DNA of 64,000 nt, from assembly GCA_002256345.1 (NCBI GenBank), contig NKIY01000002.1:124001-188000 (forward strand), given 5' to 3'. The position numbers and the translations under genes were made by a program. This DNA comes from Bradyrhizobiaceae bacterium PARB1. GTDB lineage: Bacteria > Pseudomonadota > Alphaproteobacteria > Rhizobiales > Xanthobacteraceae. Of this stretch, positions 1-64,000 are shown one piece after another. Each line of letters starts with the position of its first letter. Positions within the stretch are counted from its first letter, which is position 1. A model generated the notes under the pieces. The model made no database searches. It was not told where the DNA came from and saw only the letters and a list, made by a program, of their open reading frames with translations.

Positions 1-1
1 G

Positions 2-2071
2 CGCTCGGCCTCGGCGACGTTCATCCCTGCGCTGGCGGTGCCGATCTCGATCCTCGGTACGTGTGCAGTCATGTACATGATGGATTACTCCATCAACAAC
101 ATGACGCTGCTGGCGCTGACGCTGTCGGTCGGCTTCGTGGTCGACGACGCCATCGTCATGCTGGAGAACATCGTCCGCCATATCGAGCTCGGCATGAAGC
201 CGTTCGAAGCTGCGCTGAAGGGGGCGCGCGAAATCGGATTCACGATCATCTCGATCACATTCTCGCTGATCGCGGTGTTCATTCCGGTGCTGCTGATGGG
301 TGGCATCGTCGGCCGCGTGTTCCGCGAATTCGCCGTCACCATCTCGGTCGCCATCATCGTCTCCGGCTTCGTGTCCCTGACATTGACGCCGATGCTGTGC
401 GCGCGCGTGCTCAAGGCGCATGATCCCCATCACAAGGATAATATCGTCCTGCGGCTGTTCGAGCGCATGTTCGCCGCGTGGCTGCGCGGCTATGAGTGGA
501 CGCTCGACCGCGTGCTGGCCTACAAGGCTTTGATGCTGATGGTGACTTTCGCCACCCTTGGCGGCACCATCTGGCTCTACATGGTCGTGCCGAAGGGGTT
601 CTTCCCGCAGGAAGACACGGGCTTCCTGACCGGCATCACCGAAGCGGCCACCGATACATCATTCGAAGCCATGAGGGTGCGCCAGCAGGCGCTGGTGGAC
701 GTTCTCAAGTCCGATCCGGCCGTCGATTACATCAACTCCACCGTCGGTTCCGGTGGCCCCAACGCGACCGCCAATTATGGCCGCCTGTTCGTCGCGCTGA
801 AGCCGAAGAAGGAACGCGATGCGGCGCCTGTGGTGATGGCGCGGCTGCGTCAGAAGGCGACGGCGGTGCCGGGCTTGCAGGCCTTCTTCCAGAGCATCCA
901 GAACCTCAATATCGGCGGTCGCCCGTCGAAGAGCCAATATCAATACGTCCTGCAGAGCAGCGACACCGAACAGCTCTACCGGCTCGCACCGGAAATGCGT
1001 GAGGCGATCTCCAAGGTGCCGGGTCTGCTCGACGTGACGACGGACCTGTATATCAAGAACCCGCAGATGACCGTCGATATCGATCGCGAGAAGGCGGCGG
1101 TCTACGGCATCACTGTGGATCAGGTGCGCAACCAGCTCTACAACGCGTTCGGCGCGCGGCAGATCGGGACCATCTATACCGCGACCAACGACTATCAGAT
1201 CATCCTCGAAGCCCAGCCGCAGTTCCGCGTCGACCCGAGCGATCTCTCCAAGCTCTACATGAAGACCTCAGGCAACCAGACCATCCCGCTGAGCGCAGTG
1301 GCGAAGCTGGTGCCGTCGGTCGGCCCGCTGCAGATCAATCATCAGGGCCAGCAGCCCGCAGTGACGATCTCGTTCAATCTGCAGCCCGGTTATTCGCTGG
1401 GCTATGCGGTGGACCAGATCACGAAGATCGAAAGCGACAGCAAGCTGCCGGTGACCATTGCCACCGGATTCTCCGGCACTGCGCAGGTGTTCCAGGATAG
1501 CTTGCGCGGGCAGGGCGTGCTGATCCTCGCGGCGGTCTTCGCGGCCTTCGTGATCCTCGGCATTCTCTATGAGAGCTTCATCCACCCGATCACTATCATC
1601 TCCGGCCTGCCGTCGGCCGGTATCGGCGCCATCCTGACGCTGATGCTGTTCAAGATGGAGATGTCTGTCATCGCCATGATCGGCATCGTGATGCTGGTCG
1701 GCATCGTCAAGAAGAACGCCATCATGATGGTGGACTTCGCGCTGGAGCGGCGGCGTGTCGGTTTGTCTGCCGAGCACGCCATCCGCGAAGCGGCGCTGCT
1801 GCGTTTCCGCCCGATCATGATGACCACATTTGCAGCAATTTTCGGTACGCTGCCGATTGCTATCGGTGCGGGTGCCGGCGCCGAATTGCGGCAGCCGCTC
1901 GGCGTGGCCGTGGTTGGCGGCCTCTGCCTGTCGCAATTGCTGACGCTGTACATCACTCCGGTGATCTACATCTATCTCGATCGTATCGATCGCAAGCTGA
2001 AGCGGAAGCTTCAGCCGCAGATCGAGGACGACGAGATCGACGGCCGGCCGCACGCCGTCGCGGCGGAGTGA
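2..2071 (+). CDS. RND efflux permease, HAE1/MdtBC-like (5' truncated)
   Basis: This is the last 689 residues of an inner-membrane RND proton-driven efflux pump; the reading frame is open to the left edge, so the true start lies outside the window. The TM4 segment carries the proton-relay aspartates in GFVVDDAIVMLEN. A porter segment GFFPQEDTGF follows, then a second hydrophobic half (TM8-12) with KKNAIMMVDFA and RFRPIMMTTFAAIFGTLP. Full-length members are about 1030-1050 residues, so roughly one third is missing. Such pumps work with a periplasmic adaptor and an outer-membrane channel, probably encoded upstream. The substrate cannot be told from sequence. Confidence 0.93.
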   Translation, partial: RSASATFIPALAVPISILGTCAVMYMMDYSINNMTLLALTLSVGFVVDDAIVMLENIVRHIELGMKPFEAALKGAREIGFTIISITFSLIAVFIPVLLMGGIVGRVFREFAVTISVAIIVSGFVSLTLTPMLCARVLKAHDPHHKDNIVLRLFERMFAAWLRGYEWTLDRVLAYKALMLMVTFATLGGTIWLYMVVPKGFFPQEDTGFLTGITEAATDTSFEAMRVRQQALVDVLKSDPAVDYINSTVGSGGPNATANYGRLFVALKPKKERDAAPVVMARLRQKATAVPGLQAFFQSIQNLNIGGRPSKSQYQYVLQSSDTEQLYRLAPEMREAISKVPGLLDVTTDLYIKNPQMTVDIDREKAAVYGITVDQVRNQLYNAFGARQIGTIYTATNDYQIILEAQPQFRVDPSDLSKLYMKTSGNQTIPLSAVAKLVPSVGPLQINHQGQQPAVTISFNLQPGYSLGYAVDQITKIESDSKLPVTIATGFSGTAQVFQDSLRGQGVLILAAVFAAFVILGILYESFIHPITIISGLPSAGIGAILTLMLFKMEMSVIAMIGIVMLVGIVKKNAIMMVDFALERRRVGLSAEHAIREAALLRFRPIMMTTFAAIFGTLPIAIGAGAGAELRQPLGVAVVGGLCLSQLLTLYITPVIYIYLDRIDRKLKRKLQPQIEDDEIDGRPHAVAAE

Positions 2072-2075
2072 TCTC

Positions 2076-2164
2076 GTAGCCCGGATGGAGCGAAGCGAAA
2101 TCCGGGGATGTCGAGATAGTTGAAACGCCGGTCCCCGGATTGCGCTGCGCTTCATCCGGGCTAC
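2076..2164. repeat. Intergenic palindromic repeat, GTAGCCCGG family, copy 1
   Basis: Two arms of about 33 bases (2076-2108 and 2132-2164) form an imperfect inverted repeat beginning GTAGCCCGGATGGAGCG and ending CATCCGGGCTAC. It lies between the RND gene and the amidohydrolase gene. A second copy of the same family is at 26868-26956, and a related family is at 41044-41123. It could form a hairpin in the RND mRNA 3' end. Confidence 0.85.
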
Positions 2165-2178
2165 ACAGGAGCATCACA

Positions 2179-3021
2179 GTGTCGATCAAGGTCCTCTGCG
2201 CCGCAGCCGGCTTGGGATTGCTGCTCGCGGCTCCCGCGCATGCCAACGAGCCGATCGAGATCTTCGATGCCCATATGCACTACAATTGGGAGCCCAAGCC
2301 GTATTATCAGCCAGACGAGGTGCTCGACGTCTTCAAGCGCAACCGCGTCACCGGCATTCTCGCCACCAGCCGTCCGAACACCGGCACGCATGTCCTGATG
2401 GACAAGCAGACCGAGGGGAAGGCGAGCGGCCTGCAGGTGGTGCCGTTCATCCGGCCGTATCGTGTTCGCGCCGATATCGGCTCGTGGTTCAACGATCCCG
2501 TGATCTTCGAGCTCGTGCAGGAGGAATACAAGCGCGGCTATTATCGCGGCGTCGGCGAATTCCATCTGACCGGCAAGGCGGCCGATACGGAGATGGTGAA
2601 GAAGACCGTCGATTTCGCCGTCGAGAAGAACCTCTATCTGCATGCTCACGCGGACGCAGAAGCGGTCGAAATCCTGATGCGCCACAATCCGAAGGCGCAG
2701 ATCATCTGGGCGCATACCGGCTTCAGCCTCGGGCCGGATCGCGTCGCTGCGATGCTCGCCAGGTACCCGAAACTATGGGGCGAGCTGTCTTATCGCAGCG
2801 GCATCGTTGATGGCGCCGGGAAGCTGACACCGGAATGGCGAAAACTGTTCGAGACCTATCCCGATCGCTTTCTGGTCGGCTCCGACACCTGGGTGCCCGA
2901 GCGCTGGGCGAGCTATGACGACATCATGGCCGGCTATCGCGCCTGGCTGGCGCAATTGCCGCCGCCGATCGCAAAGAAGATCGCCCATGGCAATGCGCGG
3001 GCCCTGTTCGCCGAGAAGTAA
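2179..3021 (+). CDS. Secreted amidohydrolase-family (TIM-barrel) protein
   Basis: A 280-residue protein starting at GTG 2179, chosen because ACAGGAG lies just upstream and the first 22 residues make a clean Sec signal peptide ending APAHA. The mature part begins with the metal-binding DAHMH (His32, His34) of amidohydrolase-2-type barrels. Later it has LHAHADAEA, IIWAHTGFS and VGSDTW, the expected positions of further metal and catalytic ligands. It is probably a periplasmic hydrolase or lactonase-like enzyme. The substrate is unknown, and the neighbours (efflux pump, SDR genes on the other strand) do not identify it. Confidence 0.8.
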   Translation: MSIKVLCAAAGLGLLLAAPAHANEPIEIFDAHMHYNWEPKPYYQPDEVLDVFKRNRVTGILATSRPNTGTHVLMDKQTEGKASGLQVVPFIRPYRVRADIGSWFNDPVIFELVQEEYKRGYYRGVGEFHLTGKAADTEMVKKTVDFAVEKNLYLHAHADAEAVEILMRHNPKAQIIWAHTGFSLGPDRVAAMLARYPKLWGELSYRSGIVDGAGKLTPEWRKLFETYPDRFLVGSDTWVPERWASYDDIMAGYRAWLAQLPPPIAKKIAHGNARALFAEK

Positions 3022-3033
3022 GGCGCTCCGCGG

Positions 3034-3804
3034 TCAGCCCTGCACCGAAAAGCCGCCGTCGACCGGAATGGCGGCGCCGGTGACAAAGTCCGACGCACGT
3101 GATGCGAGGAACACCGCGATCCCGGCAAAATCGCCCGGCGCTCCCCAGCGGCCCGATGGTGAACGCGCCAGTACCTTGTCATACAGGCCATCGACTTCGC
3201 GCCGCGCATTCTGCGTGAGTTCGGTATCGATCCAGCCCGGCAGCACGGCGTTGCACTGGATATTGTCCGGCGCCCAGGCGATGGCGCATGAGCGCGTGAA
3301 CTGCACGATGCCGCCTTTGCTGGCGCCATAGGCCGGCGCGAAGCTTGCGCCGAAGATCGAAAGCATCGAGCCGATATTGATGATCTTGCCGCCGCCGGAT
3401 TCCTTCATCGCCGGATGCACTGCCTGCGAAGCGACGAAGGCGCTGGTGAGATTGGTCTGGATGACCTCGTTCCATTCCTCGAGCGCAATCTCTTGCGGCG
3501 GTTTGCGAATATTGATGCCTGCATTGTTGATGAGGATGTCGATACGGCCGAACGCCTTGAGCGTATCGGCAACCATCGCCTTCACCGACCGGGTGTCGTT
3601 CACATCGACGGTAAGTGCGATCGCCTTCACGCCACTTGTTGCAAGCTCGGTGACAGCCGCTTCCGACTTCGCCTGATTGCGCCCGGCGATCACGATCGAG
3701 GCGCCAGCCGCCGCGAGGCCACGCGCCATGCCGAGGCCGATCCCGCCATTGCCGCCGGTGACAATGGCCACGCGGCCGGTGAGATCGAACAGTGCTTTGG
3801 TCAT
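3034..3804 (-). CDS. SDR-family NAD(P)-dependent oxidoreductase 1
   Basis: A 256-residue classical short-chain dehydrogenase. It has the TGGNGGIG cofactor loop near residue 15, NNAG near 92, a serine in the IINIGSM strand and the catalytic YGASK motif. The C-terminus PVDGGFSVQG is typical of gluconate 5-dehydrogenase / 2-deoxygluconate dehydrogenase-like SDRs. The ATG at 3804 is preceded by AAAGGACG on the minus strand. It lies 21 bases downstream of a paralog of exactly the same length, so the two are probably co-transcribed. The substrate, likely a sugar acid or alcohol, is an inference. Confidence 0.9.
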   Translation of the reverse strand: MTKALFDLTGRVAIVTGGNGGIGLGMARGLAAAGASIVIAGRNQAKSEAAVTELATSGVKAIALTVDVNDTRSVKAMVADTLKAFGRIDILINNAGINIRKPPQEIALEEWNEVIQTNLTSAFVASQAVHPAMKESGGGKIINIGSMLSIFGASFAPAYGASKGGIVQFTRSCAIAWAPDNIQCNAVLPGWIDTELTQNARREVDGLYDKVLARSPSGRWGAPGDFAGIAVFLASRASDFVTGAAIPVDGGFSVQG

Positions 3805-3825
3805 GGTGTCGTCCTTTGCGCGCAA

Positions 3826-4596
3826 TCAGCCTTGAATGGAGAAGCCGCCATCGACGGTCAACGCTGTGCCGTTGACGAAATCGGATGCAGCGCTGGCGAG
3901 AAATACGGTGGCCCCAACGAGATCGTCCGGCCGGCCCCAGCGCGCAGCGGGGACGCGCGACACGATGCGGTCATGCAGCTCCGGCACGCGCTCCTTGGCG
4001 CGGCTCGTCAGATCGGTATCGATCCAGCCGGGGAGGATCGCATTGCTCTGGATGTTATCCGCCGCCCACGCCGTTGCGAGCGAGCGGGTGAATTGCAGGA
4101 TGCCGCCCTTGCTGGCGGCATAGTTCGCAGCTCCGCCTGCGCCGAGCTGCGCCAGCACGGAGGCGATATTGATGATCTTGCCGCGTCCACCTTGCTTCAT
4201 TGCCGGATAGACGGCCTGTGCGCAGATGAAGGGCGCGGTCATGTTGACGTCGATCACCATCTGCCAGTCGGCGAGTGTCATCTCCGCGAGCGGCGCGGCG
4301 ATGCTGATACCGGCATTGTTGACGAGGATATCGACGCGTCCGAAGCGCTCACGCGTCGCTGCGACCATGTCGTCGACTGAAGCGGGATCGGTGACGTCGG
4401 TGATGGCGGCGAGAACGCGATGGCCGTCACGTTCGAGCGATGCTCGCGCCTGCGCCGAATTGTCTGCATTGCGGTCGGCGATGGTGATCGCCGCACCGGC
4501 TTCTGCCAGTCCGCGTGCCATCGCGAGCCCGATGCCGGCATTGCCGCCGGTGACGATGGCCACCTGGCCCTTGAGATCGAAAAGCTGGTTTGTCAC
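3826..4596 (-). CDS. SDR-family NAD(P)-dependent oxidoreductase 2
   Basis: A 256-residue classical SDR and close paralog of the downstream gene. It has TGGNAGIG for the cofactor, NNAGISIA, and YAASKGG carrying the catalytic Tyr and Lys, and it ends TVDGGFSIQG. I chose GTG 4596 (MTNQLFDLKG...) over GTG 4605 because it matches the paralog's start and makes the two proteins equally long. It is first in a two-gene minus-strand operon. The pair looks like a tandem duplication that may supply two steps or two specificities of one sugar-acid pathway. Confidence 0.9.
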   Translation of the reverse strand: MTNQLFDLKGQVAIVTGGNAGIGLAMARGLAEAGAAITIADRNADNSAQARASLERDGHRVLAAITDVTDPASVDDMVAATRERFGRVDILVNNAGISIAAPLAEMTLADWQMVIDVNMTAPFICAQAVYPAMKQGGRGKIINIASVLAQLGAGGAANYAASKGGILQFTRSLATAWAADNIQSNAILPGWIDTDLTSRAKERVPELHDRIVSRVPAARWGRPDDLVGATVFLASAASDFVNGTALTVDGGFSIQG

Positions 4597-4687
4597 GCGA
4601 TCCACCCCGTTCGTTGCCGGCGCATTCTGCGGCGCGCCTGAAGGGGATCATCGCAAGTGTGTGCGCGAGAGGAAAGGGGCTTTGCGA

Positions 4688-4879
4688 TCAAGGCCGCGAT
4701 AGCGCGTAACCGGCTAATCCGAGTCCGACGGCGGTGAGCGCAGCGCCATAGTAGGCCCAAGGCATCTGGTTGATCATGAAACTGGATCGCGGCCATGGCA
4801 CGACGCCCGTGCCCTGGCCGATCCAGAGGAGGCCGACCAGTATCGAGAGTATGCCGAGGGTGAGAAGGGGCGCGCGCAT
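4688..4879 (-). CDS. Small two-helix membrane protein
   Basis: A 63-residue protein with two hydrophobic segments (about residues 4-22 and 42-60). They are joined by a loop holding WIGQGTGVVPWP and SSFMINQMPWAYYG, which I recognise as a conserved small hypothetical family in Bradyrhizobium relatives. It is probably an inner-membrane protein of unknown function. It sits between parE and the SDR pair on the same strand, about 45 bases downstream of parE, so it may be transcribed with parE. Confidence 0.7.
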   Translation of the reverse strand: MRAPLLTLGILSILVGLLWIGQGTGVVPWPRSSFMINQMPWAYYGAALTAVGLGLAGYALSRP

Positions 4880-4923
4880 GAACGATATACGCGCGTCCTC
4901 ACCACTTGGTTTCGCGAGAAGCC

Positions 4924-6969
4924 TCAGACGTCCAGCAACTCGTCGCTGGCGAATTCTGCCTTGTCGGAGATGAACGCGAAGCGCGCCTCGGCCTTGGTGC
5001 CCATCAGGCGCTCCACCGAATCCGCGGTGCCTTCGCGGTCGTCCGGCAGGAGTTGCACGCGCAGCAGCGTGCGGCGCGACGGATCCATCGTGGTTTCCTT
5101 GAGCTGCGCGGGCATCATTTCGCCGAGGCCTTTGAAGCGGCCGATATCGACCTTGGCATTGGCGTTGAACTCGCTCTTCAGGAGCGCATCGCGATGCGCC
5201 TCGTCGCGGGCATAGACGGTCTTGCTGCCGTGGGTGAGGCGATAGAGCGGCGGCACCGCGAGATACAGGTGGCCCTCGTCGATCAGCTTCGGCATCTGCC
5301 GGTAGAAGAAGGTGATCAGCAGCGATGCGATATGCGCGCCGTCGACGTCGGCGTCGGTCATGATGATCACGCGCGAATAGCGCAGGTCTTCCTCGCGATA
5401 TTGCGCGCCGGTGCCGCAGCCGATCGCCTGCATCAGGTCGGCGAGCTGGGTATTGGCGGTCAGCTTGTCCTTGGTCGCGGAGGCGACGTTGAGGATTTTA
5501 CCACGCAAGGGCAAGATGGCTTGCGTCTTGCGGTCGCGCGCCTGCTTGGCGCTGCCGCCTGCCGAGTCGCCCTCGACGATGAACAGTTCCGAACCTTCGG
5601 TCGCGGTGTTGGTGCAGTCGGCCAGCTTGCCGGGCAGCCGCAGCTTTTTCACCGCGGTCTTGCGCGAGGTTTCCTTTTCGGCACGGCGGCGCAGACGTTC
5701 GTCGGCGCGCTCCAGCACGAATTCGAGCAGCTTGTTGGCCTGCACGGGATTGCCGGACAGCCAGTGGTCGAACGGGTCCTTGATGGCCTGTTCGACGATC
5801 TTCTGTGCTTCGGCAGTAGCAAGCCGGTCCTTGGTCTGGCCCTGGAACTCGGGCTCGCGCACGAACACCGAGAGCATGACCGCAGCGCCAACCATCACGT
5901 CTTCCGAGGTGATGTTGCCCGCGCGCTTGCCCTGGCCGACGCGCTCGGCGTGGTCCTTCAGGCCGCGCAGCATGGCGCTGCGCATGCCGCTTTCATGGGT
6001 GCCGCCATCGGGCGTCGGCACCGTGTTGGTGTAAGACGCCATGAAGCCGTCGGCATCTGCGGTCCAGGCGACGGCCCATTCGCAGGCGCCGTGCGAGCCG
6101 TTGCGGCCCGACTTCCCCGAGAAGATTTCGGGATGCACCAGCGTGTCGGCATGGATCGCCGCGGCGAGGTAGTCCTTGAGGCCGCCGGGGAAGTGGAACG
6201 TTGCCTCCGCTGGGCAATCCTCGATGCCCTTGAGCAGTTCGGGATCGCATTTCCAGCGAATCTCGACGCCGCCGAACAGATAGGCCTTCGAGCGCGCCAT
6301 CTTGAACAGGCGCTGCGGCTTGAAATGCGCCTTGGCGCCGAAGATGTCGGTGTCCGGCTTGAAGCGAACGCGGGTGCCGCGGCGGTTATGGACCTTGCCG
6401 AGCTCCTGCAGCTTGCCCTGCGGGATGCCGCGGGCAAAGGTCATCTTGTAGAGCTGCTGGTTGCGCGCCACCTCGACCTCCAGCGTGGAGGAGAGGGCGT
6501 TCACCACCGAGACGCCGACGCCGTGCAGGCCACCCGAGGTCTCGTAGACCTTGGAGTCGAACTTGCCGCCGGCATGCAGGGTGCACATGATCACTTCGAG
6601 CGCCGACTTCTTCGGCTGCTTCGGATGCGGGTCCACCGGGATGCCGCGGCCGTTGTCGGACACGGTGAGGAAGCCGTCGGCCGTGAGTTCCACCTCGATG
6701 AAGGTCGCATGGCCCGCCAGCGCCTCGTCCATCGAGTTGTCGATCACTTCCGCGAACAAGTGGTGAAGTGCCTTTTCGTCCGTTCCGCCGATATACATAC
6801 CCGGCCGCCGCCGCACCGGCTCGAGGCCTTCGAGGACCTCGATATCGGCGGCGGTATAGCCAGCTTCCGCATTGGCAGCCTTGGAGGCTGCCTTGGCGGG
6901 GGCGGCGGATTTTGCTGTGGCCGATCCAAAGAGATCGGCTTTATCTTTCGGTTTCAGTGCCTTGGCCAT
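4924..6969 (-). CDS. parE: DNA topoisomerase IV subunit B
   Basis: A 681-residue ATPase subunit of topoisomerase IV, which decatenates daughter chromosomes together with ParC. The GHKL ATP site is visible as EVIDNSMDEALAGHA, DNGRGIPVD and GGLHGVGVSVVNALS. The TOPRIM region has EGDSAGGSAKQARDRKTQA and the metal-binding DADVDGAHIA. The N-terminal 40 residues are a low-complexity Ala/Lys extension typical of alphaproteobacterial ParE. ParE is preferred over GyrB because of the shorter length and the Q-rather-than-R pattern around the TOPRIM region; that distinction is by family resemblance. Confidence 0.95.
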   Translation of the reverse strand: MAKALKPKDKADLFGSATAKSAAPAKAASKAANAEAGYTAADIEVLEGLEPVRRRPGMYIGGTDEKALHHLFAEVIDNSMDEALAGHATFIEVELTADGFLTVSDNGRGIPVDPHPKQPKKSALEVIMCTLHAGGKFDSKVYETSGGLHGVGVSVVNALSSTLEVEVARNQQLYKMTFARGIPQGKLQELGKVHNRRGTRVRFKPDTDIFGAKAHFKPQRLFKMARSKAYLFGGVEIRWKCDPELLKGIEDCPAEATFHFPGGLKDYLAAAIHADTLVHPEIFSGKSGRNGSHGACEWAVAWTADADGFMASYTNTVPTPDGGTHESGMRSAMLRGLKDHAERVGQGKRAGNITSEDVMVGAAVMLSVFVREPEFQGQTKDRLATAEAQKIVEQAIKDPFDHWLSGNPVQANKLLEFVLERADERLRRRAEKETSRKTAVKKLRLPGKLADCTNTATEGSELFIVEGDSAGGSAKQARDRKTQAILPLRGKILNVASATKDKLTANTQLADLMQAIGCGTGAQYREEDLRYSRVIIMTDADVDGAHIASLLITFFYRQMPKLIDEGHLYLAVPPLYRLTHGSKTVYARDEAHRDALLKSEFNANAKVDIGRFKGLGEMMPAQLKETTMDPSRRTLLRVQLLPDDREGTADSVERLMGTKAEARFAFISDKAEFASDELLDV

Positions 6970-7077
6970 ATGTCTTGAAGTCTTGTCTGATGTGTCGCCG
7001 CGGCATCCGGCGGCGAATCGTTGCGATGACTATGCCACGACTGGGCTGTCCATGGGCTAACGGCCGGCGGCGCCGGG

Positions 7078-7458
7078 TCAGGCCACGGCGGCGGCGCGCT
7101 CGGTGCGTAGCACAATCACCACGAACAGCACCATGGCCGTGAGCATGATCAGCGAGCCGATGATGGGAACCGCCGTATAGGCGTGATTGGCCAGCAATGT
7201 GATGCCGATACCGATCGGGAACATCAGGCCGCCGACAATGTGCAGCCAGCCTTGGATCCGCGCCAGCAGGCTGCGGCCGACTTCGGGAACCACACGATAA
7301 TACAGCCCGAAGAGGAACAGCAGCACGCCGCCGACGAGATTGAGATGGGCATGGGCGGGCGACAGCAAAAAGTCCTGTTTGATCCCCATGGCGATGCCGG
7401 CCACCATCCCGACCAGTAATACGACAGCGCTCACGCAGATCATCAGCGATCCGATCAT
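7078..7458 (-). CDS. Four-helix membrane protein, heme-copper-oxidase-like
   Basis: A 126-residue protein with four hydrophobic helices. I chose ATG 7458 because AAGAGGA lies upstream on the minus strand. The second helix begins SPAHAHLNLVGGVLLFLFG, with two histidines in an arrangement reminiscent of the helix-2 heme ligand region of NorB/cbb3-type oxidase subunit I. It is far too short to be an oxidase. Related small proteins are found in rhizobia. It could bind heme or be a structural fragment-like paralog. The function is not established. Confidence 0.6.
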   Translation of the reverse strand: MIGSLMICVSAVVLLVGMVAGIAMGIKQDFLLSPAHAHLNLVGGVLLFLFGLYYRVVPEVGRSLLARIQGWLHIVGGLMFPIGIGITLLANHAYTAVPIIGSLIMLTAMVLFVVIVLRTERAAAVA

Positions 7459-7608
7459 CAATTATCCTCTTGGGTTGTGATGGCCGGCATCTGGCCGCAA
7501 TTGGCGGGCCGGCAGAGAGCCCATTAGGCTCTGCACCCTCTGGATAGTTCATCCATGCCGGTCACGAATTCGCGATGTGCGATGGGGCAACCCGAAAGCG
7601 AGCGGAGT

Positions 7609-9021
7609 TCAGATCAACCCCGCCAGTTTCATCAGCACGCCCGCCACACAGGACGCACCAAGCACCGGCAGCATCCCGACCTTGAACCAGAGGATTGCGA
7701 TGGCAGCGGCTGCGGCCAACGCAACTGCGACGGGATCGGCGCTGGCGAGCACTGGTGCGTCGAAATTGAAGCCATAGCGCTCTATGGCAAAACTCTGCCG
7801 GAACAGCGTGTGGAGCGCGAACCAGATCGACAGATTGAGGATGACCCCGACCACCGCTGCGGTGATCGCCGCCAGCGCGCCGGCAAGCGCCCGGTTGCCG
7901 CGCAGGGCCTCGATATAGGGCGCGCCGACGAAGATCCAGAGGAAGCAGGGCGCGAAAGTCACCCAGGTCGCGAGCAACCCGCCGAGCGTTCCGGCCAGCA
8001 TCGGCGACAAACCACTGGCATCGCGAAATGCCGCCATGAAGGCCACGAACTGTACCACCATGATCAGCGGTCCCGGCGTCGTCTCGGCCATGCCGAGACC
8101 GTCGAGCATCTCGCGGGCGGTGACCCAGTGATAGTGATCTGCCGCCTGCTGCGCGACATAGGCCAGCACCGCATAGGCGCCGCCGAAGGTCACCATCGCC
8201 AGCTTGCTGAAGAGGATCGCAATCTGGCTGAAGACACTGGTCAAGCCCAGGCCCATGACAATGACGGCTACGGGAATAAGCCATACCGCCAGCCAGATCG
8301 CGAGAATCCGGAACGTGCGGGGCAGGTTCGGGCGAGCATGATGGGGAACGCCGTCGCCGAGCATGCTGTCGATCACAGCCTGAGATCTGCCGCCATGAGG
8401 CACTGCGGCAAATTGCTGATATCCAAGGCGTACGCCGATCAAGCCAACAAGACCTGCACTCAACACGATGACCGGAAACGGAACGGCAAAGAAGAAGATC
8501 GCTACGAAAGCGATGCCCGCGATCGCATACATCACCGAATTGCCGAGCGCGCGCCGGCCGACCCTGATCACCGCTTCGATGACGATGGCAAGGACCGCCG
8601 ATTTCAAACCGAAAAACAGCGCGGCGACAAAGCCCACATTGCCATAGGCCGCATAGATATAGCTCAGCGCCATGATGGCGATAACGCCCGGCAAAATGAA
8701 CAGGAGGCCTGCGACGAGGCCGCCGGCAGTCCGATGCAACAGCCAGCCCATATAGGTCGCCATCTGCTGCGCCTCGGGGCCAGGCAGCAACATGCAGTAA
8801 TTCAGCGCGTGCAGAAATCGCGCCTCGGAGATCCAGTTCTTCTCTTCGACGACGATGCGATGCATCACTGCGATCTGGCCAGCAGGCCCGCCAAAGGAGA
8901 GCAGGGCAATGCGGAACCACACGCGCAGGGCCTCGGAGAAGGAGATTCCGTGCGAGCGGACGGGATCGATGGTGGGATCGCCCGACGAAACGTCGGGAAG
9001 CTTCGGCTCGATAGCAGACAT
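7609..9021 (-). CDS. chrA: Chromate transporter, ChrA family
   Basis: A 470-residue CHR-superfamily membrane transporter with two homologous halves. The N-half has SFGGPAGQIAVMHR and LLPGPEAQQMATYMGW. The C-half has TFGGAYAVLAYVAQQ and ETTPGPLIMVVQFVAF. I start at ATG 9021; the open frame extends upstream but without a better ribosome site or conserved sequence. The family exports chromate, probably by proton exchange, and some members serve other oxyanions. It is divergent from the caspase gene with about 235 bases between starts, so the two may share a regulatory region. Confidence 0.92.
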   Translation of the reverse strand: MSAIEPKLPDVSSGDPTIDPVRSHGISFSEALRVWFRIALLSFGGPAGQIAVMHRIVVEEKNWISEARFLHALNYCMLLPGPEAQQMATYMGWLLHRTAGGLVAGLLFILPGVIAIMALSYIYAAYGNVGFVAALFFGLKSAVLAIVIEAVIRVGRRALGNSVMYAIAGIAFVAIFFFAVPFPVIVLSAGLVGLIGVRLGYQQFAAVPHGGRSQAVIDSMLGDGVPHHARPNLPRTFRILAIWLAVWLIPVAVIVMGLGLTSVFSQIAILFSKLAMVTFGGAYAVLAYVAQQAADHYHWVTAREMLDGLGMAETTPGPLIMVVQFVAFMAAFRDASGLSPMLAGTLGGLLATWVTFAPCFLWIFVGAPYIEALRGNRALAGALAAITAAVVGVILNLSIWFALHTLFRQSFAIERYGFNFDAPVLASADPVAVALAAAAAIAILWFKVGMLPVLGASCVAGVLMKLAGLI

Positions 9022-9256
9022 GCGGCGCCCTTGGTGCACAACAGGACGCGATGCTTGGGCATGTTGCCTGATGGGGAGATCGCTAATCCCCATTGCATGA
9101 ACTAAACCGGCCGATGGTGCGTCTGTCAATTCGTCAGGCGTGTCATCCTGCGCAATCGTCGGTCGCAGCCCGGCGCGTTGTCTCGTCGGCGTGCCCTGAC
9201 TATGCCATGAATGTTCGATTATCCCGACACAGGGCGGCGAAGCGGGCAGGGAGCTT

Positions 9257-10735
9257 ATGACGCATTCGAGATTTCGACGATTGGTCGTCGCGGCGGTGCT
9301 CGCGCTCGCACCGGTTTTCTCTCCTGCAATGGCGCAGACAATTCGTAATGTCCCCGAGAACAATGCATCTGTCGCTCGGGCTAACAATGCGGCACTGGCC
9401 TATTTCAAGAAGGGCGACTATCAGCGCACGCTATCGGCGCTGGATGATATCATCCGCCGCCATCCCAATGCGGCGCTTGCTTACTCCAATCGCGGCGCGG
9501 TCTATTTTCAGCTCAAGAAATACGATGAGGCCGTCAAGGATTACACGCAGGCGATCGGCCTCGGCCAGAACGACACCGTCACAGTGCTTAACCGGGCGTC
9601 GGCCTATTCGAAGAACGGCGAGTTCGATCGGGCTCTGGACGATTGCAATGCGATCATCCGCGTCAACCCGCGCAATGCCGTTGCCTATCGTGTCTGCGGT
9701 GTCGCCTATCAGGGCAAGGGGGACACAGAGCGGGCGTTCACGAATCTGAACGAGTCGGCGCGGATGGACCCACGCGCAGCCAAGACCTTCGTTGCGCGCG
9801 GCATCGCCTATGAGCAGGTCGGGCAGAGCGACAAGGCCAAGGCAGATTTCTCCCAGGCTGGCCGCATCGATCCGTCGACAGTGACGCCTGCGCAGTTGGC
9901 TGAGGCCCGTGAACGCGCCGGCGGTCCGCGCCCGGCGCCGAATCCCGCGCCGCCTGCCGTCACCGCCGCGAAGCAAACAACGCCTGACCTCGCGCCGATT
10001 GTGACCGCGCAGAACGCTCCGGGAGGTGAAACCCGCGTTGCGCTGGTCATCGGCAATGGTTCCTATGCCTCGGTACCGAAACTGCCGAACCCGAGCAGCG
10101 ATGCGAAAGCGGTGGCGGATTCGCTGCGCGCTGCCGGTTTCAAAACCGTGCATCTCGACAATGACCTCAGCGCCTCGGCCATGCGCGAGGCGCTGAATAC
10201 ATTTTCGACGGAGGCGTCGCAGGCCGACTGGGCGGTCGTCTACTATGCCGGTCACGGTATCGAAGTGAACGGCGTCAACTATCTGATCCCGATCGATGCC
10301 AAATTGAAGACCGACCGGGCTGTCCAGTTCGAGGCCGTACCCCTCGACTCGGTACTGACGAGCGTGGAAAGCGCGCGAAAGTTGCGTCTGGTCATTCTGG
10401 ATGCGTGCCGCGACAATCCGTTCCTGCGCGATATGGCCAGGACGGTTGCAAGCCGGTCAGTGGGGCGGGGCCTTGCCCGGATCGAGCCGGAATCGAGCGC
10501 CACCCTCGTGGCCTATGCGGCAAAAGCCGGTCAGGTGGCGTCGGACGGTGTGGCCGGGCAGGCCAACAGCCCTTTCGCAACTGCGTTGATCCGCAACATG
10601 CAGAAGCCGGGCGTCGAAATCCGCAAGTTTTTCGGTCTGGTTCGCGATGATGTGATGGCCGCGACGGGCAATGCCCAGGAACCGTTCGTTTACGGTTCGT
10701 TGGGCGGCGATGACTATTTCCTCCGCAAACCGTGA
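9257..10735 (+). CDS. Secreted TPR-caspase (peptidase C14-like orthocaspase)
   Basis: A 492-residue protein with a signal peptide ending SPAMAQ. Four to five TPR-like repeats follow (about residues 45-210, e.g. ALAYSNRGAVYFQLKKYDEA), then a Pro/Ala linker and a C-terminal caspase domain from about 255. The catalytic dyad is visible as His333 in YYAGHG and Cys384 in ILDACRDNPF. Bacterial caspase homologues usually cleave after Arg or Lys. The export signal implies action in the periplasm or outside, with TPRs recruiting a partner. The target is unknown, and no toxin or defence neighbours are seen. Confidence 0.88.
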   Translation: MTHSRFRRLVVAAVLALAPVFSPAMAQTIRNVPENNASVARANNAALAYFKKGDYQRTLSALDDIIRRHPNAALAYSNRGAVYFQLKKYDEAVKDYTQAIGLGQNDTVTVLNRASAYSKNGEFDRALDDCNAIIRVNPRNAVAYRVCGVAYQGKGDTERAFTNLNESARMDPRAAKTFVARGIAYEQVGQSDKAKADFSQAGRIDPSTVTPAQLAEARERAGGPRPAPNPAPPAVTAAKQTTPDLAPIVTAQNAPGGETRVALVIGNGSYASVPKLPNPSSDAKAVADSLRAAGFKTVHLDNDLSASAMREALNTFSTEASQADWAVVYYAGHGIEVNGVNYLIPIDAKLKTDRAVQFEAVPLDSVLTSVESARKLRLVILDACRDNPFLRDMARTVASRSVGRGLARIEPESSATLVAYAAKAGQVASDGVAGQANSPFATALIRNMQKPGVEIRKFFGLVRDDVMAATGNAQEPFVYGSLGGDDYFLRKP

Positions 10736-10795
10736 TGATGATGTCGCAGGTCGGCTGCTGGCATTTGATCGGCGGCTCTGGCAAGACGTGACGCC

Positions 10796-11326
10796 ATGGC
10801 AGACGCTTTCCACGGCCTCACTGAATTCGTGAGGGAGCATCAGGCTTGGGCCGCGCCCATCGTCCTGGTCCTTGCATTCTGCGAGTCGCTCGCATTCATC
10901 TCCTTGCTGGTCCCCGCTTGGGGGGCGCTGGTTGCGATCGGCGCACTGGTTGGCGCCAGCGATCTCAGCGTCTGGCCGGTGCTGATCGCCGGCGCTATCG
11001 GCGCTGCGCTGGGCGACTGGCTGTCTTACTGGTTCGGCTACCGATACAAGGATCGCGTTGCCCAGATGTGGCCGCTGTCGAAGTATCCGAACCTATTGCC
11101 GCGCGGAGAAGCTTTCGTCATCCGCTGGGGCGTGCCCAGTATTTTCATCGGCCGCTTCTTCGGACCGCTACGAGCGTCGGTGCCGCTCGTCGCTGGCATT
11201 TTCGAAATGCCGTATTGGCGCTTCCAGCTTGCGAACTTCTCGTCGGCTTTCGTTTGGGCAGGTGTCCTCATCATGTGCGGCGATGCGTTATCAGTCGCAG
11301 CCGAATGGGCGCTAAAGCTCAAATAG
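10796..11326 (+). CDS. DedA-family membrane protein
   Basis: A 176-residue inner-membrane protein of the DedA / SNARE-associated (VTT) family. It shows the re-entrant-loop signatures FCESLAFISLLVPAWGAL and GAALGDWLSYWFGYRYKD, then FIGRFFGPLRASVPLVAGIFEMP with the conserved arginines. DedA proteins are implicated in flipping undecaprenyl phosphate or phospholipids and in proton-motive-force maintenance. It follows the caspase gene by 60 bases on the same strand and may be co-transcribed. Its exact lipid substrate cannot be deduced. Confidence 0.9.
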   Translation: MADAFHGLTEFVREHQAWAAPIVLVLAFCESLAFISLLVPAWGALVAIGALVGASDLSVWPVLIAGAIGAALGDWLSYWFGYRYKDRVAQMWPLSKYPNLLPRGEAFVIRWGVPSIFIGRFFGPLRASVPLVAGIFEMPYWRFQLANFSSAFVWAGVLIMCGDALSVAAEWALKLK

Positions 11327-11468
11327 GCCCGACGGAATAATCCGGCCGTCAGGGTGTTGATCCCGCGCATGGCGATCTGTCATCTCGCGCCGTTGTCAAA
11401 CTGCTGATAGAGATCGCTGCGACATTTGCCCGGCATTAAGCCGGTCAATTTCATTGGAGGGATCGACC

Positions 11469-12455
11469 ATGGACTTGTCTCGTCGTCAGGCACTCACCGG
11501 GGCGGCTGCGCTCGCGGCGTCTCCTCTTATCGCATCGGCTCCCGCGAAGGCCGCCGCGCCGCTCGCCGACAAGCAGGCGCCGAGCTTCTATCGTTACAAG
11601 GTCGGCGACGCCCAGGTGAATGTGATCTCGGACGGCGCCAACACTTTCCCGCTGGCCGACACCTTCGTCCTCAATGCCAAGAAGGACGAGGTCAACGCGC
11701 AACTGGAAAAATCCTTCCTGCCGAAAGACAAGGTGACCATCTATTTCGCGCCGCTGGTCATCAACACCGGTGGCAAGCTGGTGGTGATCGACACCGGTAA
11801 CGGTCCCGGCGCTTTCGCTGCCACCAAGGGTAATGTCGGTCAGTTCGCCAGCAACATGGCCGCCGCCGGTATCGACGCCAAGAACGTCGACATGGTCGTA
11901 ATCTCGCATTTCCACGGCGACCACGTGAACGGCCTGCTCGCTGCCGATGGTACGCCGGCTTTCCCGAATGCCGAGGTGCTCGTGCCGGCCGCCGAGTGGA
12001 AGTACTGGAACGACGATGGCGAAATGGCCAAGGCGTCCAGCGATCGCATGAAAGGCCTGTTCGCCAGCAACCGCAAACTCTTCAATGAAGGGCTGAAGAA
12101 GAAGGTCACGCCCTATGAGTGGGGTAAGGACGTCGCACCGGGTCTGCTCGCGGTGGAAGCCGTCGGCCACACGCCAGGCCACACGTCCTTCATTCTCTCG
12201 TCGGGCAGCGACAAGCTGTTCATCCAGTCCGACATCACCAATCAGCCGGCGCTGTTCGCAGCCAAGCCCGGCTGGCATCTGATGTTCGATCAGGATCCGG
12301 CTCAGGCCGAAGCCACCCGTCGCAAGGTTTATGACATGCTGGTGGCCGAGAAGATGCGCGTGCAGGGCTTCCACTATCCTTTCCCGGCCAATGGTCACGT
12401 GGTCAAGGATGGCGACGGCTATCGCATCGTCCCGGCGCCGTGGAGTCCGGTTTAA
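11469..12455 (+). CDS. Tat-exported MBL-fold metallo-hydrolase
   Basis: A 328-residue metallo-beta-lactamase-fold hydrolase. The start at ATG 11469 has GGAGG 10 bases upstream. The N-terminus LSRRQALTGAAALAA is a twin-arginine signal, so the folded metalloenzyme is probably exported to the periplasm. The zinc motif HFHGDH gives His147, His149, Asp151 and His152. Further ligands are expected at GHTPGHTS and at the Asp in IQSDI. The family includes quorum-quenching lactonases, organophosphate hydrolases and thioesterases. It is monocistronic here. Confidence 0.88.
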   Translation: MDLSRRQALTGAAALAASPLIASAPAKAAAPLADKQAPSFYRYKVGDAQVNVISDGANTFPLADTFVLNAKKDEVNAQLEKSFLPKDKVTIYFAPLVINTGGKLVVIDTGNGPGAFAATKGNVGQFASNMAAAGIDAKNVDMVVISHFHGDHVNGLLAADGTPAFPNAEVLVPAAEWKYWNDDGEMAKASSDRMKGLFASNRKLFNEGLKKKVTPYEWGKDVAPGLLAVEAVGHTPGHTSFILSSGSDKLFIQSDITNQPALFAAKPGWHLMFDQDPAQAEATRRKVYDMLVAEKMRVQGFHYPFPANGHVVKDGDGYRIVPAPWSPV

Positions 12456-12483
12456 GGCTTAATACGAGACGTCCAGATTATCC

Positions 12484-12512
12484 TTGAGAGTAATGCATTT
12501 TTGCATTACTCT
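12484..12512 (+). promoter_or_regulatory. Promoter with embedded palindromic operator for vapBC pair
   Basis: TTGAGA (12484-12489) and TACTCT (12507-12512) form a -35/-10 pair with 17-base spacing. The perfect inverted repeat AGAGTAATGCA / TGCATTACTCT (12487-12497 and 12502-12512, 4-base loop) overlaps both boxes. The antitoxin ATG is 25 bases downstream with GGAGG between. This is the arrangement expected for autorepression by the antitoxin or toxin-antitoxin complex. A weak terminator for the upstream gene is an alternative. Confidence 0.65.
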
Positions 12513-12536
12513 TAAGGCTGTTTGGAGGCCGGATCG

Positions 12537-12812
12537 ATGGCAGTTTTGACAGTCACAGCGCGAGGCCAGGTTACGTTTCGAAAGGACGTGCTCAAGCATT
12601 TGGGCATCCAGCCGGGCGACAAGATCAGGGTTGATCTCTTGCCCGATGGCCGGGCGGAACTGAAAGCCGATCAGGGTAACGGTTCCTGGCGAGAGCTCAG
12701 CGGGTTGCTGAAAGGCAAGGGAAACGGCGCCCGGTTCTCAATCGACGACCTCAACAACGCGATCTCAGAAGCCGGCGCCTTGGCCGGTGGTCGCGGACTC
12801 GCCCGCAAGTGA
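12537..12812 (+). CDS. AbrB/SpoVT-type antitoxin (VapB/MazE-like)
   Basis: A 91-residue protein whose first 50 residues form a swapped-hairpin AbrB DNA-binding domain (VTARGQVTFRKDVLKHLGI, then PGDKIRVDLLPDGRAEL). The tail (about 60-91) would wrap the toxin. I start at ATG 12537 with GGAGG upstream. Its last codons overlap the toxin start, indicating translational coupling. It should neutralise the PIN toxin downstream and repress the shared promoter through the palindrome at 12487-12512. Confidence 0.88.
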   Translation: MAVLTVTARGQVTFRKDVLKHLGIQPGDKIRVDLLPDGRAELKADQGNGSWRELSGLLKGKGNGARFSIDDLNNAISEAGALAGGRGLARK

Positions 12813-13207
12813 AAATCTGCGTCGATACGAATGTACTTGTGCGTTTGGTCGTCGGAGATGACGAGACGCAGCAGCGACGCGCGGTCGAAACCCTTGAGGG
12901 TGCCGAACTCGTCGCAATCAGTGTTCTATCGCTTTGCGAGTTCGCCTGGGTGCTCGATCGAATCTATCGGATTGAGCGGAGCGATGTCTCCAACGCGATC
13001 CGTCGACTTATCGATATGCGTAATGTCGTTGCCAACCGGCCTGCCATTGAGGCTGGGCTGGCCGTTCTCGATGCCGGCGGAGATTTTGCGGATGGCGTTG
13101 TCGCCTTTGAAGGACGATGGCTTGGCGGCGAGACCTTCGTGACCTTTGACAAGAAAGCAGTGAAATTGCTCGAAGGGCAGGGTATCGCAGCGCGTATGGT
13201 GCCCTGA
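12809..13207 (+). CDS. PIN-domain toxin ribonuclease (VapC-like)
   Basis: A 132-residue PIN-domain nuclease starting at GTG 12809 in a GTGA overlap with the antitoxin stop. The acidic metal-binding set is complete: Asp6 in CVDTNVLVR, Glu44 in LCEFAW, Asp92/Asp95 in GDFADGVVAF and Asp114 in FDKKA. VapC toxins cleave tRNA or rRNA loops to halt translation. With all residues present it should be active. The pair stands alone between unrelated housekeeping genes, as chromosomal TA modules often do. Confidence 0.9.
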   Translation: MKICVDTNVLVRLVVGDDETQQRRAVETLEGAELVAISVLSLCEFAWVLDRIYRIERSDVSNAIRRLIDMRNVVANRPAIEAGLAVLDAGGDFADGVVAFEGRWLGGETFVTFDKKAVKLLEGQGIAARMVP

Positions 13208-13215
13208 TAAACAAT

Positions 13216-13244
13216 CTTGACGTTTCATGGCCGTGCCTCTATGT
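13216..13244 (+). promoter_or_regulatory. Putative sigma-70 promoter of the paiB-argC leader
   Basis: CTTGAC (13216-13221), 17 bases, then CTATGT (13239-13244) matches the rhizobial CTTGAC-N17-CTATAT consensus at 11 of 12 positions with exact spacing. The predicted transcript start is near 13250-13253, almost on the ATG of the short Arg-rich leader ORF. The leader would then be leaderless or nearly so, as described for trpL in Sinorhizobium. Confidence 0.6.
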
Positions 13245-13252
13245 CGGCGGCC

Positions 13253-13324
13253 ATGATCCATTTCGTGACCAGCGCCATCGCCCGCCGTCGCCGCATTCCC
13301 GCGGCAGCAGGCGCTCGTCTCTAG
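13253..13324 (+). CDS. Arg-rich leader peptide (candidate attenuator ORF)
   Basis: A 23-codon ORF, ATG 13253 to TAG 13322-13324. Residues 11-14 are four consecutive arginines (codons 13283-13294) and a fifth Arg is residue 22. It lies immediately after a good promoter and 9 bases before a strong terminator hairpin, upstream of paiB and the arginine-biosynthesis gene argC. It has no homology I recognise and is too short to be a domain. The position, composition and overlapping hairpins suggest a ribosome-mediated attenuation leader sensing Arg-tRNA. A chance short frame in GC-rich DNA is the alternative. Confidence 0.5.
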   Translation: MIHFVTSAIARRRRIPAAAGARL

Positions 13325-13361
13325 GATCGCCTCACTGCCGCCGGATACGGTCCGCGGCAGT
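13271..13361 (+). promoter_or_regulatory. Candidate arginine attenuator (three mutually exclusive hairpins)
   Basis: Region 1:2: AGCGCC 13271-13276 with GGCGCT 13310-13315, enclosing GCCGC 13290-13294 with GCGGC 13301-13305. This stem covers the four Arg codons. Region 2:3 (antiterminator): GCGGCAG 13301-13307 with CTGCCGC 13335-13341. Region 3:4 (terminator): 13334-13345 with 13351-13361. GCGGCAG occurs in both region 2 and region 4 and so competes for the same partner. Stalling at Arg codons would free region 2 and favour readthrough into paiB-argC. Confidence 0.55.
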
Positions 13362-13370
13362 CTTTCTTCC
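13334..13370 (+). terminator. Hairpin terminator after the leader peptide
   Basis: ACTGCCG..CGGA (13334-13345) pairs over 11 base pairs with TCCGCGGCAGT (13351-13361), with one bulged C and a five-base TACGG loop. A pyrimidine-rich run, CTTTCTTCC, follows. It lies between the leader ORF and paiB (start 13423). It could also terminate vapC transcripts. The U-tract is imperfect, so strength is uncertain. Confidence 0.5.
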
Positions 13371-13422
13371 CAACAGCAGCGCGATCGATCATCCGGCGGC
13401 CTTCACCCAGAAGGAGCCCGAC

Positions 13423-14109
13423 ATGTATACCCCGCCGAGATTCCAGACCGACCGCAGCAACGCCCTCGCGTTCGCGGACGCGCGTGGCTTCGGCACGATC
13501 TGCGCCTTCGACGGCCGCAAGCCGATCGGATCGGCGGTCCCGTTCTGTCTGACTTACGGCAATGACGGCACGCCGCATCTCGCCTTCCATCTCGCCCGGC
13601 AGAACGCGCTCCTGAAGCTCGCCGACGGTGTGACGCCATGGGCCATGGCGATCACGGGCGCAGACGCCTATGTCTCGGCCGACTGGTACGCATCGCCCGA
13701 TCAGGTGCCAACCTGGCTGTATCAGGCGGTGCACCTCACAGGTCCCGCACGGCTCTTGTCCGATCGCGAACTCGGCCCGCATCTTGACGCGCTGAGCGCA
13801 AGGTTCGAAAGCTGGCTCGCGCCGAAGCGGCCCTGGACGTCAGACAAGATGGCGGCGGGGCGGCTGGACGCGATGAAGAAGGCGATCGTCGGCGTGGTGA
13901 TGGCGGTGGATGAGGTGGAGGGGAGCTTCAAGCTCAACCAGCACAAGTCCGACGCCGATCATCTGGCTGTCATGAGCGCGCTGGCCATGCGACCGGAGCC
14001 GGCCGCCGTTGAGATCGCGGACGAGATGCGCAAATTACGGCCGCATTTGTTTGCGGAAGAGACGTCACATTTGGCTGCTATGGCCGAGGCGGAAGGATTT
14101 ATGGGATGA
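13423..14109 (+). CDS. PaiB-family FMN-binding negative regulator
   Basis: A 228-residue protein with the split-barrel fold of PaiB / pyridoxamine-phosphate-oxidase-like flavin binders. It begins MYTPPRF, has GADAYVSADWYASPDQVPTW, and near residue 180 the family signature FKLNQHKSDAD. An AAGGAG site precedes ATG 13423. In Bacillus, PaiB with PaiA influences sporulation and protease genes and is linked to polyamines. Its last bases overlap argC (ATGA), so the two are translationally coupled. A link between this flavoprotein and arginine or polyamine metabolism is an inference from that coupling. Confidence 0.85.
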   Translation: MYTPPRFQTDRSNALAFADARGFGTICAFDGRKPIGSAVPFCLTYGNDGTPHLAFHLARQNALLKLADGVTPWAMAITGADAYVSADWYASPDQVPTWLYQAVHLTGPARLLSDRELGPHLDALSARFESWLAPKRPWTSDKMAAGRLDAMKKAIVGVVMAVDEVEGSFKLNQHKSDADHLAVMSALAMRPEPAAVEIADEMRKLRPHLFAEETSHLAAMAEAEGFMG

Positions 14110-15164
14110 GCAACAAGAAGAAGATCGGCATTCTGGGTGCCTCCGGCTATACCGGCGCTGAACTCGTACGGCTGCTGCTGCGCCACCCGAAGGTCGAGCT
14201 GACGATCCTCACTGCCGATCGGCGTGCCGGGCAGCAGATGGGCGACGTCTTTCCGCAATTCGCGCCTTACGACCTGCCGACGCTGGTGTCTATCGACAGC
14301 GTTGACTGGGCCACCGCCGGCCTCGATCTCGTCTTCTGCGCGCTGCCGCATGCGACCACGCAGAAGGTTCTGCAAGATCTGCTTGCCAAGGCGCCCGAGA
14401 CCAAGGTGGTCGATCTGTCAGCCGATTTCCGGCTCAGTGATCCCGCCGCTTATGCCAAGTGGTACGGCCACGAGCATCATGCGCTGGAGCTGCAGAAAGA
14501 AGCTGTCTACGGCCTCGTGGAGGTCTATCGCCGCGACATCAAGAAGGCGCGCCTCGTGGCCAATCCCGGCTGCTACACATCGTGCGCACAGCTGCCGCTG
14601 GTGCCGTTGATCAAGGCCAAGGCCATCGAGACCGACGAGATCGTTATCGACGCCAAATCGGGCATGACTGGTGCTGGCCGTTCTGCCAAGGAAGAGATGC
14701 TGTTCTCGGAAGTGTCGGACGGCTTTAACGCCTATGGCGTTGGCAAGCACCGACATATGGCCGAGCTCGATGAGCAGTTCTCCAAGGCCGCGGGCAAGGA
14801 GGTCATCGTCACCTTCACGCCGCATCTGTTGCCGCAGAACCGCGGCATCCTCTCGACGATCTATGTGCGCGGCCGGCGCGGCAAGACCGCCGAGGAGCTG
14901 CACGAGATCCTGGTGAAGCAGTATGAAAAGGAGCCGTTCGTCTATGTCCTGCCGTTCGGCAAGACGCCGCATACGCGCCACGTTCGCGGCTCCAACATGA
15001 CTTTCATCGGCGTCGCTGCCGACCGTATCCCGGGCCGGGCGATCATCGTCTCGACTTTGGACAACCTTACCAAGGGCGCGTCGGGGCAGGCGGTGCAGAA
15101 CATGAATCTGGTGCTCGGTTTCGCCGAGACCCTCGGAATCGATCAGCCGGCGATGTTCCCGTAA
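14106..15164 (+). CDS. argC: N-acetyl-gamma-glutamyl-phosphate reductase
   Basis: A 352-residue cytosolic enzyme that reduces N-acetylglutamyl phosphate to the semialdehyde with NADPH, the third step of arginine synthesis. It has the N-terminal dinucleotide loop GASGYTGAELVRLL, the active-site Cys156 in NPGCYTS, and the conserved HRHMAEL and PHLLPQNRGILST segments. Length is normal for the family. It overlaps paiB by four bases (ATGA) and should share its promoter and the upstream candidate attenuator, consistent with end-product control by arginine. Confidence 0.96.
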   Translation: MSNKKKIGILGASGYTGAELVRLLLRHPKVELTILTADRRAGQQMGDVFPQFAPYDLPTLVSIDSVDWATAGLDLVFCALPHATTQKVLQDLLAKAPETKVVDLSADFRLSDPAAYAKWYGHEHHALELQKEAVYGLVEVYRRDIKKARLVANPGCYTSCAQLPLVPLIKAKAIETDEIVIDAKSGMTGAGRSAKEEMLFSEVSDGFNAYGVGKHRHMAELDEQFSKAAGKEVIVTFTPHLLPQNRGILSTIYVRGRRGKTAEELHEILVKQYEKEPFVYVLPFGKTPHTRHVRGSNMTFIGVAADRIPGRAIIVSTLDNLTKGASGQAVQNMNLVLGFAETLGIDQPAMFP

Positions 15165-15194
15165 GGGTGGCTGGCTTTTCAGGTCTATACTCCG

Positions 15195-15282
15195 TCATGC
15201 CCGGCCTCGTGCCGGGCATCCACGTCTTTGGAGCCAGAAAAGTAATACGCAGGTGGTCGGGACAGGCCCGGCCGTGACAACT
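15195..15282. repeat. Palindromic intergenic repeat pair after argC
   Basis: A 36-base unit starting CGTCATGCCCGG and ending CACGTCTT (about 15195-15232) is followed by a decayed inverted copy (about 15250-15281, GGTGGTCGGGACAGG...CGTGAC). The unit belongs to the same family as the copies that flank the GIY-YIG gene downstream. It may act as a 3' mRNA structure for argC. Confidence 0.7.
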
Positions 15283-15345
15283 AAGGGCGGCTTGTTGCTT
15301 AATTTAGAGATGCGCCTTAAAGTAGAGATTGTGTGATAATACCCG

Positions 15346-15381
15346 CGTCATGGCCGGGCGTGTCCCAGCCATCTACGTCTT
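15346..15381. repeat. Left repeat flanking the GIY-YIG gene
   Basis: A 36-base unit, CGTCATGGCCGGGCGTGTCC at its start and CTACGTCTT at its end, lies 14 bases before the GIY-YIG start codon. It differs at only three positions from the reverse complement of 15750-15785, so the nuclease gene is bracketed by near-identical inverted repeats. Confidence 0.75.
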
Positions 15382-15394
15382 GCGGATGCGCAAC

Positions 15395-15685
15395 ATGGCT
15401 GGCGGTTACGTGTACTTCATGACGAACCGACCGAATGGCATTCTGTATGTCGGCGTAACTAACGATCTCATCCGCCGCGTCTACGAGCATCGCTGCGGCT
15501 TCGTTGAAGGTTTCACCAAGCGGTATGGCCTGAAGCGACTAGTCTATTTCGAGCGCTATGAAGACATTCGCGATGCCATCCAGCGCGAACACAATATCAA
15601 GCACTGGCCGCGTGCTTGGAAAGTTCGTCGGGTCATGATCGACAATTCGAATTGGGACGATCTCTATCCGATGATCACGCAGTGA
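15395..15685 (+). CDS. GIY-YIG nuclease-family protein
   Basis: A 96-residue single-domain GIY-YIG protein. I start at ATG 15395 because the family begins MAGYVY; the upstream open frame encodes the repeat sequence. The motif pair is present as YVYFMTNRPNG and LYVGVTNDLIRRVYEHR. The conserved QREHNIKHWPRAWK helix and the C-terminal NWDDLYP follow. These small nucleases occur in several copies in Bradyrhizobium-like genomes. The gene is bracketed by inverted repeats, which suggests a link to repeat mobility, but this is unproven. Its substrate is unknown. Confidence 0.88.
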   Translation: MAGGYVYFMTNRPNGILYVGVTNDLIRRVYEHRCGFVEGFTKRYGLKRLVYFERYEDIRDAIQREHNIKHWPRAWKVRRVMIDNSNWDDLYPMITQ

Positions 15686-15698
15686 GTGATCGTGCTCC

Positions 15699-15786
15699 GT
15701 CATGCGCGGGGCTTCCCCCGCGCATCCATGTGTTGGCCATGCGCGCAAAAAGACGTGGATGGCCGGGACAAGCCCGGCCATGACGG
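15699..15786. repeat. Palindromic repeat pair right of the GIY-YIG gene
   Basis: A diverged direct-orientation unit (15699-15735, CCGTCATGCGCGGGGCTTCC...) is followed by an inverted unit at 15750-15785. The inverted unit matches the repeat left of the GIY-YIG gene at 33 of 36 positions on the opposite strand. The region lies between the convergent GIY-YIG and glnII genes. Confidence 0.75.
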
Positions 15787-15800
15787 AGAGGGTAAGCGCC

Positions 15801-15834
15801 AAAACAAAACGGCCCGGATTTTCATCCGGGCCGT
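15801..15834 (-). terminator. Rho-independent terminator of glnII
   Basis: ACGGCCCGGAT (15809-15819) and ATCCGGGCCGT (15824-15834) are perfect arms with a four-base loop. Read on the minus strand they are followed by TTTTGTTTTGG. The hairpin begins 24 bases after the glnII stop codon, which is the expected place for its terminator. Confidence 0.85.
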
Positions 15835-15857
15835 TCGTCATTCAAATCAGGCAGCGC

Positions 15858-16892
15858 TTACGCGACGGCCTTCTTTTCCGTCGCCACTTCCGAGATCGTC
15901 TTCAGGATCTGCGAAGCGATCTGGTAGGGGCAGCCCTGGGAGTTCGGGCGGCGATCTTCCAGATAGCCCTTGTAGTCGTTCTTGATGAACGAGTGCGGGA
16001 CGCGGATCGAGGCGCCGCGGTCGGCAACGCCGTAGGAGAACTTGTTCCACGGCGCGGTCTCGTGCTTGCCGGTCAGACGCTTGTCGTTGTCCGGGCCGTA
16101 GACATTGATGTGGTCCATCATGTTCTTGTCGAACTGGGCCATCAGAGCTTCGAAGTAAGCCTTGCCGCCGACCGTGCGCATGTATTCGGTCGAGAAGTTG
16201 GCGTGCATGCCCGAACCGTTCCAGTCGGTATCGCCGAGCGGCTTGCAGTGGAATTCGATGTCGATGCCGTACTTCTCCGTCAGGCGGAGCAGCAGGTAGC
16301 GCGCGATCCACATTTCGTCAGCGGCTCGCTTGGAGCCCTTGCCGAAGATCTGGAATTCCCACTGGCCCTTGGCCACTTCGGCGTTGATGCCTTCATGGTT
16401 GATGCCGGCGGCGAGGCAGAGGTCGAGATGTTCTTCGACGATCTCACGGGCGACCGAGCCGACATTCTTGTAGCCGACGCCGGTGTAGTACGGGCCCTGC
16501 GGAGCCGGATAGCCTTCCGACGGGAAGCCGAGCGGGCGGCCGTTCTCGTAGAAGAAGTATTCCTGCTCGAAGCCGAACCAGGCGCCGGGATCGTCCAGAA
16601 TGGTGGCGCGGTTGTTCGACGGATGCGGGGTGACGCCATCGGGCATCATGACTTCGCACATCACCAGCACGCCATTGACGCGAGCAGCATCCGGGAACAC
16701 AGCGACCGGCTTCAGCACGCAATCCGACGAACGGCCTTCGGCCTGCTCGGTGGACGAGCCGTCGAAACCCCACAGCGGCAGCTGTTCGAGTGTCGGGAAG
16801 CTGTCAAAGTCCTTGAGCTGGGTCTTGCCACGAAGGTTCTGCGTCGGCTTGTAACCGTCGAGCCAGATATACTCGAGCTTATACTTGGTCAT
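15858..16892 (-). CDS. glnII: Glutamine synthetase, type II
   Basis: A 344-residue eukaryote-type glutamine synthetase making glutamine from glutamate, ammonia and ATP. It starts MTKYKLEYIWLDGYKP. It contains WGFDGSSTEQA, the metal/ATP-site segment FGFEQEYFF, GINAEVAKGQWEFQIFG, and the C-terminal NKFSYGVADRGASIRVP. The length is typical for GSII and much shorter than the roughly 470-residue GSI. In rhizobia glnII is induced under nitrogen limitation by NtrC and sigma-54, and a sigma-54 site lies about 100 bases upstream. A terminator follows. Confidence 0.97.
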   Translation of the reverse strand: MTKYKLEYIWLDGYKPTQNLRGKTQLKDFDSFPTLEQLPLWGFDGSSTEQAEGRSSDCVLKPVAVFPDAARVNGVLVMCEVMMPDGVTPHPSNNRATILDDPGAWFGFEQEYFFYENGRPLGFPSEGYPAPQGPYYTGVGYKNVGSVAREIVEEHLDLCLAAGINHEGINAEVAKGQWEFQIFGKGSKRAADEMWIARYLLLRLTEKYGIDIEFHCKPLGDTDWNGSGMHANFSTEYMRTVGGKAYFEALMAQFDKNMMDHINVYGPDNDKRLTGKHETAPWNKFSYGVADRGASIRVPHSFIKNDYKGYLEDRRPNSQGCPYQIASQILKTISEVATEKKAVA

Positions 16893-16993
16893 TCAGGTCT
16901 CTCACGAGTTGGCGAAAGGAGTGAACCCCGGCAGGAGTAAACTCTGGGCTATACCGGGATCGGGAGTTCCACCCCCGGCGGCGCGTCTTCATA

Positions 16994-17009
16994 AGCACGT
17001 AGTATGCCA
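16994..17009 (-). promoter_or_regulatory. Putative sigma-54 promoter of glnII
   Basis: On the minus strand TGGCATACTACGTGCT matches the TGGCAC-N5-TTGC consensus with the invariant GG and GC exactly ten bases apart. It lies about 100 bases before the glnII ATG. This fits known NtrC/RpoN control of glnII in rhizobia. No clear NtrC site (TGCAC-type dyad) was found upstream. Confidence 0.65.
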
Positions 17010-17102
17010 ACTTGTCGCGTTGCAACGGTTTTATGACGAGAAAGTCGGCGGTGTCCCCAGCCGCCCCTCGGCGATCTTTCCGGGGCGCGGGGCGTCTGCC
17101 GG

Positions 17103-17136
17103 AATCACCTGAAAATTCTTGAATTTTCAGGTGATT
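17103..17136. promoter_or_regulatory. 34-base perfect palindrome in the glnII enhancer region
   Basis: Arms AATCACCTGAAAATT (17103-17117) and AATTTTCAGGTGATT (17122-17136) are perfect 15-base inverted repeats around CTTG. The site lies 94-127 bases upstream of the glnII sigma-54 -24 element, the usual distance for an enhancer-binding activator. There is no U-tract, so a terminator is unlikely. The binding factor is unknown. Confidence 0.6.
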
Positions 17137-17412
17137 TGCGCGTCAGACCCAAATACCTCCTGCTCAATTGCGTTGCAGGCTCATTTTTGCAGAAACTTTT
17201 CTGCCTTCCGCGCACTCATTCGACGGTGACTAGGGCGTTCCGTGGCGGCCAAAGCCTGCGTGCCCAAAGCGCATGCCGTCTGTGTGCGCATATTAGTGGC
17301 ATTTGCCTGCTTTTTATGAGGCATTTGGCACAAAGCGGCAGCGAGCCTGTTACATTTCAAAGACCTGATGGCCAAACCACAGAAAATGCGCGTCAGGCAG
17401 GAGATTCAGGAG

Positions 17413-17613
17413 ATGAGAACAACCAATCAATCCGATCAAAATCGGACGACTGCAACCATCTATCAATTCCCCGTCGGCGGTCGCGCTGCGCTCGTCCGGC
17501 GTCCTGGTGAGGTCAAGCCGACAGACCTTAGCGATTATCCCGCCGTGGATTTCGGCTCAGGCTGGTACCACGACGATGCCATCGAGGAAGATAAGCGGAA
17601 GGTAGAGCATTGA
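17413..17613 (+). CDS. DUF2735 protein
   Basis: A 66-residue protein starting at ATG 17413, with TCAGGAG just upstream. It contains the DUF2735 core TATIYQFPVGGRAAL and ends with a WYHDDAIEEDKRK segment. No membrane helix or signal is visible, so it is probably a small cytosolic protein. In rhizobia DUF2735 genes commonly accompany glnII; here the two are divergent and share a 520-base control region. A regulatory or accessory role in nitrogen assimilation is an inference from this linkage. Confidence 0.82.
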   Translation: MRTTNQSDQNRTTATIYQFPVGGRAALVRRPGEVKPTDLSDYPAVDFGSGWYHDDAIEEDKRKVEH

Positions 17614-17680
17614 GCGGGCCGGGAGATAACCGTGACAGAGGGTCGAAACAGAAAATGTTTCGGTCCTTTTTGTTGACGTC

Positions 17681-18622
17681 TTACATCCCGAAGATCGACC
17701 ATCCCAATCGCCGCGTCAGCTCTTCCAGCGCGATCCGGCCGAGATGTGAATTGCCGTGGTGATCGAGACCTGGCGCCCACACGGCAATTGAGGCCTTGCC
17801 TGGCGCGACAGCAATGATGCCGCCGCCGACGCCGCTCTTGCCGGGCAGGCCGACGCGATAGGCGAATTCGCCGGAGCCATCGTAGTGGCCGCACATCAGC
17901 ATCAGCGCATTGATGCGGCGTGCGCGCTCGCTTGATACGACTGACAGGCCGGTCGATGGATTGCGTCCGGAGTAGGCCAGAAACCGCGTCGCCATCGCCA
18001 GCTGGCGGCACGACATCGCAATCGCGCAATGATGGAAGTAAACGCCCAGCGTGAAATCCACGGGATTGGAAATCACGCCGAACGATTTCATGTAGTTCGC
18101 CAGTGCCGTATTGCGGAAGCCGGTGCGCTTTTCCGAGGCCGCCACCGTCTCGTCGATGACGATGCTGCTGTCGCCCGACAGGAACTGCATGAAGCGCAGG
18201 ATTTCGCCGATCGCCTCGCGCGGCTGATGGCCAGAGAGGATCACATCGGTGACGGCGATGGCGCCGGCGTTGATAAAGGGATTGCGAGGTACCCCGCGTT
18301 CACGCTCGAGCTGGACGATGGAATTGAACGGATTGCCTGATGGCTCGCGCCCGACATGCTTCCACAGACGGTCGCCGACCATGCCGAGTGCCAGCGTCAG
18401 CGTGAAGACCTTCGAGATGCTCTGGATCGAGAACCGCACATCGGCATCGCCGCCGGCTGCGACATTTCCGTCCGCATCCACCACCACCAGCGCGAACTGG
18501 TTGGGGTCGACATTGGCGAGTTCAGGAATGTAGCTGGCGACGTCGCCGCGGTCCGGCCGCTGCGCCATCTCCTCGGCGATTTCTGTGACGACGGTCTGAA
18601 GATCGGGCGCAGCGTGACTCAT
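17681..18622 (-). CDS. glsA: Glutaminase
   Basis: A 313-residue glutaminase of the serine beta-lactamase-like fold, hydrolysing glutamine to glutamate and ammonia. The catalytic S-x-x-K pair is Ser68 and Lys71 in SIQSISK. The family blocks [38 protein letters not shown] and GKSGVGGGI are all present. Length is normal. It sits close to glnII on the same strand, separated by the DUF2735 gene on the other strand. Synthesis and breakdown of glutamine are thus encoded side by side. Confidence 0.95.
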
Positions 18623-18647
18623 GCGGGCAGGACTAGCGCATCCCGCG

Positions 18648-19049
18648 TCAGACCGGAATACGCAGGATCGCGACGGCCAGCACGGCCTGGGCGACGAAAC
18701 CGATCACGAAGGCCACCGTCCGCAGCACCGGCAAGCCGAGCGTGTAGACGACGAGATGTGCGATCCGGGACCAGAAATAGACCATGCAGGCCATGACCGT
18801 TGCAGGCGTCGAGACGTCGGCCAGATTCAGGATGATGACCAGCGGCGCGAAGATGATGAGATTTTCGACCGCGTTGTCATGGGCGAACATCATGCGGTTG
18901 GCCCATTCCGCCTGCTGCTTGTCGTTGCGCGAGGGATTGGCCATGGCGCCGCCGACGCCGCGGACCATGATGCGGTTGAGAATATAGGGCACCCACATGA
19001 TCCCGGTGAGAATCACTGTCAGCGTCAGCCAGAACAACTCGCGTGTCAT
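18648..19049 (-). CDS. MAPEG-family membrane protein
   Basis: A 133-residue four-helix membrane protein. I start at ATG 19049, preceded by GAGGATAA on the minus strand; upstream open frame has no family sequence. It matches the MAPEG (glutathione S-transferase / eicosanoid) family, with [31 protein letters not shown] and a later [13 protein letters not shown] segment. Bacterial members are mostly uncharacterised; some have glutathione transferase activity. It is 25 bases upstream of glsA and may be co-transcribed with it. Confidence 0.85.
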
Positions 19050-19185
19050 GGGCTTATCCTCATCCTCGAAATTCCCGCAGAAATGCGGAGGGAAGGTCAT
19101 CCAAATCGGGAGCAGGGCGGGTGGTGCCATGCATCGGACGGAAGCATAGACGGTTGGTGTGACAACGCCAAGGGAAGGCCAATGC

Positions 19186-19310
19186 CGTCGTCCCGGCGAA
19201 CGCCGGGACCCATACACGCTGTCGAGATGATAAAGGCACCTGAGCCGCGAGTACGCTGTTCTAACTGCGGTGCCGGAGGTGATGGGTCCTGGCATTCGCC
19301 GGGACGACAG
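19186..19310. repeat. Palindromic intergenic repeat after phaC
   Basis: Arms at about 19186-19213 (GTCGTCCCGGCGAACGCCGG, then GACCCAT) and 19283-19309 (ATGGGTCCTGGCATTCGCCG, then GGACGAC) pair with two mismatches across about 70 bases. It lies between the phaC stop and the MAPEG gene. It belongs to a widespread Nitrobacteraceae repeat type. Confidence 0.75.
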
Positions 19311-19315
19311 GGGAG

Positions 19316-21169
19316 TTACGCCTGCACCCGCACATAGCTTCCTGGCGCATCCTCGATGGCCGGATAGGAGTCCGTCCCGACATTTCGCGCCGGCACTTGC
19401 TCGCCGTCGATGCCGCCGATCCATTCGCGCCAGTTCGGCCACCATGAACCTGCATGCTCTGTCGCGGTCTTCATCCAGTCGGCGACATTCGCTGCGTGAT
19501 TGCTGTCATTGGTCCAGTATTGATACTTCCCGGATGACGGCGGATTGACCACGCCGGCGATGTGGCCGGAGCCGGACAGTACGTATTTCACCTGGCCGCC
19601 GAAGAATTGCGAACCGTACAGCACCGACTCCGCTGGGGCGATGTGATCCTCGCGCGTGGCGAGATTGTAGACCGGCACTTTGACCTTGGAGAGATCGAGC
19701 CGGGTATTGTCGAGCACCATGTTGCCGGTGGAGAGCTTGTTCTCCAGATAGCAGTTGCGCAGGTAGAACGAGTGATTGGCGGCCGGCATGCGCGTTGCGT
19801 CTGAATTCCAGTGCAGCAGGTCGAAGGCCCGGGGCATGTTGCCCCTGAGATAGTTGTTGACGACATAGGACCAGATCAGGTCGTTCGAGCGGAGCATGTT
19901 GAAGGCCATCGCCATCTTGCTGCCTTCGAGTACACCGGCCGCCTGCATGTCCTTTTCCAGCGCCGAGATCTGGTCTTCGTCGACGAACACCATGAGATCG
20001 CCGGCATGGGTGAAGTCCACCTGAGCCGCCATGAAGGTCGCCGAGGCCGCGCGCACGCGGCGGTGCTCGGCGAGCCAGGCCAGTGTCGAGGCGAGCAGGG
20101 TGCCGCCGACGCAATAGCCGATCGTGTGCACCGTGAGTTCGCCGGTGACCTTCTCGATCACATCCATAGCCGCGAGCGGGCCCTGCTTCATGTAGTCTTC
20201 GAAGGTCTTGGCCCCGAGCGCCTTGTCGGGATTGACCCAGGAGATCACGAACACCGTGAGCCCCTGATCGACGCACCATTTGATAAACGACTTCTCAGGC
20301 TTGAGATCGAGAATGTAGAACTTGTTGATCCAGGGCGGCACGATCAGCAGCGGCGTCCGCAGCACGCTCTCGGTGGCCGGCGTGTACTGGATCAGCTGCA
20401 TGATCTCGTTCTGGTAGATCACCTTGCCCGGCGTCGTCGCCATGTTGACGCCGACAGCCAAATTGCTCGGATCTGACTGGCGGATGCGCAGCGCACCGCG
20501 GCCGGCTTCCATGTCCTCGGCGAGCATGGACATGCCGCGCATCAGGTTGCCGCCGTTGGAGGCTACGGTCTCGCGCAGCACTTCAGGATTGGTCAGCACG
20601 AAATTCGACGGCGAGATCGCGTTGGTGATCTGGGTGACGTAGAATTCGGCCTTCTTCCGCGTATGCGCGTCCAGCCCCTCGGCATTGCGGACGAGGTCGA
20701 ACGCCCATTGCGTGCCGAGCAGATAGGCCTGCAGCACGAAATCGAAAAACTGGTTCGACTTCCATTCGGGATCGCTGAAGCGCTTGTCCTTGAGCGATGC
20801 CTGCGATGATGGCTCCGCGCTCTCGCCGGTCATCCGGCGCATCGCATTGCCCCAGAGGTCGAGGTAAGCTTTTCCGAGCTTCATCTGCAGCTCGGCGGAG
20901 CGTTTTTCGTCGGACAGCCAGTAATTGGCCACCGTGCTGAAGGTCTTGATGATCTCGGTCAGCTCATTCGGCGGCTTGTCGACGGTTTCGCCGGTCTGCC
21001 GCGGCTGCAGATAGGCGGCCAGCGCCTTGCCGCTGCTTTCCATGGCCCTGGCCATGTTGAGCGCGAAGGCCTCGGGGTTGAACGGCTTCGCCGATCCGTC
21101 ATCGGCTCTGCCGTTCGCCTGACTGTTGGCGGGGCCGGGGGAGGTTTTGGTGTCGGCGACGTCGGTCAT
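19316..21169 (-). CDS. phaC: Class I poly(3-hydroxyalkanoate) synthase
   Basis: A 617-residue polyester synthase that polymerises 3-hydroxybutyryl-CoA on the granule surface. The lipase-like box GYCVGGT holds the nucleophile Cys353. The conserved PPWINKFYILDL, FVISWVNPD and LSGSGHIAGVVNPP segments are present, the last with the catalytic His. Length and the absence of a PhaE/PhaR partner fit class I. The N-terminal 40 residues are polar and low in complexity. No phaA, phaB or phasin gene is in this window. It is probably a single-gene unit. Confidence 0.96.
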   Translation of the reverse strand: MTDVADTKTSPGPANSQANGRADDGSAKPFNPEAFALNMARAMESSGKALAAYLQPRQTGETVDKPPNELTEIIKTFSTVANYWLSDEKRSAELQMKLGKAYLDLWGNAMRRMTGESAEPSSQASLKDKRFSDPEWKSNQFFDFVLQAYLLGTQWAFDLVRNAEGLDAHTRKKAEFYVTQITNAISPSNFVLTNPEVLRETVASNGGNLMRGMSMLAEDMEAGRGALRIRQSDPSNLAVGVNMATTPGKVIYQNEIMQLIQYTPATESVLRTPLLIVPPWINKFYILDLKPEKSFIKWCVDQGLTVFVISWVNPDKALGAKTFEDYMKQGPLAAMDVIEKVTGELTVHTIGYCVGGTLLASTLAWLAEHRRVRAASATFMAAQVDFTHAGDLMVFVDEDQISALEKDMQAAGVLEGSKMAMAFNMLRSNDLIWSYVVNNYLRGNMPRAFDLLHWNSDATRMPAANHSFYLRNCYLENKLSTGNMVLDNTRLDLSKVKVPVYNLATREDHIAPAESVLYGSQFFGGQVKYVLSGSGHIAGVVNPPSSGKYQYWTNDSNHAANVADWMKTATEHAGSWWPNWREWIGGIDGEQVPARNVGTDSYPAIEDAPGSYVRVQA

Positions 21170-21396
21170 GGCGCGGCTGCGATTTCATTCCAATGCGGTG
21201 ACGCTACGTCACCACGCGGGAGCATGATGACACAGTTCGCAGATCGCCGCAGGATTCGATGTGCTGCAGCGCGTCATGCGTCTTGCTTCCGTCATATTGA
21301 AAGCTCAAGCCTGCGCCGTTCCGATGGTGTTAAAGATTTGTCACCTAAATGGTGCGGCGCGGTGGACGAGGCTATGCCGGAAGGGCAGGTTGTAGC

Positions 21397-21720
21397 GTGA
21401 GGCGTTTCGAAACAATGGGCGGAGAGACACGCTGCCGGGCAGGGGCTGCGGCGGCGTTGCTGGCGCTCGGCCTCGTTGTGAGCGGCTGCGCATCGACCGT
21501 CGCCGATCTGCCGGTCGTGGGCGCGCCCGCGAACCTGCCGCAGCGCCCGGCCCAGCCCGGCGAATATCTGCCGGTTCACGACATCCCGACCGCCCGCGGC
21601 AAGGATACCACGCTGGCTCCGGCCGATCAGGCCAAGCTCGAGGCGGACCTCATCAAGGCCCGTGACCGCCAGGCCGTGGTGACGCCGGCCGATGCTGCGG
21701 CAAAAACCTCGACCCGCTGA
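21397..21720 (+). CDS. Small lipoprotein
   Basis: A 107-residue predicted lipoprotein. The hydrophobic segment AAAALLALGLVVSGCAS ends in a VSGC lipobox, followed by a Pro-rich mature part (LPQRPAQPGEYLPVHDIP). I use GTG 21397; ATG 21415 is a possible later start. It lies 100 bases upstream of alaC on the same strand and may be part of the alaC-hom transcript. A similar gene is often found at this place in Bradyrhizobium relatives. The function is unknown. Confidence 0.7.
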   Translation: MRRFETMGGETRCRAGAAAALLALGLVVSGCASTVADLPVVGAPANLPQRPAQPGEYLPVHDIPTARGKDTTLAPADQAKLEADLIKARDRQAVVTPADAAAKTSTR

Positions 21721-21819
21721 GCTTTTCCACCCGGACGTGACTGGTGTCACCCGGTCCCCATGCTAAAAAGAAGCGATTCAACCGCACCTTGAAGGCGGTT
21801 CCCCCGGAGCCCGAGACCC

Positions 21820-23040
21820 ATGGAAGACTTTTACCGAATTCGCCGTTTGCCGCCCTATGTGTTCGAACAGATCAACCGAGCCAAGGCCGCCGCGCGCAAT
21901 TCGGGGGCCGATATCATCGATATGGGCATGGGCAATCCGGACCTGCCGACCCCGCCGCACGTCCTCGAGAAGCTCAAGGAGACCCTCGGCAAGCCGCGCA
22001 CCGACGGCTATTCGTCGTCCAAGGGCATTCCCGGCCTCCGCAAGGCCCAGGCCGGCTATTACGCCCGCCGGTTCGGCGTGAAGCTGAACCCGGACACCCA
22101 GATCGTCGCCACGCTCGGCTCCAAGGAGGGCTTTGCCAACGTCGCCCAGGCGATCACCGCGCCCGGCGATGTCGTGCTGGTGCCCAATCCCAGTTATCCC
22201 ATCCACGCCTTCGGCTTCCTGATGGCTGGCGGCGTGATCCGCTCGGTGCCGTCGGATCCAACACCGGAATTTTTCCCGGCGGTCGAGCGCGCCATCCAGC
22301 ATTCGATCCCGAAGCCGATCGCGCTGGTGGTCTGCTATCCGTCGAACCCGACCGCCAAGGTCGCCAGCCTCGATTTCTACAAGGACCTCGTGGCTTTCGC
22401 GAAGAAGCACGAGATCTACATCCTGTCCGACCTCGCTTATGCCGAGGTCTATTTCAATGACCAGAACCCGCCGCCCTCGGTGCTGCAGGTGCCGGGCGCG
22501 ATCGACGTCTGCGTCGAGTTCACCTCGATGTCCAAGACCTTCTCCATGGCTGGCTGGCGCATGGGCTTTGCGGTCGGCAACGAGCGCATCATCTCGGCGC
22601 TGACCCGCGTGAAGTCCTACCTCGATTACGGCGCCTTCACCCCGGTGCAGGTCGCAGCCACGGCTGCCCTCAACGGCCCCGAAGACTGCATCCGCGAAAT
22701 GCGCGACACCTATCGCAAGCGCCGCGACGTGCTGGTGGACAGCTTCGGCCGCGCCGGCTGGACCATTCCGTCGCCGGAATCCTCGATGTTCGCCTGGGCG
22801 CCGCTCCCGGAGAAATTCCGCGAGGTCGGCTCCATGCAGTTTGCAACGCTTCTGGTTGAAAAGTCCGGCGTGGTTGTCGCGCCCGGCATCGGTTTCGGCG
22901 AGCATGGCGAGGGCTATGTCCGCATCGCCATGGTCGAAAACGAGCAGCGCATTCGCCAGGCTGCCCGCGGCGTCCGCCGCTTCCTTGAAAGCGGGCTGGA
23001 AACGTTGCACAACGTGGTTCCGCTCGCCAACCGGCGATAA
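21820..23040 (+). CDS. alaC: Alanine / LL-DAP-type aminotransferase
   Basis: A 406-residue PLP-dependent class I aminotransferase, closely similar to E. coli AlaC: LPPYVFEQI, DMGMGNPDLPTPP, GYSSSKGIPGLR, VPNPSYPIH and SDLAYAEVYF. The PLP lysine is in SMSKTFSMAGWRMG, with the substrate-binding arginine near YVRIAM. It should interconvert pyruvate and alanine. Annotation as LL-diaminopimelate aminotransferase is common but less likely. It precedes hom by 73 bases on the same strand, an amino-acid biosynthesis pair. Confidence 0.9.
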   Translation: MEDFYRIRRLPPYVFEQINRAKAAARNSGADIIDMGMGNPDLPTPPHVLEKLKETLGKPRTDGYSSSKGIPGLRKAQAGYYARRFGVKLNPDTQIVATLGSKEGFANVAQAITAPGDVVLVPNPSYPIHAFGFLMAGGVIRSVPSDPTPEFFPAVERAIQHSIPKPIALVVCYPSNPTAKVASLDFYKDLVAFAKKHEIYILSDLAYAEVYFNDQNPPPSVLQVPGAIDVCVEFTSMSKTFSMAGWRMGFAVGNERIISALTRVKSYLDYGAFTPVQVAATAALNGPEDCIREMRDTYRKRRDVLVDSFGRAGWTIPSPESSMFAWAPLPEKFREVGSMQFATLLVEKSGVVVAPGIGFGEHGEGYVRIAMVENEQRIRQAARGVRRFLESGLETLHNVVPLANRR

Positions 23041-23113
23041 AGGCCAGCGCGGGTGCCGCAAGGCGTCCGCGCATTCTTCGGCTCACTAAGAAAATCCGAC
23101 AGGTTACAATTCT

Positions 23114-24436
23114 ATGGTCGCACCCCTCAAAGTGGGCATTGCGGGTCTCGGCACCGTTGGCGCCGAAGTCGTCCGTCTCATCGAACAGCAGCAGTCCATC
23201 CTTGCCGCGCGCTGCGGCCGTGGCATCAAGGTCGTGGCGGTCACCGCCCGCAACAAGGCCAAGAAGCGCGGTATTGACCTGCGCGGCATTGACTGGATGA
23301 AGGACCCGCTGGCGGTCGCCACCCATCCCGAGGTCGAGTGTTTTGTTGAACTGATGGGCGGTGCCGGCGATCCCGCGCTCGGCGCGATCTCCGCCGCACT
23401 CGCGGCCGGCAAGTCTGTCGTCACGGCCAACAAGGCACTGGTCGCCAAGCACGGCGTCAAGCTTGCAAACGCTGCCGAGAAGCATGGCGGCGCACTGAAT
23501 TATGAAGCCGCTGTCGCCGGCGCCATCCCGGTTATCAAGACGCTGCGCGAGGGCTTGTCGGGCACCTCCATCAACCGCGTCTATGGCATTCTCAACGGCA
23601 CCTGCAATTACATCCTGACCCGGATGGAGCAGGAGGGCCTGTCCTTCGAGGAATGCCTCAAGGACGCCCAGCGTCTCGGCTATGCCGAAGCCGAACCGTC
23701 CTTCGACGTGGACGGCTATGACACCGCGCAGAAGCTCGCCATTCTTGCCAGCCTCGCTTTCGGCACCAAGGTCAATGAGGGCGCCGTCTCGGTGGAAGGC
23801 ATCTCGACCATTGCCGCCGAAGATCTGCGCGCCGCCGCCGATCTCGGCTACCGCATCAAGCTGCTCGGTGTTGCCATGCGCACCAAGACCGGTATCGAAC
23901 AGCGGGTGCATCCGACCATGGTGCCGCTGACCTCGTCCATCGCGCAGGTGATGGGTGTGACAAATGCCGTCACTATCGACGGTGCCGGTATTGCGCCGAT
24001 CACGCTGGTCGGACCGGGGGCAGGCGGTGCCGCCACGGCGTCCGCCGTGCTCGCGGATATCGCCGATGTCGCACGCAATGTCCGCGCGCTGCCATTCGCG
24101 CAGCCGGTCGCGAAGCTCGCCACCACCACCAAGGCGCCGATGGAGCGCCATGAAGGCGGCTATTATATCCGCTTGATGGCCCGCGATCTCGCCGGCACTG
24201 CGGCGCGTATCGCCACGCGTCTCGCCGAACAAAAGATCTCGCTGGAATCGATCGTGCAGAAGCATCCGAACGGCAAGCTCGAGCCGATCGACGGCACCAA
24301 GAAATCGTCACCCGTACCGGTTATCCTGATCACCTATGCGACCTCCGAAGACGCCATGCGCCGCGCGTTGCAGGCGGTGCAGAAGGACAAGGTGATCTCG
24401 GGCAAGCCGCAGGTCATCCGTATCGAAAAGAACTGA
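23114..24436 (+). CDS. hom: Homoserine dehydrogenase
   Basis: A 440-residue NAD(P)-dependent enzyme reducing aspartate semialdehyde to homoserine, the branch point to threonine and methionine. It has the N-terminal GLGTVGAEVVRL nucleotide loop, VTANKALVAKHG, YEAAVAGAIPVIKTLRE, and AEAEPSFDVDGYDTAQKLAILAS with catalytic residues. A C-terminal ACT domain (about 350-435, YYIRLMARDLAGTAARIA) suggests feedback control by threonine. Length is typical. No leader peptide or terminator was seen in the 73-base gap after alaC. Confidence 0.96.
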   Translation: MVAPLKVGIAGLGTVGAEVVRLIEQQQSILAARCGRGIKVVAVTARNKAKKRGIDLRGIDWMKDPLAVATHPEVECFVELMGGAGDPALGAISAALAAGKSVVTANKALVAKHGVKLANAAEKHGGALNYEAAVAGAIPVIKTLREGLSGTSINRVYGILNGTCNYILTRMEQEGLSFEECLKDAQRLGYAEAEPSFDVDGYDTAQKLAILASLAFGTKVNEGAVSVEGISTIAAEDLRAAADLGYRIKLLGVAMRTKTGIEQRVHPTMVPLTSSIAQVMGVTNAVTIDGAGIAPITLVGPGAGGAATASAVLADIADVARNVRALPFAQPVAKLATTTKAPMERHEGGYYIRLMARDLAGTAARIATRLAEQKISLESIVQKHPNGKLEPIDGTKKSSPVPVILITYATSEDAMRRALQAVQKDKVISGKPQVIRIEKN

Positions 24437-24527
24437 ACGCTCGCGTAAGAGTTATCGGGTCGAAAGATCCCGCCGGTAGTCGCCCTCACGGGGGCGTCTG
24501 CCCCCGCTGAACTAAAGGAGCCACTCG

Positions 24528-25526
24528 ATGTCCACCCATATTTCCGTCCCGCCGCAGCAGCTCCTCGAGCGTATCCTGACGCTGGAAATCGTTCGTGTCA
24601 CCGAACGCGCGGCAGTGTCGGCAGCGCGCCTGCGCGGACACGGCAAGGAAAAGGCGGCCGATCAGGCTGCCGTGGACGCGATGCGCCGCGAGCTCAACAA
24701 GCTGCCGATCGAAGGCACCATCGTGATCGGCGAGGGCGAACGCGACGAAGCGCCGATGCTGTTCATTGGTGAGAAGGTCGGCATCAATGCCGGCCCGAAA
24801 GTGGACATCGCCGTCGATCCGCTGGAAGGCACCACGCTCTGCGCCAAGGACATGCCAGGCTCGATCGCGACCCTCGCAATGGCCGACGGCGGCACGCTGC
24901 TGCATGCGCCGGACGTCTATATGGAAAAGCTGGCGATTGGCCCCGGCTACGACAAGAACCTGCTCGATCTCGATGCCCCCCCGGCCGAGAACATCCAGCG
25001 CCTCGCCAAGGCCAAGGGCGTGCCGGTGTCGGAGATCACCGCACTGGTGCTGGAGCGTCCGCGTCATGAACCGCTCATCAACGCGATCCGCGCTACCGGT
25101 GCCTCGCTGCGCCTGATCCCGGACGGTGACGTCGCCGGTGTCATCCACACCACCGATCCCGACAAGTCGGGCATCGATATCTATATGGGCACCGGCGGTG
25201 CCCCTGAAGGCGTGCTGGCGGCAGTGGCGCTGCGCTGCATCGGCGGACAGATGCTGACCCGCCTGATCCTCGACACCGACGAGAAGCGCGAGCGCGCCAG
25301 GAAGATGGGCGTCAACGATCCGAAGATGATCTACCGCATCGAGGACATGGCCAAGGGCGACTGCCTGTTCGCCGCCACGGGCGTCACCGATGGCGCGCTG
25401 CTGTCGGGCGTCAAATTCCGCGGCGACGTGATCGAGACCGAGACCATCGTGATGCGGTCTGTGACCGGCACCGTCCGCATCATCAAGGGCGAGCATCGCC
25501 AGCTCGAAAAATTCCATCTCGATTGA
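24528..25526 (+). CDS. glpX: Fructose-1,6-bisphosphatase class II
   Basis: A 332-residue GlpX-type phosphatase of gluconeogenesis and the Calvin cycle. Metal-binding motifs are present in IGEGERDEAPMLFIGE and IAVDPLEGTTLCAKDMPGS (the DPLEGT signature). Substrate segments are DRPRH-like ERPRHEPLI and YMGTGGAPEGVLAA. An AAGGAG site precedes ATG 24528. It lies 91 bases downstream of hom and 10 bases before a GNAT gene, so it is likely within one transcript with them. Confidence 0.96.
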   Translation: MSTHISVPPQQLLERILTLEIVRVTERAAVSAARLRGHGKEKAADQAAVDAMRRELNKLPIEGTIVIGEGERDEAPMLFIGEKVGINAGPKVDIAVDPLEGTTLCAKDMPGSIATLAMADGGTLLHAPDVYMEKLAIGPGYDKNLLDLDAPPAENIQRLAKAKGVPVSEITALVLERPRHEPLINAIRATGASLRLIPDGDVAGVIHTTDPDKSGIDIYMGTGGAPEGVLAAVALRCIGGQMLTRLILDTDEKRERARKMGVNDPKMIYRIEDMAKGDCLFAATGVTDGALLSGVKFRGDVIETETIVMRSVTGTVRIIKGEHRQLEKFHLD

Positions 25527-25536
25527 GCGCAAGCAG

Positions 25537-25992
25537 ATGCCGAAAGTCGAGAATGTCGAGATCCGCCCGGTCGGCCCCGATGAACGCGCCGCCTGGGAGC
25601 CGTTGTGGCAGGGCTATCTGACCTTCTACAAGGCCACGCTGCCGCAGGCCGCCACCGATACTGCGTGGAAGCGCTTTCATGATGCCAACGAGCAGATGTT
25701 CCTGCTCGGCGCTTACGTGGACGGCAAGCTCACCGGCATCGTCCAGTTCCTGTATCACCGCTCGAGCTGGACGCCCGGCGATTACTGCTATCTGCAGGAC
25801 CTGTTCGTCGACAGCAGCGCCCGTGGCCTCGGCGTCGGTCGCGCGCTGATCGAAGCCGTGTACACGAAGGCGAAAGCCGACGGCTGCAGCCGCGTGCATT
25901 GGCTGACGCAGAACGAAAACGCGCAGGCGCGCATTCTGTACGATCAGGTCGCCGACAATTCCGGCTTCATGCAGTATCGCAAGATACTCTGA
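25537..25992 (+). CDS. GNAT-family N-acetyltransferase
   Basis: A 151-residue single GNAT domain. The acetyl-CoA-binding loop is SSARGLGVGRALIEAVY, preceded by the strand DYCYLQDLFVD. It starts 10 bases after the glpX stop, so the genes are probably co-transcribed. The N-terminus (VEIRPVGPDERAAWEPLWQGYLTFY) matches a common subfamily seen next to metabolic genes. The acceptor, an amine or amino acid, cannot be deduced from sequence. Confidence 0.88.
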   Translation: MPKVENVEIRPVGPDERAAWEPLWQGYLTFYKATLPQAATDTAWKRFHDANEQMFLLGAYVDGKLTGIVQFLYHRSSWTPGDYCYLQDLFVDSSARGLGVGRALIEAVYTKAKADGCSRVHWLTQNENAQARILYDQVADNSGFMQYRKIL

Positions 25993-25998
25993 CAACAC

Positions 25999-26117
25999 TC
26001 GTCGTTCCGGGGCGCGCCGAAGGCGCGAACCCGGGACCTCGTATTAGTTTGAACTCCGTAAAGCCAAACACTCTGGGATTCCGGGTTCGCGCCTTCGGCG
26101 CGCCCCGGAATGACGAG
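25999..26117. repeat. Long palindromic intergenic repeat between GNAT and HAD genes
   Basis: Arms of about 35 bases (25999-26034 and 26080-26117) form a GC-rich inverted repeat, TCGTCGTTCCGGGGCGCGCC... against ...GGCGCGCCCCGGAATGACGA. A 45-base AT-richer centre separates them. It is the type of palindromic element scattered in Nitrobacteraceae genomes and may terminate or stabilise the glpX-GNAT transcript. Confidence 0.8.
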
Positions 26118-26143
26118 CTAAAAAATAAAACGGGAGCGAAACC

Positions 26144-26863
26144 ATGAGCGACGTCACTGCCGTCAAAGCCCTCATCTTCGACGTGTTCGGCACCGTCGTC
26201 GATTGGCGCAGCAGTCTCATCAACGACTTCACCGCCTGGAGTGCGCCGCGTGGCATCACGGCCGACTGGCCGGCGCTCGTGGACGCCTGGCGGCAGGCTT
26301 ACGTGCCCTCCATGGACAGCGTGCGTCATCACCCCGAACGCGGCTTCCTCAAGCTCGACAAACTGCATCGTCAGTCGCTCGAAACCCTCGTCGAGAAGTT
26401 CGGCATTAAGGGCCTCAGCGAGGCCGATCTGCATCATCTCACCCTCGGCTGGCATCGCCTGCATCCGTGGAAGGACTCCGTCGCTGGCCTCACGCGGCTG
26501 AAGACGAAATACATCATCAGTCCGCTGTCGAACGGCAATGTCGTGCTGCTCACCAACATGGCGAAATTCGGCGGCCTGCCATGGGACCTGATCATGAGCG
26601 CAGAGCTGTTCAAGCACTACAAGCCGGACCCCGAAAGCTATCTCGGCGCCTGCGAACTCCTGAGCCTGAAGCCGCATGACGTGATGATGGTCGCCGCCCA
26701 CAACAACGATCTCGACGCCGCCCAGAAGTCTGGTCTCAAGACCGCCTTCGTCCCGCGCATCACCGAATACGGCCCGCTGCAGAGCCGCGACTTCAAGGCC
26801 GATGGTAACTGGGACGTGGTGGCAGAGGATTTTGAGGATCTGGCGAAGCGGATGGCGTGCTGA
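26144..26863 (+). CDS. Haloacid dehalogenase type II (HAD family)
   Basis: A 239-residue HAD-superfamily hydrolase. The nucleophile Asp is in LIFDVFGTVVDWR, the type II L-2-haloacid dehalogenase pattern. Later motifs are SPLSNGN (motif II), FKHYKPDPESY (Lys, motif III) and MMVAAHNNDLDAA (motif IV). Type II members have a helical cap after motif I, as seen here at about 20-100. GGGAGCG precedes ATG 26144. The substrate may be a 2-haloacid or a phosphoester; the family name alone does not prove dehalogenation. Confidence 0.88.
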   Translation: MSDVTAVKALIFDVFGTVVDWRSSLINDFTAWSAPRGITADWPALVDAWRQAYVPSMDSVRHHPERGFLKLDKLHRQSLETLVEKFGIKGLSEADLHHLTLGWHRLHPWKDSVAGLTRLKTKYIISPLSNGNVVLLTNMAKFGGLPWDLIMSAELFKHYKPDPESYLGACELLSLKPHDVMMVAAHNNDLDAAQKSGLKTAFVPRITEYGPLQSRDFKADGNWDVVAEDFEDLAKRMAC

Positions 26864-26867
26864 TCCT

Positions 26868-26956
26868 GTAGCCCGGGTGGAGCGGAGCGTAACCCGGGGA
26901 CATCAGCTTCAACTCGCTCGACATCCCCGGATTGCGCTCCGCTCCATCCGGGCTAC
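26868..26956. repeat. Intergenic palindromic repeat, GTAGCCCGG family, copy 2
   Basis: The arms GTAGCCCGGGTGGAGCGGAG (start) and GCTCCATCCGGGCTAC (end) form an inverted repeat of the same family as 2076-2164. It lies between the HAD gene and recJ, starting five bases after the HAD stop and overlapping the recJ 5' region. Confidence 0.85.
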
Positions 26957-27000
26957 GTCCTCCCATTTGCCTTGCGCGCCCATCATGCTTATCTGCGCGC

Positions 27001-28839
27001 ATGGCCGCGACCACCGACATCCCCGAACTCATCCATCCCGCCTTTCTCGGCGTGACCCAATCCGCCACCGGCCGCATCTGGCGTGACCGGGTGGACGAGC
27101 GCGGGGCCGCGCGGGCGATGGCGATGGTGCAGCGGTTCAAGTTGCCGGAGATGCTGGCCCGCGTCATTGCGGGCCGCAACATCGCGATTGATGCGGTCGA
27201 GGATTTCCTCGATCCGACCATCCGAAAACTGATGCCGGACCCGTTCACCATCACCCAGATGGAAGCCGCTGCGAACCGCATTGCGGATGCTGCCGAGCGC
27301 GGCGAGCAGGTCGCGATCTTCGGCGACTATGACGTGGATGGCGCGACATCCTCGGCGCTGCTCGCCTGGCACTTGCGTCATTGCGGCCTCGATCCGCAGA
27401 TCCATATCCCCGACCGCATTTTCGAGGGCTACGGCCCCAATGTTGATGCGATCCGCGCGCTGGCGGGGAAGGGCAATACGCTGCTCGTCACGGTCGATTG
27501 CGGCACCACCAGTTTCGAGCCGCTGGCGGAAGCGAAGAAACTCGGCATGTCCGTGGTGATCATCGATCATCATCAGGCCAATGAGGAATTGCCCGACGTC
27601 GATGCCGTCGTGAATCCCAATCGCCTCGACGACATTTCCGGTCTCGGCCATCTCGCCGCTGTCGGCCTCGTGCTGATCACGCTGGTCGCCGTCAATCGCG
27701 AGCTGCGCCAGCGTGGTTTCTGGACGCCGCAAAAGCCCGAGCCGAACCTGCTCGACATGCTGCATCACGTGGCGCTCGGCACCGTCGCCGATGTCGCGCC
27801 GCTGATCGGCCTCAACCGCGCTTTCGTCGCCAAGGGCCTGATCGCGCTCCGTCGCCGCGACCATGTCGGCCACACCGCGCTGATGGATGTCGCGCGCCTG
27901 AACGGCCCGCCGGAAGCCTGGCATCTCGGCTTCATGCTCGGGCCCCGCATCAATGCCGGCGGCCGCATCGGCCGCGCCGATCTCGGCGTGCGCCTCTTGC
28001 TCGAAGGCGATGTGTCGGAGGCCGCAAAAATCGCCGCCGAACTCGACCGCCTCAACATCGAACGCCGCGCCATCGAACAGGCCGCGGAGGCGCAGGCCGA
28101 AGCCGAAGCGTTGGCGTCGCTCGGCCTCGAGGACAAGGGCAGCGTTATCGTCACCGCCAGCGAAGGCTGGCATCCCGGCGTGGTCGGCCTCGTCGCTTCG
28201 CGCCTCAAGGAAAAATTCGCGCGTCCGTCCTTTGCCATTGCGCTGGAGCCGGGTGGCCTCGGCACCGGCTCCGGCCGCTCGATCTCCGGCGTCGATCTCG
28301 GCAAGGCCGTGCGGCAGGCCGTGGCGGACGGTCTGCTGTTGAAGGGCGGCGGCCACGCCATGGCGGCGGGTGTCACGCTGAAGAAGGAAAGGCTCGGTGA
28401 ATTCCGCGCTTTTCTGGAAGAGCGTCTTGCGCCCGATGTGGCGAAATCGCGCAACGAGAAAGAGCTGTTCATCGACGGCGCGGTGACCGCGCGCGGCGTC
28501 ACCGCCGATCTCGTCAACACGTTGAACCGCGCCGGACCGTTTGGGCAGGCCAATCCCGAGCCGGTCGTCGCACTGCCGGCGCATCAGCTCGCTTATGTCG
28601 ATGAAGTCGGGCAGGCGCATCTGCGCGTGCGTCTGCGGGCGAGCGACGGAGCCATGGTCAACGGCATTGCGTTTCGCTCGGTCGGCCAGAAGCTCGGCAA
28701 TGCGCTGATCGAGAATCGCGGCCAGCAGGTGCATGTGGCCGGCTCGCTCGCCGTCGATCGCTGGCAAGGCCAGGAGCGGGTGCAAATGCGCGTCATCGAC
28801 GTGGCGGTGCCGTCGTCAGAGCCGAGGATGATCAGGTGA
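27001..28839 (+). CDS. recJ: Single-stranded-DNA-specific exonuclease
   Basis: A 612-residue 5'-3' ssDNA exonuclease of the DHH family, acting in RecF-pathway recombination and repair. Metal-binding motifs are FGDYDVDGATSSALL (motif I), TVDCG, and the DHH motif in VIIDHHQANEELP. The DHHA1 domain shows GWHPGVVGLVASRLKEKF and GGGHAMAAGVTL. I start at ATG 27001; the longer upstream frame runs into the palindromic repeat. The C-terminal OB-fold region is complete. It converges with the GntR gene, with stops adjacent. Confidence 0.95.
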   Translation: MAATTDIPELIHPAFLGVTQSATGRIWRDRVDERGAARAMAMVQRFKLPEMLARVIAGRNIAIDAVEDFLDPTIRKLMPDPFTITQMEAAANRIADAAERGEQVAIFGDYDVDGATSSALLAWHLRHCGLDPQIHIPDRIFEGYGPNVDAIRALAGKGNTLLVTVDCGTTSFEPLAEAKKLGMSVVIIDHHQANEELPDVDAVVNPNRLDDISGLGHLAAVGLVLITLVAVNRELRQRGFWTPQKPEPNLLDMLHHVALGTVADVAPLIGLNRAFVAKGLIALRRRDHVGHTALMDVARLNGPPEAWHLGFMLGPRINAGGRIGRADLGVRLLLEGDVSEAAKIAAELDRLNIERRAIEQAAEAQAEAEALASLGLEDKGSVIVTASEGWHPGVVGLVASRLKEKFARPSFAIALEPGGLGTGSGRSISGVDLGKAVRQAVADGLLLKGGGHAMAAGVTLKKERLGEFRAFLEERLAPDVAKSRNEKELFIDGAVTARGVTADLVNTLNRAGPFGQANPEPVVALPAHQLAYVDEVGQAHLRVRLRASDGAMVNGIAFRSVGQKLGNALIENRGQQVHVAGSLAVDRWQGQERVQMRVIDVAVPSSEPRMIR

Positions 28840-29577
28840 TCACGACTGGCGCAGCAGTCTTGTCGAGTACCGAAATCGATCCGCCGGATGCACGCTGAGC
28901 GACACCTCCGCCAGCTCGCTCGATGCGAACAGATATTGCCGGCGGATCGACAGCGCGTGCGCGCCGGCCGCGGTCTTCAGCGGCTCCGCCATTTCCCGCG
29001 AGACGCCCACGGCGGAGATGTCCTGACGGATCTCGACGAAACGACGTCCTGAAATCTTCTCCACCAGCGTGCCGAAGATCTCGTGGTGCCCGCCCATCTT
29101 CGCGCGCACCTCGTCGGCGAACGCGCCGTCGATATACACATCCGTCCAGCAGATCGGCGTGCGCGTCGCATCGCCGGGCACCATGCGCACGCTCGAAATG
29201 CACAGCCAGCGCCGGCCCGGCCGGCAGCCGAGCTGGGTCGCCAGCTCGCTATCCGCGACCACATCTGCGACGCGTTGCACGTGCCGCTCCGTTTCCGTAC
29301 CGAATTGCTGCACGGCCTCGATGGTATTCAGCGCCTGTGTAAAGCCGTCGCTGCCGCGGGCGGGCGCCGCAGCCTCCACACGGGTGCCGGCATTGCGCTT
29401 GCGGCTCACCAGCCCCGATGCCTGCAGTTCCTGCATCGCGGCGCGCACGGTCGAGCGGCTGACCGCGAACTGCTCTGCCAGCTCGAACTCCGTCGGCAGG
29501 ACTGACCCGACCGGATGCCGGCCGTCGGCAATCGCCTCGGTCAGCGCGCGGGCCACAAATGCGTATCGCTTTTCCAC
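28840..29577 (-). CDS. GntR/HutC-family transcriptional regulator (UTRA domain)
   Basis: A 245-residue repressor. The N-terminal winged helix-turn-helix (about 15-75) has LPTEFELAEQFAVSRSTVR and LVSRKRNAGTRV. The C-terminal UTRA ligand domain (about 95-240) follows, with ICWTDVYIDGAFADEV. I chose GTG 29577 because GAGG lies seven bases upstream and the family starts near here. It is divergent from the lyase cluster. A perfect 13-base inverted repeat at 29656-29689 in the shared region is its likely operator. The ligand is probably the substrate of the lyase pathway. Confidence 0.9.
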   Translation of the reverse strand: MEKRYAFVARALTEAIADGRHPVGSVLPTEFELAEQFAVSRSTVRAAMQELQASGLVSRKRNAGTRVEAAAPARGSDGFTQALNTIEAVQQFGTETERHVQRVADVVADSELATQLGCRPGRRWLCISSVRMVPGDATRTPICWTDVYIDGAFADEVRAKMGGHHEIFGTLVEKISGRRFVEIRQDISAVGVSREMAEPLKTAAGAHALSIRRQYLFASSELAEVSLSVHPADRFRYSTRLLRQS

Positions 29578-29643
29578 CGGTGTCCTCGAACCTCTCACCC
29601 CGCATGCAAGCCTGATTGGTGGCCACCTCGTCAAGGAAGGAGG

Positions 29644-29689
29644 TTGACACAGAGTTTATGTTCGTACAATTTAATATGTACGAACATAA
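29644..29689 (+). promoter_or_regulatory. GntR operator overlapping the lyase promoter
   Basis: TTATGTTCGTACA (29656-29668) and TGTACGAACATAA (29677-29689) are perfect 13-base inverted repeats around an eight-base AT spacer. TTGACA at 29644-29649 and TACAAT at 29665-29670 may be the -35 and -10 boxes, although the spacing (15) is short. The operator covers the -10 region, as expected for repression. The lyase ATG is 14 bases beyond. Confidence 0.75.
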
Positions 29690-29702
29690 TAGGGGAAACG
29701 CC

Positions 29703-31052
29703 ATGGGCAGCACGGTTTTCGACTCGGTTCTATTCCGGGACATGTTTGGTACCGCCGAAATGCGGTCCGTGTTCACGGACGAAGCCCTGGTCGGCCGCTA
29801 TATCGAGGCTGAGGTCGCGCTGGCCCGCGCCCAGGCGCGCATGGGCGTGGTGCCCAAGTCCGCCGCCGAAGCCATCGAAGCCGCCGGCAAATCCATCCAG
29901 ATCGATTTCGACAAGCTCCGCCACGAAACGGAGATCGTCGGCTATCCCATCCTGCCGCTGGTGCATCAGCTCTCGGCTGCTGCGGGCGAGGCTGGCCGCT
30001 TCGTCCATTGGGGCGCCACCACTCAGGACATCATGGACACCGCCAATGTCCTGCAGATCCGCGCCGCGCTGGAGATCGTCGCGCGCGATCTCCGCGAAGT
30101 CCGCGACATCCTCAAGGCCACGGCGAAGAAGTACCGCGACACGCCGATGGCCGGGCGCACCCATCTGCAGCAGGCACTGCCAGTGACCTTCGGTTACAAG
30201 GCCGCCGTCTGGCTGTCCTCCATCGATCGCCATATCGAGCGTGTGGATCAGGCGCTGCCGCGCATTCTGCTCGGCGAATTCTCTGGCGCTGCCGGTACGC
30301 TCGCCTCGGTGGGCGAGGGCGGTCTCGAGATGCAGAAGCTGTTCTGCGAAGAGCTCGGTCTGCATCAGGCCTCGATCACCTGGCACGTCGCCCGCGACGG
30401 CATCGCGGAGGCGGTGACACTGCTCGGCCTGATCACTGGCACCCTCGGCAAGATCGCCACCGACGTGATGCTGTTGTCATCGTCCGAATTCGGCGAAGTG
30501 TCGGAGCCGTTCGTACCCGGACGCGGCGCGTCCTCCACGATGCCGCAAAAGCGCAACGCGATATCGAGCGAGCTGATGCTCGCTGCCGCCAAGGCAGTGC
30601 GCCAGCACGTTGCGACCATGCTTGACGGCATGATCCATGACCTGGAACGCGCCACCGGCCCGTGGCATCTCGAATGGGTGTCGCTGCCGGAAAGCTTCCT
30701 GCTCACGGCGTCGTCGCTGGCGAACGCCAAGTTCATGCTGGCTGGTCTCGTCGTGCACGAGAAGCGCATGCTGGAAAATCTCGGGATGACCCGTGGCCTG
30801 ATCGTTGCCGAAGCCGTCATGATGGCTGCCGCACCAAAACTCGGCCGTCAGCACGCGCATGACGTCGTCTACGATGCCTGCCGCAAGGCCATCGAAGGCG
30901 GCGGCCAGCTTGCCGACATTCTCGCCGAGGTGCCCGAGATCGTCGAAGCGCTCGGCGGCAAGGACAACATCCGCAAGCATTGCGATCCCGCGAACTATCT
31001 CGGTCTGTGCGGGCCGATGGTCGACCGCGTGCTGAGCCTGAGCGGACGCTGA
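29703..31052 (+). CDS. Fumarate-lyase-superfamily enzyme (CMLE / adenylosuccinate-lyase-like)
   Basis: A 449-residue homotetrameric lyase of the fumarase/aspartase superfamily. The three conserved regions are HWGATTQDIMDTA (C1), GRTHLQQALPVTFGYK (C2) and the catalytic loop SSTMPQKRNAISSE (C3). AGGGGAAA precedes ATG 29703. The nearest named relatives are 3-carboxymuconate cycloisomerase and aspartate-adduct lyases. There are no protocatechuate genes here, and the operon also carries a fumarase. A lyase releasing fumarate from a substituted succinate or aspartate is therefore my preferred inference. Confidence 0.85.
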   Translation: MGSTVFDSVLFRDMFGTAEMRSVFTDEALVGRYIEAEVALARAQARMGVVPKSAAEAIEAAGKSIQIDFDKLRHETEIVGYPILPLVHQLSAAAGEAGRFVHWGATTQDIMDTANVLQIRAALEIVARDLREVRDILKATAKKYRDTPMAGRTHLQQALPVTFGYKAAVWLSSIDRHIERVDQALPRILLGEFSGAAGTLASVGEGGLEMQKLFCEELGLHQASITWHVARDGIAEAVTLLGLITGTLGKIATDVMLLSSSEFGEVSEPFVPGRGASSTMPQKRNAISSELMLAAAKAVRQHVATMLDGMIHDLERATGPWHLEWVSLPESFLLTASSLANAKFMLAGLVVHEKRMLENLGMTRGLIVAEAVMMAAAPKLGRQHAHDVVYDACRKAIEGGGQLADILAEVPEIVEALGGKDNIRKHCDPANYLGLCGPMVDRVLSLSGR

Positions 31053-31080
31053 ACAAAACAATCACAAGGGAGGAGTTTCA

Positions 31081-32061
31081 ATGACCAGCACGGTTTTCAA
31101 GACGGCAGTCGTACTCGCCGGCGCGCTGCTGAGCGCTCCGGCGTCGGCGCAGGACTATCCGACCCGCACCATCACCATGAACATGCCGTATTCTGCGGGC
31201 GGCCCCGGCGACACCATCGCGCGCCTCCTGGCGCAGGCCATGAGCGGCCCGCTGAAACAGCAGGTCATCGTTGAGAACACCACCGGCGCCGGCGGCTCCA
31301 TCGGCCGCGCCAAGGTCGCCGCTTCGCCGCCGGATGGTTACAATCTGCTGCTGATCCATATCAGCCACGCCACCAATCCGGCGCTGTATCCGAAGCTCAA
31401 ATACGATCCGATCAAGGACTATGAGCCGATCGGGCTCGCCGTCGATCTGCCCTCGGTGTTCGTGGCGCGAAAAGATCTGCCCGCGAAGAATCTCGAAGAG
31501 CTGATCGCCTGGATGAAGGCGACCAAGGAGAAGGTGAACTACGCTCATGCCGGCATCGGCTCCGCCTCGCATCTATGCGGCCTGCTGCTCAATGCCGCCA
31601 CAGGCACGTCGCCGACCCAGATCGCCTATCGCGGCGCGGGTCCGGCGATGAACGACATGATGAGCGGGCAGGTCGATGTGATGTGCGACCAGATCGTCAA
31701 CGTGGTCGGCAATGTCGATGGCGGCACCATCAAGGGCTATGCGGTCACCAGCACCGAACGTGCACCGGCGCTGCCGAAACTGCCGACCACCGCCGAAGCC
31801 GGCTTGAAGGATTTCCAGTACACCGTCTGGTACGGCCTGTTCGCGCCCAAGGGCACGCCGAAGCCGGTGCTCGACAAGCTCAATGCCGCATTGAACGTCG
31901 CGCTGAAGGACGAGACCGTGAAGACCCGCCTTGGCGCGCTCGGCGCACAGCCGGTCGCGCCGGAACGCGCCACGCCCGAAGCACTCGCCACGCATCTGAA
32001 GGCGGAAATCGACAAATGGACGCCGATCATCAAGGCGGCCGGCGTCGTCGGCGCGCAGTGA
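31081..32061 (+). CDS. TctC/Bug-family periplasmic substrate-binding protein
   Basis: A 326-residue periplasmic binding protein with a signal peptide ending APASAQ, directly followed by DYPTRTITMNMPYSAGGPGD. It contains the VENTTGAGGSIG loop and SPPDGYNLL, the Bug-family signatures for carboxylate binding. GGGAGGAG precedes ATG 31081, 28 bases after the lyase stop. No TctA/TctB membrane partners are present, which is common for orphan Bug proteins. In this cluster it may deliver or sense the carboxylated substrate of the lyase. Confidence 0.92.
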   Translation: MTSTVFKTAVVLAGALLSAPASAQDYPTRTITMNMPYSAGGPGDTIARLLAQAMSGPLKQQVIVENTTGAGGSIGRAKVAASPPDGYNLLLIHISHATNPALYPKLKYDPIKDYEPIGLAVDLPSVFVARKDLPAKNLEELIAWMKATKEKVNYAHAGIGSASHLCGLLLNAATGTSPTQIAYRGAGPAMNDMMSGQVDVMCDQIVNVVGNVDGGTIKGYAVTSTERAPALPKLPTTAEAGLKDFQYTVWYGLFAPKGTPKPVLDKLNAALNVALKDETVKTRLGALGAQPVAPERATPEALATHLKAEIDKWTPIIKAAGVVGAQ

Positions 32062-32195
32062 TCGCGCGCGGATAGTCGACTGACACGTTCGCAGGTCGTT
32101 GTGACGCGCGGAGGCGATGGCCGCCGCGTGGCCGGCGGAAGCATTTCCAAAGTAACGGCGTACAGCGCCGCTATGTCGAGCACGAGGATACGGAC

Positions 32196-33524
32196 ATGGC
32201 TACCATGGCAACCACGCAGGCCGGCGATCCGGCGCTGACCGCAAGATCGTCGAAGAAGAAGCCGCTATGGCGCAATCTCGGTGTTCAGGTCGCCGTCAGC
32301 ATGGTGCTGGGCATCGTTGTCGGCCTGATCTGGCCCGAATTCGCCGCCTCGATGAAGGTGCTCGGCGATATTTTCCTGCGCCTGATCAAGACGGCGGTGG
32401 CGCCGCTCGTCTTCCTCACCGTGGTGGTGGGCATCGTTGCGGCGGGTGACATCAAGCGCGTCGGCAAGGTCGGCCTGATCGCGATGATCTATTTCGAGAT
32501 CGTATCGACCATCGCGCTGGCGCTCGGGCTGGTGTTCGGAAATCTGATCGGCGTTGGCAAGGGCATGGGCCACGTCACTGCGCCCGCCGCAGCGACCAAG
32601 GGCGCCGAGGCGGCCGCGCATGCCGCCGCTAGCACGCATACCAGTTTCGATCAGTTCCTGATCAACATCTTTCCCGACAATTTCATCGGCGCGTTCGCGC
32701 GCGGCGAACTGCTTCAGGTGCTGGTGATCGCGCTGTTCTTCGGCTTCGGCCTGATGGCGCTGTCGCCGGAGAAGCGTGCGCCGATCGAGAAGGGGCTCAA
32801 CACCATCTCGACCGCCTTCTTCGAATTCATCCACATCATCATGGCGCTGGCGCCGATCGGTACTTTCGGCGCGGTCGCTTATGCCGTCGGTTCGAACGGC
32901 ACCAGCGTTCTGATCGCGTTGGCCTATCTGGTCGCGAGCTTCTATCTGCTGGTGGCGCTGTTCATCCTCGTCGTGCTCGGCGCCGTCTGCGCGCTGTTCC
33001 GCATCAACATCTTGCATCTGCTGCGCTACATCCGCGAGGAAATCCTGATCATGCTCGGCACGGCATCGTCGGAGAGCGTGCTGCCGCGCCTGCTGGAAAA
33101 GCTGCCGGCATACGGGCCGTCGAAGCAGACCGTCGGCCTGGTGCTGCCGACGGGCTATGCGTTCAATCTCGACGGCACGTCGCTGTTCATGTCGGTCGGC
33201 GTCATCTTCCTGGCCAATGCCTATGGCGTTCCGTTGAGCTGGGAGCAGGAGCTGGGTCTCCTCGCCATCATGTTGCTGACGTCGAAGGGCGCTGCCACGG
33301 TGTCGGGCGGCTCCTTCGTGGTGTTTGCCGCGACCGTGACGACATCGGGTATCCTGCCGGTCGATGGCCTTGCCCTGATCTTCGGCGTCTACCGGTTCCT
33401 GTCGATCGCGCTCGCGACCTGCAACGTGATCGGCAACACCGTGGCGGCCGTGGTGGTCGCCAAACTGGCCGGCGAGTTCGACGAGGAGACGTTCCGGCGC
33501 GTCGGCAGCGGTGCGGCGGAATGA
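32196..33524 (+). CDS. DAACS-family (DctA/GltP-like) cation symporter, divergent
   Basis: A 442-residue membrane transporter of the dicarboxylate/amino acid:cation symporter family, with the family blocks LIKTAVAPLVFLTVV, GTASSESVLPRLLEKL, PTGYAFNLDGTSL and TSKGAATVSGGSF. GAGGAT precedes ATG 32196. In TM8 the usual DctA GIDRFMSEARALTN is here GVYRFLSIALATCN. The arginine that holds the distal carboxylate is Leu, and the nearby Asp is Tyr. It therefore probably does not carry ordinary C4-dicarboxylates, so I give no symbol. It is in the GntR-regulated cluster. Confidence 0.88.
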   Translation: MATMATTQAGDPALTARSSKKKPLWRNLGVQVAVSMVLGIVVGLIWPEFAASMKVLGDIFLRLIKTAVAPLVFLTVVVGIVAAGDIKRVGKVGLIAMIYFEIVSTIALALGLVFGNLIGVGKGMGHVTAPAAATKGAEAAAHAAASTHTSFDQFLINIFPDNFIGAFARGELLQVLVIALFFGFGLMALSPEKRAPIEKGLNTISTAFFEFIHIIMALAPIGTFGAVAYAVGSNGTSVLIALAYLVASFYLLVALFILVVLGAVCALFRINILHLLRYIREEILIMLGTASSESVLPRLLEKLPAYGPSKQTVGLVLPTGYAFNLDGTSLFMSVGVIFLANAYGVPLSWEQELGLLAIMLLTSKGAATVSGGSFVVFAATVTTSGILPVDGLALIFGVYRFLSIALATCNVIGNTVAAVVVAKLAGEFDEETFRRVGSGAAE

Positions 33525-33569
33525 CGAACGGACGATCTTGGGCGCAGCTACTGGACGAGGAGAGCCGAC

Positions 33570-34958
33570 GTGACAGGCGTTCGAACCGAACATGACTCCT
33601 TTGGCACCATCGCGGTGCCTGCGGATCGCTACTGGGGCGCGCAGACCCAGCGTGCGCTGGAGGTGTTTCAGGTCAGCGACGAGCGCTTTCCGGTCGCGCT
33701 GATCCGCGCCTTCGCCTTGCAGAAGATAGCCGCGCTGCGCGCCAATCTGCAGTTAGGGGCGATCGCGCCCGAGCTTGCTGCGCCGATCGAAACGGCCGCA
33801 CGCGAATTGCAGCAGGGCCGTTTCGACGATCATTTCCCGTTGCCGATCTGGCAGACTGGCTCCGGTACCCAGACCAACATGAACGCCAATGAGGTGATCG
33901 CCAACCGCGCCAACGAAATGCTGGGCCAGCCGCTCGGCACCAAGACGCCGGTGCATCCCAACGATCACGTCAACTGCTCGCAATCGTCCAACGACAGCTT
34001 CCCGACCGTGATGCACGTCGCAACGGCGCTGGAATTGCGCAGGGCCTTGTTGCCGGCGTTACAGATGCTGCGGGATGAACTGCGCGCCAAGGCGGATGCC
34101 TTCGCCGACGTTGTGAAGATCGGCCGCACGCACCTCATGGACGCCGTGCCGATGACCATGGGGCAGGCGTTCGACGCCTTCGCGCGCCAGACCGATCATG
34201 CCATCGACCGCATCGAGGCCGTGTTTCCGCGCCTGCTGATGCTGCCGCAGGGTGGCACCGCTGTCGGCTCCGGTCTCAATGCGCCCGAAGGATTCGATCG
34301 CGTCTTCTGTGAGCAGTTGAACGAACTGACCGCTGTCGCCTTCGTTCCGAACCCGAGCAAGTTCGAAGGCATGGGCGCTCATGACGCGCTGGTCGAAGTC
34401 TCCGGCGCACTCAACGGCCTAGCCGTGACCTTGCTGAAGATCGCCAACGACATCCGATTCCTCGGCTCCGGCCCGCGCTGCGGCTTCGGCGAACTCGTGA
34501 TCCCCCACGACGGGCTGACATCCTCGATCATGCCCGGCAAGCGCAACCCGACCATCGCCGAGATGCTGGCGCAGGTGTGCTTTCAGGTGACGGGCAACAA
34601 TGCCGTCGTAACCGCAGCAGCCGCTTCCGGCAATTTTGAACTCAACGTCGCCAAACCGGTGATCGTCTACAACGTCCTGCAATCGATCCGCATTCTCGCC
34701 GATGGCGTGCGTGTCTTCGCCAGCCGGATGATCCGCGACCTCGATGTCGACCACCGCCAGCTCGCCGCCAATGTCGCGAATGCGCCATTGCTGGCAACCG
34801 CGCTCAATCCGGTGATCGGCTACGACAAGGTGGCGCAGATCACGGCCAAGGCGCTGGACGAGGCCATCACCCCGCGCGAAGCTGCCATGGCGCTGGGCCT
34901 TCTATCGGGTGAGGACTACGATCGTTATGTCGATCCGAAGCGGATGACGGGGGTCTGA
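33570..34958 (+). CDS. fumC: Class II fumarate hydratase (or close paralog)
   Basis: A 462-residue fumarase-superfamily enzyme starting at GTG 33570 (GAGGAG upstream). FumC-type blocks are TQTNMNANEVIANRA, SSNDSFPTVMH, GRTHLMDAVPMTMGQ, SSIMPGKRNPTIAE and NFELNVAKPVIVYN. It should hydrate fumarate to malate in the cytosol without an iron-sulfur cluster. The catalytic loop has KRN where FumC usually has KVN, so a shifted specificity is possible. It follows the symporter by 45 bases and would feed fumarate made by the cluster's lyase into the TCA cycle. Confidence 0.82.
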   Translation: MTGVRTEHDSFGTIAVPADRYWGAQTQRALEVFQVSDERFPVALIRAFALQKIAALRANLQLGAIAPELAAPIETAARELQQGRFDDHFPLPIWQTGSGTQTNMNANEVIANRANEMLGQPLGTKTPVHPNDHVNCSQSSNDSFPTVMHVATALELRRALLPALQMLRDELRAKADAFADVVKIGRTHLMDAVPMTMGQAFDAFARQTDHAIDRIEAVFPRLLMLPQGGTAVGSGLNAPEGFDRVFCEQLNELTAVAFVPNPSKFEGMGAHDALVEVSGALNGLAVTLLKIANDIRFLGSGPRCGFGELVIPHDGLTSSIMPGKRNPTIAEMLAQVCFQVTGNNAVVTAAAASGNFELNVAKPVIVYNVLQSIRILADGVRVFASRMIRDLDVDHRQLAANVANAPLLATALNPVIGYDKVAQITAKALDEAITPREAAMALGLLSGEDYDRYVDPKRMTGV

Positions 34959-34971
34959 CGTTACGCACGCG

Positions 34972-35277
34972 TTACTTGGACGGAGCGGATGGACGGTTGG
35001 TGCCATCCGCTTTGCCTGTGCCTTGAGGGGCTTCCGCGTCAGCGACACACTTGTTGTAATATGTGCGTTGGTCTGCGCCTGATCCGGCCGCACTGCCGGC
35101 GGCGGGATTGCCAGGCACGCGCGGCGGAAACGCCTTCGCTGCGGCGGCGTTACATTTCCGCGCGACCTCAAGCGTGATGGCGTTGACAGTTGTGGGGGTC
35201 GAAGCGGCGGCGATCATCAGCGTCAGAAGGCCGAGCGTTCGCTTTCGCAATGAAAACTGCACGACGTGTTCTCTCAT
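34972..35277 (-). CDS. Secreted hypothetical protein
   Basis: A 101-residue protein with an N-terminal signal peptide (charged start, hydrophobic LGLLTLMIAAA, cleavage near TVNA). The mature part has two cysteines (RKCNAAAAKAFPPR and YYNKCVADAEAP) that could form a disulfide in the periplasm. GTG 35262 is an alternative start with GAGAG upstream. Half of an intergenic repeat (35280-35303) lies just before it. I recognise similar small proteins in Bradyrhizobium relatives. The function is unknown. Confidence 0.65.
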   Translation of the reverse strand: MREHVVQFSLRKRTLGLLTLMIAAASTPTTVNAITLEVARKCNAAAAKAFPPRVPGNPAAGSAAGSGADQRTYYNKCVADAEAPQGTGKADGTNRPSAPSK

Positions 35278-35279
35278 AG

Positions 35280-35303
35280 TGGGTTGAGCGAAGAGATACC
35301 CAT
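35280..35303. repeat. Half-copy of the TGGGTTGAGC repeat
   Basis: TGGGTTGAGCGAAGAGATAC followed by CCAT matches one arm of the palindromic repeat at 41044-41123. The partner arm is missing. It sits between two minus-strand genes, directly in front of the 101-residue secreted protein. Confidence 0.6.
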
Positions 35304-35316
35304 TCTGCTGAAACTA

Positions 35317-36555
35317 TCACCCGCCTTGGCGCAACCGCGCAAGCACCTTCAGTCCGCCATAGCCGTCCGCCGGCAGAAGTCCCGCTTTGGTCTGGAAATC
35401 CCGCACCGCCTGCATCGTGTCGTTGCCGACACGTCCATCGGTGCCGCCGGTGTCGAAGCCTGCGCGGGTGAGGCGGGTTTGCAGTTCCTGCACCTCCGCC
35501 AGCGTGAGGATACGCTCCGATCCCGGGAACGGCTGGATGAAAGGTGGCGCGCCGAGGATGCGGTCGCCGAGATGGCAGATCGCCAGCGCGTAGTTCATCG
35601 ACGGATTGTAGCTGCGTACGGCGTAGAAGCCTTGTCCCAGCAAGAAGCTTGGGCCGCCTTGCACCGGCGTCCAAAGCTTCGCCGTTGCATTCGGCTGCGG
35701 GAATGCCTGTCCATCCGCACGCGCCACGCCGGCTGCGGCCCATGATGCGTAGCTGCGTTTCGCATCGGATGCCGCCGCGCCATCGGGGCGCACCTCATAG
35801 CCCCAATGCTCACCGCGCGGATATTTGCCGCGATTGACGAGGAAGCGCGCGCTGGAGCCGAGCGCATCGTCGGGCTTGCCGAAGGGCGAGACGCGGCCAT
35901 CCTTGTCGTAGTCGATGCCGACATTGAGCCAGACTTCCGGCATCCATTGCGTATGCCCCATGGCGCCGGCCCAGGAGCCGCGCATTTCGTCGGGCGTGCC
36001 CCAGCCGTTCTGCACCACGCGCAGCGCGTTGATGAGTTCGGTTTCCCAATAGCTGCGGCGGCGCGGCTCTTGCCATGCCAGCGCAGCGAGCGAGGGAAAC
36101 ACCGGCCGCATGTGATTGGTCTGCACCAGCGGATCGCCATAGGCGGACTCGACGCCCCACAGCGCCAGCAACGTGCCGCGCTCGACGCCAAAGTCGCGCT
36201 CGATGCGATCGAATAGCGCGCCATTCTTGCGCAGCGCTTCCTTGCCGGCGGTGATGCGCCAGTCGGAGGCGCGGCGGTTCACATATTGCCAGACCTGCTC
36301 GTGAAACTCGGGCTGCTTCTTCATCTTCTGGAACACGGACATATCCGGCTCCAGGCGGCCCATCACGCGGTCATAAGTGGCGGCTGAAATGCCCTTGACC
36401 ATTGCCTTGGCGCGGAAGCCATCGCGCCATGCATCGAAACCGGCAGGCGCGGCGAGGGCGGCTGAGGGCACGGCCAAGAACGCACCGGCGGCAAGGCCCG
36501 ACTGCAATAGCGCGCGGCGCGATAGCTGTGGGACGTGAGAATCGATCTCGGTCAT
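35317..36555 (-). CDS. Lytic murein transglycosylase (MltB-like, SLT_2 + PG-binding)
   Basis: A 412-residue periplasmic peptidoglycan hydrolase. I start at ATG 36555; upstream frame is not conserved. The N-terminus LSRRALLQSGLAAGAFLA looks like a twin-arginine or Sec signal. The SLT_2/MltB domain (about 45-330) has the catalytic Glu in WGVESAYGD and GAMGHTQWMPE. A C-terminal peptidoglycan-binding domain (about 345-405, LTRAGFDTGGTDGRVGNDT) follows. It cleaves the MurNAc-GlcNAc bond with formation of 1,6-anhydro ends. Confidence 0.93.
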   Translation of the reverse strand: MTEIDSHVPQLSRRALLQSGLAAGAFLAVPSAALAAPAGFDAWRDGFRAKAMVKGISAATYDRVMGRLEPDMSVFQKMKKQPEFHEQVWQYVNRRASDWRITAGKEALRKNGALFDRIERDFGVERGTLLALWGVESAYGDPLVQTNHMRPVFPSLAALAWQEPRRRSYWETELINALRVVQNGWGTPDEMRGSWAGAMGHTQWMPEVWLNVGIDYDKDGRVSPFGKPDDALGSSARFLVNRGKYPRGEHWGYEVRPDGAAASDAKRSYASWAAAGVARADGQAFPQPNATAKLWTPVQGGPSFLLGQGFYAVRSYNPSMNYALAICHLGDRILGAPPFIQPFPGSERILTLAEVQELQTRLTRAGFDTGGTDGRVGNDTMQAVRDFQTKAGLLPADGYGGLKVLARLRQGG

Positions 36556-36632
36556 AACGACAGTGTAGCCACATCGGGATCGCCACGGCAGAGACATTGC
36601 GCCGCTGGAACCGTGATGGGCAATCGCGATCG

Positions 36633-37070
36633 TTAGTTGGCCGGCCGAGGGCGTGGCGGACGCTGGCCAAACCGGTTGCTGCCGGTCGATCCGGAAATGA
36701 CGCCTATGGCCAGGAACGCGCCCACAAGCAAGGTCGATGCGTCGATGGAAAACAGCCGTGCTACAAAGGGAAGCGCTAGCACCGTTAGCATCCACCAACC
36801 TGACAAATCGGCGTCATGGAGTCGTTTGACCGATATTGCGATCAGTGGCCAGATCACGATAGTGACCGTCATGGGGATCGGGAGCCAAAGCGCGTGGAAG
36901 AGATCTGCCTTGTCCCAGACCTTTCCGCTCGTGTTGTAGAAAACGATCGCACCCATCACGCGGATCAAAATGCCGCTGACGGCCAGCAGGCCAAAGAAGC
37001 CCAAGCGGAACTCTTGCGCACTGATGCGACCCTGAAGGGACAAGAAGTACCAGCTGAAAACGGATATCAT
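36633..37070 (-). CDS. DUF805 membrane protein
   Basis: A 145-residue protein with four hydrophobic helices. It has the DUF805 hallmarks GRISAQEFRLGF near the N-terminus, SVKRLHDADLSGWWML in the middle and GSTGSNRFGQRPP at the end. It is probably an inner-membrane protein of unknown role. It lies upstream of the transglycosylase on the same strand with 77 bases between, so co-transcription is possible but not shown. Confidence 0.85.
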   Translation of the reverse strand: MISVFSWYFLSLQGRISAQEFRLGFFGLLAVSGILIRVMGAIVFYNTSGKVWDKADLFHALWLPIPMTVTIVIWPLIAISVKRLHDADLSGWWMLTVLALPFVARLFSIDASTLLVGAFLAIGVISGSTGSNRFGQRPPRPRPAN

Positions 37071-37342
37071 CCTGCGATCTCGACATGATGATTATGCCAC
37101 GCCCGGAGACATGATGCTTGCCTGATTCATGCGTCAACCGCGCCCGTTGCGTCGAGTGATACCGTGCCGAACGGGTTCGAAAACTTGTAGCTGGGTTTTA
37201 GAAAAGTTAATTCGATTGCAGACATCGCGACTGCATGCACTGCGCGTTATCGGTTGAGCGCGGGTCCGAATAGGCGGGGTGCCACTTGTCAGACGCGGGG
37301 AAGCCCACCATCAGTTGCTTCCAATCAGACTGGAGAATGACG

Positions 37343-37807
37343 ATGTCGACGAACGTGACCGCGCGCAGCGAGTTTGCCGATTTCCGTGCGCTGGTGCCGG
37401 ATCTGGAGACCAAGATCCGCGCATTGGCCAGTGCAGCCGCTGAAGCGGGGCTCGATAAGGGGATGCTGGAGCTGGTGAAGATCCGGGTCTCCCAGATCAA
37501 TGGCTGCGCGTTCTGCGTCCAGTTTCACATCAATCAGGCCGAAGGTCTTGGCGTCGGATCGGACAAGCTGCATCAGCTCGCGGTCTGGCGCGAGGCGCAG
37601 GTGTTTTCGCCGCGCGAGCGTGTGGCGTTGGCATGGTCGGAAGCGCTGACGCTGCTGCCGCACGGCGTCAGCGACGAGATCTATGCCGAAGCGAGTGTGG
37701 AATTCGATGCGAAAGAGCTGGCCTATCTGTCCTCGGCCATTGCCGGCATCAATGTCTGGAACAGGTTTGGCGTCATGTATCGCTGGACGCCGCCGGCCGC
37801 GAAATAG
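37343..37807 (+). CDS. Carboxymuconolactone decarboxylase / AhpD-like protein
   Basis: A 154-residue alkylhydroperoxidase-like protein. ATG 37343 is chosen because GGAG lies seven bases upstream; ATG 37337 is too close to it. The redox motif CAFC occurs in INGCAFCVQFHINQAE, followed by the helix RERVALAWSEALT typical of the family. With CxxC and a nearby histidine it may act as a peroxidase or thiol-disulfide protein rather than a decarboxylase. It converges with efp, and a shared terminator lies between them. Confidence 0.88.
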   Translation: MSTNVTARSEFADFRALVPDLETKIRALASAAAEAGLDKGMLELVKIRVSQINGCAFCVQFHINQAEGLGVGSDKLHQLAVWREAQVFSPRERVALAWSEALTLLPHGVSDEIYAEASVEFDAKELAYLSSAIAGINVWNRFGVMYRWTPPAAK

Positions 37808-37810
37808 GCG

Positions 37811-37850
37811 CCAAACAAAAAACCCCGGAAGCTTTGAGCTTCCGGGGTTT
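37811..37850. terminator. Bidirectional rho-independent terminator
   Basis: AAACCCCGGAAGCT (37820-37833) and AGCTTCCGGGGTTT (37837-37850) are perfect 14-base arms with a three-base loop. An A-rich tract (37813-37822) precedes and T's follow. It lies between the convergent AhpD-like and efp genes and can serve both. Confidence 0.9.
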
Positions 37851-37871
37851 GATGTGGGGCGGGCCGAGGGA

Positions 37872-38438
37872 TCAGTCCTTGGCGCGCTCGACGTAGGAGC
37901 CGTCTTCGGTCAGCACCACGATGCGGGTGCCGGTGCCCACATGCGGGGGAACCGCGGAGCGGATGCCGTTCGACAGGATCGCCGGCTTGTAGGAGGACGA
38001 GGCGGTCTGGCCCTTGGTCACCGGCTCGGTCTCGACGACTTCGAGGGTGACGCGCTGCGGCAGTACGATGGCGACCGGCACCATGTCGTGCAGCGACAGC
38101 TTCACGACCATGTTTTCCTGCAGGTAAGGTGCCGAATTGCCGATGACATCCGGCGGAACCTGGACCTGGTCGTAGTTTTCCTGGTTCATGAAGTGAAAGC
38201 CGTCGCCATCCTGATACAGGAAGGAGAAATTCTGGTCCTCGATGGTCGCCTTTTCCACCTGGTCGGTGGTCTTGTAGCGCTCCGAGATCTTCACGCCGTC
38301 GCTGATTCGGCGCATTTCGATCTGGGAGACCGGGGTGCCCTTGCCGGGATGGATGTTTTCGGCGGACAGAACGACATAGAGCTTACCTTCTTGCTCGATG
38401 ACGTTGCCCTTGCGAATAGAACTGGCGATGACTCTCAC
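37872..38438 (-). CDS. efp: Translation elongation factor P
   Basis: A 188-residue EF-P that relieves ribosome stalling at polyproline. I start at GTG 38438 ([12 protein letters not shown]), with AGGA upstream; this gives the standard family length, and the much longer open frame is not conserved. The modification loop is HPGKG with Lys33, the residue that EpmA beta-lysylates. The C-terminal S1-like domain ends [15 protein letters not shown]. The genes for both modifying enzymes lie immediately next to it in divergent orientation. Confidence 0.96.
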
Positions 38439-38573
38439 AGTGAATTTTCCTGAATTTGTCGGCCGAGGCCGGTTTGGGCACAATTGCCACGCGGCCTGCG
38501 AAGCGATTTCGGGGGGCAACATACTGATTTGCGGTCGGAATGCCAGCGCCTTGCAACCGAAAAAGGTGGCACT

Positions 38574-39620
38574 TTGACCTCCGAAACCGGCCAAATCTCG
38601 CCCTGGTGGAGCCCAAACCGGCACGCTGACCGCCGCGGTTTCCTGGCCGTGCGCGGTGCGATCACACGCGCCGTGCGGGCCTGGTTCGAGGCCGAAGGGT
38701 TTGCTGAGGTGGAAACCGGAGCGCTGACGGTATCGCCGGGCAACGAGACCCATTTGCACGCGCCGCGGGCAGATCTGACCGGTCATGACGGGGAGAAGCG
38801 CGAGCGGTATCTGCGGACATCGCCGGAATTCGCCTGCAAGAAGCTGCTGGCGGCCGGGGAAACGCGGATTTTCGAGCTGGCGCGGGTGTTCAGGGATCGC
38901 GAGCGCGGCGATCGGCATCTGCCGGAATTCACCATGCTCGAATGGTACCGCGCCAATGAGGATTACCAGACGGTGATCCGGGATACGGTCGCGATCATCA
39001 AGCTCGCGGCCGAGACGGCGGGGACGCAGATTTTCGATCTTCGCGGCCACAAAGCGGACGCAAGTTTGCCGCCGGAATTCCTCACGGTCTTCGATGCATT
39101 CGCGCGCTTTTCGGGCGTGAATCTTGCGGCAACCGTGCGGCAGCACGAGGGCGACAGAGCGGCACTCGCCGCTGCGGCGAAGAGCTGTGTGCGGGTTGCA
39201 GAGGACGACACCTGGTCGGATATTTTCAGCAAAATTCTGGTCGAACATGTCGAGCCGCATCTCGGGCAAGGACGAATGACCGTGCTCTATGAGTATCCGA
39301 CACCGGAAGCGGCGCTGGCGCGGACCAAAGCATCTGATCCCCGCGTTGCCGAACGGTTCGAGGTGTATGCATGCGGCGTCGAACTTGCGAACGGCTTTGG
39401 CGAACTCACCGATGCCGATGAACAGCGTCGTCGCTTTGTTGAATCGATGGATGAGAAAGAACGGCGCTATGGCGAGCGCTATCCGATCGACGAGGAATTT
39501 CTTGCGGCGGTCGCGGCCATGCCACCGGCATCGGGCGTGGCGCTTGGTTTCGATCGGCTGGTGATGCTCGCTGCAGGTGCGACGAAGATCGATCAGGTGG
39601 TATGGACGCCGCCGGCATGA
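38574..39620 (+). CDS. epmA: EF-P (R)-beta-lysine ligase
   Basis: A 348-residue class II lysyl-tRNA-synthetase paralog lacking the anticodon domain. It attaches (R)-beta-lysine to EF-P Lys33. Class II motifs are [42 protein letters not shown] (motif 2) and [12 protein letters not shown] (motif 3). I choose TTG 38574 ([12 protein letters not shown]) with AAAAAGGTGG upstream; no ATG fits, so the start is uncertain. The stop overlaps epmB (ATGA) and efp is divergent, making a complete EF-P modification set. Confidence 0.9.
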
Positions 39621-40717
39621 ATGGTCCCGTCAAAATTCCGACTACGCTGCGACACGCAAGCGAGCTCGTCGCCGAGGGCCTGGCGCCGGAGCAGGCTCTG
39701 GCCGAACTCGAACGCGTGGCTGAGCGCTATGCCGTGGCTGTGACGCCGGCTGTGGCCGAGCTGATCGATCCCAACGATCCTGACGATCCGATCGCGCGGC
39801 AGTACATCCCGGATGCGCGCGAGCTCGATGCGCAGTCCAACGAGCGCGATGATCCCATCGGCGATCACGCGCATGCGCCCGTCGACGGCATCGTGCATCG
39901 CTATCCTGATCGGGTGCTGTTCAAGCTCGTCCATGTCTGCGCGGTCTATTGCCGGTTCTGTTTCCGCCGCGAGATGGTGGGACCGGGCAAGGAGACGGCG
40001 CTGTCGCGCGAGGCCTATGACAAGGCGCTGGGCTATATCCGCGCCCATCACGAAATCTGGGAAGTGGTCCTCACCGGCGGCGATCCGCTGATGCTGTCAC
40101 CACGGCGGCTCCAGGAGATCATGGCCGATCTTGCCGCCATCGATCATGTCAAAATCATTCGCCTGCATACACGCGTGCCGGTGGCCGATCCCGCCCGTGT
40201 GAGTGACGAGATGATTGCGGCATTGTGCGTGAAGGGCGCATCGACCTGGGTCGCGCTGCATGCCAATCATCCACGCGAATTCACCGAAGCCGCGCGTGTT
40301 GCCTGCGCCCGTATGGTCGACAGTGGCATCCCCATGGTCAGCCAGTCCGTGCTGCTGCGCGGCGTCAACGACAATGCGGCGACACTGACCGCGCTAATGC
40401 GCGGCTTCGTCGAAAACCGCATCAAACCCTACTATCTGCATCACGGCGACCTCGCCCCCGGCACCGCGCATCTGCGCACCACCATTGCCGAGGGGCAGGC
40501 GCTGATGCGCGCCCTGCGCGGGAATGTGTCGGGGCTTTGCCAGCCCGATTACGTGCTCGATATTCCCGGCGGCTACGGCAAGGCGCCGATCGGACCGGGT
40601 TATTTGTCAGAGGACGGTGTGACAAATCCCCAGCGGACCGATGCCACGTCATTGGAATCAAGCTATCGTGTGATGGACTATTGCGGTGATGTGCATATCT
40701 ATCCACCGAAGTCGTGA
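39617..40717 (+). CDS. epmB: EF-P lysine 2,3-aminomutase
   Basis: A 366-residue radical-SAM, PLP-dependent aminomutase that makes (R)-beta-lysine from lysine for EpmA. The cluster-binding motif is Cys108-x3-Cys112-x2-Cys115 in [18 protein letters not shown] follows, then the PLP-region segments [15 protein letters not shown] and [16 protein letters not shown] 39617 overlaps the epmA stop by four bases, indicating coupling. Length fits EpmB rather than the longer catabolic KamA enzymes. No EpmC hydroxylase gene is seen here. Confidence 0.92.
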
Positions 40718-40750
40718 GAAGCGGCTTCCCACGAGATCGGTGTCGGAGAC

Positions 40751-41032
40751 ATGAAAATGAAAACACTGTTCGTGATGACGGCGAGCCTGTTCGTGCTCGG
40801 ACATTCATTGGCGCTGGCGCAGGACTCGCAGCGCAATCTGCCGCCGAAGAGCCTGCGGTCGCAGCCGACGACGCAAACCGGTGCAGGAAACCTGCCGGAA
40901 GCGCCGATCGGCCATCGTCAGCCGCGCCCGTCGGATCTGCCGCCGGAGACCGGCAAGAACGATCCGAGCCAGATCGATGCTCAGGACCGCGCGCTGGATC
41001 GCACGATCAAGAATATCTGCAAGGGCTGCTGA
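40751..41032 (+). CDS. Small secreted hypothetical protein
   Basis: A 93-residue protein with a signal peptide (MKMKTLFVMTASLFVLG...LALAQ) and a Pro-rich, disordered mature region. It ends DRTIKNICKGC, where the terminal CKGC gives two cysteines. GGAG precedes ATG 40751, 33 bases after epmB, so it could be in the same transcript. Similar short exported proteins with a C-terminal cysteine pair occur in Bradyrhizobium relatives. No function is assigned. Confidence 0.7.
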   Translation: MKMKTLFVMTASLFVLGHSLALAQDSQRNLPPKSLRSQPTTQTGAGNLPEAPIGHRQPRPSDLPPETGKNDPSQIDAQDRALDRTIKNICKGC

Positions 41033-41043
41033 GACGCGGAATT

Positions 41044-41123
41044 GTAGGATGGGTTGAGCAAAGCGATACCCATCGCCCCTCGCGCCTGACGTGATGGGTA
41101 TGGCTGCGCTCAACCCATCCTAC
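41044..41123. repeat. Palindromic intergenic repeat, GTAGGATGGG family
   Basis: GTAGGATGGGTTGAGCAAAG at the start pairs with GCTCAACCCATCCTAC at the end, across a centre of about 25 bases. One isolated arm of this family is found at 35280-35303. The element lies between the small secreted protein and the convergent hdeD-like gene. Confidence 0.85.
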
Positions 41124-41127
41124 GGCT

Positions 41128-41703
41128 TTAGGCCTTGTTTCGCGCCGCGAGCGCCATCGCGATCAGCGACGAGCCGCCGATCAACAGATTGATGCCGACC
41201 AGTATGCCGATCGCCCAGGCGGCGGAGCCCGGCAGGCCGGAGATGATGAAGAAGGCGATGAGGATATCCATCAGGCCGGACATGGCGAGCCAACCCCAGC
41301 GCTCGGACAACTCCTTGCGATGCTGGAGCGCGTACATGATGGTGGCGACACCTTCGGCAAGGAAATAGATTCCGACCACCACGGTGAGCGTCAGGGTGCT
41401 TTCCAGCGGCCGGGCGAGCAGCACGACGCCGGCGGCGATGCCGAGCAGCGCCGAGATCAGCGCCCACCAGAAGCCCGGCATCTGACGTGCCCAGAACGTC
41501 ATGGTCAGCGCGGCAACGCCGGAGATCAGGAACATCCAGCCGAGCATCACAGTAACTGCCACGCTGGCAATGGGTGGCAGGACGATGGCGACGAGGCCGA
41601 GGACCACCAGCACGATGCCTTCAATCAGGAAGGCCTTCCAATGGCTGCGCACGGTGTCGCTCATCTTGGACTGCAGGTCGGCAAGATCGGGAGGCAGGGT
41701 CAT
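41128..41703 (-). CDS. HdeD-family membrane protein
   Basis: A 191-residue inner-membrane protein with six hydrophobic helices, containing the DUF308 repeats of HdeD (IVLVVLGLVAIVLPPIAS, and later GIYFLAEGVATIMYALQHR). I start at ATG 41703 (MTLPPDLADLQ); the upstream frame lacks conservation. A TATAAT box is present on the minus strand at 41737-41742. HdeD is linked to acid resistance in enterics. In alphaproteobacteria the role is unproven. Confidence 0.87.
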   Translation of the reverse strand: MTLPPDLADLQSKMSDTVRSHWKAFLIEGIVLVVLGLVAIVLPPIASVAVTVMLGWMFLISGVAALTMTFWARQMPGFWWALISALLGIAAGVVLLARPLESTLTLTVVVGIYFLAEGVATIMYALQHRKELSERWGWLAMSGLMDILIAFFIISGLPGSAAWAIGILVGINLLIGGSSLIAMALAARNKA

Positions 41704-41811
41704 GGGATGGTATCCTGATTTGTCGGATAGGGACTCATTATAGCCACGAGACGGCCCGGACGCGAATGCGGTCCGGCCCCCTGTCAGGATCGCCGACAAT
41801 TTTATGGAATG

Positions 41812-42837
41812 TTACTGCTGAACCGGCATTGCAGGGGCGGCAGTGCGCATGCGGTTGCGACCGAGGAAATAGGCGGCGCTGGTCAGCACCAGCAGTACGA
41901 CGCCGATGGCGATCGAGGTGAAGCCGAGCGGCACCAGCACCATGGTCATGCTGCGTTCGGGATTGCTGTACCAGTGCTGCACGGACGAGACCAGGAAGGC
42001 GGTGCCCGCAAAGCCGGCGGCGCCGCCGGCGAAGGTCAGCGCCCACATGCCGCGCAAATGCGCGAGGCGCTGCCGCGATACATCGGTATGCGGCGCGTGA
42101 TGGGCGCCGATCCGGCGCACCAGCCGGGCGGCAAGGGCGATGGTGCCGAAGCCGAACAGCATTCCGGCGCCCTCCAGCGCACGGCGGCCGAGGCCAACGA
42201 TCTCGGGATGCTGTTGCAGGGTCAGGAGCGGCAGGTCGTAACAGGCATGCAGCGTCACCGGCGCCAGCACGATCAGCAGCGGCGTGCGGATGAAAGCGAG
42301 GCTGTCGCGGCGATGGGCGCCAAGCGCACGCCCGGAACGGGCGATCGCGATATAGGCGCCGGCAATGACGCCGAGCGCGCCGTGGAATGGCACCGTGAGG
42401 ACGCTGCGCAGCACCGCCAGCGTACGCCACATCTCCGGATAGCTGAGAAGATAGACGAGGTTCTCATAAGCCGCGAAGCCGAGCCCGGCGGCGGCGCCAT
42501 AGACCACGGTGTCCATCGGATCGGCGGTGCGCGCGCGCTGTGTCGAGACCGCGACGATGACCAGGATCTTCACGATCTCCTCGGGCGCGGCGATGCCGAA
42601 CACCGCATGCAGCACCATTGTCCAGGTCGGATCGTCGGTGAGGCCGGGGATGGCCGCGAACAGCGCCCGCGAAAAGCCGAGCAGAGAGATGCTGGCAGCC
42701 CCGAGCAGGAAAGATACCCAGACCAGTCCCGGCGGTCCCGGCCGCTCGTCGGCGGCAATGACCAGCCAGAGCACCAGCAAGGCAGGCGCAACGGCGGCAA
42801 TGCCGATCACGGTTGGGAGCGATTCGAGGGTGTCCAT
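41812..42837 (-). CDS. PrsW-family intramembrane metalloprotease
   Basis: A 341-residue polytopic membrane protein of the PrsW (M82) / CAAX-protease-like group. Candidate zinc ligands and catalytic residues are Glu-Glu in AAPEEIVKILVI, Glu in GLGFAAYENLVYLL, His in TVPFHGALGVIAG and His in VTLHACYDLP. PrsW in Bacillus cleaves an anti-sigma factor to start regulated intramembrane proteolysis. No anti-sigma gene is adjacent, so the target is unknown. It is followed by hdeD on the same strand at about 110 bases. Confidence 0.87.
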   Translation of the reverse strand: MDTLESLPTVIGIAAVAPALLVLWLVIAADERPGPPGLVWVSFLLGAASISLLGFSRALFAAIPGLTDDPTWTMVLHAVFGIAAPEEIVKILVIVAVSTQRARTADPMDTVVYGAAAGLGFAAYENLVYLLSYPEMWRTLAVLRSVLTVPFHGALGVIAGAYIAIARSGRALGAHRRDSLAFIRTPLLIVLAPVTLHACYDLPLLTLQQHPEIVGLGRRALEGAGMLFGFGTIALAARLVRRIGAHHAPHTDVSRQRLAHLRGMWALTFAGGAAGFAGTAFLVSSVQHWYSNPERSMTMVLVPLGFTSIAIGVVLLVLTSAAYFLGRNRMRTAAPAMPVQQ

Positions 42838-42962
42838 GATGGATTAAGTATAGGGCGCCAGTGCTGTGGGGAAGGGTTGTGCGGTCGCAGGACACACCTT
42901 GGGGAACCAAATGCCGCCGGGCCGATTGGACTTTCAAACCATGCCACGACGGGGACTTGACC

Positions 42963-43211
42963 ATGTCCGATGATGCACCGACCCCGCCCTTCATCTATGA
43001 AGGCGTCGATCTCGTACCCGAGGAAAAATCCACCCTGTCCGAAGTGGTCGATACCGTGAAGGGCGCCGCCCATCGCGTCAGCAACACCATCGAGGCCGGC
43101 AAGAGGCCGGGCATGCCGCTCAGCATCCTCGCCAATGTGACGCGCGAGGCGCCCCTGGGATCGCTGCTGGTGGCCTTCCTGCTCGGCGTCGCCGTCGCGC
43201 GGCGGCGCTAG
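42963..43211 (+). CDS. Small hypothetical protein with C-terminal hydrophobic anchor
   Basis: An 82-residue protein starting at ATG 42963. The first 55 residues are polar (FIYEGVDLVPEEKSTLSEVV...), and the end is a short hydrophobic segment APLGSLLVAFLLGVAVARRR that could be a tail anchor. The layout resembles small ribosome- or membrane-associated proteins of the ElaB/YqjD type, but I see no firm match. It is divergent from prsW and its end overlaps the convergent ABC gene by four bases. Confidence 0.6.
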   Translation: MSDDAPTPPFIYEGVDLVPEEKSTLSEVVDTVKGAAHRVSNTIEAGKRPGMPLSILANVTREAPLGSLLVAFLLGVAVARRR

Positions 43212-44896
43212 GCGCCGAGGGACACAGGCTGGTTCGCGGGCGATGACCTGTCGGCGAGTTCCACCAGCGTGTCGGTAGAGGCGATGACCGAACGCCGGTG
43301 GGTGATGGCGAGCACCGTGACGTCGGCGCAGAGAGCGCGGACGTGGCTCATGATGTTGCGTTCAGTGCCGTCGTCGAGCGCCGAACTGGCTTCATCGAGA
43401 AACAGCACACGCGGATTTCCATAGAGGGCACGGGCAATGGCGATGCGCTGGCGTTCGCCGCCCGATAGTTTGAGGCCACGCTCGCCGACATTGGTTTCAA
43501 AGCCACCAGGCAGTTCGTCGATGAACGACAGGATTGCCGCCTTTGCCGCCGTTTCGCGCAAACGCGTGTCGTCGCGCGGACGGCCGAGCAGGATGTTGTC
43601 TGCGAGGCTTTCATTGAGCAGCACCACGTCCTGCGGGACCACCGCCACGATGCGGTACCAATCGGCCCGGGAAATGCTGGTGAAATCGATGTCGTCCACC
43701 AGAATGCGGCCCTGTTGCGGGGCGATGGATTTCAGCGCGAGCTTGAAGATGGTCGACTTTCCCGCGCCGGTGTCGCCGACGATGAAGGTGATTGCGCCGC
43801 GGCGCGCCGTGAAGCTGACGTCTTCGACGCCGCGGCCGTTGCCATAGGCAAAGCCGACACGCTCGAAGCATATCCGGCAGTCCTGCGGCGCGAAGCCGTT
43901 TCCGCGAGGGGCATCTTCCTCTTCCGGCGCCTGCCACATGGTCGAGAGCGGTACCAGTTGCGCGCGGGCGCGGGCAAAATTGTCCATTGTATTGGCGATC
44001 ATCTCGAAGGGATGATTGAGCTGCAGCAGCAGCGTATTGAACAGCACGAGATCGCCGATGGTCAGGGTGCCGGCCTGATAGTTCGGCAGCAGCAGCACGA
44101 AGTTGATGGCGAACTGTGCGGCGAGGCTGACGCCAAGCACGGCCGACATGGCGATGCCGCGCAGCATGTAGGCGTGCCAGTGATCCCTGACGGAGCGCGC
44201 CTTCTCGGCGAAACGTTGGCTCATCCAGCGATGACTCCCGAGATGGCGCAGCGTCTCCATGGCGTTCATCGCATTGCCGACGAAGCGCGCCGTGTCCTGG
44301 GATGCGGTCATCGCCGCACCGAGGCTGCCCTTGGAACGGCGCGTCACGATCACCGCAAGGCCGATTGCAACAAAGCCGTAGGCGATGACGGTCGCGATCA
44401 CTTGCAGATTGAGCAGGGCGCCGAGCGTGAACAATGTGAGGGCGATCTGCAGCGCGCTCGGGACGAGCACGATCAATCCGATCTGCACGAATGTCACCAG
44501 CGCACCGCGCCCTTGCGCGGCGGCATTCTGGATTTCGGCAGGGTTATGCGTCACGAAGAAGTCGGCGCGTTTCTTCAGGATACGGTCGAAGAACTGCGTG
44601 CTGGTGATGAAGCCGAGATTCTCGGCGGTGATCACCGACAGAAATTGTACGATCCGCAGCAGCGCCGACGCGAACCCGACCAGCGCCGCATAGGCGACGA
44701 AGGCCCAGGCGAGATCGATGGCGATGGATTCTTTCGGCAGCCGGTCGATCAGCCGCGAGAACAGATACGGTCCGGCGATGCTGCTGACGCTCGACAGCAA
44801 CACGATGGCGACGACGGAAAGCAGCGCGCGCCAATCGGACCTCCAGTAGGCCATGAGGATTTCAGCGACCGGGCTCTTGCTTGCGGACGTGCTCAT
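43208..44896 (-). CDS. ABC exporter, fused permease-ATPase
   Basis: A 562-residue half-transporter that should dimerise. The N-terminal six-helix membrane domain (about 20-310) includes an AENLGFITSTQFFDRIL coupling region. The ATPase domain (about 340-555) has Walker A GDTGAGKST, Q-loop VVPQDVVLLNE, signature LSGGERQRIAIARAL, Walker B VLFLDEASSALDD and the H-loop AITHRR. I start at ATG 44896. The organisation is that of MsbA-like lipid or peptide exporters. No substrate gene is adjacent. Confidence 0.92.
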   Translation of the reverse strand: MSTSASKSPVAEILMAYWRSDWRALLSVVAIVLLSSVSSIAGPYLFSRLIDRLPKESIAIDLAWAFVAYAALVGFASALLRIVQFLSVITAENLGFITSTQFFDRILKKRADFFVTHNPAEIQNAAAQGRGALVTFVQIGLIVLVPSALQIALTLFTLGALLNLQVIATVIAYGFVAIGLAVIVTRRSKGSLGAAMTASQDTARFVGNAMNAMETLRHLGSHRWMSQRFAEKARSVRDHWHAYMLRGIAMSAVLGVSLAAQFAINFVLLLPNYQAGTLTIGDLVLFNTLLLQLNHPFEMIANTMDNFARARAQLVPLSTMWQAPEEEDAPRGNGFAPQDCRICFERVGFAYGNGRGVEDVSFTARRGAITFIVGDTGAGKSTIFKLALKSIAPQQGRILVDDIDFTSISRADWYRIVAVVPQDVVLLNESLADNILLGRPRDDTRLRETAAKAAILSFIDELPGGFETNVGERGLKLSGGERQRIAIARALYGNPRVLFLDEASSALDDGTERNIMSHVRALCADVTVLAITHRRSVIASTDTLVELADRSSPANQPVSLGA

Positions 44897-45004
44897 GACT
44901 GCCGTTCTGGGATGGGCCGATCGGGCCGGCCTGAATATCAGGGGGTGCAAAGCGCGACCAGCCGCAATCGGCCATCATCGAATGATTCTGATTGGGAACG
45001 ATGA

Positions 45005-45592
45005 CTAGCGGCTACGCTTGCGCTGGACCGTTGCAGCTTTGGAGCGATTGCGATTGTTGGAGGTGGCGCGCGAGCGGGAGCGTCTCGGTGTTTCGCGAGC
45101 GGACGGCGTATCGTCGCTAGCTGCGGTGCTGGCGAAGGACTGGCGCAGATTGTCGAGCGAGGCGGTGAGGGTGCCGACCTGTTCGGTAAGCTTGCGCGTC
45201 TCGTTCTGCTGCGAGGTCAGCAGTCGTTGCATCGTCAGCAACTGATCCTGCACCACCTGAAGCTGGTCGATGGATTGTTGCTGCGTGGCCTCGATGCCCT
45301 TGGTTTTCTCGACCAGCTGTTCGGAGGCCTGTGCGACCCGAGCCTGTTGCAGCCGCGAAGCGGTGAGGCGCTCGGGCTCCGGCGTGTTGCCGCTATAGGT
45401 GCGCCAGGCAAAGATGCTGCCGATGCCGAGGATAACCAGAACCAGCGCCGCGGCGGTGATCAGGATCGGTTGCTGGCCGATCTCCTGCAGCGGCGATCGG
45501 TTGCTGCGCCGCAGCGGGGCGGCGCGTGCCGGTGCAGCGTCTTCCATGGGGGGCAGGGGATGGGCCTGCGAATGGCTCGTCATCTCGACCAT
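45005..45592 (-). CDS. Membrane-anchored coiled-coil hypothetical protein
   Basis: A 195-residue protein with one membrane helix (about 45-65, ILITAAALVLVILGIGSIF). A Gln-rich coiled coil follows (about 85-160, with QQSIDQLQVVQDQL and LTEQVGTLTASLDNLRQSF), and the C-terminus is very basic and Ser/Arg-rich (RRSRSRATSNNRNRSK). ATG 45583 is an alternative start. The layout suggests an inner-membrane protein with a periplasmic or cytosolic coiled coil. It is 108 bases upstream of the ABC exporter on the same strand. The function is unknown. Confidence 0.7.
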   Translation of the reverse strand: MVEMTSHSQAHPLPPMEDAAPARAAPLRRSNRSPLQEIGQQPILITAAALVLVILGIGSIFAWRTYSGNTPEPERLTASRLQQARVAQASEQLVEKTKGIEATQQQSIDQLQVVQDQLLTMQRLLTSQQNETRKLTEQVGTLTASLDNLRQSFASTAASDDTPSARETPRRSRSRATSNNRNRSKAATVQRKRSR

Positions 45593-46020
45593 GAAGCTCG
45601 AAGTCCTCAGCAAGCTCAAAGTCCGCCGGCGGGCGATCGTTCCCCGGCCGGGCGAGGGAATCCCGGAACGTGCAACAGCCCGCAGGCTCGCGGCGAAGTT
45701 CAGCCAAATTAAGACGAATCCGGCGGGCAGGATGCAGAGCGAGCCAGCTCAATCTGGAACCCGTAAGTATATGAAACCGCGACTTAAATCGTCGATTCAT
45801 CGGGCACCGGCCGGTTCGGCGGCAAGTCAGTGCGATTGCGACAGGAGCCCCAAGACGTCGCGATCGCAAGACGGGGCAACGCACGCCTGCGGTTTGCATT
45901 GTCGTCTGAACGTCATCTATCGGCTCTAAGAGCGAGGCTCGATTTGGGTGGGCAGATATCTCCGTGTCGCGATGGAGCGCTGCGGAAGGTGTGCCGTGTG
46001 GCGCTCGTGAATGCCTTGTT
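45593..46020. other. 428-base intergenic region before the STN/sigma/FecR locus
   Basis: I see no credible gene here. An imperfect inverted repeat, GCGATTGCGAC (45832-45842) with GTCGCGATCGC (45857-45867), one mismatch, lies about 155 bases before the STN protein. The AAAAATCTTTTCGGTC element found before the haemagglutinin gene is absent. If the STN protein starts earlier, at 45964, the gap is shorter. Confidence 0.5.
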
Positions 46021-46746
46021 ATGTCCGGATATCTGGCCGCGCTCGATGAATGTATCGCGCGCCTGTCTGCGCAGATTGGTCCTGCCTTTCGCGGCGGGAT
46101 CATGGGCGTCGTCTGGTCGATCGCTGCGACCTGCGCGCATGCCGCGGACGCCCGTTTCCATTTCGATATTCCGGCGCAATCGCTCGAAACCGCGCTCGCG
46201 GCTTATGTGGCGGTAACGGGCGTGGAAACCATTTACGACAGCGAGCTCATGGGAGCGCGGCAATCCACGGCAGTCAAAGGCGTGCTTGCACCCGACATTG
46301 CTTTGCGCGTGTTGCTCGAAGGGACCGGCCTGTCGGAGATCTCTACAGGCAATGCCTTCGCTGTGGTCGATGCGCCGCGGGGGCAGCATTACGGCGGCGC
46401 CCGGTTGTCCGAGTTCGGCCCGTATTACGGCAGTCTCCAGGACGGCTTCGCACACGTCTTCTGTCGCCACGTGGAGACCGTTCCCGGAGATTTCCGTGCG
46501 ATCATCCGCTTTTCCATCGGATCAACCGGCGAACTGCGAAATCTCAGGCTGCTGAATTCGACCGGCAACCTGCGCCGGGATGCCATCATTGCAGATGAAT
46601 TGCACGGCATGACATTCGATCCGCCGCCTGCGCGCATGCCGCAGCCGATTACGATGATGGTCGCGCCGCGCGCCGCCGCGCGAACAGGCGACTGCGCTGT
46701 CAGGCTTGGCGGGCAAGGCGGATATCCGCGCATGGTGCGGCCATGA
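46021..46746 (+). CDS. Secreted STN-domain protein with TonB-C-like domain (1)
   Basis: A 241-residue predicted periplasmic protein. A signal-like hydrophobic segment ends near TCAHA. An STN (secretin/TonB short N-terminal) domain follows (about 45-115, FDIPAQSLETALAAYVAVTG and GVLAPDIALRVLLEGTGL). The C-terminal part (about 150-225) resembles a TonB C-terminal domain (RFSIGSTGELRNLRLLNSTG, MPQPITMMV). No receptor barrel is attached. The start is uncertain (GTG 45964 or ATG 46102 are possible). It overlaps the sigma factor start (ATGA), so it should act in the same signalling circuit. Confidence 0.75.
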   Translation: MSGYLAALDECIARLSAQIGPAFRGGIMGVVWSIAATCAHAADARFHFDIPAQSLETALAAYVAVTGVETIYDSELMGARQSTAVKGVLAPDIALRVLLEGTGLSEISTGNAFAVVDAPRGQHYGGARLSEFGPYYGSLQDGFAHVFCRHVETVPGDFRAIIRFSIGSTGELRNLRLLNSTGNLRRDAIIADELHGMTFDPPPARMPQPITMMVAPRAAARTGDCAVRLGGQGGYPRMVRP

Positions 46747-47288
46747 CGGATTCCAGCTGGATCGGGCTCCGCCAGTTGCTAGTGGATCGCTATGACGACT
46801 ACCGGAGGCGTCTGACACGGCGTCTCGGCTCTGCCGAACTGGCCCGCGAAACGCTTCACGAGACATGGCTGCATCTGCACAAGGCGGAGCCGACCGGCGC
46901 CATCGTCAGTCCACCGAGCTATCTGCTCCGCATGGCGTTCAACATCGCGACCGATCGCGGCCGTCAGCAGTCGCGACTGGCGCGTCGGGCTGAGGTGATG
47001 GCGGTGCTCGAGATGGCGGACGAAGCGCCGTCGCCGGAGCGCGAACTCGTCTCCCGCCAGGAAGTTGCGGAACTCGAACAGGCCTTGCAGGAGCTGACGC
47101 CGCGGCGGCGCATGATCCTGCTGGCCTCGCGCGTCGAGGGCGTGACGCTGCAGGAAATCGCCCGCCGGCTCGGGGTGTCGCAACGCCTTGTCGAGCTTGA
47201 ACTGAAACACGCGCTCGATCATTGTGCGCAGCGCCTGCAGCGTCAGGTGGTCAAAAGATTCGGTCCGAAACCCCGGGAAGCGTCTTAG
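46743..47288 (+). CDS. ECF sigma factor, FecI-like (1)
   Basis: A 181-residue extracytoplasmic-function sigma factor. Region 2 (about 12-75) contains ELARETLHETWLHLHKAEP and YLLRMAFNIATDRGRQQ. Region 4 (about 115-170) contains ELTPRRRMILLASRVEGVTLQEIARRLGVSQRLVE with its helix-turn-helix. ATG 46743 overlaps the STN gene stop, and the FecR gene follows closely. It should be held or activated by FecR and direct transcription of the haemagglutinin gene; the shared element at 48345-48360 is the proposed target. Confidence 0.9.
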   Translation: MTDSSWIGLRQLLVDRYDDYRRRLTRRLGSAELARETLHETWLHLHKAEPTGAIVSPPSYLLRMAFNIATDRGRQQSRLARRAEVMAVLEMADEAPSPERELVSRQEVAELEQALQELTPRRRMILLASRVEGVTLQEIARRLGVSQRLVELELKHALDHCAQRLQRQVVKRFGPKPREAS

Positions 47289-47334
47289 GGATGACCGACC
47301 GCAATTCCTGCCGCCATCAATCGAACCGACGACC

Positions 47335-48321
47335 GTGATCGCAGCGCTCCCGAATAACGACGATCTGAGTGCCTTGCAGCGCGAAGCGCTGGGCAGGGTG
47401 CGCCGGCTCGTGTCCGGCGAAGCGACGATCGCGGATGTCGAGGATGCCAAACGGTGGCAGGCGCAGAGCCCCAAACACGCGGAGGCCTTCGCTTTCGCCA
47501 GCCGCTTGTGGGGACAGCTCGGGCCTGCTGGACAGAACGTGCTGATGCGCAGCGACGAACGTCTGCCAGTGGCGGCGCATCGCGCGACGTCCTATCGGCC
47601 GAGCCGGCGGCTGGTGATCGGCGGCGCGCTCGCGGCCTGTGCGGCCTATGCCGTGGTGCGCCCGCCGCTGCAGCTCTGGCCGTCGATGTCCGAGTTCGCG
47701 GCGGACTATCGCACGGCGGTGGGCGAGCAGCGCCGCGTCGCGCTCGCGGATGGTGCGTCGATGGAATTGAATACGCGCACCAGCGTGGCGCTCAGGACAT
47801 CGGGCGAGGCCGGTAACGGCATCGAGCTGATCGACGGCGAGGCGCTGATCGACACCGGCGGCGACCTCAGCCGGCCGCTGATCGTGATCGCCGGCAACGG
47901 CCGCGTCAGCGCCACCGGCGCGCGATTCAATGTGCGCTATGACGGCGCTACCTCGTGCATCACCTGCATTGCCGGCGAGATCGATATCCATCGTCTCGGC
48001 GCGACGGAGCGGCTCGCAGCGCGGCAGCAATATACGTATGGCGCGCGAGGAATCGGCGCGGCGGCGGCGGCGGATCCTGTGGCGGCGACGGCGTGGCAGG
48101 ACGGACTGCTCGTGTTCCAGCGCACGCCGCTGGCGGCTGTCGTGGATGAGATCAATCGCTACCGGCCCGGCAAGATCGTGCTGATGAATGCACGCCTCGG
48201 CGAACGCACCGTCAATGCCCGGTTTCGCGTGCAGAATGTCGATGAAATCATGACACTGGCGCAACAGGTGTTTGGCGCCAAGGTGACGTCGCTGCCTGGT
48301 GGGCTGGTGATTTTGAGCTGA
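47335..48321 (+). CDS. FecR-family sigma regulator (1)
   Basis: A 328-residue single-pass regulator. The cytosolic N-terminus (about 15-60, WQAQSPKHAEAFAFASRLW) resembles the DUF4880 domain that binds the sigma factor. One membrane helix follows near 105-120 (LVIGGALAACAAYAVV). The periplasmic FecR domain (about 140-240) has GEQRRVALADGASMELNTRT. The C-terminal STN-like domain has LVFQRTPLAAVVDEINRYRPG. No ATG is available, so I use GTG 47335, which gives a length matching the second FecR (326). It links periplasmic signals to the ECF sigma factor. Confidence 0.88.
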   Translation: MIAALPNNDDLSALQREALGRVRRLVSGEATIADVEDAKRWQAQSPKHAEAFAFASRLWGQLGPAGQNVLMRSDERLPVAAHRATSYRPSRRLVIGGALAACAAYAVVRPPLQLWPSMSEFAADYRTAVGEQRRVALADGASMELNTRTSVALRTSGEAGNGIELIDGEALIDTGGDLSRPLIVIAGNGRVSATGARFNVRYDGATSCITCIAGEIDIHRLGATERLAARQQYTYGARGIGAAAAADPVAATAWQDGLLVFQRTPLAAVVDEINRYRPGKIVLMNARLGERTVNARFRVQNVDEIMTLAQQVFGAKVTSLPGGLVILS

Positions 48322-48344
48322 TCCGCAAACTTTCCGGATTCTTC

Positions 48345-48381
48345 AAAAATCTTTTCGGTCTCGCGCAGCGGCAAACGTCCT
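48345..48381 (+). promoter_or_regulatory. Putative ECF promoter of the haemagglutinin gene
   Basis: AAAAATCTTTTCGGTC (48345-48360) is repeated exactly at 63980-63995, after the second FecR gene. Here it is followed 15 bases later by CGTCCT (48376-48381), similar to the TGTCCT-like -10 of FecI-type sigma factors. The haemagglutinin ATG is 75 bases beyond. I propose this as the target of the adjacent ECF sigma factor. Confidence 0.55.
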
Positions 48382-48455
48382 TACCGGTCGAGAGAACGTG
48401 TGGCGCGCAGGCGCGACGTTTTCTTCGTCAACGTCGTTTGCCCGGAAGGCCCGCC

Positions 48456-51400
48456 ATGTCCATCTCCCGCTCCGCTCAAGGTTTTGCCGCCACTGCGTTT
48501 CTGCTCGCGGGAACGAGCTTTCTGGCATTGACCGCGAACGCTCCGGCGGCGCTGGCCCGCGCGCTGAACGGCGGCAGCGGCGGCTCGCCCGCACCGGCGA
48601 TTGCCTCGGAAGCTGCGGCGCAGGCGGCACAGCAGGCCGTGGCGGCCACGCGGCAGACGCAGGAATCCCTCGCACGTGCGGCGCGCGCCATGCAGGACAT
48701 CCAGAGTGTCCAGACGGCGGCACGTGCAGCAGCTGCGGCGGCGCAGATGTCGGCGACGGCGCCCGTTGTGGTGCCGAACGGTCTCGGGGCAGGCGGCCTG
48801 CTGCCGAACGCGCCGCAGAACTGGCTCAATGCCAATGCGCCGACCCAGAGCGTCGATGGCAACGGCCAGACCCAGGTCGGCATCCGCCAGACGGGCGCGC
48901 AGGCGATCCTCAACTGGACGAGCTTCAATGTCGGCGCCCGCACCACGCTGACCTTCGACCAGCAGGGCAGGGCCGACTGGGTCGCCCTCAACCGCGTCGA
49001 CCGGACCATGGGTCCGAGCCAGATCCTCGGCAACATCAAGGCCGACGGTCATGTCTATGTGATCAATCAGAGCGGCATCATCTTCGGCGGCAACAGCCAG
49101 GTGAATGTCGGGTCGCTGATCGCCTCGACGGCCGGCATCACCGACAGCCAGTTCCTCAATAACGGCATCTATGGCGTGCAGACCGGCACGAGCTTTGCCC
49201 CGAGCTTCCTGGCGGCCGGCGGCAAGGTCGTGGTGGAGGCGGGTGCCGCGATCTCGACGAATGCGCCTGTTTCCGCGACCGTGGGCGGCGGCTATGTGCT
49301 GATGATCGGCTCGCAGGTCGAGAATGCCGGCGCGATCACGACTCCGAAGGGCCAGACCATCCTCGCCGCCGGCGACGATTTCGTGCTGCGCCGCGGCTTC
49401 GGGACCGATTTCAACCAGTTGTCGACGACCCGCGGCAGCGAAATCGCGCCGATCATCCGCAATGCGACCAGCGGTGGCGTTATCAACACCGGCCAGATCT
49501 TCTCACCGCAGGGCGATATCACGCTGGCCGGCCGTGCATTGACGCAGGACGGCGTGCTGGTGTCGACGGCCTCGGTCAATCAGCGCGGTACGATCCATCT
49601 GATCAATTCCGCCAGTGACGCGGTTGGCAGCGTCACGCTCACCGGTCGCAGCTTCAGCGCCATCCTGCCGGAACTGGACTCGAAGGACACCGCGCTCAAC
49701 TCGCAGCGCGATGCGCTGATCGCAGCATCGGGCCGCAATCCGCTCGCCATCGATCAGTTCGACAACCTGTCCAAGCTGACGGATCGCCGCGACCAGTCGC
49801 GCGTCGAGATCGTCACCGGCGGTATCGTGAATTTCCAGAACGGCTCGCTGACCATGGCACAAGGCGGCCAGGTCTCCGTAACCGCCGGCAAACGTGTCTT
49901 CACCGAGACCGGTGCGGTGATCGATGTCTCCGGCGTCACCGGCGCGCGGCTGGCGATGTCGGCCAATCAGGTGCAGGTCAACGTTCAGGGCAACGAACTC
50001 AGGGACTCTCCGATCAATCGCGACAGCGGCGCGCTGGTGAACAAGAATGTCTGGATCGACATCCGCGATCTTATCTATGTCGCAGCCGGTACCGGCGGCT
50101 ACGCCGGAGAGCGCTACTACACCCAAGGCGGCCTGCTCGAAGTCGGCGGCTATCTCGCCAATACGCCGCACAGGATCGGCGAATGGGCGGCCGTCGGCGG
50201 CACCATTACGTTGGCCGGCCCGGAAGTGGTGGCGCAGCAGGGGGCGAAGTTCAACATCTCCGGCGGCGCGGTCAGCTATGACGCCGGCTATATCTATTCC
50301 ACCAAGCTGATCGGCACCGACGGCCGCCTCTACAGCTTCGACGATGCGCCGGCCAGCATGAAGTTCATCGGCGCCGCCGGCGGTTTCGTGCGCACGCACA
50401 ATATCCAGGGCAAGGTCTCCGATCAGCTGACCGAAGTCTGGAGCACGCTGTTCGACCGCTCTATGTCGCGCCGCTGGGAGGACGGCTACACCGTGGGCCG
50501 CGATGCCGGCAGGCTCAATCTCGCGGCGCCGACGCCGCTGGTCGAGGCGGATATCATCGCCGATGTCATCAAGGGCGAGCGGCAGGCCAGCGCTCGCGCG
50601 GCCAATGTGGCCGATGGCTACAAGCAGGTGCAGAACGCTGCACCGCTGCAGGGCACGCTCGGCCTCGGCCGCTATGATGCGACCGGCACCACCGATATCG
50701 GCTTCTACGGCTCCGATGTCCGCTTCGGCGATTTTGCCGCGATCACGGCCGGCATGAAGGCTGGCGATACGGTGCCGTCGGCGCGCAAGAACACGGCGTG
50801 GTTCGATGCCGGCTACATCAATTCCCTGAAGCTCGGCGGCCTCGATTTCGGCACGCTCGAAACCATTACCTTCGAGCGCCCGGTCACGCTGTCCGAGGGC
50901 GGCCGCATCACGCTGGTGGCGCCGGTCGTGGACTTCAAGGCGAATGTCACCGCGCGTGGTGGCGCGCTCACCGCGGACAACTACATTCGCGAAAACAACC
51001 TGGCAGGGCGAGGTATCGAGGCTGTGCTGCTGAAAGACGGCAAGGCATCGATCACGATCCATGAAGGCGTGACGCTCGATCTCAGCGGCCAGTGGGTGAA
51101 CGCGGCGAACGACCGCGCCGACATCAACAAGCAGGCCTATGTCGATGGCGGCTCGGTCACGCTGAAATCGACCCATGACGTGACCCTGCAGAAGGGGGCG
51201 ACCATCGACGTGTCCTCGGGGGGCGCCGTGCTACCGAATGGCAAGTTCAAGGGTGGGCGCGGCGGGGATGTCGCGCTGATCGCCGATCAGCAGGTTCTCA
51301 GCACGCAGGCCGACGGGCTGCTCACGCTCGACGGCGACATTCGCGGTTATGGCGCATCCGGCAGCGGCACGCTGAAGCTGGCATCGGGAACGGCGATCTC

Positions 51401-54400
51401 CATCGGCGGCAAGATTCTCAAGACCGACGGCGTGCTCGGCGCCGGCGAGAAGGCGCCAGCCGATCTGGTGCTGCTGCAGGATTACTTCGTCAAGGCAGGC
51501 GAGATGTTGCCGGGCGACTATACGTTTCAGGCCGACCGGTTCATGGGCGGCGATCGCCTCTTCGATAGCGACTTTAAGGTGATGGTGCCGGATTTCGAGA
51601 ACATCGTCCTGGCTGCAGACTGGACCGTGCCGTTCGGAAACGGAAATAACGCTTACACCATGCTGACATCGTCCAATGGGCCGGTTACCATCACGGGTAA
51701 ACTCAATGCGATTTCGTTAGGCTTGGCGCCGACGGTTCTTCGCGCCGGCACGGTTGTCACGATCCCCCGCGGCGTTACGAGCAACATTGCGGGTTACGTT
51801 CTGCCAGCTGATGTCTTCCCCAATGGCATTGCCGCGGTGAAATATGTGTGGGACGGGAGCGCGTGGATATGGGTCCCATCGACCTTTACCAAGACGATCT
51901 CGGCCGGAACGGTTGCGCCGAACGATCTCACGCTGGCGGCAGGCACGCGGATCGTTGCGGGCGCGCTGACGGAGCGGGCCGCGAGCGTCAAGCCGATCCT
52001 GCAGTTGCAGGCGTCGTTGTTCCAAAGCGGTTTCTCGAATTACGACATCAACGGCCGTCGTGGTGTCGTGGTGACCGAGAACACGCGGCTCGATCTCGCG
52101 ATGCCGGTCTATCGGCTGGGCGAGAACGCCCTCGGTCTGGCAACCGGCACGGCGCCATCGCGCGCGCTGGATGTCTGGACGCCGCCCGAATGGACCGAGG
52201 ACAGCCGCAATGCGCGCATGACCCCGCGCGGCGGCGCCAGTATTTCGCTGCGTTCGACCGAGGTGACCACCGGCGAATTGCCCAGCGCGCCGGTCGAGAT
52301 TCGTGCGGGCGCAACCATCCGCGTGGATCAGGGCCAGTCGATCACCTTGCAGGGCAGGGACATGATCATCGACGGCGCGCTCACCGCGCCCAGCGGAACC
52401 ATTAGCCTGACCCAGCCGGTCGATCCGGCGCATCCGGGCCACGGCCGCAAGCCGGGCGTCATCTGGATCGGCGAGAAGGCCGTGCTCGATGTGGCCGCGC
52501 GTGCCATTACCGCGACGGACGCACGCGGGCGGACCTATGGCGTGGTCGCCAATGGCGGTTCGATCCTGATCGGCGGCGCGCGTGACTGGGACCAGACCGG
52601 CCAAGCCATCGCACCCATCGCCTTCGTCGTGGTTCGCGCCGGGGCAGTGCTCGATGCCTCGGGTGCCAGCGCGGTGCTGGATATCCCGGCCGGCGGTCTG
52701 CAGCAGACAAGTGCGCCGCTCGACGTCGCCAGCAATGGCGGCTCCATCGTTCTCAAATCGAGCCATGGTCTCTATCTCGACGGCACCATGCGCGCCGCGG
52801 CGGGCGGCGCCCATGCGGCCGGCGGCACGCTGGCGCTGGCGCTCGAAGCACCGATCTATGCGCCGAGCACAATGGCCGTTGACGTGCTGCGTCATCGCGA
52901 ATTGGTCATCGCAGACATACAGGGCGACAGCCCGATCGCCGGGGCGACATCGTTGGCGTCGGCACGCGCCGCTCTTGTCACCGGCACCGCGCGGCTCGGC
53001 GTCGATCGTGTCCGGGCCGGCGGCTTCGACGATTTGTCGGTGCTGGTCGATGGCGTGCTGTCCTTCGACGGCAGCGTCGCGCTGTCGATGCGCCAGGGCA
53101 TCAGCCTCTATGCTGGTGCCTATGCGATGACCGAGGCCGCGCGCGACGATGCGCGCGTTGCGCTTGCGGCTCCCTATGTGCGACTGGCAGCAAGCACGCG
53201 AATTCCCGACGTGGAGAAATATGTCGTCCCTGCCGTGCGCTGGGAGGCAGGCTACGGCGAGCCGACGACGCGATCGAGCGCTTCCGTTTTCAGCATCAAT
53301 GCCGATCTCATCGATATCCGCGACCGCGTCAGCTTCGGTGTGCGCCAGACCATGGATGTCGATGACGTCAAACAAAACTATACGGTCGATCGCCGCGGCT
53401 TCGCGCTTGTTGACCTCACGAGCCGCGGCGATATCCGTCTGCTCGCTCAGACACCGACCATTTCCACGATAACCGGGCTGTTGTCGCCGGGCAGTATCGG
53501 CCTGACCGCCGCGCAGATCTATCCCGCGACCGGCGCCTTCGCATCGATCCGCGCCGGCTATGTTACGCGCACCGACCGGGATGCACTGGCCGGAAGCGTG
53601 CTCGATATCCGTCGCTATGGCGATACGGTTCCCGACATGCCGTATTCGGTATTCGGCAGCCTGGAACTCGCGGCCGAAACCATCAATCAGGGCGGCATCG
53701 TCCGCGCCCCGTTCGGTACGCTCCAGTTCGCCACAATCAACAATCTCGCGCGTATTGATATGGTCCATCTGCTGCCGGGGAGTATCACGTCGGTGAGCGG
53801 CGATGGGCTAACGATGCCCTATGGCGGCACGGTGGACGGCATCGCCTATAACTATAACGGCGCCGCCGCGAAGCTGGCCGGCGCGGGCAATCTTGGCATG
53901 TTGCGCTTCTTCGCGCGTCATCTCGATGTGCAGTCTGGCGCCGTTCTCGATCTGTCGGGCGGCGGCGAATTGACGGGCGCAGGATTCCTGTCGGGGCGCG
54001 GCGGTTCGGTGAACGTCCTCACGACGCCCTTCGTCAACTCCAATCCCGCCTACACCTACAGCGCCAAGGGCAATCAGGTTTACGCCATCGTTCCCGGCAA
54101 GGCCGGCGCCTATGCGCCGGTCGTGCAGGAAGCGGGCTTCGGCCTGCCGAAAGTTGGCCAGCAGATCACCATTCCCGAGGGCGTGCCGGGCCTTGCCGCC
54201 GGCACCTATACGCTGATGCCGGCGACCTATGCGCTGCTGCCCGGCGCCTATCGCGTCGAGATCGGCGCCAGCATGCTGCCGAATGCGGCCGGTGTCGTCC
54301 CCACCGGTAACGGCTCCTATATCGCCAGCGGATATCTCGGCACGGCCAATACCGACATTCGCGCCTCGCTGCCGAACCGGTTGATCGTCTCGCCGGGCAG

Positions 54401-57400
54401 CGTCGTGCGCAGCCATTCGTTCTATAACGAGACGGGCTACAATGCCTTCGTGCTGGCGGACGCAGTGCGCATCGGCGTGCCGCGTGCGGCGATGACCGTC
54501 GATGCACGTCTGCTCGACATCCAGTTCGGCGATATGCGCAGCGGCGACAACCGACCGGCTTTCGTCTTCGATGGCGATCTGCGCATCGCCGCAAAGCAGG
54601 GATCGGGCGGTTATGACGGCACCGTGCAATTGCGCGGCGTCAGTGAAATCCTGGCTGCCGGCATGAGCGCCACGCCAGCGCCACGCGGGGCGGCAGTTTA
54701 TGCGGACGAGATCAACAAGCTCGATGCTCCGCGTCTGGCCATCAATGCCGCGATTGGCGTCACTTACGGTCAGGACGGGCGACGCGCCTTCATTGAGTCC
54801 GAGCAGATTGACACCGTTGTGCGCAGCGGCGCGCATCTCTCGGCGGCGGAAGTCATTCTGGCCAGCAGGGGATATCGTGCTGAAGAAGCGGGACGTCTCA
54901 TCATCGAGGAGGGGGCGTCGATCAGCACCATCGGCCGCGGCCGTGGCAGCTACGACTCGCGTGACGGCTATGTCTTTGTCGGCAACGGCGTCCTGATCGT
55001 ATCGAACGGCTTCATCAATCTGATGCAGGCCGAGCTGAGGTCGATCAACAATTCCGACCGGGTTGTGATGTCGATCGGCAGCTGCGTCACCGTCGACTGC
55101 GCCAGGACGACGACGCTTGTCTCCGAAGGCACCATCGCAGCGGCCACCGCCGGCTCCTTCTCCATTGCGAGCAACGTGGTCTACGGAACGCGCAATCTCG
55201 TGCTGGCGATGTCCGGCATCAATCTCGGCGACGATGCGGCGCTCGCTGCCGCCGCTGCAGCGGGCCGCCTCGCACCGGGTCTCGCCCTCAACCAGACGGT
55301 GCTTGCGAGTCTCCTTGCGGGCAACCGGGCGATCGGCGCCCCCGCGCTCGAAACTCTCGTACTCAATGCGCGCAATTCCGTGAACGTCTATGGCGCGGTC
55401 GATATCGATGCGTCCAAGGTCGGCCGTCTCGTCTTTGGCACGCCAGCCATCTATGGCTATGGCGCCAGCGGCGACGTCGCCACTATCCGCGCCGGCGAAT
55501 TTGTCTGGACCGGCCTCGCCGACGCAGCGGCTGCGCCGATCGTCGATCTGCTCGGCGACAGCCGGCTGAACATCGCAGCCAATCGTGTCGTGCTGGGCTA
55601 TGGCCCGAACGCCCAGCCTAATAACCAGGTTGCAGACAAACGCATCGCGCTGGGCTTCACCGATGTGACCATCTCGGCGAGCGAATATGTTACGGCCAAC
55701 AACAAGAGCACGTTCGACGTCTATCACCGCCGCGGCGCTTACGTGACCGGCTCTGGCTATCAATACACCGGCGGCAACCTCACCGTGGCGGCGCCGTTGG
55801 TCACAGGTGCGGCCGGCTCCATCAATACGATCACCGCCGGTGGCGATATCCGTATTGTCGGAACCGGAGCTGCTGCCGCCCAGTTCGATCAGCTCGGCGG
55901 AACGCTGACGCTGAAGGGCACCAATGTCACCATCGACACCAACGTCGTGCTGCCGTCGGGACGACTCGCCGTCACCGCGACCGGCGATATTGTGCTGGGC
56001 TCGGGCTCGCGCATCGACCTGTCGGGGCGTACGGTCGCGATGTTCGACGTCGCCAAATATAGCTGGGGCGGCGATCTCGTCCTCTCCAGCAGCGCCGGCA
56101 ATATCCGCCAGGATGCAGGCTCCATCATCGATCTGTCGGCGCAGAACAATCGCGGCGGTACGGCAACGGTGACGGCGATGGGCAGCAGCGCGGGACAAGT
56201 GGCGCTGAACGGCGCCATCCGCGGTGGCACCTCCGGCCGGTACGATGCCAGCGGCACGCTGGTGCCTTACGACGCAGCCGAGCTCACCGTGCAGGCGCAG
56301 ACGATCGCCGATTTCGCAGGCCTCAATGCGCGGCTGAACGCCGGCGAAGTGTTTGGCGCCCGCCGCTTCCAGATCAAGCAGGGCAATCTCATCGTCGGCA
56401 GCGAGGTCAAGGCGCGCAATGTCGAGATCGTCGTCGATGGCGGCAGTCTGACGGTGAACGGCACCATCGACGCCAGCGGTACGCAGGTCGGCGCCATCCG
56501 CCTCGCGGCGATGAACGATCTCGTCATCAACGGTCTGCTCGACGCACATGCCACGGGCATGCGCTTCGACAGCTACGGCCTTATCATCGATGCATCGAAC
56601 CGCGCCAGTGTCGAACTCACCGCGCGGACCGGCACGCTCACGCTGACCGGAAATGCGGCGATCGATCTGCGCGCAGGCACCAATGTTGCGGTCGGCTCCG
56701 GCCGTTGGCAGAACGATGGCGTCGCCCGCGGTACGCTCGCGCTCAATGCGCCGCGCGTCGGCGGCAATGACATCGCGATCAATGTGCAGGGCACGACGCC
56801 GATCTCGGGCGCGCGAAGCGTCGCGGTCTATGGTTATCGCACCTATGACGACGCGCCAGAGGCGACCGCACCGGATGTCACCGGCTACACGCCGCAGGAA
56901 ATCACGCAAGGCTATCTCGACGGCATTCACGGCGACAGCACGGCCTTCATCAACGCCGCGCTCGGCAACAACGCGCTCAGCACGCGCCTTGCCGGTCTCG
57001 GCAGCTATCACCTGCGTCCGGGCGTGGATATCGTCAGCAAGATTACCGCGACCAATCCGAACGGCGACCTCACCATCGCCGGAGATCTCGACCTGTCCGG
57101 CTATCGCTACGGGCCGAATGCGAATACGCCATCCCGCGGTTTCGGCGAGCCCGGCGCGATCAACTTCCGCGCCAGCGGTAATCTCAACATCCGCGGCTCC
57201 GTAAACGACGGCTTCGCCCCGCCGCCGGCCACGGCCGGCGACAATGGCTGGATTCTCGATCAGGGCGTGCTGGCCTATGGCGGCGATCTCACGCTACCCA
57301 TTGCGATCACGCTCGAGGCCGGGACCGTATTCAAGGCAGGCGCCGTCCTCAACTACGATCTGCCCGCCACGCTCAATCCGATCGTTGGCGATGCAAATGG

Positions 57401-60400
57401 CGGCAATATAGCAGTCGGCACGGTCCTTCCGGTGCGCGCGACGCTCGCAAGCCCGCTTGTTCTGGCTGGAGGCAGCGTGGTCGATGCGACCATCTACAAT
57501 GCCGACGGGTCGGTGGCCTATGCGGCCGGTGCGGTTCTGCCGAACGCCACGACGCTGTCCGCCGGCATGCAACTGAGCGCAGGAACGGTGCTCCGCAGCA
57601 GTGCCCGGATCGAGGCACTCGTTTGGCCGAAGGGCGTGCCATTGCCGGCGAACATGACCTCCACCGGCTCGCTGGCGCTTGCAGCAGGATCTTTGATCCC
57701 GTCGATGACCGATGTGAAGCTGCCGGGCGGTACAAGCGTTGAGCTGCGTGCGCCTGTCGGCGGCCGGCAGGGGACCAACTGGGCCGTGGCGCCGATGCTC
57801 GGCGCCGGCGCCACGTCATGGGACATGCAGTTCACGGCCGGCGCCGATCTCGGCTCGTCGGATGTGCGTGCACGCAACACGTTCGGCAGGGGCAATATCG
57901 TGCTCGCGGATACGCATCACGCCTCGCGCACTGCGGCGGGTATCGTGATGAAGCTCAGCACCGCGGGGGCAATCAAGATAGTAGACGCGCTCCACGGGGA
58001 TGCGGGGCCGATCACCGCTGACGATATCGCCGGTATGTCGGAGGCCGAATTTGCCGGATTTGTGGGGGTGTCTTGGAACGAGCTTCTCATGGGGGGCTAT
58101 AATCTACCTGCCAATTTCTGGTCTTTGGCCGAGAACATCGTTTCCGCGCCCGGCGGCCCGATCACGACCGCCTATACTACACCGGCCTTCAGCGTGGTGC
58201 GCACGGGCACCGGCAACCTCGCGCTCAGCGCCGCCGGCGACATCCGTATGGACTCGCTGTACGGCGTCTACACCGCGGGCACGGCCACGACAGTCGATCC
58301 CGCCTATAACCGGCCGCGCGGCAAGACTGCCGATGGATCATTGCTCGGCACGTATTCGGACGCCTATGCCAGCGCGACCGATCTCTATCAGGCCTGGTAT
58401 CCCGAGCAGGGCGGCAATGTGCTGATCACCGCCGGTGGCAACCTGATGGGCGACATTTATGGTGTGTCCAAACAGAACACCCCATCGAGCGTGCTCACCG
58501 GCAATTGGCTTTGGCGCCAGGGCACCGGCAGCACAGCGGTCGATGAAGCGATCCCGACGGCGTGGTGGATCAATTTCGGTGCCTATGTCGCGAATGTCAG
58601 CGACTCCACGAACAATCCGACGAAACTGGCCGATCTCGTCGGCTTCACCGGCATCGGTGCGCTCGGCGGCGGCAATGTGGCGATCCGCGTCGGCGGCGAG
58701 GCGGGCGCGATCACGCTGCGCGGCAGCCAGGGTGTCACCAATACGGGCCAGCATCGCAGTCAGGGGCTGGTGGTTGCTGTCGGCAGCACCGGGCGTGTCG
58801 GTGCAGATGGATCGCTGACACTCACCGGCGGCGGCGATATCGACATGAGGATTGCCGGTGCGCTCAATCCGCAGCTCTCGCTGATAGCCAACTACGACGA
58901 GCGGCACGTGCTGACCGGCTCGCTGATCGACCTGCGCGGCGACCTGCATCTGTCCGCCCAGGCGATCGGCGGCCTCAAGCTCGCCTATGGCGGCTTTGTC
59001 TATCCGTACGATCCGCGCGGCCTCGATCTGTTCATCGCGCCGTCCTCCGAAGCGCGCTCCGGCATCACCTTGGTGCCCGGCGACGCGACCATGACGGTGC
59101 AGACCCGCGGCGACCTCGTGCTCGGCGGCGCGGGCGATCCCGGCCGTTCGGTGCTCCTGAACGATGCACCCTACAAGGCCGGCGGTGGCGTATATAATGG
59201 CGGCGGCCAGAGCTGGTTCTCGCTATGGACTGAACACACCGCGATCAACCTGATCTCGGCCGGCGGCAATCTCACACCATCCACCTCGGTGGCAGAGCGG
59301 ATATTCAATCAGGATCGCAATCTCCAGACCGATCAAAGCCTGCTCGACGGCAGCTATCTCTATCCGCCGACCTTGCGGGCCGCAGCGCTTGGCGGCAGCA
59401 TCTATTACGGGCAGAATGCGCTGCCCCAGTACCTCAATTTCGATCGCAGCGGTAGTGCGTATCCGTTCGTGACGCTGGCACCGTCGCAGCATGGCACGCT
59501 GGAAATGCTGGCGGGAACGACGATCTTCGGCGGCCAATACGGGTTCACGCTGTCCGGCGCGGGCGGTGTTGCGCCGACGCCGTTCAATCCGGCCTTCATG
59601 AGCACCCAGAGCGACAACGTGAACGGAAAGCCGGTCTATCGGTTTACCAACGGCTCTGCCACGGGCTCTGTCGATAGCGACGGCAACGCGGTGCCGCTAT
59701 CCTATTTCTTCTTCGGCCCGAACAGCTCGGCGACACCGGTTGGCCGCGCCGCGGATGCCGATCCGGTCCGCTTCTATGCGCTCACGGGAGATGTCGTCGG
59801 TCTCTCTACCGGCGAAATCCTCACCAATGTGGCAGGGACTCGCAAGTGGTATAGCGGTTCGGGACCGCTGATGGTGCGCGCCGGCCGCGACATCGTCGGC
59901 GCCGGCCTCGCGCCGGGCGCGATCGAGGCGAGCTATTATCTCGGCAGCAAGTCGCGCGGCGATCTGATCGTGCACAGCAATGCGAACGACGTGTCGGTGA
60001 TTTCGGCCGGCCGCGACATCATCTATGCCAATTTCGATATCGCCGGTCCCGGCGCGATCGAAATCTCCGCGGGCCGCAATTTGTATCAGGGCGACAGGGG
60101 GGCCATCACCAGCATCGGTTCGATCACCGGTGACAGGCGTCCAGGCGTGAGCGTCGCCATGCTCGCCGGTGTCGGTGCCTCCGGTCCGGACTACAATGCG
60201 TTCGCAGCGCGCTATCTCGATCCGGCCAACCTTGCTGTCAGCGGCACGCCGCTGGCCGACCAGTCCGGCAAGGTCGCCAGGACCTATGAGAAGGACCTCA
60301 CTGCCTGGCTCCGGGAGCGTTACGGCTTTGCCGGCACCGATGCGGAGGCGCGCGCCTATTTCGCCGCGCTGGCGCCCGAGCAGCGAAACACCTTCCTGCG

Positions 60401-61454
60401 CAAGGTGTATTTCACCGAACTCACCGAGGGCGGCCGCGAATACAACAATGCGAGCAGCCCGCGTTACGGCAGCTATCTGCGCGGACGCCAGGCAATCGCG
60501 ACGCTGTTCCCCGAAAGCGATGCTGCAGGCAACCGGATCATGCGCAGCGGCGACATCACGATGTTCAGCGGCAACTATACGGATGGTGAAAAGGATCCGG
60601 CCACGAACAAGGATATCGTCAAGACACGCGACGGCGCGGTCCGCACGATGTTCGGCGGCGACATCCAGATGATGGCGCCGGGCGGACAGATCGTGGTCGG
60701 TGTCGAGAGCCTTCAACCCACCGACAAAGCTGGTCTTGTCACCCAGGGGAAGGGCAACATCCAGATCTATGCCCAGCGCAGCCTGCTGCTTGGCCTGTCG
60801 CGCATCATGACGACAGGTGGAGGCAATATTCTCGGCTGGTCGGCTGAAGGCGATATCAATGCCGGCCGCGGTTCGAAGACCACGACCGTCTACACGCCAC
60901 CGAAGCGCATCTACGACAAGTATGGCAGCGTCGAGCTGTCGTCGGACGTCACCTCGGCCGGCGCCGGCATCGCGACGCTCAATCCGATCCCGGACGTGCT
61001 GCCGGGCGACATTGACCTGATTGCGCCGCTCGGCACCATCGATGCGGGCGAAGCGGGTATTCGTGTCTCGGGTAACGTCAATCTCGCGGCGCTGCAGATC
61101 CTCAATGCGGCGAACATCCAGGTGCAGGGCACCAGCACGGGCATTCCCACCGTGCAGGCACCGAGCATCAGCGCGGCGCTCTCGACTTCGAATGCGACGG
61201 CTGCGTCGCAGCAGACGGCGACGCCGAACCAGGGCGCAGGCAATGCCCAGCCGTCGGTGATCATCGTCGAAGTGCTCGGCTATGGCGGCGGCGAGGCGCC
61301 GAAGCCGTCAGAGGACGACGAGAAGCGGTCGCAGCGCACCGAGCGCAGCTACAACCACGGCAGCGCGTTTCAGGTGGTCGGCGTCGGTGAACTGAACGAG
61401 ACAGAGATGCGGGCGCTGGCGGACTCCGAACGGAAGCAACTCGCCGGCCAGTGA
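48456..61454 (+). CDS. Giant filamentous haemagglutinin-family protein (DUF3739)
   Basis: A 4332-residue secreted or surface protein. GGAAGG precedes ATG 48456. It has a signal peptide (hydrophobic AATAFLLAGTSFLALT), an Ala/Gln-rich linker, then a TPS haemagglutination-activity domain (about 110-290, LNWTSFNVGARTTLTFDQ and VYVINQSGIIFGGNS). Thousands of residues of beta-helix-like GxI/V repeats follow. The DUF3739-type C-terminus (about 4000-4260) has DIDLIAPLGTIDAGEAGIRV. It is probably an adhesin exported by two-partner secretion, though no TpsB is in the window. A STN/sigma/FecR set lies directly upstream. Confidence 0.93.
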   Translation: MSISRSAQGFAATAFLLAGTSFLALTANAPAALARALNGGSGGSPAPAIASEAAAQAAQQAVAATRQTQESLARAARAMQDIQSVQTAARAAAAAAQMSATAPVVVPNGLGAGGLLPNAPQNWLNANAPTQSVDGNGQTQVGIRQTGAQAILNWTSFNVGARTTLTFDQQGRADWVALNRVDRTMGPSQILGNIKADGHVYVINQSGIIFGGNSQVNVGSLIASTAGITDSQFLNNGIYGVQTGTSFAPSFLAAGGKVVVEAGAAISTNAPVSATVGGGYVLMIGSQVENAGAITTPKGQTILAAGDDFVLRRGFGTDFNQLSTTRGSEIAPIIRNATSGGVINTGQIFSPQGDITLAGRALTQDGVLVSTASVNQRGTIHLINSASDAVGSVTLTGRSFSAILPELDSKDTALNSQRDALIAASGRNPLAIDQFDNLSKLTDRRDQSRVEIVTGGIVNFQNGSLTMAQGGQVSVTAGKRVFTETGAVIDVSGVTGARLAMSANQVQVNVQGNELRDSPINRDSGALVNKNVWIDIRDLIYVAAGTGGYAGERYYTQGGLLEVGGYLANTPHRIGEWAAVGGTITLAGPEVVAQQGAKFNISGGAVSYDAGYIYSTKLIGTDGRLYSFDDAPASMKFIGAAGGFVRTHNIQGKVSDQLTEVWSTLFDRSMSRRWEDGYTVGRDAGRLNLAAPTPLVEADIIADVIKGERQASARAANVADGYKQVQNAAPLQGTLGLGRYDATGTTDIGFYGSDVRFGDFAAITAGMKAGDTVPSARKNTAWFDAGYINSLKLGGLDFGTLETITFERPVTLSEGGRITLVAPVVDFKANVTARGGALTADNYIRENNLAGRGIEAVLLKDGKASITIHEGVTLDLSGQWVNAANDRADINKQAYVDGGSVTLKSTHDVTLQKGATIDVSSGGAVLPNGKFKGGRGGDVALIADQQVLSTQADGLLTLDGDIRGYGASGSGTLKLASGTAISIGGKILKTDGVLGAGEKAPADLVLLQDYFVKAGEMLPGDYTFQADRFMGGDRLFDSDFKVMVPDFENIVLAADWTVPFGNGNNAYTMLTSSNGPVTITGKLNAISLGLAPTVLRAGTVVTIPRGVTSNIAGYVLPADVFPNGIAAVKYVWDGSAWIWVPSTFTKTISAGTVAPNDLTLAAGTRIVAGALTERAASVKPILQLQASLFQSGFSNYDINGRRGVVVTENTRLDLAMPVYRLGENALGLATGTAPSRALDVWTPPEWTEDSRNARMTPRGGASISLRSTEVTTGELPSAPVEIRAGATIRVDQGQSITLQGRDMIIDGALTAPSGTISLTQPVDPAHPGHGRKPGVIWIGEKAVLDVAARAITATDARGRTYGVVANGGSILIGGARDWDQTGQAIAPIAFVVVRAGAVLDASGASAVLDIPAGGLQQTSAPLDVASNGGSIVLKSSHGLYLDGTMRAAAGGAHAAGGTLALALEAPIYAPSTMAVDVLRHRELVIADIQGDSPIAGATSLASARAALVTGTARLGVDRVRAGGFDDLSVLVDGVLSFDGSVALSMRQGISLYAGAYAMTEAARDDARVALAAPYVRLAASTRIPDVEKYVVPAVRWEAGYGEPTTRSSASVFSINADLIDIRDRVSFGVRQTMDVDDVKQNYTVDRRGFALVDLTSRGDIRLLAQTPTISTITGLLSPGSIGLTAAQIYPATGAFASIRAGYVTRTDRDALAGSVLDIRRYGDTVPDMPYSVFGSLELAAETINQGGIVRAPFGTLQFATINNLARIDMVHLLPGSITSVSGDGLTMPYGGTVDGIAYNYNGAAAKLAGAGNLGMLRFFARHLDVQSGAVLDLSGGGELTGAGFLSGRGGSVNVLTTPFVNSNPAYTYSAKGNQVYAIVPGKAGAYAPVVQEAGFGLPKVGQQITIPEGVPGLAAGTYTLMPATYALLPGAYRVEIGASMLPNAAGVVPTGNGSYIASGYLGTANTDIRASLPNRLIVSPGSVVRSHSFYNETGYNAFVLADAVRIGVPRAAMTVDARLLDIQFGDMRSGDNRPAFVFDGDLRIAAKQGSGGYDGTVQLRGVSEILAAGMSATPAPRGAAVYADEINKLDAPRLAINAAIGVTYGQDGRRAFIESEQIDTVVRSGAHLSAAEVILASRGYRAEEAGRLIIEEGASISTIGRGRGSYDSRDGYVFVGNGVLIVSNGFINLMQAELRSINNSDRVVMSIGSCVTVDCARTTTLVSEGTIAAATAGSFSIASNVVYGTRNLVLAMSGINLGDDAALAAAAAAGRLAPGLALNQTVLASLLAGNRAIGAPALETLVLNARNSVNVYGAVDIDASKVGRLVFGTPAIYGYGASGDVATIRAGEFVWTGLADAAAAPIVDLLGDSRLNIAANRVVLGYGPNAQPNNQVADKRIALGFTDVTISASEYVTANNKSTFDVYHRRGAYVTGSGYQYTGGNLTVAAPLVTGAAGSINTITAGGDIRIVGTGAAAAQFDQLGGTLTLKGTNVTIDTNVVLPSGRLAVTATGDIVLGSGSRIDLSGRTVAMFDVAKYSWGGDLVLSSSAGNIRQDAGSIIDLSAQNNRGGTATVTAMGSSAGQVALNGAIRGGTSGRYDASGTLVPYDAAELTVQAQTIADFAGLNARLNAGEVFGARRFQIKQGNLIVGSEVKARNVEIVVDGGSLTVNGTIDASGTQVGAIRLAAMNDLVINGLLDAHATGMRFDSYGLIIDASNRASVELTARTGTLTLTGNAAIDLRAGTNVAVGSGRWQNDGVARGTLALNAPRVGGNDIAINVQGTTPISGARSVAVYGYRTYDDAPEATAPDVTGYTPQEITQGYLDGIHGDSTAFINAALGNNALSTRLAGLGSYHLRPGVDIVSKITATNPNGDLTIAGDLDLSGYRYGPNANTPSRGFGEPGAINFRASGNLNIRGSVNDGFAPPPATAGDNGWILDQGVLAYGGDLTLPIAITLEAGTVFKAGAVLNYDLPATLNPIVGDANGGNIAVGTVLPVRATLASPLVLAGGSVVDATIYNADGSVAYAAGAVLPNATTLSAGMQLSAGTVLRSSARIEALVWPKGVPLPANMTSTGSLALAAGSLIPSMTDVKLPGGTSVELRAPVGGRQGTNWAVAPMLGAGATSWDMQFTAGADLGSSDVRARNTFGRGNIVLADTHHASRTAAGIVMKLSTAGAIKIVDALHGDAGPITADDIAGMSEAEFAGFVGVSWNELLMGGYNLPANFWSLAENIVSAPGGPITTAYTTPAFSVVRTGTGNLALSAAGDIRMDSLYGVYTAGTATTVDPAYNRPRGKTADGSLLGTYSDAYASATDLYQAWYPEQGGNVLITAGGNLMGDIYGVSKQNTPSSVLTGNWLWRQGTGSTAVDEAIPTAWWINFGAYVANVSDSTNNPTKLADLVGFTGIGALGGGNVAIRVGGEAGAITLRGSQGVTNTGQHRSQGLVVAVGSTGRVGADGSLTLTGGGDIDMRIAGALNPQLSLIANYDERHVLTGSLIDLRGDLHLSAQAIGGLKLAYGGFVYPYDPRGLDLFIAPSSEARSGITLVPGDATMTVQTRGDLVLGGAGDPGRSVLLNDAPYKAGGGVYNGGGQSWFSLWTEHTAINLISAGGNLTPSTSVAERIFNQDRNLQTDQSLLDGSYLYPPTLRAAALGGSIYYGQNALPQYLNFDRSGSAYPFVTLAPSQHGTLEMLAGTTIFGGQYGFTLSGAGGVAPTPFNPAFMSTQSDNVNGKPVYRFTNGSATGSVDSDGNAVPLSYFFFGPNSSATPVGRAADADPVRFYALTGDVVGLSTGEILTNVAGTRKWYSGSGPLMVRAGRDIVGAGLAPGAIEASYYLGSKSRGDLIVHSNANDVSVISAGRDIIYANFDIAGPGAIEISAGRNLYQGDRGAITSIGSITGDRRPGVSVAMLAGVGASGPDYNAFAARYLDPANLAVSGTPLADQSGKVARTYEKDLTAWLRERYGFAGTDAEARAYFAALAPEQRNTFLRKVYFTELTEGGREYNNASSPRYGSYLRGRQAIATLFPESDAAGNRIMRSGDITMFSGNYTDGEKDPATNKDIVKTRDGAVRTMFGGDIQMMAPGGQIVVGVESLQPTDKAGLVTQGKGNIQIYAQRSLLLGLSRIMTTGGGNILGWSAEGDINAGRGSKTTTVYTPPKRIYDKYGSVELSSDVTSAGAGIATLNPIPDVLPGDIDLIAPLGTIDAGEAGIRVSGNVNLAALQILNAANIQVQGTSTGIPTVQAPSISAALSTSNATAASQQTATPNQGAGNAQPSVIIVEVLGYGGGEAPKPSEDDEKRSQRTERSYNHGSAFQVVGVGELNETEMRALADSERKQLAGQ

Positions 61455-61496
61455 GCCGCGACGAGGGCGGCCGCCTCATCATGGATCGGAAAGTCG

Positions 61497-61534
61497 GAGA
61501 GGGCGTCCGTTTACAACGGACGCCCTCTCAATTT
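61497..61534 (+). terminator. Rho-independent terminator of the haemagglutinin gene
   Basis: GAGAGGGCGTCCGT (61497-61510) and ACGGACGCCCTCTC (61516-61529) are perfect 14-base arms with a TTACA loop, followed by AATTTT. It starts 42 bases after the stop codon and separates the adhesin transcript from the second regulatory set. Confidence 0.88.
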
Positions 61535-61579
61535 TGGATCAATGTTCAAAGGACTGTAGCAACATCGCCCGCACACTGA

Positions 61580-61636
61580 CATGCAGCTGTAATAGAGCCC
61601 GGCTAGGTTGGCAGTCTGATTTGTGACAGCTGCATG
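61580..61636 (+). promoter_or_regulatory. Inverted repeat spanning the start codon of the second STN gene
   Basis: CATGCAGCTGT (61580-61590) and ACAGCTGCATG (61626-61636) are perfect 11-base inverted repeats 35 bases apart. The right arm includes the ATG at 61634. In mRNA this could hide the start codon; in DNA it could be a dyad operator. No obvious ribosome site precedes the ATG. Confidence 0.5.
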
Positions 61637-62326
61637 AATGTGGGGACGTGCGTTTTGACGCCAGATGCGCCGATTTTTGCGCGTTATGAACGCTGGCGGT
61701 CATGTGTCCTGTTTCCGTTAGGCGTCTGCGCATGCCTGTTGCAGCAAAGCCTTGTGGCATACCCAAGTGACGTCGTCAGATTCGAGATTGCGTCACAGCC
61801 GATTATCGAAGCGCTCGACCAGTACAGCGCCGTCACCGGGCGTGAGATCTTTTACGATGGCGCCCTCGCGGCCGGCCGCCGGTCAAATCCTGTCCAAGGC
61901 CTGCTCGCCCCCGACGCCGCCCTGCGCGAGCTTCTTGTCGGGACCGGTTTGATTGCGAAGGCGACCGGGAAGACCAGTTTTACGCTGAAGGTTGCGGCGC
62001 TGACGCGGATTCCCGGCCTGGCCGTCGAATCCTATTTCGCTCAAGTTCGGATCACCGTTTCGCGCGCTCTCTGCGCTCATGCGGAGACGCGTCCCAGCGA
62101 TCAGGATCGTCTGGTCAGAATATGGGTCGCTCCGGGCGGATCTGTCGAGCGGGCGCAACTAGTGAGTCTATCGGACAAGCAGGCGCCGGCACGCGATGTG
62201 GACCAGACGCATCTGCTCGGGCTGCCGGTCGGGCCGCCGCCGGCCGGTATGCCGCAGCCGCTCGTCATGGCCATTCTGGCCGGCGCGCCTTCGGCCTGTA
62301 GCGAGGTCGCGACCCGTGTCCATTAA
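61634..62326 (+). CDS. Secreted STN-domain protein with TonB-C-like domain (2)
   Basis: A 230-residue paralog of the first STN protein. A hydrophobic export segment (about 22-42, SCVLFPLGVCACLLQQSL) is followed by an STN domain (about 48-115, FEIASQPIIEALDQYSAVTG and GLLAPDAALRELLVGTGL). The C-terminal TonB-C-like part has LVRIWVAPGGSVERAQLV and MPQPLVMAIL. No barrel is attached. An inverted repeat covers the start codon. It begins the second STN/sigma/FecR set, 19 bases before the next sigma gene, and probably senses or relays a periplasmic signal. Confidence 0.78.
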   Translation: MNVGTCVLTPDAPIFARYERWRSCVLFPLGVCACLLQQSLVAYPSDVVRFEIASQPIIEALDQYSAVTGREIFYDGALAAGRRSNPVQGLLAPDAALRELLVGTGLIAKATGKTSFTLKVAALTRIPGLAVESYFAQVRITVSRALCAHAETRPSDQDRLVRIWVAPGGSVERAQLVSLSDKQAPARDVDQTHLLGLPVGPPPAGMPQPLVMAILAGAPSACSEVATRVH

Positions 62327-62344
62327 GATCTTGGAGCGCGGCCG

Positions 62345-62962
62345 ATGAGCGACTCTGGCCGCGACACGCTGCGCCGGGTGTTCGAGCTCGGCTATGACGA
62401 TCTGCGCATGCGGCTGGTGAACCGAACCGGCTCGAACGAGATCGCCAACGATGCGCTGCATGAAACCTGGCTGCGGATCAACCGGGCGGCCCCGTCCGGC
62501 CCTGTTCACAGTCCGAAGGGTTACATATTCCGGATTGCCATGAATGTCGTGCTGCAGCGCTGGCAGGTCGAGAACCGCTTCGCGACGCTGTCCGACGCCA
62601 AGATGGCCATCGGTATTGCCGACGACGCGCCCGATCCGGAGCGAGCTACGCTTGCCCGGTCGGAAATGGATGCGCTGGTCCAGGCGATCGGCGAACTGAC
62701 GCCGCGCCGTCGCAAGATCCTGCTGGCCGTTCGGCTCGACGGCCAATCTTTGCAGGAAACGGCGACGCAGCTCGGCGTGTCGCAGCGGCTCGTCGAGATT
62801 GAACTCAGGCACGCGCTCGACCACTGTGCGTATCGGCTCGATCGCGATGTCGTCCAAAGATTCGGTCCGAAGCCCGCCGAACGATCTAAGGAGAAGCCCG
62901 CCACGAAGCCCAGCCTTCTGCCATTCGGCAACTCGACACGAAAGCACGACGATGAGCGCTAG
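62345..62962 (+). CDS. ECF sigma factor, FecI-like (2)
   Basis: A 205-residue ECF sigma factor, paralogous to the one at 46743. Region 2 has EIANDALHETWLRINRAAP and YIFRIAMNVVLQRWQ. Region 4 has ELTPRRRKILLAVRLDGQSLQETATQLGVSQRLVEIELRHALDHC. A basic C-terminal extension (KPAERSKEKPATKPS) is absent from the first copy. The gene overlaps the FecR start by 11 bases. It probably controls a target beyond the right edge, given the repeated promoter element at 63980. Confidence 0.9.
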   Translation: MSDSGRDTLRRVFELGYDDLRMRLVNRTGSNEIANDALHETWLRINRAAPSGPVHSPKGYIFRIAMNVVLQRWQVENRFATLSDAKMAIGIADDAPDPERATLARSEMDALVQAIGELTPRRRKILLAVRLDGQSLQETATQLGVSQRLVEIELRHALDHCAYRLDRDVVQRFGPKPAERSKEKPATKPSLLPFGNSTRKHDDER

Positions 62963-63932
62963 CGCGCAGCAGACAGCGGCACATCTCGACCCGGTCGAGC
63001 GCGAAGCGCGCCGCTGGGTGATGCACTTCGCCGCAGGCAATGCCGATCGCTCGGAGCTGGAAACCTTCAGGCAGTGGTCGGCGCAAGATCCTGCCCATGT
63101 CGAGGCATTCGCCCGCGCCTGCCGGCTCTGGGAGGCGCTCGGGCCCGCTGGTGAAGTCGCCGCAGCGCAGTCGGATTCGCGCGCGGTGATGAGCCCGCTG
63201 ATGCGGCGGCGTGCGTTTCTCGGCGGTGCGCTGGCAGCATCGGCAGCGGGCGCCGCTTATCTCGCGATCCGCCCTCCGTTGGATCTGTGGCCCTCGGTAT
63301 CGGAGTTGCGCGCGGATTACCGGACCGGCATCGGTGAGCAGCGCCGCGTCGCGATCGCCGGTGGCCCGTCGGTGGAGTTGAACACCCGAACCAGTATCTC
63401 CATCGATCCGGCAGCAGGCGGTTCCGCGCATATGAAACTGATCTCCGGCGAAGCCGCGGTTTCGGTTGCGCCCGGCATGACGAAGCCCATCGAGATCGCT
63501 GCTGCCGGCGGCCGGGTGATCGCGACCGACTCCACATTCAATCTGCGATGCGACGGCGACAAAGTCGTCGCAACCTGCTTGAGCGGCGCCATCGATATTC
63601 GTTTCGGCGAACATTCCGCACAACTCCGCACCGATCAGCAAGTGACGTATTCGCCCCATGGGCTGGGGCCGATCATAACGATCGACCCTGCCGTGGTCAC
63701 GGCATGGAAGGACGGTCTTTTGATCTTCCACTCGACGCCGCTTGTGGAGGCCGTTGCGGAGATCAATCGATATCGGTCAGGTCGCATCATCCTGACCAAT
63801 GCAACTTTGGGGCAGCGTCTGTTCAATGCGCGGTTCCAGGTCAAGAACATCGACGGCATCGTGACGCAGATCCAGGAAGCGTTTGGCGCATCTGTCACGA
63901 ATCTTCCACATGGCATCGTGCTGCTGAGCTGA
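62952..63932 (+). CDS. FecR-family sigma regulator (2)
   Basis: A 326-residue FecR protein, clearly paralogous to the first along its whole length. It has the DUF4880-like N-terminus (FRQWSAQDPAHVEAFARACRLW), one membrane helix (FLGGALAASAAGAAYLAI), a FecR domain (GEQRRVAIAGGPSVELNTRT) and a C-terminal STN-like domain (IFHSTPLVEAVAEINRYRSG). ATG 62952 lies inside the sigma gene end, so translation is coupled. It should control the second ECF sigma factor. The gene it serves is beyond the window. Confidence 0.92.
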   Translation: MSASAQQTAAHLDPVEREARRWVMHFAAGNADRSELETFRQWSAQDPAHVEAFARACRLWEALGPAGEVAAAQSDSRAVMSPLMRRRAFLGGALAASAAGAAYLAIRPPLDLWPSVSELRADYRTGIGEQRRVAIAGGPSVELNTRTSISIDPAAGGSAHMKLISGEAAVSVAPGMTKPIEIAAAGGRVIATDSTFNLRCDGDKVVATCLSGAIDIRFGEHSAQLRTDQQVTYSPHGLGPIITIDPAVVTAWKDGLLIFHSTPLVEAVAEINRYRSGRIILTNATLGQRLFNARFQVKNIDGIVTQIQEAFGASVTNLPHGIVLLS

Positions 63933-63979
63933 CGCAGGACGTTCGGCGACAACAACGGCGTAATCGTCAAAGCGGCGTA

Positions 63980-63995
63980 AAAAATCTTTTCGGTC
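63980..63995 (+). promoter_or_regulatory. Second copy of the putative ECF promoter element
   Basis: AAAAATCTTTTCGGTC is identical to 48345-48360, the element before the haemagglutinin gene. It lies 48 bases after the second FecR stop and only five bases from the window edge. It predicts a second target gene starting roughly 95 bases beyond the element, outside the window. Confidence 0.55.
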
Positions 63996-64000
63996 GTTGG

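Follow-up and report, generated by a model that had tools for sequence, protein, structure and literature searches.

How do alphaproteobacteria that lack ArgR adjust their synthesis of arginine? ArgR is conserved in gammaproteobacteria and reported absent in the other proteobacterial classes (PMC5343134, in the parts of the paper available to us), and the ArgR profile TIGR01529 matched none of 149 genomes of the family studied here, the window's own genome included, with 9 of 14 controls positive. Among the open-licence papers that we found, in their accessible portions, arginine adjustment in such bacteria is left unexplained; a leader ahead of argC offers an answer. It lies in the window, the whole 64,000-nucleotide stretch of Bradyrhizobiaceae bacterium PARB1 that we analysed, where an earlier note had proposed an arginine-sensing attenuator in front of paiB-argC. 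We consider it highly probable that this leader attenuates transcription by way of a translating ribosome, with charged tRNA-Arg as the signal and argC (in the window, paiB-argC) as the target. Its parts are as follows.

13216..13244, + strand: promoter CTTGAC-N17-CTATGT, read from the sequence
13253..13324, + strand: leader ORF, 23 codons plus TAG, read from the sequence, with homologous ORFs in relatives
13283..13294, + strand: four Arg codons CGC CGT CGC CGC (codons 11-14), the putative sensor, overlapping region 1
13290..13305, + strand: hairpin 1:2, GCCGC 13290-13294 with GCGGC 13301-13305, from the MFE and consensus folds
13301..13341, + strand: putative antiterminator 2:3, GCGGCAG 13301-13307 with CTGCCGC 13335-13341, -24.1 kcal/mol including its extension
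13309-13313 with 13328-13332, + strand: antiterminator extension, AGGCG with CGCCT, from folding
13334..13361, + strand: putative terminator hairpin 3:4, from the MFE and consensus folds, -18.8 kcal/mol
13362..13371, + strand: imperfect U-tract CTTTCTTCCC, read from the sequence
13391..13400, + strand: region 5, ATCCGGCGGC, able to pair with region 3 at 13337-13346, from folding
13400..13416, + strand: small hairpin CCTTC/GAAGG over the paiB Shine-Dalgarno sequence GAAGGAG, from folding
13423..14109, + strand: paiB-like gene (FMN_bind_2, PF04299), profile match
14106..15164, + strand: argC, N-acetyl-gamma-glutamyl-phosphate reductase (TIGR01850), profile match

When we re-read the window, the promoter, the ORF, the RRRR run and the stem coordinates of the earlier note agreed letter for letter, and the PF04299 and TIGR01850 matches downstream of the leader bear out its naming of paiB and argC as the next genes, which overlap by ATGA. 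The promoter boxes lie at 13216-13221 (CTTGAC) and 13239-13244 (CTATGT), 17 nt apart; the -10 box is weak. Most relatives have TTGAC and a TAT-type -10 box, spaced much alike from the start codon of the leader. The window's leader ATG (13253) is 8 nt 3' of the -10 box, and the ORF runs to a TAG stop at 13322-13324, encoding the peptide MIHFVTSAIARRRRIPAAAGARL. Given the position of its ATG, the ORF is probably leaderless, and the transcript would start at or next to the ATG. The trpL ORF of S. meliloti is leaderless (PMC7298713, in the parts available), and a start-site map of B. japonicum contains 320 starts 0-10 nt ahead of start codons (PMC4842269, likewise); the terms argC and attenuat are absent from the main text of that paper.

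Several neighbouring elements are recorded here for completeness. A short ORF (antitoxin-like by position, with no Pfam hit) and a PIN-domain ORF occupy 12522-13207; the leader lies on one side of them and, by eye, an MBL-like gene on the other. Of 30 paiB loci compared, only that of the window has this pair. Downstream of argC, the ORF at 15329-15685 presumably encodes a GIY-YIG-like protein, to judge by eye from its motif. A chrB-a RNA (RF03078, 69 bits) lies on the minus strand at 9019-9096, in the 5' portion of a long ORF on that strand (7609-9387).

Taken alone, the window sequence is unconvincing, because a generic scan detected neither a promoter within 12800-14000 nor a terminator at the leader. 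The Rfam 15 covariance models gave no match to the leader locus at the gathering score, and none to 13150-13500 even up to E 5; we therefore rejected kinship with a known Rfam RNA. A plasmid similarity search likewise gave no match. The leader is more than chance because it is conserved, not because of what this single sequence contains.

All 21 loci with a close PaiB (at least 50% identity) have a leader ORF with the same hairpin after it, and their ORFs carry an Arg run or near-run, such as RRHR in L010 and RARHRR in L019. A covariance model built from these 21 leader loci scores 120 bits at the window, the next best match in the same genome reaching 22 bits. At E up to 0.01 the model matches 189 of 296 genomes of the family, in 38 of 47 genera; under these strict filters 107 of the 296 are without a match. 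The named leader loci include Tardiphaga, Afipia, Rhodopseudomonas and Pseudolabrys, and since the named argC records nearest to the window's are Tardiphaga, the window probably comes from that genus. Across 397 genomes of the order, with the threshold at E 1e-4, the model matches 22, of which 17 belong to the family and five do not; two of these five are real and belong to a second family, f20, while around the other three the fetched sequence contains no argC. These three matches, of about 31 bits (G472, G630 and G324), were set aside as probably due to chance. One record titled Streptomyces sp. AcH 505 (L230, NZ_JTIY01000017.1) contains the leader and an argC 81% identical to the window's; this is probably contamination or mislabelling.

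To which gene does the leader belong? We opened 81 of the 189 matching genomes, namely those of L001-L021 and 60 chosen across genera and scores, taking the best match in each, and in all 81 it is followed downstream by paiB, by an argC-type gene or by both. An ArgC-type reductase is present at 20 of the first 21 loci, and the remaining one (L014) stops at a contig edge. Among the 60 further matches, argC or a gene of a second type, argC_other, is found downstream in 59; at the sixtieth (L082) paiB follows, with no argC match up to the contig end. In 33 of the 60, paiB is absent and the leader starts 154-258 nt before argC; in 26, L082 included, paiB comes next and is then followed, L082 excepted, by argC or argC_other. 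At L087, about 450 nt separate the leader from argC, and the segment 298-789 looks by eye like a remnant of paiB. The same leader-argC spacing is seen at L215 and L223; all three loci are from Rhodopseudomonas-like genomes, and their leader and argC are intact.

The argC_other gene stands in place of the TIGR01850-type argC in 13 of the 60 (L069, L070, L077-L081, L085, L089, L091, L092, L097 and L108), its product sharing 77-84% identity with the L009 argC_other protein and being assigned to the TIGR01851 type by that similarity. The family assignment is TIGR01850 for the window and TIGR01851 for L009 and L021; at L009 both argC types stand behind the leader. Because the leader occurs before argC without paiB, and before either type of argC, it tracks the arginine enzyme. 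We rejected the reading of the leader as a paiB element, since at loci that lack paiB it immediately precedes argC; at L022-L030, nine loci with a distant paiB, neither the ORF scan nor the model gave a leader.

The association also holds from the side of the enzyme. At 80 loci chosen by ArgC alone (the best 80 of 336, from named genomes), the model matches the coding strand upstream in 77. One model-negative locus, L262, has by eye a leader with RR and a T6 terminator; at L200, which is the contig of L009, the leader lies outside the fetched flank; at the third, L228, no leader was found. Outside this set of 80, none was found either at the argC gene of L146 (G063), the one genome that we looked at among the 107 of the family without a match. 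Nine minus-strand matches around the argC-selected loci, five opposite leaders and four about 1.1 kb beyond argC in what appears to be another gene, were set aside as probable chance. The anatomy of the leader and its association with argC are real.

To compare leaders in detail, we reduced 158 to 128 distinct sequences, of which 117 were parsed and 11 dropped with regions that were not parsable; the 117 serve for the counts of pairing capacity, Arg runs, U-tracts, swapped partners and region 3 folds, and, being related sequences, are not independent. The earlier note had asked whether the Arg run is conserved in relatives, and it is: at least three consecutive Arg codons are present in 111 of 117 leaders, while the neighbouring residues drift. 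The longest run is four codons in 81 leaders, three in 18, five in 12, two in five and one in a single leader. Codons within the run vary synonymously (CGC 394, CGT 90, CGA 2, AGG 1). Outside the run, most peptide positions have an entropy above 2 bits, in a table anchored on the run, whose own conservation there is by construction. The ORFs range from 16 to 27 codons. The median distance is 19 nt from the first Arg codon to the region 2 core and 16 nt from the stop codon to region 3; judged by the footprint of a ribosome, this spacing suits a stall at the Arg codons that would leave region 2 free and a terminating ribosome that would leave region 3 free.

For the leader RNA the folding energy is -48 kcal/mol (z -3.3), a value equalled by 1 of 200 shuffles. 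The antiterminator pairing described earlier is present but is too short as given; the AGGCG/CGCCT pairs extend it. Folding energies in the window are -15.4 kcal/mol for the 1:2 stretch, -24.1 for 2:3 with its extension and -18.8 for 3:4 by itself. When regions 2, 3 and 4 are all available, the terminator form is favoured (-29.5 versus -24.1 kcal/mol), so antitermination must be kinetic.

Compensatory changes in the stems were the other expectation of the earlier note, and here the pairing capacity is kept but few independent compensatory changes are found. At the second position outside the stem core, regions 2, 3 and 4 read C-G-C in 27, G-C-G in 13 and T-A-T in 11 of the 117 leaders; the position is paired in 80 leaders for 2:3 and 90 for 3:4, where 2000 shuffles reach at most 73 and 69. 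Pairing at the first position is little better than shuffled (2:3, 110 versus a shuffle maximum of 108; 3:4, 108 versus 110), and the third lies within the shuffle range. For 2:3, 86 of 117 leaders have an own duplex stronger than the average over swapped partners; for 3:4, 82 of 117 do. On a tree of 67 named argC genes, double changes that keep the pair number one (2:3) and three (3:4) at the second position, and two and two at the first; the triplet differences are largely differences between clades. With one and three double changes on the tree at the second position, the evidence from covariation is weak.

Past the 3:4 stem, the window's tract CTTTCTTCCC is broken. Over the 117 leaders, U averages 4.5 per 10 nt directly after the stem versus 2.2 further downstream and 2.0 upstream. 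At most three U in these 10 nt are found in 27 of the 117, for example L011 and L223, and many members have broken U-tracts and C-rich sequence past the stem.

The same layout recurs in family f20 (one genus, 12 genomes), with stem sequences that differ from those of the window's family. All 12 genomes have a 16-codon leader with a cluster of two to four adjacent Arg residues (only two in L187 and L191), and all 12 have a terminator whose stem ends CGCGG(C/T), followed by six to eight T; the competing antiterminator has a folding energy of -13.7 to -19.6 kcal/mol. More widely, we searched 199 genomes of the order, found an argC match in 114 and fetched 51 upstream regions, 50 of them from other families; among these 51, a convincing Arg leader with a terminator was found only at two f20 loci. 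At L133, in family f45, argC is preceded by a short ORF containing a pair of adjacent Arg codons and by a site resembling a terminator, a possible further Arg leader.

In the 450 nt before argG, argD and carA of the window's own genome we found some ORFs with adjacent Arg, and the layout of the argC leader was not found there. Given the absence of ArgR and of a comparable argG, argD or carA leader, argC may therefore be a main control point of arginine synthesis.

Together, these features suggest how the leader would work. RNA synthesis would begin at or beside the ATG of the 23-codon leader. When charged tRNA-Arg is scarce, a ribosome is expected to stall at the first Arg codons and mask region 1, leaving region 2 free; 2:3 could then form ahead of the synthesis of region 4, and RNA polymerase would enter paiB-argC. 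When arginine is plentiful, the ribosome would pass region 2 to the stop codon, 3:4 would form, and transcription would end at the U-rich tract. We infer the stalling, the termination and the response to arginine from the layout of the leader.

Downstream of the terminator lies a further segment able to pair with region 3, some 30-45 nt on from where region 4 begins. In MFE folds of the readthrough RNA, region 3 pairs beyond region 4 in 84 of 117 leaders, mostly with a partner that begins at this distance, compared with 16.1 expected with dinucleotide-shuffled tails, and the probability of 3:5 exceeds that of 3:4 in 35 of 72 leaders (a set thinned from 113). Over the full 113, the Shine-Dalgarno hairpin ranks with the top tenth of its shuffles for 21 of 52 paiB-type leaders, where about 5 are expected, and in 8 of 53 argC-type leaders, which are hardly enriched. 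Predicted access to the Shine-Dalgarno sequence, calculated on the thinned 72 with a rough typing of loci as paiB or argC, differs little from state to state (0.39 versus 0.35 and 0.48 versus 0.40), a small effect. These pairings allow a tentative and on balance doubtful extension to a five-segment arginine switch with two checkpoints, termination through regions 1-4 and a post-transcriptional step through region 5. Region 5, close ahead of the Shine-Dalgarno sequence, would take region 3 whenever the ribosome clears the leader of a readthrough mRNA, such that the Arg codons would report arginine again and set the translation or stability of paiB-argC.

The same observations could be read as a leader that is mainly translational, in which regions 3 and 5 refold around the Shine-Dalgarno hairpin and 3:4 is no effective terminator. 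The excess of downstream pairing by region 3, the paiB-type hairpins (with the weaker showing of the argC type) and the poor U-tracts of some members are what such a leader would have; the nearly equal accessibility in the two states, the canonical terminators of f20 and the enrichment of U past the stem argue against it, and we regard it as improbable. We judge equally unlikely a Rho-dependent variant in which leader translation governs the access of Rho, as at speF, with no intrinsic terminator. The broken U-tracts and C-rich sequence past the stem in many members would suit Rho, which acts at the Arg-codon leader of speF (PMC6386406, in the parts available), but the stem-loop and the U-enriched tract are conserved, and f20 has U6-U8.

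Alternatively, the Arg-rich ORF might be a real small protein, or its RNA a trans-acting sRNA, with attenuation in cis secondary. Both rnTrpL and peTrpL of S. meliloti act in trans (PMC7298713, in the parts available); the entropy above 2 bits at most positions outside the Arg run and the spread in length from 16 to 27 codons make this very unlikely for the Arg leader, which may nevertheless have a role in trans. Chance, finally, would have CGC repeats of GC-rich DNA mimic Arg runs and hairpins. The region is indeed GC-rich and the generic scan saw neither promoter nor terminator, but the gap between 120 bits and 22 bits within the genome and the presence of argC in the opened loci and at 77 of the 80 argC-selected loci leave this reading scarcely credible; conservation alongside argC refutes it. 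Attenuation of transcription by a ribosome at the Arg codons is the reading that we prefer.

If true, the answer covers a large family of soil bacteria and one further family, and arginine becomes one more amino acid that governs the genes for its own synthesis through classical attenuation. The 128 distinct natural variants are a resource for the study of leaderless leader translation and of terminators with weak U-tracts. Among the matches listed in open-licence PMC full texts, in the portions accessible to us, we found no arginine attenuator of arg genes.

The comparisons that follow refer to the available parts of each source. The ArgR regulon of gammaproteobacteria (PMC5343134) serves the same pathway, but through a DNA-binding repressor. 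The Salmonella orf34-speF leader senses arginine with two consecutive Arg codons in a leader ORF (PMC6386406); it differs in controlling ornithine decarboxylase rather than arginine synthesis, and in acting through Rho, RNase G and sequestration of the RBS, with no intrinsic terminator seen. The leader Arg codons of rbfL in S. aureus also sense arginine limitation, but there stalling blocks the RBS and lowers rbf translation, with no attenuator and no arg gene (PMC13009471). The cysS attenuator of Rhodobacterales, uORFC-8-2, is an alphaproteobacterial uORF with tandem cognate codons and a terminator; it differs in its Cys codons and its tRNA synthetase gene (PMC8632094). In Sinorhizobium and Bradyrhizobium, the trpL attenuator that controls trpE(G) (PMC7298713) shares with the Arg leader a short ORF with consecutive regulatory codons, alternative antiterminator and terminator structures (predicted for the Arg leader), a cognate biosynthetic gene downstream and a home in the Rhizobiales. 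Trans roles are known only for trpL, and here Arg codons take the place of Trp codons, and argC that of trpE; in its mechanism the Arg leader is very probably a classical attenuator of new specificity.
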